DNA from: a virus
IMG/VR virus record: IMGVR_UViG_3300018420_000131
Span: 1 to 22,681 of that record
Direction: 5' to 3' (one strand)
Length of the DNA: 22,681 nt
Shown here: one piece after another, positions 1 to 22,681 of the stretch
Layout of the letters: each line of letters opens with the position of its first letter
Numbering within the stretch: the stretch's first letter is position 1
Translations under genes and position numbers: made by a program
Notes under the pieces: generated by a model
Seen by the model: the letters and a program-made list of their open reading frames with translations, nothing else
What the model was told of the DNA's origin: nothing
Databases searched by the model: none

Positions 1-961
1 ATGCTGGAGCATCAGTTTCGCTTGATCCTTTGTAACCAACAAGAACTTTAGTTCCGTCAGCCGCATAGTTATCAGCAAAAACTTTGATTGATCCGTTTAG
101 TGTACCAACAAATTTAGTATTTGTAGGTGCTTCAAAAGATCCTTCAGTTGTTCTAGCAAATGTTGAAGTACTTGCAGATTGTAGTATTGTCAATGCTTCT
201 GGAGAAACAACAATATAGTTACCAGCACCACGTCTTGTTCTAGCCGCGATTCTGTTAGCCGCTCTGTTAATCTCGATTGCTAATAGAGCATGTCTATCAC
301 CAATATATGCTGGAGTACCTGTTAGGGAACCACCGAAGTTCAAAGTTGTACCTGCACCTGCAAGAGTTCTTAGTGAACCGATAATTTCTTGGTCGATTTC
401 AACTACGATTTCTTGTGCTAATGCCTGCATAATTTCTGCTTCGACGTCTACGCCATGCATTGATTCTGCGTCTTGAGCCGCCTCAAAAGTCCATCTAGCA
501 CTTAGACGTCTTGTCTTTGCTTCAACGGTTTCTTTTAAGATTTGAATGCTCATTTTTCTTCCAGGATTTCCCTCTGCTGATGCTGTTGCATCTGGGCTTC
601 CTGCATATGAAGAAGCAAGTTTGAATGGGCTAAGAGCCTCATCACCTGCTGTTGCTCCACCACCAGTTTCCGCATAACGTACTCTTAATGTGTGGATTTG
701 TCCTACTGGACCACTCATTGGTTGTACACCAACAAGTTCGTTAGCGATAACAGAAGGCATAACCCTTCTAATTAACGGTAACATTACTTTGTTTAAAGTT
801 GCGACTGAACCTGCACCTGTGGCACCTGCTGTTGCGGCCTCTGACAAATGTCTTTTTGTATTCTCGAGGACAACATCTAAAGAAGATTTTCTGTTTCCAG
901 AAAGACCTTCTAGTAAAGCGTCTTTAGTTGCTGACCAGTTGCTTTCAAATAAGTCTGCCAT
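1..961 (-). CDS. gp23: Major capsid protein gp23 (C-terminus cut by window edge)
   Basis: This is the main hexameric shell protein of T4-like heads. About 320 codons are present, starting from the ATG at 961-959, which has an AGGAG ribosome site just upstream. The protein begins MADLFESNWSATKDALLEGL. Around residues 38-42 it contains HLSE followed by AA, which fits the (L/I)-x-E cleavage rule of the T4 prohead protease, so removal of a propeptide of about 41 residues is inferred. Downstream blocks such as NELVGVQPMSGPVGQIHTLR and the KTRRLSARWTFEAAQD stretch are typical of gp23. The gene is last in the minus-strand head operon after gp20, gp21 and gp22, the order found in T4-like phages. The reading frame is open to base 1, so the end lies outside the window. 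The gene was read by hand. Confidence 0.93.
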   Translation of the reverse strand, partial: MADLFESNWSATKDALLEGLSGNRKSSLDVVLENTKRHLSEAATAGATGAGSVATLNKVMLPLIRRVMPSVIANELVGVQPMSGPVGQIHTLRVRYAETGGGATAGDEALSPFKLASSYAGSPDATASAEGNPGRKMSIQILKETVEAKTRRLSARWTFEAAQDAESMHGVDVEAEIMQALAQEIVVEIDQEIIGSLRTLAGAGTTLNFGGSLTGTPAYIGDRHALLAIEINRAANRIAARTRRGAGNYIVVSPEALTILQSASTSTFARTTEGSFEAPTNTKFVGTLNGSIKVFADNYAADGTKVLVGYKGSSETDAPA

Positions 962-973
962 TTCTAACTCCTA

Positions 974-2089
974 TTAATTTATTGAAAGTCCGGCTAATTT
1001 ACGAATCATGTCAATTTCTACAACATCATTCGCACTTTTGTCATCGGCTTCTGTTATTACAGCCGCCTTATTACCAGTATGTTCACTAGTAACTGATTCT
1101 GACAATGTCTTCTTCGCTCTTGGTGTTTCTCCATCTAAAACTGAAGGCAAGTACTTGTTAAAGGACTCTTCCAGTTTTTCAGTTTTAACACTTTCAAGTA
1201 AATCTGACATGATTTCTTTCTTTTCTTTACCCAATGGGGCCATCAATTCGTTTAGTTTTTCCTTTCTTTCGAAACGATCTTCTGAAACTCTTAACTTAGA
1301 TTCAGTTAATTTAACTGCTTCTTCTTTGTTAGCAATTTCTTGCTTAGATTCGTTAAGTTGATTTTCCAACTGAGTTACCTGTTTTTGTATTTTCTTGATT
1401 TCTTTTGCTTCATTCAAATAGCTCACGCCATATTCATTTGCAAATGCTTCAAAAATTCTTCGACCGAAGTCATTTTCACGTGCTTTAGTGATATCATCAC
1501 GGAAAGATTTAACTTCATTAGTAATAACGTTATTGACAACGCCTTCGACTTTGTCTGCCGCTTTCTTAATGAAATCTTGTTTGGCTTCTGCTAATTGCTT
1601 CTTGCCTTCTCTTACCATTTTGACTTTCTGTTCTACAAGACCTTTTTTGTCTTCGTGGAATTCAGATAGTTCATTAGCAAGTTGCTCTGCAACAAAATTA
1701 TCTAATTTAGTTACATGTTCACTTGTTCTTGCTCTATCTGCTCTAAGTTCCTTAACTTCTTTAGCAACCATTTCAGTTACAAATTTGTCAAGTACTTTGG
1801 AGTGCTCACTAATTGCTTTCGTGTATTTTACTCGATCGTTCGCAAGGGCTTGTTTTTCTGATACAATTTCAGAAATTTCTGCTTCTACTTTTTCAGAAAT
1901 AAAGTTGTCAACTGCTTCTACTATTTGACCTTTGTCATGTTCGTATCGCTGTGCAAACTCTTCTCTAAGTTCCGCAGTAAGTTCTTCTCTTGCTTCAGAA
2001 ATTTTACCTTCCCATGCTTCTTGAAGAGCAGATTTAACATCTTCTGTTAATTCTGCGTTCTCAAGTAGTTCTGTAAAATTCACTGCCAT
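974..2089 (-). CDS. gp22: Prohead core scaffolding protein gp22
   Basis: This is the internal scaffold around which the gp23 shell assembles; in T4 it is degraded by gp21 during maturation. The protein has 371 residues against 269 in T4. It is almost entirely charged and helical, with long runs of E, K, A and Q that read as coiled coil (for example residues 230-290). A central block with FGRRIFEAFANEYGVSYLNE is characteristic of gp22-type scaffolds. The start has a good AGGAG site upstream (about 2097-2093). It lies 13 bases after gp21 and 12 bases before gp23, so all three are surely one transcript. Identification rests on position between gp21 and gp23 plus composition and the FGRRIF/YG block. 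A different scaffold family is unlikely. Confidence 0.88.
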   Translation of the reverse strand: MAVNFTELLENAELTEDVKSALQEAWEGKISEAREELTAELREEFAQRYEHDKGQIVEAVDNFISEKVEAEISEIVSEKQALANDRVKYTKAISEHSKVLDKFVTEMVAKEVKELRADRARTSEHVTKLDNFVAEQLANELSEFHEDKKGLVEQKVKMVREGKKQLAEAKQDFIKKAADKVEGVVNNVITNEVKSFRDDITKARENDFGRRIFEAFANEYGVSYLNEAKEIKKIQKQVTQLENQLNESKQEIANKEEAVKLTESKLRVSEDRFERKEKLNELMAPLGKEKKEIMSDLLESVKTEKLEESFNKYLPSVLDGETPRAKKTLSESVTSEHTGNKAAVITEADDKSANDVVEIDMIRKLAGLSIN

Positions 2090-2102
2090 AGTAGTCTCCT
2101 AC

Positions 2103-2726
2103 TTATAATTTTAAATCATTGATGAAACCAGTGATTGCTTTCACCAAGTGTTTTTCTGCACTTTTATCGTGTGTTAATGCACTAGCGGTCTCAAACATTT
2201 GAGCTCCGCCTCGCATATTAAATAAACTTTCATATATAGATTTAGGATAGGCGTCAGGAGCACTTGGTTGTGCCACAATGTCCACTGTAACAATATCAAA
2301 GTCGCTTACTTGTCCACTTCCGTCGACGTTTCCACTACCTCTACTGCTTACACCAAGTTTAGCACCTGCTTTTAATAATGCTCTCGCAATATTACCCATC
2401 GGTGTTTCTATAATTTTAAGTTTGCCCAAACCGTTTGAATCGTCATAAGTCATTTCTTGAATTATGTGACTCACACGGTCTAAATTTATTTGTAATTCTT
2501 CAGGGTGATCTAACTCACCCATCACAGTCTCACCTTTGGCAAGACGTTCTTTTACACTATCAACAGCCTTCTTAATTTCATCTTTGGGATATACTCTACC
2601 ATTTTGGTTTTTTACATCACCTTGTATGAACAAACCCTGCATATATAGGTCCTTACCATCTTTTGATTCCATTATCTGGACATTAGATGCTTCTGGACTT
2701 AGATATTCATAAAGTTTATTAGCCAT
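2103..2726 (-). CDS. gp21: Prohead core protease gp21
   Basis: This is the serine protease of the T4 prohead core (MEROPS S80 type), which cuts the scaffold and trims gp23 before DNA packaging. The length of 207 residues is close to T4 gp21 (212). The N-terminal half has the QNGRVYPKDEI motif (residues 41-51) seen in these proteases. The candidate catalytic histidine is H74 in GELDHP, and the candidate serine lies in GVSSRGSG (S127/S128). The TVDIVAQPSAPDA stretch at about residues 147-159 is also typical. It starts at an ATG with a GAGGAT ribosome site and lies between the acidic core protein and gp22. The C-terminal 40 residues are less conserved and may be self-cleaved, which is an inference. 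Confidence 0.92.
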   Translation of the reverse strand: MANKLYEYLSPEASNVQIMESKDGKDLYMQGLFIQGDVKNQNGRVYPKDEIKKAVDSVKERLAKGETVMGELDHPEELQINLDRVSHIIQEMTYDDSNGLGKLKIIETPMGNIARALLKAGAKLGVSSRGSGNVDGSGQVSDFDIVTVDIVAQPSAPDAYPKSIYESLFNMRGGAQMFETASALTHDKSAEKHLVKAITGFINDLKL

Positions 2727-2753
2727 TGTTTAATCCTCAGTAATTAAAAAGAC

Positions 2754-3569
2754 TTATGCCTTTTTAGGTTCAACTTTAATGTTGTCTGATGGTGTGTGAT
2801 CTTTTGCTGACTCACCTTTGTTGCCTTCGCCGCCGTCTTTTAGAACAACTGCTTTAGTTTTACCGTCTGCGATTTTAGATGGAGCAGGCATTTTCATACC
2901 TTGTTCGTTATCTGCTTGTCCGCCACTTGGTGCCGCTACATTGTCAGAAAGTTTAGTTGCTTCTTCAACAACTTCGTCTGACTCTTCTGCAACTTCTTCG
3001 TCTAAGTCATATTCGACTGACTCTAGGTCCATTTCATCTGGCATTTCAGCATCCATTTCTGCTTCTTCGCCGTCTTCTACTTCGCCTTCTTCGTCGTCTG
3101 CTAATAATTTTTCAAATTCTGCTTTGAGGTCTTCTAGCTCGTCTTCGATATTATCAACTTTATCTTCTAGGTCTTCTTCACTGTCATCTTCAGCGTCTAA
3201 CTCTAACTCGTCTTCTGCTTCGTCTTCAAATGTACCTTCTTCGTCTGCTGAAATATCATCTGCAAAGTCATTTGATTGATCAATTACTTCATCAACTTCA
3301 ATTTCTTCTTCGACTGCTTCTTCTTCTGACTCTTCTGCTTCTTCAACAGCCTCTTCCTCAGATTCCTCTGATTCTTCTACTGCTTCTTCTTCTGATTCTT
3401 CAGATTCTTCAACTGCTTCTTCCTCTGAAACGTCTTCGTCTAGAACTTTTTCATATTCTGCTCTTGCTTTAGCAACAACATACTCATGAAGCAATTCTTC
3501 CGCTTTTTCGTTTTCTTCGGCTAGTAATAGTTCAAGAATGTTTTCTAATTGTGTTCTTGATTCTGACAT
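2754..3569 (-). CDS. Highly acidic prohead core protein, gp67-like
   Basis: This 271-residue protein is dominated by glutamate and aspartate. An N-terminal helical block of about 45 residues (LENILELLLAEENEKAEELL) is followed by 11-residue glutamate-rich repeats, a long Asp/Glu stretch with a coiled-coil patch (LEDKVDNIEDELEDLKAEFE), and a Gly/Lys-containing tail. T4 gp67 is a small prohead core protein built the same way, a short helix then an acidic tail, and its gene also sits between genes 20 and 21. That makes a gp67-type core protein the best reading. It is over three times the length of T4 gp67 (about 80 residues), so orthology is not certain. A GGAGAG site precedes the ATG. The leader contains ten consecutive A residues on the coding strand. 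Confidence 0.6.
   Translation of the reverse strand: MSESRTQLENILELLLAEENEKAEELLHEYVVAKARAEYEKVLDEDVSEEEAVEESEESEEEAVEESEESEEEAVEEAEESEEEAVEEEIEVDEVIDQSNDFADDISADEEGTFEDEAEDELELDAEDDSEEDLEDKVDNIEDELEDLKAEFEKLLADDEEGEVEDGEEAEMDAEMPDEMDLESVEYDLDEEVAEESDEVVEEATKLSDNVAAPSGGQADNEQGMKMPAPSKIADGKTKAVVLKDGGEGNKGESAKDHTPSDNIKVEPKKA
3300..3430 (-). repeat. Tandem 33-bp repeat coding for an 11-residue acidic unit
   Basis: Inside the acidic core-protein gene, residues about 48-90 are roughly four imperfect copies of an 11-residue unit (EEEAVEESEES). The DNA copies differ at synonymous positions, for example alternating TCT/TCC and GAT/GAC in the complementary strand. The repeat has therefore been kept at protein level and is not a very recent duplication. 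Copy number is likely to vary between relatives. Confidence 0.8.
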
Positions 3570-3638
3570 TGTGGTCTCTCCGATTAAATTTTTTTTTTGG
3601 TGGCTCAGACGTAAGTGCCTAAACTACCCTGTTAAGTA

Positions 3639-3667
3639 CTTATATGATGTATGTATATTTGTTGCAA
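3639..3667 (-). promoter_or_regulatory. Possible sigma70-type promoter for the acidic core gene
   Basis: Read on the minus strand, TTGCAA (3667-3662) and TATAAG (3644-3639) are separated by 17 bases. They match 4/6 and 5/6 of the host -35 and -10 consensus. Transcription would start about 65 bases upstream of the acidic core-protein ATG at 3569. In such AT-rich DNA this may be chance. No NATAAATA late motif lies in this spacer. Confidence 0.35.
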
Positions 3668-3691
3668 AACGGTGTGAAAATGATGTTTTTG

Positions 3692-3714
3692 ATGCGAAAA
3701 TGGTGATTTCGCAT
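3692..3714. other. Hairpin in the spacer between the 69-aa ORF and the acidic core gene
   Basis: ATGCGAAA (3692-3699) and TTTCGCAT (3707-3714) form a perfect 8-bp stem with a 7-base loop. It sits 50 bases after the 69-aa ORF stops, in the 194-base non-coding spacer 3570-3763. No clear U-tract follows on either strand, so it is not a textbook intrinsic terminator. It could be an RNA-processing or stabilising stem between the portal and core genes. Confidence 0.45.
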
Positions 3715-3763
3715 TATTATGTCTTAATATTTACTATTTTAGGTGTTTTACTTAAAAACTAGT

Positions 3764-3973
3764 TTAAATTAAACCGCCACCTGCATCGCCTGAAGGAGTC
3801 GCATACATGACCTTAACAAATTTATCATGTTCTGTTTTTTCTTTGTCTTTAAGGTCCCTTACTTTTCTTAATTTGCCTAACTCTTCCAAAGTAAGTTTGG
3901 ATTTTCTAGTGTCCTCTTTACTTCTTTTAACAAACTCGTCAAGTTCTGGATTGTAAAATTCTATTAATCTCAT
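3764..3973 (-). CDS. Small conserved basic protein following gp20
   Basis: This 69-residue, lysine/arginine-rich, probably helical protein has the block KSKLTLEELGKLRKVRDLKD and a HDKFVKVMY segment near the C-terminus. From memory, marine T4-like phages carry a similar small ORF right after gp20 with a KLTL..LNKLRK-type core, so it appears to be a conserved family, but its function is not established. Its ATG shares one base with the gp20 stop codon (TAATG), so it is translationally coupled to the portal gene. A role in the prohead core, like T4 gp68 which occupies the equivalent interval, is inferred from position only. Confidence 0.72.
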   Translation of the reverse strand: MRLIEFYNPELDEFVKRSKEDTRKSKLTLEELGKLRKVRDLKDKEKTEHDKFVKVMYATPSGDAGGGLI

Positions 3974-5703
3974 TATAAACTACCTGCTCCGCCTGGTGTT
4001 ATTGGAGGCGTCCCTTCACCTGTATCATCAGTATTTATGCCTTCTTCACCGGCTGTTGGATCTGCCAATGGAATATCTCCTGCTGGTATTTCAAAATTAG
4101 GATCTACTGCCATTGGATCATTAGGTCTAATACCCAAGTTTCTAAGTTCTGCAGATTTACCATCCTGTGTTTCGTATTTCTCGTATCCGTTTTCAGATCT
4201 CCAGAGCTCTTCGTTTTCTTTTATCTCTTGCTCTGTAAGTCCCAAGTATTTTTTAAGTTTAAATTGGTTGGATAAGTGAGGAACTGCCGCTACTGCATTA
4301 TATAATTGAGCACGTTCTGTATCCAATTGTAAGTCTTTATATGTGCTAAAATTAAGTGGTTTATTGAATTCTATATTGAATAATGCATTATCTATATCAA
4401 CACCACGATGCTTTAAAAACATCTTAAATTCTTTATCTAAGTCTTCTTGTATCTGTCTTTGAAGCCTTTCTACATACTTTGCAAACCTATATTCTTGTAT
4501 ATAAGCAACACCTACTTTACCGTCGTTGTATACCGCTGACCCGTCATCAGGCCCTGTAGGTAAGTAAGAACTTGGTATTCTAAGTCCTCTTAATAATTTA
4601 TTGTTAAAATATCTTAAGTCATCTATTTGTCCTAAATTCTCTCCGCCTGGTAATGTGTCAACTTTACTGCCTCTACCATCTGCCGTTTGTGCAAAGAAAT
4701 AGTCTTCCAACATACTCATTGGATTATATGCGGCATCTACAACACCACTGCCGTCTGCTTTCTTATTAGGTACACGTTTTTGTTGTACTTCATATTTTAC
4801 TTGTTCTAAATACTGTCTTGCTTTGTGAGGTGGCATATTACCAACATCAATCATAAACACACGTCTTTCAGGTGCTCTGTGTACCCTGTATATAATTATA
4901 GAGTCTTCAAGCAATTCCTTTTGCTTGAAAACCTTAAATATGGGTTCTAATATACTAACACCAAATGGCCATGCATGATCCATTCCTTGTGTTAAACTTA
5001 CGTGAACAATGTGTTTAGCATCAACAGGAGTGCCTTGATCTGCACCATCTATTGCTCCAGTACCATAAGCATTTGCTGTACTGTTTACGCCTGCCATTAC
5101 ACCTGTAAGACCCTGTCCACTTCCGTATGGTCTTGCATGTAATCCTGCTACACTTGTTGCTGTTAATTCTTCAAATAAAGGTTCTAAATTTTTAATAAAG
5201 TAAGTTTCAATCTTCTTACCTTCACTTTCGTTTACAATAACCTTTTCAATGTTTGCAGGATCAACCCAATATAACTTATATGTTTCTGGGTCTCTGATAA
5301 AGAATTGATCTCCGTATTTAATAGTACTTCTAAATATACCAAATACTCTTTTGTGTAAATCGTTTAATTTACTCCATTGTTTAATTGTTTTGCTGATAAT
5401 GGAATTTTCTGTATCTGTAGGATCTGCATTAAACTTGACTTCAAAAGGTAATCCTGAATATTCATCTTCTTGTGTGCCAAATTCTGCGACTGTATCTAAA
5501 GCGGCATTTATTTCCAAATCGTTATCCATTTGGTCATACTGCATATATCTCATTAATCTGTTGGGAGAACCTGCATATACTTCAGGTAGCCAACTTGCAT
5601 ATCTGCTGGAAGCCGCACCAGGACCTGTTTCAGACTGGTTGCCTGTTACATTCAGTGGTAATCCACTGTTGTCGACTGATGTAAAATACTTTTTCCAACT
5701 CAT
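3973..5703 (-). CDS. gp20: Portal vertex protein gp20
   Basis: The dodecameric portal nucleates head assembly, is the DNA channel for packaging and joins head to tail. At 576 residues it is slightly longer than T4 gp20 (524). Diagnostic stretches include SRYASWLPEVYAGSPNRLMR and the DNDLEINAALDTVAEFGTQ region near residues 35-80, IIYRVHRAPERRVFMIDVGN around residues 270-290, and the LGQIDDLRYFNNKL region near residue 360. It starts at an ATG with an AAGGAA ribosome site, 28 bases downstream of a GATAAATA late promoter. The C-terminal 50 residues are acidic and Gly/Pro-rich. The gene is followed with a one-base overlap by the small basic ORF. Confidence 0.95.
   Translation of the reverse strand: MSWKKYFTSVDNSGLPLNVTGNQSETGPGAASSRYASWLPEVYAGSPNRLMRYMQYDQMDNDLEINAALDTVAEFGTQEDEYSGLPFEVKFNADPTDTENSIISKTIKQWSKLNDLHKRVFGIFRSTIKYGDQFFIRDPETYKLYWVDPANIEKVIVNESEGKKIETYFIKNLEPLFEELTATSVAGLHARPYGSGQGLTGVMAGVNSTANAYGTGAIDGADQGTPVDAKHIVHVSLTQGMDHAWPFGVSILEPIFKVFKQKELLEDSIIIYRVHRAPERRVFMIDVGNMPPHKARQYLEQVKYEVQQKRVPNKKADGSGVVDAAYNPMSMLEDYFFAQTADGRGSKVDTLPGGENLGQIDDLRYFNNKLLRGLRIPSSYLPTGPDDGSAVYNDGKVGVAYIQEYRFAKYVERLQRQIQEDLDKEFKMFLKHRGVDIDNALFNIEFNKPLNFSTYKDLQLDTERAQLYNAVAAVPHLSNQFKLKKYLGLTEQEIKENEELWRSENGYEKYETQDGKSAELRNLGIRPNDPMAVDPNFEIPAGDIPLADPTAGEEGINTDDTGEGTPPITPGGAGSL
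4032..4039 (-). promoter_or_regulatory. Possible internal late promoter motif (CATAAATA)
   Basis: The minus strand reads CATAAATA inside the 3' end of gp20, about 60 bases upstream of the 69-aa ORF. It matches the NATAAATA late consensus, but it lies within a coding region and may be coincidental. Confidence 0.25.
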
Positions 5704-5730
5704 ATAAGATTCCTTTTAGTTATATTACAC

Positions 5731-5738
5731 TATTTATC
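5731..5738 (-). promoter_or_regulatory. Late promoter (GATAAATA) for gp20 and the head genes
   Basis: The minus strand reads GATAAATA in the 67-base gap between the tape-measure gene and gp20. It matches the NATAAATA late -10 element recognised by gp55 in T4-like marine phages. The expected start lies about 7 bases downstream, giving a leader of roughly 20 bases before the gp20 ATG. Confidence 0.72.
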
Positions 5739-5770
5739 TGAAGTTGTCAAGAAGAAACTGGGAGTCTTGG

Positions 5771-8113
5771 CTACATATTGCCTTGTTCTATGGTTTTTGT
5801 TTGTTTTCTTGTTAAGAGGATAAGAGTTTCTAGATATGTTTTCATTTCTTCATTGGATAGACCTTGCACGTTATCTGTGTCGAAGGATTGTTTAAAATCA
5901 GGGCCGGTTATACCCCTCATATTTTCTGGAATTCTTGACGCCTGCATTTGTAAATTAGTCTCTATCGCTGAGAGTTGGCCTTCTTTATGTAATTTCATAA
6001 GCATATCCATAGCCTGTTGTTCTTTTTTGTTTAATGTTGTAGAACCCAAACTGATTATTTGAGCTGGAGAACTTTGAGTACCCGCTGTATTTAAAAATCT
6101 TTGACCCTCTACGTCTGCTAGGTAACCAGGTGTCGTTTTACCATATTGATTTGTTCTGGATTTAATTATATCTTGGGTGTCTTTTTTGTCTTTTTTCGGG
6201 GGACCAATAAATGCTGGATCTACCGGATCATTATCTTGGGTCTCTTTTTTCGGGGGACCAATAAATGCTGGATCTACCGGATCATTTTTAACTTTAACTA
6301 TTCCTTCCCTTTCTGCAATACCTTGTGCTGTGGCAAGGCTGTATTTTTGATTCAATGAAGTTTGAATTTCATCTCTTTTAGCATCTTTTTCTGCTTGTAT
6401 TTCTTCTTCACTTAATTCATAAAAAGGAAGCAATGCTGACTTTATTCTTAAACCTATACCGTGAAGCATTACACCGAATTCCATTGCTATCATATCAAAC
6501 AATTTTACAAGAGCTGGTTTTACAACATCAGTAAATGTTTTGAAAAATCCTGCATCTTTATTTTTATCTAAGAAATCCTGTACCTTTTGGTTAAATAATC
6601 CAATTTTCACAGTCATAAAGTCTATTGCTACAGGAAGTTTTTCACCTAAACTTTTTGCTATTTCTGATTGATCACCTTCTATTCCAAAAAATGTTTGTGC
6701 TAGTTCTGTTACTGCATTTCTTAATGCCTTAAAAGAATTATTAAATGCGTCGTAATCTATACCATCTATAAACGACAGTATAAACTTATCTTTTACAGCA
6801 CCGAATGTAGTTATAAGTTGCGTTCCTGTAGAAGTCAACAAATTCATAGTTCTTTGGAACTCCACTGGAGTTAGATCTACTCCGGCTTCTGCTATTTTTT
6901 TCACCGATTTTTCAAATTGCATCACACCTTTAGCCAATGCCAGAGCCTGAGCATCACCTGTTCTGGCAATAGCAAATATTCTCTGTTTTTCTCCCTCGGT
7001 CAACAGACCCATGGTTTCTGTAAATTGTAAAGCAACATCTTCGCCGTCTAACAAACCACGGTTAAATCCTTGTACTACCCTATTAAAGTCTCCTGCTAGG
7101 CTGGGTAATACAGTTACAAATCTTTTTGCGGCTTCACTGAATCCTATTGCACCAAACGAACCTGCTTCTATGGCCGCCGCGGCTAGTTCACCACCTAGTT
7201 CACCACCTGTTGCTCTTAAAACACTTGCAAACTCCTGGGTGCTTTTTATCAGTTCCTGTCTTGCGTCTTCATTTAGCATTAACAGTCTTGCTTGAAAGTC
7301 TGATTGTGATTGCAATAATTGTATAGTAAATGCTCGAACAGTTTCAACACTTTCCCCTAATACACCTGAATATTCAATTTGTGTTTCTAAAAGTTTTTCT
7401 GTTCGTTGTATTAATCTAGTTCGTTGTTTTTCATCTAATTGGCCAATATTTCCCAATCTAGTTGCAAAGTTTATTTCTTCTTTTAAAATATCTATGTTGT
7501 CTTGTAGTGTTAATCCAAAATCGGCACCATTTGCATTTAAGGCATTAAACTGTTTAAGTAAATTATTAATAGAATCTCCTCCCAATGCCTGCATGGCTCC
7601 TGCCGCACCTAGAGTAAAGTTAGTGGCTTCCTCTAAACTCATACCCAATGACCTTAAAGCAAAATTAGTATCCATAAATTCGTCGGCTTGATTCAACCCA
7701 ACATCAGTCAATCGGTTAAGCGATGCAGTATATCTAAATAAAGTATCTGTAGTTAAGGCCGCTATAGCACCAGCAAGTGCGGCAGAGCCCTTCACTACTG
7801 TTCCTATAAATCCGCCTAAACCAACTCCCAAAGCCACAGATGCGGCTCTTAATTTACTATATTCTTTAACAGTATTTTTAACTTCTTTTGTTTCTTCTTT
7901 TTTTGTTTTTGTGGATTCTTTAGAGGCCTTAGATGCATCATTGGCATCTTTATTACTACCCTTACCTCCTGTAATTGCTTTTATTAACTTTTCGTTTTCG
8001 GATTGTATAGTACCTGACAATTTAGACATATCAGACGCCATTTTTTTCATGGTCACTTCTTTAGCCCAATCTGGTACTACTGTTTGTCCATTATCTAAAT
8101 TAATTGTATCCAT
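5771..8113 (-). CDS. Putative tail tape measure protein (gp29 counterpart)
   Basis: This long (780 aa), largely helical protein is rich in Ala, Leu, Gln and Lys. After a charged, lysine-rich N-terminus (residues 1-88) comes a hydrophobic segment at about residues 89-121 containing GVGLGGFIGTVV and ALAGAIAAL. Such a segment is typical of tape measure proteins, which pass through the tail tube and insert in the membrane. Long amphipathic helices follow, then a Pro-rich repeat near residues 609-645 and a helical C-terminus. It lies directly divergent from gp26/gp51, the likely tail assembly chaperones, which supports the call. T4's equivalent, gp29, is shorter (590). The ATG at 8113 has only a weak ribosome site. 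It could instead be another virion protein. Confidence 0.6.
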   Translation of the reverse strand: MDTINLDNGQTVVPDWAKEVTMKKMASDMSKLSGTIQSENEKLIKAITGGKGSNKDANDASKASKESTKTKKEETKEVKNTVKEYSKLRAASVALGVGLGGFIGTVVKGSAALAGAIAALTTDTLFRYTASLNRLTDVGLNQADEFMDTNFALRSLGMSLEEATNFTLGAAGAMQALGGDSINNLLKQFNALNANGADFGLTLQDNIDILKEEINFATRLGNIGQLDEKQRTRLIQRTEKLLETQIEYSGVLGESVETVRAFTIQLLQSQSDFQARLLMLNEDARQELIKSTQEFASVLRATGGELGGELAAAAIEAGSFGAIGFSEAAKRFVTVLPSLAGDFNRVVQGFNRGLLDGEDVALQFTETMGLLTEGEKQRIFAIARTGDAQALALAKGVMQFEKSVKKIAEAGVDLTPVEFQRTMNLLTSTGTQLITTFGAVKDKFILSFIDGIDYDAFNNSFKALRNAVTELAQTFFGIEGDQSEIAKSLGEKLPVAIDFMTVKIGLFNQKVQDFLDKNKDAGFFKTFTDVVKPALVKLFDMIAMEFGVMLHGIGLRIKSALLPFYELSEEEIQAEKDAKRDEIQTSLNQKYSLATAQGIAEREGIVKVKNDPVDPAFIGPPKKETQDNDPVDPAFIGPPKKDKKDTQDIIKSRTNQYGKTTPGYLADVEGQRFLNTAGTQSSPAQIISLGSTTLNKKEQQAMDMLMKLHKEGQLSAIETNLQMQASRIPENMRGITGPDFKQSFDTDNVQGLSNEEMKTYLETLILLTRKQTKTIEQGNM
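6189..6286 (-). repeat. Perfect 44-bp direct repeat in the tape-measure gene
   Basis: Bases 6189-6232 and 6243-6286 are identical, with a 54-base period. They encode two adjacent 18-residue units that both contain DPVDPAFIGPPKK. The lack of any synonymous change over 44 bases points to a recent in-frame duplication of a Pro/Lys linker. Confidence 0.92.
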
Positions 8114-8147
8114 CTACTAAAATTCCATTATATGCTGTTTTAACTAT

Positions 8148-8155
8148 GATAAATA
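8148..8155 (+). promoter_or_regulatory. Late promoter (GATAAATA) for the gp26 operon
   Basis: GATAAATA lies 56 bases before the gp26 ATG at 8211, in the 97-base divergent spacer. Transcription is expected near 8162. An AGGAG ribosome site is at 8198-8202. It faces the oppositely directed late motif at 8178-8185. Confidence 0.72.
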
Positions 8156-8177
8156 TATCGTAGATAAACTCATATAG

Positions 8178-8185
8178 TATTTATC
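8178..8185 (-). promoter_or_regulatory. Late promoter (GATAAATA) for the tape-measure gene
   Basis: The minus strand reads GATAAATA, giving an expected start near 8171 and a leader of about 58 bases before the tape-measure ATG at 8113. The motif lies beyond the plus-strand promoter, so the two promoters point at each other and the leaders would overlap by about ten bases. Confidence 0.7.
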
Positions 8186-8210
8186 AGAAGAATTAACAGG
8201 AGTTTTAATT

Positions 8211-9062
8211 ATGACGAATAAAACAAATCCATTAGCAGGACATTTTAGACAACCTAAATTGTACATGAAATTACCTAGTGGAGGTTTGTTCAATACAGAC
8301 GAAGATCTAGATTTTCCAGAAAGCAAAGAAGTTGCCGTTTTTCCTATGACAGCAAAGGATGAAATCTTAATGAAGAATCCAGATGCATTGTTGAATGGTG
8401 AAGCAGTAGTACAGGTTATTAAGAGTTGTGTTCCTAGTGTATTAAAGCCACAAGAATTAACAAATATAGATGTAGATGCAATACTTATGGGTATTCAGTC
8501 TGCTACCTATGGTGACGAAATGGAAGTAACTGCAAAATGTAAAAATTGTGAGGACAAAGAACTAACAGGCACAACAAGTATACAAGACTCATTGGACCAA
8601 ATACAACCTTTAGAAGAAATTAATATTGCAGAATGGGAAGGGTTAAAAGTAGCACTAAGGCCTGTTAAATATAAAAGCACTATAGAAGCAGGACTTATAA
8701 ATTTCCAAACAACTAGAAGTTTACAGGGAATATCAGAGTTGCCTGACGATATGGACAAACTGCAAATATTCAACGAAACATTTAATAGAATTGCTGTTTT
8801 AAACTTTAACTTAATTGCAGACAGTATAGAAAAAATAATTATGCAGGAAGGAGAAGAAACTATTGAAGTGACTGATCGAGAACATATTATAGAGTTCTTA
8901 AATAACTGTGAAGCATCTATTGGAAAGAAAATAGAAGAACAAAGCAGTAAAATTTCCACAAATGGTATTAAAAAAGAAATACAATTCCTTTGTGAAGATT
9001 GTGAAGAAGTTACAGAAAGTACAATAGTATTAGATCCTGTAAATTTTTTCATGGCTTCCTAG
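8211..9062 (+). CDS. gp26: Baseplate hub assembly protein gp26
   Basis: This 283-residue protein matches the gp26 family of T4-like phages. Signature stretches are LYMKLPSGG (17-25) and VFPMTAKDEILMKNPDALLN (43-62). Two CxxC pairs, C110/C113 (CKNC) and C261/C264 (CEDC), suggest one zinc-binding site built from distant halves. T4 gp26 (208 aa) is needed for hub assembly but is hard to find in the finished baseplate, consistent with an assembly factor. The ATG has an AGGAG site 8 bases upstream and follows its own late promoter. The last codons include a run of A3T6C at 9041-9050, a strong -1 slippery sequence. Part of the translation probably continues into the gp51-like frame, giving a protein of about 359 residues. 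Confidence 0.85.
   Translation: MTNKTNPLAGHFRQPKLYMKLPSGGLFNTDEDLDFPESKEVAVFPMTAKDEILMKNPDALLNGEAVVQVIKSCVPSVLKPQELTNIDVDAILMGIQSATYGDEMEVTAKCKNCEDKELTGTTSIQDSLDQIQPLEEINIAEWEGLKVALRPVKYKSTIEAGLINFQTTRSLQGISELPDDMDKLQIFNETFNRIAVLNFNLIADSIEKIIMQEGEETIEVTDREHIIEFLNNCEASIGKKIEEQSSKISTNGIKKEIQFLCEDCEEVTESTIVLDPVNFFMAS
9041..9050 (+). promoter_or_regulatory. Candidate -1 ribosomal frameshift site (AAATTTTTTC)
   Basis: In the gp26 frame the codons are GTA AAT TTT TTC ATG. This holds two overlapping X-XXY-YYZ heptamers: A-AAT-TTT (9041-9047) and T-TTT-TTC (9044-9050). Slipping back one base at either moves ribosomes into the gp51-like frame, four codons before the gp26 stop. Short stems are possible downstream (GGCT 9053-9056 with AGCC 9067-9070; CTGAA with TTCAG shortly after), but none is strong. 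Confidence 0.72.
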
Positions 9063-9289
9063 CGACAGCCGAACCTGAAGAAATAGTTCAGTTCCTAGAG
9101 AAGTTAAAAACAGACAGATCGGCACTTTATAAGAACATTGTAGAATTAACAATATACAGTGAAGGCAAAGTTTCTTATACTGAAGCATGGAATATGTCTA
9201 CTGAAGAAAGGTCGTTATTTATAGAAGTGTTAAGCAACTACACCAAAGCAAAAAACGGCGATAGTTCTGAAAGCAACGAATACTTATAA
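9050..9289 (+). CDS. gp51: gp51-like hub assembly protein, made as a -1 frameshift extension of gp26
   Basis: In the frame one base behind gp26, an open frame runs from 9005 (after a TGA at 9002-9004) to the TAA at 9287-9289. It has no ATG, GTG or TTG until an ATG late in the frame that would leave only about 30 codons. Reading from the slip point gives 79 residues, HGFLATAEPEEIVQFLEKLK onward, including SYTEAWNMSTEERSLFIEVL. This looks like genuine helical protein and resembles the small gp51 proteins of marine T4-like phages, which lie between gp26 and a GIY-YIG ORF. The stop overlaps the next ATG (TAATG). The likely product is a gp26-gp51 fusion acting, like lambda GT, as chaperone for the tape measure. 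Similarity to gp51 is from memory and position; the missing start codon is directly visible. Confidence 0.7.
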   Translation, partial: HGFLATAEPEEIVQFLEKLKTDRSALYKNIVELTIYSEGKVSYTEAWNMSTEERSLFIEVLSNYTKAKNGDSSESNEYL

Positions 9290-9705
9290 TGTGGTTATAT
9301 AAACAAAAAGAAGTCACAGAATTACCAGAAGACTGTGAAGCATTTGTATATCTTATCACAAACAATACCAACAATAAAAAATATGTAGGTAAAAAACTTG
9401 CAAAGTTTAAAACCACAAAACCCCCTTTAAAAGGCAAAAAGAACAAACGGCGTGGTTATAAAGAATCAGACTGGCGTACTTATTGGGGTAGTAATGATTA
9501 CTTAAAAGAAGATGTAATTGAGTTAGGTGAAGACAATTTTACAAGAGAAATATTATATTTTTGTCCAAGTAGAGGTGTTGCCAGTTACTTGGAAGCCAAA
9601 GAACAATTTGATAGAGAAGTACTATTATCAGACGACTACTACAACGGAATTATCAACGTTAGAGTAGGCGGTTCAAAAATCCTTAAAGAAGCACTATCAG
9701 ACTGA
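9289..9705 (+). CDS. GIY-YIG nuclease-fold protein
   Basis: This 138-residue protein has the two hallmark strands of the GIY-YIG fold: FVYLI (residues 19-23, Y21 in the 'GIY' place) and KYVGKK (Y32, V33, G34 in the 'YIG' place). A basic stretch KGKKNKRRGYKESDWRTYWG, an FTREILYFC helix region and a glutamate-bearing helix (SYLEAKEQF) that could bind the metal follow. Such ORFs recur next to gp51 in marine T4-like phages, sometimes annotated as homing endonucleases. The fixed position and coupling (TAATG with the preceding frame) suggest a vertically kept gene and not a free mobile element. No DNA-binding tail like those of I-TevI is visible. Its substrate is unknown. It is the last gene before the non-coding block. 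Confidence 0.75.
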   Translation: MWLYKQKEVTELPEDCEAFVYLITNNTNNKKYVGKKLAKFKTTKPPLKGKKNKRRGYKESDWRTYWGSNDYLKEDVIELGEDNFTREILYFCPSRGVASYLEAKEQFDREVLLSDDYYNGIINVRVGGSKILKEALSD

Positions 9706-10182
9706 TAACTATTTGCTGATAAGAACTCATTATGGCCCAAACAGACACCAAGTCAAACTAACACAGGCACACATAGGATCATACACCGGCCCCAACCGAG
9801 GCAAATTAAATCGGGCTCCTTGACAATCCGTTAAACACGGTGCGGGACTCTGGAGATGTATGACGGCAAAGATACAAACACACGTTAAACAGTATTAAAA
9901 GGATGTAGGCTCTGAGAAAAAGCAACCTACAAGTTATGTAATTGAACTTACAAAGGTTACGTGGCTTCCGTGAGATTCGTGACGGTAGTGTATGGGGACA
10001 GAAGGCTCACCGGTTCCTAATAGCACCCGAAGTTAAGATGGCGATGGCATCACATGATGACACCATTCTCACCTTGTATAGGTGAGTTATGACTCCAACA
10101 TACATGATAACGGTATACTTAAAAAAACTTTCAAACAAATGAAAGAGTGAAGTGAAACGAAACGATTGAATGTAGTTTGAAA
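9706..10182 (+). ncRNA. Candidate large structured non-coding RNA region
   Basis: No ORF covers this 477-base stretch on either strand, which is exceptional in an otherwise packed window. Parts are clearly GC-richer than the flanks (about 50-55% at 9781-9840 and 9961-10020). Many stems can be drawn: CTCC (about 9817-9820) with GGAG near 9852; TGTAT/ATACA at about 9857-9876; GTAGG/CCTAC (9905-9930); AAGTT/AACTT (9931-9949); CCGT/ACGG (9968-9985); ATGGCATC with GATG..CCAT (about 10044-10066); CTCACCT/AGGTGAG (10068-10086); and CTTTC/GAAAG near 10128-10145. I found no tRNA, tmRNA, RNase P or group I/II intron core. Strand is assumed from the upstream late operon. It may instead be a DNA-level element such as a replication or recombination site. 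Confidence 0.5.
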
Positions 10183-10197
10183 AGGTCCGTAGGACCT
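10183..10197 (-). terminator. Hairpin terminator between convergent units
   Basis: AGGTCC (10183-10188) and GGACCT (10192-10197) form a 6-bp GC-rich stem with a 3-base loop. Read on the minus strand it begins 10 bases after the stop of the 267-aa gene and is followed by TTTTC, a short U-tract. In the plus direction it is followed by ATTTAA and could also stop the RNA block. Confidence 0.6.
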
Positions 10198-10207
10198 ATT
10201 TAATGCG

Positions 10208-11011
10208 TTACTTACAATTCCAACTATGTAAATATTTGTGTTTTGCTAATGTTTCTACTATGTTATCTGGCATATCAATTAATTCACCCAACAACAAATT
10301 TCCAATAGTTAATCTTTTATCGTCAAAGTCGTATGGAATTTTTTCCTGTACCTGAGTATAAAATTTAAACATTCTACGCATCTGAGTGTTCTGTGTACTC
10401 ACAGTATTATATACTCCTTGTCCAAACCACATAAACAATGTGTTACGCATCAGTGTAGTACATTCTATTTGATCAGGAGTAATATCTAAATCATTATCTA
10501 GATATACTGAATAAAAAGATTTACCCACATGTGGATATGCCATATATAACTTTCCTGGCTCTCGAGTAATTGTAAAATGATCAAGTGCAGAGTTCGGTAG
10601 TGTTACCCCGGCATCTCCATCACACATAAAATAAATTGTTGAACTATTCAGTTTGTTTTGTAAAAATTCTAAATGATGGATTCTGTAATTAAAGTCTCTA
10701 AGCACTTCATATAATTCAGAATCATTTTGTTCTGCGTAATTGTGTAATTCTACAAAATCACTATGCAACACATTAAGGTCGTCTCCCAGATTTTTTTCTG
10801 GCATTCTGTCAGCAACAAAATTTTTAATATCATTTAGTTCAGACAGAATATCCTGTTCAGTTTCTCCAAATCCGTAAAATTCTTTTCTGCTGATTAGATT
10901 GTTTTCCTGACTTTTCATTCTGTTGTAGAAAAGTCTACCGTGTTCTGTATCGTAAATTTTGTATGTTAGTGTATAGGATTTTTCTTTTCCAAAGTGTATA
11001 TCAATTAACAT
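10208..11011 (-). CDS. Unrecognised protein encoded after gp46
   Basis: I do not recognise this 267-residue protein. It is soluble-looking, with no signal peptide or membrane segment. The N-terminal part looks beta-rich (KSYTLTYKIYDTEHGRLFYN), residues about 60-120 look helical, and the middle has MCDGDAGVTLPNSALDHFTI. The C-terminal part contains RNTLFMWFGQGVYNTVSTQN, then a helical segment ending LHSWNCK. The start overlaps the gp46 coding end by 11 bases, so it is translationally coupled to the gp47/gp46 recombination nuclease and sits in the gp55 operon. A role in DNA recombination or replication, or in control of gp46/47, is inferred from position only. A terminator-like hairpin follows 10 bases after its stop. 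Confidence 0.8.
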   Translation of the reverse strand: MLIDIHFGKEKSYTLTYKIYDTEHGRLFYNRMKSQENNLISRKEFYGFGETEQDILSELNDIKNFVADRMPEKNLGDDLNVLHSDFVELHNYAEQNDSELYEVLRDFNYRIHHLEFLQNKLNSSTIYFMCDGDAGVTLPNSALDHFTITREPGKLYMAYPHVGKSFYSVYLDNDLDITPDQIECTTLMRNTLFMWFGQGVYNTVSTQNTQMRRMFKFYTQVQEKIPYDFDDKRLTIGNLLLGELIDMPDNIVETLAKHKYLHSWNCK

Positions 11012-12767
11012 ACTCTGTATCCGTGTTATAACTTGTAAACCCGCCTTCTTTTACAACGGTTAATACATTATTTACACGACCTACAAGTTCTTCTTTATGT
11101 GATATTAACATAATATTTTTACTGGATTCTCTATGCATTTTCTTTAATATGCCTAAGGCGTTTTCTACACCCATACTGTCCATACCACTGTCAATAAGTT
11201 CATCTATACACATCAAGTTCATAGGTCTGTTTAGACTTTCATAGATGTCTCTGAAACTCCAACTTAGACCAAGTATAAGTCTATTACGTTCTCCTCTACT
11301 TAAATTATCAAAGTCTAAATCTCTACCGTATTCAGTAATCTCTACACCTAAATCACTTGCAAATTTAACATCATGAGGTAAACCCAATTTGTCTAAGTAA
11401 TGTGCCAATCTGTGATTTAAGTATGCTATGTTTTGGTCTATAATTCTTTTACGGATAAAACTGTCTTTACTAGTAAGCAATTTATATAAGAAATCCTGGT
11501 GTTCCTGTAAATGTGTAAGTTCATTCATTAGTTCAAAACTAATTTCCTGTATGCCTGTAGCCTTTAATCCTTCTATTTGTTCTATGTAGGGATTTACATC
11601 TAATGCCATTGTTTCTAAATTTGTTTGCATTGTTTCTACATTATGTTTATGCTCTAATGCTTCTTCTAATGTATCATAATATACTTCTGGAACAGCAGGA
11701 ATATCACCTAATTCATCTATTGCTCCACATGTTTTTAACAGTTGTAACTCTAGATCATCATAGTATTCTTTTTCTGCTGTGATTTTTTCCTGTAGTTCTT
11801 CAGTGTATTCTTCATGTGTTTCTAAGTGTGCTGTATCCTGACCACAAGCAGGGCAAACACCTTCTTTTGCACTTAATAAATTACTCTGCAGTTCTTCCAG
11901 TTTAGCCTTACTGCGATCTGCACTATTTGTTAATCTTGTCTGATCTGCTTCTAAAGTAGTTTTTTGTGAAACTTTATCTTTTATAATTGACAATAATTTA
12001 TGATTTGCCAATTCTGTATCAATATCTATTCTTTCCATGCGAATTATTTTTTCGCCTAATTCAATAAGTTTATCTTCCTTATTCTTTTCCCATGCTCTAC
12101 TGCGACTTTCTATCTCGTTAATATTTTTTTCAATTCTTTTATTACTTTCTTCCACAGCATTTATTCTGATTTCCTCTTCTCTGATATTTTCTCTTGTATG
12201 CTTTTGTCTTTCTTTTAGTACTTCTGCCTTTTCAGATAATTCTGTAATACCCAACAACTGTTCAATCATATCACGTTGATCATTGTTTTTCATAGCAAGG
12301 AAAGGTTCTGTATATGTGTTGAGTGCAATTAAATGCTTGAACATGTTATGAGGGAATCCAATTATTTTTTCTATTTCTTTTTGTGTTTCTCGACTATCGC
12401 CTTGTTGTTCTTCATTAATTGCATCTTCACCATCTATGTAAAATTTTAATACATTAGGTCGTCTGCCTCTTTCTATACGATAAGATTTACCCTCTATTTC
12501 AAACTCTACAGTGGTAATCATACCTTTGCCGTTAGTTTTGTTTATTAGATTATCTTTTCTGATATTAGTTAAGGCATCTCCATAAAGAGCGTAACTTAAT
12601 GCATTTATTATAGTAGTTTTACCAGTACCGTTTCTGCTACCGTCTCCGCCCATATCTAAGTTATGACCTAATACAAGTGTAAGTTGGCAGTTGTCAAAAT
12701 TAACTGCCTGTGTGTTGTTACCAACACTCATAAAGTTCTTTGCTGATACGTTTTTAATCTTTAACAT
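11001..12767 (-). CDS. gp46: Recombination endonuclease ATPase subunit gp46 (Rad50/SbcC-like)
   Basis: With gp47 this forms the phage Mre11-Rad50-type complex that resects DNA ends for recombination-dependent replication. The 588 residues show the complete SMC-like layout. Walker A is GSRNGTGKTT (about 43-52). Long coiled-coil arms run to either side of a zinc hook CPAC at residues 305-308. The ABC signature is LSRGE (489-493), Walker B is LMCIDELID (518-526) with the D-loop SGMDS after it, and the H-loop histidine lies in LISHKEE (about 554-560). T4 gp46 has 560 residues. The ATG shares a base with the gp47 stop (TAATG). All active-site motifs appear intact. Confidence 0.96.
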   Translation of the reverse strand: MLKIKNVSAKNFMSVGNNTQAVNFDNCQLTLVLGHNLDMGGDGSRNGTGKTTIINALSYALYGDALTNIRKDNLINKTNGKGMITTVEFEIEGKSYRIERGRRPNVLKFYIDGEDAINEEQQGDSRETQKEIEKIIGFPHNMFKHLIALNTYTEPFLAMKNNDQRDMIEQLLGITELSEKAEVLKERQKHTRENIREEEIRINAVEESNKRIEKNINEIESRSRAWEKNKEDKLIELGEKIIRMERIDIDTELANHKLLSIIKDKVSQKTTLEADQTRLTNSADRSKAKLEELQSNLLSAKEGVCPACGQDTAHLETHEEYTEELQEKITAEKEYYDDLELQLLKTCGAIDELGDIPAVPEVYYDTLEEALEHKHNVETMQTNLETMALDVNPYIEQIEGLKATGIQEISFELMNELTHLQEHQDFLYKLLTSKDSFIRKRIIDQNIAYLNHRLAHYLDKLGLPHDVKFASDLGVEITEYGRDLDFDNLSRGERNRLILGLSWSFRDIYESLNRPMNLMCIDELIDSGMDSMGVENALGILKKMHRESSKNIMLISHKEELVGRVNNVLTVVKEGGFTSYNTDTEYVN

Positions 12768-13783
12768 TATTGAGTTTCTATGCTGTTATAGATGTCTATT
12801 AAAACATCTTTATCTACTGTATTACTTTCTATTGTTTCTAATTGTTGTATAACAATTTGATCAACACTTTCAAAACTTATTTCACCGCCTTCATATTCCT
12901 CTTCTTCTTTTATAGGAATAAGTTGTAGTTCTCTAACTTTATACTGTTCAGCCATTTTCTCTCTTATGAAGTTTGCTTCTTCATACGAAATACTAATGTC
13001 TAATTTCACTCTTGCATAAGTGTATTGGTCTAATAAGTTTGCATGGTCGTCTAATAATTGTTTAAGTGTAAACACTTTATACTTAGGACATTCTGCCCAA
13101 TTAACATACAAAGGTTCTTCTCCCCATGTTAAAAACATGGCGCCTCTTTCGTTATCGTCTACGTCTGCGTAATTGTGTGGGAAAGCATTACCTATATAAT
13201 GTATATTATTTTTAAACTGTCTTTTATGAAAATGCCCACTAAACACATACTCTGGTCCACTTAACATTTTATCGTTAATACCACCATGGTCTGGCATTTC
13301 CACCATTGCATTCATTTTAAAATAAGGCAATTCAAAATGTCCAAACATATATTTGCATTTCATTTTTTGTACTTGTTTGAATTCATCACCAACAAGCCAA
13401 GGAATAATCGCTACTTCATCTTGTAAGAAATGTTCATCCACCATTACAAAGTTAGATAAGTCTCTAGCATATTCTATACTATTCAACTCCCTTTTATCTT
13501 TGTAATATAAGTCGTGGTTGCCTGTTATAAAGTAAACAGTTTCAAATGCATCATTTAATTTTTTAAAGTCTTGAATAGATGCATTCATAGTCGCAACACT
13601 AATACTTGCTCTGTGATGATTCCAATCGCCGAGGAATATACAAGTTTCTGCATTTCTGGCTTTTGCTTCTGCAATAAACCAGTCCACAAACCTGTGACAA
13701 TCTTCTATATGTAAACGACTATTCTGCTTTAATCCGTAATGAATATCCGTAAAGCAGGCCGCTGTCTTAAACAGTTGCGCCAT
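12767..13783 (-). CDS. gp47: Recombination endonuclease nuclease subunit gp47 (Mre11/SbcD-like)
   Basis: This is the metallophosphoesterase nuclease partner of gp46. The length of 338 residues equals that of T4 gp47 (339). Phosphoesterase motifs are in order: FTDIHYG (D13, H15), FLGDWNHH (G52-D53), TGNHDLYY (N89, H90, D91), FGHFELP (about 148-154) and SGHFHKRQF (183-186 GHFH). The C-terminal third is the gp46-binding and regulatory part and ends with acidic residues. It starts 3 bases after the gp55 stop and overlaps gp46 by one base, so gp55, gp47 and gp46 are one operon. Confidence 0.96.
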   Translation of the reverse strand: MAQLFKTAACFTDIHYGLKQNSRLHIEDCHRFVDWFIAEAKARNAETCIFLGDWNHHRASISVATMNASIQDFKKLNDAFETVYFITGNHDLYYKDKRELNSIEYARDLSNFVMVDEHFLQDEVAIIPWLVGDEFKQVQKMKCKYMFGHFELPYFKMNAMVEMPDHGGINDKMLSGPEYVFSGHFHKRQFKNNIHYIGNAFPHNYADVDDNERGAMFLTWGEEPLYVNWAECPKYKVFTLKQLLDDHANLLDQYTYARVKLDISISYEEANFIREKMAEQYKVRELQLIPIKEEEEYEGGEISFESVDQIVIQQLETIESNTVDKDVLIDIYNSIETQ

Positions 13784-13786
13784 AAA

Positions 13787-14647
13787 TTAGTCTTGTGTAT
13801 CTTCTTGTTGTGCGGCCTCTCTGAGGACACGCATTTCTTCTTCATGTTGGATTTGTCTACCGTAACTTGGTAAATGTCCACTGTCGATTAGAATATCATC
13901 TCTAATCATCTGATTTCTTTTCTCTAAATTTAAAATTCTTGTAAAACTATTATTAACTGCGGCAGTATAATATGCAAACGGATTATCTGATTTTGCTTCA
14001 TTAAATTGTAATCCAATTTGCGATAATTGGACTAATGCCTGACCTCTCATTTCGTCAACATAAGTATATCCTCTCCAGTTTGATCTGTGTGAATAACGTT
14101 CAACTAGTTTTAGGAACATAGTCCCCAATTTGTTTGTAATCCTTCCATGATCTACAGAGAACTCACCATTACTTAAACTACCTTGCCAATGACTTCTTGC
14201 AACTTCTTTTAATTCACCGCCTATGTAAGCATAATGTTTAAAAGGAGGAAAGTTTACTTTTGCTTTTGTTTCTGCTTCGTTTCTAGGATTCTTTTTTCTA
14301 CCAGGTTCTTCAGGTATGTGATCCATATCCATAACTCTAAAAACTAAATCTTCTTGATCTATACTTTTAGGATCTATTGCAAATTCTTTTTGTTTTGGCT
14401 TATTTTTGTAATCTTTAGGGTCATGTAATGCCATTGCGGCTTGATACCCTGCTGATTGTATTTGTGCCGCTCTGTTTTCTCTTGCAACTTTTATACTGTT
14501 TCTATTGATTTTTTTAACATCTTCTAAAATTACATCAAAATCTGCATATTTTTCATCTGCTACATAACAGTAAGTCATCTTACTTTTGTGTATTTCTTTT
14601 AGAATGTCTTTGTTGTTAAGATAATTAACCTTTTTAGGCTGTGCCAT
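13787..14647 (-). CDS. gp55: Late-transcription sigma factor gp55
   Basis: gp55 directs host RNA polymerase to the NATAAATA late promoters, several of which lie in this window. The best start is the ATG at 14647, which has GAGGAG 7 bases upstream; a TTG at 14662 in the same frame would place that ribosome site inside the coding region. The product is 286 residues against 185 in T4. The opening KKVNYLNNKDIL resembles T4 gp55 (KYNYVNNKELL). The conserved sigma core comes late, around residues 190-255: RYSHRSNWRGYTYVDEMRGQ, then FNEAKSDNPFAYYTAAVNNS and RILNLEKRNQMIRDD. The stretch of about 130 residues between them (IDPKSIDQEDLVF onward) is extra relative to T4 and usual in marine relatives. 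Confidence 0.9.
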   Translation of the reverse strand: MAQPKKVNYLNNKDILKEIHKSKMTYCYVADEKYADFDVILEDVKKINRNSIKVARENRAAQIQSAGYQAAMALHDPKDYKNKPKQKEFAIDPKSIDQEDLVFRVMDMDHIPEEPGRKKNPRNEAETKAKVNFPPFKHYAYIGGELKEVARSHWQGSLSNGEFSVDHGRITNKLGTMFLKLVERYSHRSNWRGYTYVDEMRGQALVQLSQIGLQFNEAKSDNPFAYYTAAVNNSFTRILNLEKRNQMIRDDILIDSGHLPSYGRQIQHEEEMRVLREAAQQEDTQD

Positions 14648-14687
14648 TATAACTCTCCTCAAAATTATCGTTCATTTATATTGTGTT

Positions 14688-14715
14688 ATTATACACAGTT
14701 CCTGTGCATTGTCAA
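14688..14715 (-). promoter_or_regulatory. Consensus sigma70 promoter for the gp55-gp47-gp46 operon
   Basis: On the minus strand TTGACA (14715-14710) and TATAAT (14693-14688) both match the bacterial consensus exactly, with a 16-base spacer ending in TGTG (a TGN-like extended -10). Start is expected near 14681, about 34 bases before the gp55 ATG. Unmodified host polymerase could use it early in infection. Confidence 0.78.
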
Positions 14716-14719
14716 TAAG

Positions 14720-14727
14720 TATTTATA
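14720..14727 (-). promoter_or_regulatory. Late-type motif (TATAAATA) upstream of gp55
   Basis: The minus strand reads TATAAATA, identical to the T4 late -10 element, 5 bases before the TTGACA of the sigma70 promoter. It would allow gp55 to drive its own operon late in infection, with a leader of about 65 bases. Confidence 0.55.
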
Positions 14728-14762
14728 GAAACTGGCAAATTAAAACTTGTTTTAATGAATAC

Positions 14763-14770
14763 GATAAATA
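14763..14770 (+). promoter_or_regulatory. Late promoter (GATAAATA) for the baseplate hub operon
   Basis: GATAAATA lies 20 bases before the ATG at 14791, with AGGAG at 14781-14785 in between. Transcription would start near 14777, which leaves just enough leader for the ribosome site and excludes the upstream in-frame ATG at 14755 as the start. Confidence 0.75.
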
Positions 14771-14790
14771 GTTACATACAAGGAGATTTA

Positions 14791-15720
14791 ATGCCAAGCG
14801 GAAAAGATTACTTAAAAGGATTAATAGGCGGTGTAGGTAATAACCTATTAGGCAAAATACCGGGCGGAACAACAGTTACAGGTGCAATATTAGGCGGATT
14901 GTCTGATGCAGATTTTTATTCATTCTTTTATGATGGTAATGCCGGTCCTAGTAGGAATCCAGGTAGTAATTTGCTTTTTGGTGCTAGGCAATTAAGTGAG
15001 CAACAATTAAAACAACAGTTGGGCCAGCAAAGTAATCAGGCCGCAAGTTCAACAGCAATTAATCCAAGTGAAGGACAAGGATTTACATCAAACTTTGATT
15101 GGAGAGCGAGACTAAGACCAAAGGCCGGAGGTGCTAAAAGATTTTACGGAGAAGACAAAAACTCTGTTATGCAACCTATTAAGTCATCAGGCGGTTTAGT
15201 TTGGCAGTACACTCCACAAATTTATGTATCAGCATCTGCAGAATATGATCAACAACAGATGCAGGGGATGAATTATCCTATTAATACATATCAAATGTCA
15301 ACACCACCTAGATTAACAGTAGTATCGACATTCTCAGTTAATAATATAGACGAGGGCAGGTATTTTGTGGGATTGATGCAATTTGCCAGAGTAGTAACTA
15401 AATCTTTTTATGGTGATCAATCGGTTGCTAACGGAACATTTGGTACCCCGCCTCCTGTAATGTTATTTGAATATTTAGGTGATCACGGATTTAACAAAGT
15501 TCCTGTAGTTGTATTGTCTTATTCAATTGAACTACCGCCCGATGTTGATTATGTTCCTGTAGAAATAAAAGTAGGTAACGAAAATACTACAACGTATGTA
15601 CCAACAACTTCCACAGTTACTTTTGATTTATACCCAACTTACACACCACATAAATTGCGTAAAAACTTTAATCTCGATACATTGAGGAATGGCAAAGCAT
15701 ACAAGGACGGATATATTTAA
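14791..15720 (+). CDS. gp48: Baseplate tail-tube cap protein gp48
   Basis: gp48 completes the hub and, with gp54, is the platform from which the tail tube grows. The chosen start at 14791 gives 309 residues (T4 gp48 has 364). It has AGGAG 5 bases upstream and follows the late promoter; the in-frame ATG at 14755 lies upstream of that promoter. The Gly-rich N-terminus (LKGLIGGVGNNLLGKIPGG) leads to a DWRARLRPK motif near residue 107. Then come GGLVWQYTPQIYVSASAEYD, YFVGLMQFARVVTKSFYGD, PPPVMLFEYLGDHGFNKVPV, LPPDVDYVPV and YVPTTSTVTFDLYPTYTPHK, the block order of marine T4-like gp48. It ends in TAATG coupling to gp53. Confidence 0.88.
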   Translation: MPSGKDYLKGLIGGVGNNLLGKIPGGTTVTGAILGGLSDADFYSFFYDGNAGPSRNPGSNLLFGARQLSEQQLKQQLGQQSNQAASSTAINPSEGQGFTSNFDWRARLRPKAGGAKRFYGEDKNSVMQPIKSSGGLVWQYTPQIYVSASAEYDQQQMQGMNYPINTYQMSTPPRLTVVSTFSVNNIDEGRYFVGLMQFARVVTKSFYGDQSVANGTFGTPPPVMLFEYLGDHGFNKVPVVVLSYSIELPPDVDYVPVEIKVGNENTTTYVPTTSTVTFDLYPTYTPHKLRKNFNLDTLRNGKAYKDGYI

Positions 15721-16019
15721 TGGCAGATTTTCATAGAAGTGATAGTTTTTTAAGAAATGCAGGAACATTTGAAGGATTTCTGGATATAAATACCTTACCT
15801 AAAATACCAACAGATTCTTACGAAATAGATTTTAAAATCAAAGATGCACATGTAGGTAGACCGGATATTTTAGCAAATGAATTATATGGTACTCCCAGAC
15901 TATGGTGGGTATTCGCACTTAAGAATCCTGATATAATTAAAGACCCTCTCAATGATTTCAAAGCAGGAGTTGTAATAAAAATACCATCGCCGGAAACAGT
16001 CAAAAATATGATGGGCTAA
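15720..16019 (+). CDS. gp53: Baseplate wedge protein gp53
   Basis: This 99-residue protein corresponds to the conserved N-terminal part of T4 gp53 (196 aa), the wedge subunit that links wedges around the hub. The diagnostic stretch is GRPDILANELYGTPRLWWVF (about residues 47-66), followed by ALKNPDIIKDPLNDFKAGVV and a short IKIPSPE beta strand. This arrangement looks like a LysM-type fold with its final 'G..I.IP' strand. The ATG overlaps the gp48 stop by one base and the next gene begins 2 bases after its stop. Confidence 0.9.
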   Translation: MADFHRSDSFLRNAGTFEGFLDINTLPKIPTDSYEIDFKIKDAHVGRPDILANELYGTPRLWWVFALKNPDIIKDPLNDFKAGVVIKIPSPETVKNMMG

Positions 16020-16021
16020 AA

Positions 16022-18670
16022 ATGGCAGGAACAAACACAACTAAAAACGGATACCTAGGTAATATACCAACCAATCCCTTAGACAATTTTGATAATGTTA
16101 CATATAACATAAAGTTATATATGATACCGCCTGTAGAAGATCAAACAGAAGTTAGAAGCGATGATACCGAAGGAGAACCAAGAACAACCACAGGAGGAGA
16201 AGTTACATCTAAGGGCGGATTCTTAAATGGCGCCTATTCGGCTAAACCGGAAAATACTGTAGTACTAGCACAAACAGGCGTAACCGGAACACTTATAGAT
16301 GATGTTGAAATAATGTCAGTTCCCAGTGGCACTGGTGGCAAAATTACAAAAACTATTGATTGCACTATAAAACAACCAGGTGCGGCTAACTTTTTTGATA
16401 TGATAGTATTAGGTAGACGTAGACTGGGTATACCAGCCGATTCTGCCAGAGGTGTAGACGGAGCACCCTTCTTTTTTGAAATTAATTTTCAAGGGTACGA
16501 AGATGATATAAATGATCACGATAACGGTGGACAAATTAAGGACATAGCAGGACCTTACAGGTTCAAGGTACTTTTAAAAACAGCAACTTTTGAACTTAAT
16601 AGTACTGGTACCTCATACGATTTAACATTTGCTGTAGCAGATGAAATTGCATATACCGATGCAAATTATAAAATTCCAACAACAATGACCACAATAGGTG
16701 AAACAATAGATGAGCATATAGATAGTTTAGTTACACAATGGAACCACTATATACAAAGAACATCTGCAGAATCAAAAGATACTATAGATGAAATAGTATT
16801 TAAAAAGGAAAATATAACAGGTTCTGGCCAAACAATTATTAAAGATCAGACATTACAAAGAGAATCTGATTCAACATCCATTGCAAATTCAGATATAGAT
16901 AATAGTGGAACATCAAGATCAGATACTCAACAAACAGAAGAAGGTACCGATTATAGTGGGGAAACACCCGAAACAAACAAAATAAAAATTGAAGTTACTA
17001 GAGGTGAACCTGTTGATGCTTATATTGGTAAACTACTAGCAAGAAATAAAGACTATACAAGCAGTATTACAAGATCACAAATTGACCAAAGCGGAAAATT
17101 TAAATATGATGCAACTAAAACTTATATTAATGATTTTAAAATAAACGCAACTGTACAACAATTAGAATACGATAACAAAAGAGGAGGGTATAATAAAAGA
17201 ATACAATTCGAACCAGGCGTGTTTACATCTGCATCAGGAAAACAAATTGCTACAGTCGAAGAACTAGCACCAGAAGAACAAGAAATTAGACGTAGGATAA
17301 ACAGTATGGAAATAACAAGAGCATACGAATATATCCTTACTGGTAGAAACGATCAAATATTAAATGTTGATATAAAATATGATTTTGGTATAAACTTTTT
17401 AATACCACCTGGAGGCAATGCACAGTTTGGTAACGCACTATTAAATAATATTGGAAATTTTAATATAGACCCTACAAAATTAGGTGATCCATTGGGTGCT
17501 AGAGGTTTAGCAGAATTGGCCGGAAAACTAAACGATGTTAAAAAGTTTTTAAAGATGTTTAAAGCGGCAAAAGACGGAAGTATCAGAGATCTTGCAAGAG
17601 CGGCCGGATATGACGATGCAAAAATAAAAGAAGTACTTGCAGATAAGGCAGGTGCGGCGGCTACTGATCTTATAAACAGATTGTCTAGTAGACAAATTAA
17701 TGAGGCCGTTATAAAAAAATTAACTCCTAAAGGTGCTAGAAGTCAGTCCGGTACAGAAACAGAAAGTGATAGACAAAGGCTCATTAACGACAGTTTAGAT
17801 GAAGAATATACTCCTACTGCAAGTGGTTATGTATATGGAGGAGATTTACTACAAACAAATTCATATCAGTATTTAGATCCAGGTGATATCGATAGTGCAG
17901 AAGTTCGAGATGCAAAAAACAAAGAAGACTCCGAAAATAGCGGAACCGGTACGTTGAAACCCGGAGTAGACGAGGCTATAGTTAGTGATTCCAGTGCATC
18001 AGGTGGACCATTAACAACACAACAAAATTTATTTGGATACATGTACGGACAAAAAAATACTGCTGACATGTTACTTGTTTTGGACATGGTGGTAAGAGGA
18101 GACCCATGGTATTTAGGACAACCAGATAAATCAGGCGGGATAAATTATGATAAGGTACCTGCTATTAAAGATGAAAGGTCTAATGCAGACGGCATTAATA
18201 CATATGGCGGAGATAACTTTATTTTATTTGAGCTAAGGCAACCTATGTATTTTGATCCTTTTATAGAAGATGAAGATTTAAATCAAGGTTTATATCCAAC
18301 AGGTAAACAAAATTATTTCATTACTGGGATATATAGAGTATTAGAAATAGTAAATAGTTTTAGCGGCGGTAGATTTACGGTAAATTTGCGTACATCAAAA
18401 GAATTAACATTGGATCTATCTAAAATAAAAAATAAAGATGATTTATCGTTAGATGATATAAGATCCGAATTTGAAGCGACTATAAGGGTTAAAGCGGCCA
18501 TGGAAGCACAGGGCCATAATTCGGAAGATGATAAAATCAGATTTAACGATCCGGACTATACTAAAAGTGTTTTAGATTTCGGATCAGGTTTAACTATAGA
18601 CGAATTAACAAGTACTGGTTTGATAACCTCAGAACAAAGACAAATATATGAGGACAAATATGGAGGATAA
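16022..18670 (+). CDS. Large baseplate hub structural protein, gp27-like
   Basis: This 882-residue protein lies directly before gp5, where a partner of the spike would be expected. The N-terminal 240 residues look like a tail-tube/hub beta-barrel: NVTYNIKLYMIPP, VEIMSVPSGTGG, FFFEINFQGYEDD, GPYRFKVLLKTATFELN and SYDLTFAVADEIAYTDANYK. A second barrel-like part near residues 370-470 includes RAYEYILTGRNDQILNVDIK. A less conserved helical linker (about 480-600) follows, and then a block with ADMLLVLDMVVRGDPWYLG and YFITGIYRVLEIVNSFSGGR. This order matches the gp27/VgrG-type hub module but at more than twice the length of T4 gp27 (391). Assignment is by pattern and position, not by clear sequence identity. 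The last 60 residues are helical and acidic. Confidence 0.6.
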   Translation: MAGTNTTKNGYLGNIPTNPLDNFDNVTYNIKLYMIPPVEDQTEVRSDDTEGEPRTTTGGEVTSKGGFLNGAYSAKPENTVVLAQTGVTGTLIDDVEIMSVPSGTGGKITKTIDCTIKQPGAANFFDMIVLGRRRLGIPADSARGVDGAPFFFEINFQGYEDDINDHDNGGQIKDIAGPYRFKVLLKTATFELNSTGTSYDLTFAVADEIAYTDANYKIPTTMTTIGETIDEHIDSLVTQWNHYIQRTSAESKDTIDEIVFKKENITGSGQTIIKDQTLQRESDSTSIANSDIDNSGTSRSDTQQTEEGTDYSGETPETNKIKIEVTRGEPVDAYIGKLLARNKDYTSSITRSQIDQSGKFKYDATKTYINDFKINATVQQLEYDNKRGGYNKRIQFEPGVFTSASGKQIATVEELAPEEQEIRRRINSMEITRAYEYILTGRNDQILNVDIKYDFGINFLIPPGGNAQFGNALLNNIGNFNIDPTKLGDPLGARGLAELAGKLNDVKKFLKMFKAAKDGSIRDLARAAGYDDAKIKEVLADKAGAAATDLINRLSSRQINEAVIKKLTPKGARSQSGTETESDRQRLINDSLDEEYTPTASGYVYGGDLLQTNSYQYLDPGDIDSAEVRDAKNKEDSENSGTGTLKPGVDEAIVSDSSASGGPLTTQQNLFGYMYGQKNTADMLLVLDMVVRGDPWYLGQPDKSGGINYDKVPAIKDERSNADGINTYGGDNFILFELRQPMYFDPFIEDEDLNQGLYPTGKQNYFITGIYRVLEIVNSFSGGRFTVNLRTSKELTLDLSKIKNKDDLSLDDIRSEFEATIRVKAAMEAQGHNSEDDKIRFNDPDYTKSVLDFGSGLTIDELTSTGLITSEQRQIYEDKYGG

Positions 18671-18672
18671 AG

Positions 18673-20715
18673 ATGCCTAAATGGTTTTATGTTTTAGATT
18701 CCATGAAAGCCACATATAGCAATCCGTTTGCTCAGAGGAACTCCACCGAAAGATTCTGGGGTATCTACATTGGTGTTGTAGACTTTAATAAAGATGCTAG
18801 TAGAACCGGTAAAGTTTCTGTAAACATACCTGAACTAAACAAAGATCCCACAGAAAAAAACTTGTTTGAGTGTATGTATACATCTCAATTTTACGGTGCA
18901 TCAGATCCTAATTTAGTAAGAGATGATGATATTACATTGGATGAAAATTCTTTACATTCTTACGGCATGTGGACGCCACCGCCTGATGTAGGAAATACTG
19001 TTTTAGTAGCATTTGGAGATGGGCTTCTATCTAAACCTTTTATAGTAGGCCACACGATGCCAATACCTTTTAACAATGCGGTACCAGGTATTGCCGGTGG
19101 TCCAAGTTTTCAAGGCGGGCCGTTTAATACACCCACAGTAGAAAAAAATAATTACGATACAGATACAAAAAACAATCTTAAATTAAGACCAATATATCAC
19201 GATTTTGCAGAAACTATAACAAAACAAGGACTTATAAACGATCCACTAAGAGGAGCAACATCCAGTAGTGCAAGAAGAGAAACACCAAGTGAAGTTTTAG
19301 GTATATTAACAAAAGGACCAAGAGACGAAAAAGGAAATTCTATAGGACCGGGTCATCAATTTGTAATGGATGACAATCAAACTAATTCCAATATTAGATT
19401 GAGAACAGGTGGCGGCAATCAGATATTATTAGATGATACAACCGGGTGTATATATGTTATTAATAAAAATGGTACAGCATGGTTTGAACTAGATAAGGAC
19501 GGTAACATTAATATCTTTGGCGAAGGCAGTATGAGTCTTAGGGCAAAAGGAGATTTTAATTTACGAGCAGATAAAAATATTAATTTAGAAGCAGGTAATG
19601 ATATCAATATGAAAGCCACTGGCGATAATGATGCAGGAGGTTACAAAGGAATATCAGGTAAATTGGGTGCCTTGGGTGTTCCACCTTTAGGAACAGGAGG
19701 AAATTTAAGATTTCATTCAGCCGCTGATACATCCATACATGCAAATTTAAATACACAAATAACTGCCAATGCAGGAGATATGCAACTTAACTCTGCAGGT
19801 AGATTGACATTAACGAGTACAATAGGTGCGGCAATACAATCACAGGGTTTTACTACAGTACAAGCCTCAGGTAAAGTTGATGTCCTAGCCGGTGGCGCCG
19901 CAACACTTTCTGCAGGTGGCGTAACAAACATTTTTGGTGCAAGTATTGGATTAAATAATCCTGGTGTTGTTCCAACGCCTGATCTTATTCCGGCTGTACC
20001 GGCACCTCAACTAGGCGGCACCGAAAAACCCGATCAATCATCTGCTCAACCAGAATACGACAGAGAGTCTGAGAACCCAATATTAAATGGTGGCCAACGT
20101 CCTGAAAAAGGACCTTCAGTAAATACTATTGTAGGTAAGTTAATCACAGCAGAACCTTATATAGGCCATGGCCAGTATGATCCTAGCTCAGAAGATCCTT
20201 CCAGTATAGAAGAAGACGAGACTGTAGAGAATGAAACATTGGAAAACCAAGTGGACCCAACAGACGACACACCAGCAGATGCTGACACTCCTGAAGGGAC
20301 AAAAATAGGTAAAGGATTTGCAGAAGCAAAAGATAAATTTGGAGAAATTAAATCAGTTTACGATGAATATAATGCAACACTAAGTAATTTTATGTCATTA
20401 AAAGATGTTAATTTAGCAAGTTTGGAAGGTATCACTAAAGTAGCAGAAACATTAGGTATTGCTATTCCTCCTTTTAGGATTCCAACAACTAATTCTATAA
20501 TGCAAAAAATTATAGGGCAAAGTAAAATATTAACAGATTTAGAAGCCAAACTAAAACAATTTTCTTTAGATGGATTAGGGTTACCTCTTGATTTGCAAGA
20601 TACTGTTGTAAAAGGTATGAAGGGTGACATTAGCGGTGTAATCAACGAAGTAACAGGTGGTAAGGCAGACGAATTTAAAAACGCAGTAAAATCTAAAATT
20701 CAGGGCGGTGGATAA
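18673..20715 (+). CDS. gp5: Baseplate central spike/hub protein gp5 without internal lysozyme
   Basis: This is the trimeric needle below the tail tube. Of its 680 residues, about 28-128 form the OB fold (FWGIYIGVVDF, GKVSVNIPEL, MWTPPPDVGNTVLVAFGDG, PFIVGHTMP). Residues 225-285 carry GPGHQFVMDD, GGGNQILLDDTTGCIYVINK and GTAWFELDKDGNINIFG. Residues 285-430 form a repetitive beta-prism with units such as FNLRADKNINLEAGNDINMK. In T4 a GH24 lysozyme sits between the OB fold and the prism; here that interval (about 130-225) shows no lysozyme motif, and a lysozyme-like gene follows instead. The C-terminal 240 residues are Pro/Asp/Glu-rich, then helical, with EPYIGHGQYDP, reminiscent of a block in cyanophage gp5. 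The stop overlaps the next ATG. Confidence 0.88.
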   Translation: MPKWFYVLDSMKATYSNPFAQRNSTERFWGIYIGVVDFNKDASRTGKVSVNIPELNKDPTEKNLFECMYTSQFYGASDPNLVRDDDITLDENSLHSYGMWTPPPDVGNTVLVAFGDGLLSKPFIVGHTMPIPFNNAVPGIAGGPSFQGGPFNTPTVEKNNYDTDTKNNLKLRPIYHDFAETITKQGLINDPLRGATSSSARRETPSEVLGILTKGPRDEKGNSIGPGHQFVMDDNQTNSNIRLRTGGGNQILLDDTTGCIYVINKNGTAWFELDKDGNINIFGEGSMSLRAKGDFNLRADKNINLEAGNDINMKATGDNDAGGYKGISGKLGALGVPPLGTGGNLRFHSAADTSIHANLNTQITANAGDMQLNSAGRLTLTSTIGAAIQSQGFTTVQASGKVDVLAGGAATLSAGGVTNIFGASIGLNNPGVVPTPDLIPAVPAPQLGGTEKPDQSSAQPEYDRESENPILNGGQRPEKGPSVNTIVGKLITAEPYIGHGQYDPSSEDPSSIEEDETVENETLENQVDPTDDTPADADTPEGTKIGKGFAEAKDKFGEIKSVYDEYNATLSNFMSLKDVNLASLEGITKVAETLGIAIPPFRIPTTNSIMQKIIGQSKILTDLEAKLKQFSLDGLGLPLDLQDTVVKGMKGDISGVINEVTGGKADEFKNAVKSKIQGGG

Positions 20716-21302
20716 TGGCAGATAATATATTTGATACAGTAGTTGAAAGACTGGAAAGTAAAGGTATAGACGTATACATAGACGGGCCTACCATAATTTA
20801 TATTCACAAAAAAACAGGCACTAAACTTGTAGAATTTATAGATGGATTAGGTCCTACAGGGCAAAGATTGGCATTAGAAGCAAACTTAAAGAAAGCAATT
20901 AAAGACATACAAAATTTAGTAAATGTGCCACTTAACCAAAACCAGATTGGTGCTCTAGCAAGTTTTGTATCTCACATCGGCGTGGATAATTTTGCAAAAA
21001 GTAAAGTATTAAGAGCATTAAACGAAAGACGATATGAAGCAGTACCAAAACTCATGCAGGCATTCAGGGTAGGTAGAGTAGGTAAAAATCCTAGAGCCAC
21101 CGTGAGAGCAGATTATGTTTCAAGAAGAAAATATGAAGCAGAACTATTTGCAACTCCTGAGCATTTAAACTGGCAAGTAGAATTGGATGATGTTGAGGCA
21201 ACTTTATATCCTGCTCAAAGAAGTTTAAATTTTGCGGAATTACGGGCAATTCTAAGACTTGCTAAAAAACGTGCCTACAATAAATTAGGAATTTTCTTTT
21301 AA
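20715..21302 (+). CDS. GH24-like tail lysozyme encoded separately from gp5
   Basis: This 195-residue protein matches the T4-lysozyme (GH24) pattern. The C-terminal lobe is clear: VPLNQNQIGALASFVSHIGV, then SKVLRALNERRYEAVP and RADYVSRRKYEAELF. The N-terminal NIFDTVVERLESKGIDVYID can be aligned with T4 lysozyme NIFEMLRIDEG. E14 and D23 keep the 9-residue spacing of catalytic E11 and D20, and T26 falls in TIIYIH where the family has TIGxGH. The loop is three residues shorter and both motif glycines are isoleucine, so activity may be altered or lost. Position right after gp5 (TAATG overlap) suggests it supplies the cell-wall-cutting role of T4 gp5. The last 35 residues are an extra basic helix. 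It could also be a purely structural cap. Confidence 0.7.
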   Translation: MADNIFDTVVERLESKGIDVYIDGPTIIYIHKKTGTKLVEFIDGLGPTGQRLALEANLKKAIKDIQNLVNVPLNQNQIGALASFVSHIGVDNFAKSKVLRALNERRYEAVPKLMQAFRVGRVGKNPRATVRADYVSRRKYEAELFATPEHLNWQVELDDVEATLYPAQRSLNFAELRAILRLAKKRAYNKLGIFF

Positions 21303-21496
21303 GCAGTCTTTAGTATTTCTTTTTTAAGATCAGCATTTTCAACAAGCAATCTATATTTTTGTTCTTGCTCTTCTGCAACTGCTTTTTCCAACAATTTAAT
21401 ATGAGCTCTTAAATTGTTATTCTCATTGTTTTTTTCAACGAGCATAATTCTTAATTCTTCTTCAAGTGTTTTATTCAACGTATTAGTATCTGCCAT
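21299..21496 (-). CDS. Small coiled-coil protein
   Basis: This 65-residue protein starts MADTNTLNKTLEEELRIMLV and is nearly one continuous heptad-type helix (LRAHIKLLEKAVAEEQEQ, LLVENADLKKEI). It is probably a dimeric coiled coil. The ATG at 21496 is preferred over a TTG twelve bases upstream, because the TTG lies within the preceding gene's coding end. It starts one base after the hydrolase stop, so the two are co-transcribed. Its stop overlaps the stop of the plus-strand lysozyme by 3 bases in a TTAA palindrome. I do not recognise a family. It might be a partner of the hydrolase. Confidence 0.7.
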   Translation of the reverse strand: MADTNTLNKTLEEELRIMLVEKNNENNNLRAHIKLLEKAVAEEQEQKYRLLVENADLKKEILKTA

Positions 21497-21497
21497 A

Positions 21498-22106
21498 TTA
21501 TTTCTCAAAAATTATATCCTGTAGTATTTGTGTTACATCGTTATTTAACAGAACACCACTATGCCCTGCTTCTATATAGATATTTTGGGTTTTTTTAAAT
21601 TTAGGTGGTGTTGCAGATTGACTGGATACCGATATCATTCCGTCATTTGCATGGCCTCCTAAACCTGCTAATGGATTAGCACCTCCCGTGCAGACAATAT
21701 TTGTGTGTTTTCCAGTAAAAGTTTTTTCCTGTAATAAACGCAATACGTCAGCACCAGGTTTGGTATTGTCAAATACTTTTCTATTTCTAAAAATCATAGA
21801 TAGTATTCTTGCTACTGGTGTACCTTGCCAAGGAGTTGCTATTGTAATTAAATGATCTACTTTATTTGGATATACACTTGCATACCAACTTGCTAGTAAT
21901 CCGCCGAAACTATGCCCAACTAATACTACCTTTTGTTTGCCCCATTCTCTTTCTTTTTGCATTCTCACATGTTCAACTAAATCGTAAGGATCTTGTTCCA
22001 TATCGTATGCAGGTGCAAAGAATGGATGTTCTGGCATCTTTAATGTATAATAATTAAAGTTGTCAGGGTCTGCATTTGCTCCATGTAAATAGATCACATT
22101 TTTCAT
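21498..22106 (-). CDS. Alpha/beta hydrolase (putative lipase/esterase)
   Basis: This compact 202-residue alpha/beta hydrolase has an N-terminal strand with the oxyanion motif IYLHGA (residues 5-10). The nucleophile elbow is VVLVGHSFGGLLASWYA, with S66 in GHSFGG. The acid is probably D155 in HANDGMISV, and H182 in EAGHSGVLL completes the triad. The ATPWQGTPVA segment and the Asp-Gly-(M/V)-(I/V) motif resemble PGAP1/lipase-like esterases. There is no signal peptide or membrane segment, so it should act in the infected cytoplasm. The substrate cannot be told from sequence. With the coiled-coil ORF it forms a minus-strand pair between two plus-strand baseplate operons, and it looks like an accessory gene. 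Confidence 0.8.
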   Translation of the reverse strand: MKNVIYLHGANADPDNFNYYTLKMPEHPFFAPAYDMEQDPYDLVEHVRMQKEREWGKQKVVLVGHSFGGLLASWYASVYPNKVDHLITIATPWQGTPVARILSMIFRNRKVFDNTKPGADVLRLLQEKTFTGKHTNIVCTGGANPLAGLGGHANDGMISVSSQSATPPKFKKTQNIYIEAGHSGVLLNNDVTQILQDIIFEK

Positions 22107-22112
22107 GTCGTT

Positions 22113-22140
22113 AGTTTAACATCTTAATTTAAAAAGTCAA
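22113..22140 (-). promoter_or_regulatory. Possible sigma70-type promoter for the hydrolase pair
   Basis: On the minus strand TTGACT (22140-22135) and TAAACT (22118-22113) are 16 bases apart and match 5/6 and 4/6 of the consensus. The -10 lies close to the ATG at 22106, so the leader would be very short or absent. No late motif serves this gene, which fits early or middle expression. Confidence 0.35.
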
Positions 22141-22170
22141 GTGTTTATTAAAACTATATTTAACTATTAT

Positions 22171-22178
22171 GATAAATA
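22171..22178 (+). promoter_or_regulatory. Late promoter (GATAAATA) for gp25-gp6
   Basis: GATAAATA ends 5 bases before the gp25 ATG at 22184. With the usual spacing of about 6-8 bases, transcription would begin at or within the start codon. An upstream in-frame ATG at 22169 overlaps the motif itself and cannot be on this transcript. Confidence 0.72.
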
Positions 22179-22183
22179 CTTAT

Positions 22184-22558
22184 ATGGCAACATTGTTCAA
22201 AGGTTTCAGTACAGTAGATAAAAATAGGGCACCTTATACCCTTACCGATACAAATCTTATAAAAAGAGATTTGCTAAATCACTTCTATACCAAAAGAGGT
22301 GAACGAGTTATGAGGCCTAATTTTGGTAGCATAATTTGGGACATGTTAATGGAACCAGAAACACCAACATTACAAGAAGATATAAAAGATGATATAAAAA
22401 GAATTGTTGATTTAGATCCCAGAGTGGAACTGGAAAACACAATTTTATACATAACTGATCAAAGCATACGAGCAGAAGTTGTAATAAAATATTATAACAT
22501 AGATCAAGCAGAAACTTTATTTTTAGAGTACAATAGAAGAAATGCAGAGGAATATTAA
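22184..22558 (+). CDS. gp25: Baseplate wedge protein gp25
   Basis: gp25 binds gp6 and initiates sheath assembly; it belongs to the gp25/lysozyme-named family shared with type VI secretion TssE. The 124 residues from ATG 22184 (MATLFKGFSTVDK) compare with 132 in T4. The core motif is KRGERVMRPNFGSIIWDMLM (about residues 37-56), including the conserved E-R-x-x-x-P-x-F-G. A LEDPRVE-like RIVDLDPRVELEN follows. No ribosome site is visible upstream, and the late promoter abuts the start codon, so a leaderless message is likely. The stop overlaps the gp6 ATG by one base. Confidence 0.93.
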   Translation: MATLFKGFSTVDKNRAPYTLTDTNLIKRDLLNHFYTKRGERVMRPNFGSIIWDMLMEPETPTLQEDIKDDIKRIVDLDPRVELENTILYITDQSIRAEVVIKYYNIDQAETLFLEYNRRNAEEY

Positions 22559-22681
22559 TGGCATTAGTAAATAGACAGAATAATTTATTTGCGGCAGAAG
22601 ACTGGAAAGTTGCATATAAGGCCTTTAGTGAAGTAGACTTCCAAGCATACGATTTCGACACTATGAGAACCAGTCTCGTAG
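22558..22681 (+). CDS. gp6: Baseplate wedge protein gp6 (N-terminus only)
   Basis: An ATG sharing one base with the gp25 stop opens a frame to the window end, 41 codons beginning MALVNRQNNLFAAEDWKVAY and continuing FSEVDFQAYDFDTMR. Marine T4-like gp6 proteins begin in this way, with an 'AEDW...Y..F...DF.SYDF.T' pattern, and gp6 follows gp25 in T4-like genomes. Only the N-terminus is present, so the call rests on this pattern and on order. Confidence 0.82.
   Translation, partial: MALVNRQNNLFAAEDWKVAYKAFSEVDFQAYDFDTMRTSLV

Follow-up and report, generated by a model that had tools for sequence, protein, structure and literature searches.

The DNA analysed here, called the window throughout, is a virus record of 22,681 bases from a T4-like myovirus, in which genes for a portal, a prohead protease, an SbcC-like gp46 relative and baseplate components can be identified. 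Between a segE-like gene (9289–9705, + strand) and a convergent operon running from 10208 there is a gap, 9706–10200, without any listed ORF that reaches 50 aa; one of its neighbours ends at 9705 (+), and others start at 10203 or 10208. The GC content of 9706–10200 is 42.0%, as against 35.4% for the window, which places it in about the top 5% of 495-nt stretches. A little further upstream, a T4 baseplate-type ORF (8211–9062) overlaps with a second ORF, read in a different frame (FLATAEPEEIVQFLEKLKTDRS..., to 9289), after an ATTTTTT run near 9043–9049, which suggests a programmed frameshift within 8211–9289. The features assigned to the block and its upstream gene are as follows, helices being numbered as in the explicit model described in the next section.

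9289–9705, + strand: segE-like gene immediately preceding the RNA; product a stand-alone GIY-YIG nuclease domain of 138 aa
9706–9765, + strand: leader, from the segE stop to the first conserved helix; GGCACA direct repeats abundant in relatives
9766–10197, + strand: structured noncoding RNA, conserved extent, assigned on relatives' identity, 65 pairs and G-U versus A-C
9796–9814, + strand: 5′-domain hairpin (9796–9799 with 9811–9814), helix 1; double changes at 4 of 4 pairs
9828–9840, + strand: 5′-domain hairpin (9828–9831 with 9837–9840), helix 2
9871–9896, + strand: helix 3 (9871–9875 with 9892–9896)
9905–9930, + strand: hairpin A, near-invariant GGCnnTGAGAAAAAGCAACC, helix 4; its 20-mer pattern is in at least 120 IMG/VR contigs
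9932–9966, + strand: long hairpin (9932–9942 with 9956–9966), helix 5; double changes at 10 of 11 pairs
9947–10037, + strand: pseudoknot 1 (loop 9947–9951 with 10032–10037), helix 6; double changes at 5 of 5 pairs, 100% paired
9970–10010, + strand: pseudoknot 2 (9970–9974 GTGAG with 10006–10010 CTCAC), helix 7; double changes at 4 of 5 pairs
9983–10029, + strand: core helices 8 and 9 (9983–9991 with 10023–10029; 9994–9999 with 10013–10018)
10050–10061, + strand: repeat copy 1, TCACATGATGAC, identity block 10052–10061; preceded by ATGRC at 10037–10041
10068–10086, + strand: hairpin between the copies, CTCACCT-TGTAT-AGGTGAG; a hairpin of at least 7 bp in 38 of 38 relatives
10100–10111, + strand: repeat copy 2, ATACATGATAAC, identity block 10102–10111; preceded by ATGRC at 10088–10092
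10129–10182, + strand: 3′ closing stem (10129–10136 with 10175–10182), helix 10; double changes at 7 of 8 pairs
10183–10197, + strand: 3′-terminal hairpin GGTCC-GTA-GGACC, without a U-run, helix 11; double changes at 4 of 5 counted pairs

Comparative evidence for a structured RNA

Folding of the single sequence gives a stability not above that of shuffled sequence (z +0.33 on the + strand and −1.04 on the − strand), and it is therefore only the comparison of homologues that reveals structure. Homologous blocks, 71–88% identical over 300–500 nt, occur in IMG/VR relatives, and of the first 80 IMG/VR relatives of segE about 20 have such a block behind the gene; the alignment used here (A1) comprises 38 distinct homologues. 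From these, RNAalifold predicts 63 pairs, 39 of which show changes on both sides. An explicit model of 65 pairs in 11 helices, including two pseudoknots, has 98.5% of its cells able to pair across the 38 homologues, and 46 of its 65 pairs show double (compensatory) changes as compared with 24 in shuffles, while in a slid control, where one side is shifted by 1–3 columns, pairing falls to 36–44%. A caveat that applies to all these pair counts is that the structure was derived in part from the same alignment, so that they are biased towards the model, but the margin is large. Coupling analysis of the 38 homologues, made against a tree-based null of our own making (and thus resembling R-scape without being R-scape), recovers the same helices, the couplings of pseudoknot 1 being among the strongest. 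For pseudoknot 2, distant members have complementary TTGAT/GTCAA, CGTAT/GTACG and GTAAC/GTTAC, and in relatives the hairpin at 10068–10086 occurs in variants such as TTCACC/GGTGAA and TTCTCC/GGAGAA.

The 38 homologues contain 215 G-U cells and only 4 A-C cells, a ratio that would be reversed if the opposite strand were the functional one, and it is therefore the + strand that acts as RNA. What is needed to place the block among structured noncoding RNAs, namely compensatory changes beyond chance, a defined structure and restriction to one strand, is present, and there can be little doubt that 9706–10200 encodes a genuine family of structured + strand RNAs, with the proviso that transcription is inferred from the covariation and the G-U content, no expression data being available. 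Three parts can be recognised in the RNA: a 5′ hairpin domain, a core with two pseudoknots, and a 3′ module.

Two peculiarities of detail may be recorded here. In the leader region (9706–9780) and at the same place in relatives, GGCACA direct repeats show an extreme strand bias (in pooled related leaders GGCACA is observed 69 times where 2.1 are expected, and TGCC once where 18 are expected), and copies of AGACACCAAGTC are also often present. Loci L106, L116, L118, L126, L150 and L153 have AT-rich hairpin insertions between core helices, for example ACTTAATGTTAAGTCAAAGTAACATTAACTTG, which appear to be exchangeable peripheral stems.

An obvious alternative is that the block is a decayed protein gene. 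Nothing beyond the missing ORF speaks for this. Against it, there is no intact ORF at this place in the 38 relatives, no codon-like constraint is seen, and the structural covariation is strong; no reading frame is conserved across the 38, in the median homologue the 470-nt element contains no ATG ORF longer than 39 aa (32 aa in the window), and element lengths are not fixed to one value modulo 3. Such an origin is all but ruled out.

The initial annotation, made without comparison to other sequences, had described the block as free of ORFs, richer in GC and dense in hairpins. The first two statements held; a density of hairpins judged by eye is no evidence in itself, given the z scores above, and it is the comparative data that carry the case. 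Two of the hairpins it listed, 9905–9930 and 10183–10197, held with support from compensatory changes, and a third, 10068–10086, held on the strength of a corresponding hairpin in that position in each of the 38 relatives, while its stem at 9931–9949 failed as a helix of its own, being the 5′ part of the 9932–9966 stem. Its description of 10183–10197 as terminator-like was not confirmed: there is no U-run, and a terminator scan found no canonical terminator on either strand. The covariation check it had suggested was run in the R-scape-like form described above, with the helices recovered, and the + strand covariation, together with the absence of a conserved frame, excludes a decayed gene with intact ORFs in relatives, which would have refuted its reading. 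The other reading it offered, a replication or recombination element, is disfavoured by the asymmetry of G-U over A-C.

Distribution and linkage to segE

Uncultured aquatic T4-like viruses share this RNA by the hundreds. At least 120 IMG/VR contigs contain the hairpin motif GGCWMTGAGAAAAAGCAACC by itself, and the non-redundant motif matches inspected have a common architecture of hairpin A, long stem, a TTCCG-X ... X′-CCG pseudoknot and a GGGGG/CCTCC stem. Searching with a covariance model of the core adds further segE loci, among them ones on contigs of 186 and 268 kb, and in the five long contigs checked the RNA is single-copy. A second, diverged core, “S2” (GTAGGTTGGGAAAGGTCAGAGCCC), occupies the same place in at least 17 segE loci that lack the first core, and is itself found in at least 120 IMG/VR contigs. 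Both cores share, as judged by eye, a 5′ domain CACC-UUGAGG-stem-UCAGAUUCU-GGUG and the 3′ repeat module, and it is likely that the several diverged cores belong to one modular superfamily, a conclusion resting on shared modules and position without a formal model. S2 proved too conserved for the covariation test, and its structure is without covariation support.

Downstream of segE in L054, L061 and L062 there is a third, more diverged version having the same 5′ domain, which the core model matches only marginally (E 0.13). Another carrier, L230 (PBPT01000016.1), is a 335-kb contig in a Neomarinimicrobiota MAG bin that has both segE and an S2 RNA; it is probably a phage contig placed in the wrong bin.

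When seven members covering the core types were compared by blastn with 50,697 named phages, only a 26-nt chance match resulted. The nearest named relative of segE (77%) is that of Methylophilales phage Melnitz, from which the RNA is absent, the exact core motif not being in the genome and the core model giving no match at its segE locus.

There are 203 non-redundant RNA loci, and 187 of these are testable for linkage, having either enough upstream DNA or a segE match. segE lies directly upstream on the same strand in 180 of the 187, the median distance from its stop to the core motif being 180–235 nt; it is divergent in one (L119), and in the six where none is nearby the fold and the repeats are retained. 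At L007 an insert separates segE from the RNA. Six segE homologues of isolated phages were fetched (two of Synechococcus, and one each of Sinorhizobium, Rhizobium, Variovorax and Flavobacterium); at the five annotated loci another gene follows closely with no gap, the sixth record being unannotated.

The segE product belongs to Pfam family PF19835, SegE_GIY-YIG (1.5e-32). An AlphaFold model of it (pLDDT 83) has as its best match the catalytic domain of I-TevI (prob 0.96, TMt 0.64), albeit with a Foldseek E of only 0.24. Conserved in the protein are the tyrosines and glycine of the GIY-YIG motif together with Glu102, Asn119 and an Arg; PMC2988022 describes what the Arg, Glu and Asn do in I-TevI. 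There is also a conserved basic stretch, KFKTTKPPLKGKKNKRR. T4 homing endonucleases possess a separate DNA-binding part (PMC2988022), which is absent from the 138-aa protein. Many phage records of segE homologues carry the product name “NAD synthetase”, which comes with PHROG 447; for a GIY-YIG family this is likely to be a propagated misannotation.

Linkage of this kind raises the possibility that the RNA is a cis-acting 3′ untranslated element of segE, acting in mRNA stability, attenuation or autoregulation of the nuclease. The upstream position of segE on the same strand, in nearly all testable loci and at the distance just given, is the evidence in favour. Against it are the six loci that keep fold and repeats without segE nearby, the one in which segE is divergent, the insert at L007, and the isolated phages in which segE was inspected and no such element seen; in addition, a pseudoknotted fold of 450 nt is far larger than known 3′ UTR controls. 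We regard this explanation as unlikely. Nor does the RNA qualify as a riboswitch or 5′ leader, the downstream gene in the window being convergent and the genes downstream of the RNA differing between loci.

A direct repeat that covaries by identity

Within the 3′ module, the copies at 10052–10061 and 10102–10111 lie about 50 nt apart, flanking a hairpin, and vary between phages, yet they stay alike: they are identical at 9 of 10 positions in all 38 sequences, which represent seven repeat types. The exception is the eighth position, which is G in copy 1 (10059) and A in copy 2 (10109), again in 38 of 38. The strongest coupling of the whole alignment is that of 10054 with 10104, where the two bases are always the same (A/A 22, G/G 11, T/T 5), with high ranks for other repeat columns too, so that the strongest covariation in this RNA is one of base identity rather than base pairing. 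The ATGRC upstream of each copy tracks as well, in 34 of 38. In S2, where examples of the repeat are ACATGAAG, ACATAATG, GCATAAAG, ACGTGAAG and GTATGAAG, the copies agree at the first six positions in 92 of 92 parsed loci, a count that leaves out 15 further, unparsed S2 loci; cross-pairs match at 80–100% at these positions. The remaining (“other”) set was scored by its longest shared word, and in 39 of 41 the two sides of the hairpin have an exact word of 7 nt or longer in common, as compared with 22% of mismatched pairs. The flanks of the copies differ: CTC precedes copy 1 and TCT copy 2, both in S2 and in most of the “other” set. These flanks, like the G/A position, have remained unhomogenised, and for this reason recombination or gene conversion is a poor explanation of the identity, while selection for one shared partner is a good one.

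The same observations bear on the possibility that the block works at the DNA level, as a site of recombination or an origin of replication, with an initiator protein or recombination itself maintaining the identity of the direct repeats. The arrangement, in which two convergent operons enclose a hairpin flanked by direct repeats, would suit such an element, as would the fact that the strongest coupling is one of identity. Against it, the 215 G-U as opposed to 4 A-C cells indicate selection on the + strand as RNA, and under conversion the constant G/A and CTC/TCT differences would be lost as well; an element of this type is very unlikely.

Within the RNA no complement of the repeats was found, the best pairing being 7.08 nt for an RNA's own repeat and 7.08 nt for swapped ones. 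Antisense sites with full-length pairing in four long contigs (the second G003 repeat and G004 being left out) were no different from shuffled controls, and among 11 phage contigs, considered by gene family and intergenic context, no antisense target was conserved beyond what shuffled repeats gave. A phage target for the twin sites must be considered improbable, though it is not excluded, as the contigs are incomplete and a target of 8–10 nt could escape. Coding readings of the copies were rejected. In the window-like set copy 2 often resembles a tiny ATG..stop ORF after an SD-like GGAGAA, and this was dropped because the frame breaks in the window and several relatives and S2 has no ATG; ribosome bypass fails on the same two points, and the identity spans 7–10 nt rather than one codon.

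Another possibility is that SegE and the RNA form one ribonucleoprotein, in which the RNA guides or controls the GIY-YIG nuclease, the twin repeats serving as the guide. The conserved segE-RNA cassette speaks for this, as does a protein consisting of the catalytic domain only, without a separate DNA-binding part and with the basic stretch noted above. Against it, the repeat columns couple to SegE residues no more than other RNA columns do (ranks 24–316 of 479 RNA columns), cyanophages and others encode SegE homologues of equal size without having the RNA, the RNA also occurs without segE nearby, and the repeats are constrained in sequence, unlike free guides. The idea is very unlikely, and the same must be said of the bolder reading that segE and the RNA constitute a new kind of phage ribonucleoprotein, with the large RNA supplying or gating target recognition for the GIY-YIG domain and the twinned, variable 10-nt sites serving as target readout, where both binding and target setting are inferred from the cassette linkage alone.

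Known systems and a possible role

In Rfam 15 the window has no match up to E=5, whether to group I or group II intron models or to any other; searches with 12 further loci gave no match up to E=1, with 10 more none relevant up to E=2, and with 21 additional loci none at the gathering score. Nor does it qualify as a tmRNA, one-piece or permuted, with a tRNA-like domain and a tag ORF, ARAGORN and Rfam both being negative. The RNA was not found in the literature searched, although large lists of candidate structured phage RNAs outside that literature may contain parts of it. The initial annotation had read the block as a new large RNA with the texture of GOLLD or ROOL, and had suggested the Rfam search. 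A large, pseudoknotted phage RNA without an Rfam match supports that reading, identity with GOLLD or ROOL is not borne out by sequence model, and the segE linkage and the direct repeat that covaries by identity are unusual parts lying beyond what was seen at that stage.

GOLLD (RF01998) is likewise a large, ornate, modular phage RNA of unknown function from aquatic metagenomes (PMC12286853). It differs in being about 800 nt long, the present RNA does not match its Rfam covariance model, and neither a twin repeat module nor a link to segE is reported for it in the relevant sections of PMC12286853; the tRNA neighbourhood typical of GOLLD is also missing, an ARAGORN search of the window, 54 carrier loci and five long contigs having returned no tRNA. 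ROOL (RF03087) is another large pseudoknotted phage RNA of unknown function, but is about 660 nt long, whereas the RNA of the window has no Rfam match and is not beside a tRNA island. HEARO, the omega-RNA of IscB, is also a structured RNA tied to a homing-type endonuclease gene; here, however, the neighbour is GIY-YIG (PF19835) rather than HNH, the RNA lies downstream, there is no free guide segment and no Rfam HEARO match, and what is seen is an association of RNA and nuclease gene only, no binding having been shown. With T4 SegE and other free-standing GIY-YIG homing endonucleases (PMC2988022) the neighbouring gene shares the Pfam family SegE_GIY-YIG, but the protein of the window is essentially the catalytic domain alone, and no structured RNA lies behind the segE homologues of the isolated phages inspected.

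Since GOLLD and ROOL form homo-oligomers (PMC12286853), an RNA-only assembly might be envisaged here too, repeats and loops making contacts between RNA copies to give a multimer. The RNA is large, pseudoknotted and phage-borne, and is not known to require a protein. However, in most phages the repeats are not self-complementary (CTTG, CGAG, ACATGAA), and as they have no complement in the molecule, repeat pairing does not explain their identity. An assembly of this sort is unlikely, although contacts between copies through other loops remain conceivable.

The explanation we prefer, which seems to us about as likely to be right as to be wrong and whose mechanism is inferred, is that of a large, structured, trans-acting phage noncoding RNA with twin docking sites for one partner. 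The RNA would be transcribed together with segE, forming the 3′ portion of that unit, and would probably then be released; the core would present the 3′ module with its two sites, one and the same trans partner would dock on both copies, and protection of the 3′ end would fall to the terminal hairpin. A given partner base would form a weaker G-U at copy 1 and a stronger A-U at copy 2, and for a pairing partner copy 2 would be the stronger site, so that the partner would be either captured bivalently or handed from copy 1 on to copy 2. That the copies track base by base without an internal complement makes the partner most likely another nucleic acid, and we infer that a host or otherwise unsequenced RNA or DNA is a better candidate than a sequence-specific protein. 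Action in trans is favoured by the lack of any fixed downstream gene together with the six loci without segE. Against this model, it is possible that the near-constant link to segE reflects action on segE or together with the SegE protein, and there are no expression data and no partner was found in 11 phage genomes.

What the analysis adds is a family of large structured RNAs, abundant among uncultured aquatic T4-like viruses, absent from Rfam 15 and tied to one gene. Covariation by identity of two direct copies that have no internal partner is a rare and readable sign of a partner in trans, and discovery of that partner would give a large phage RNA a testable role of the kind still missing for GOLLD and ROOL.
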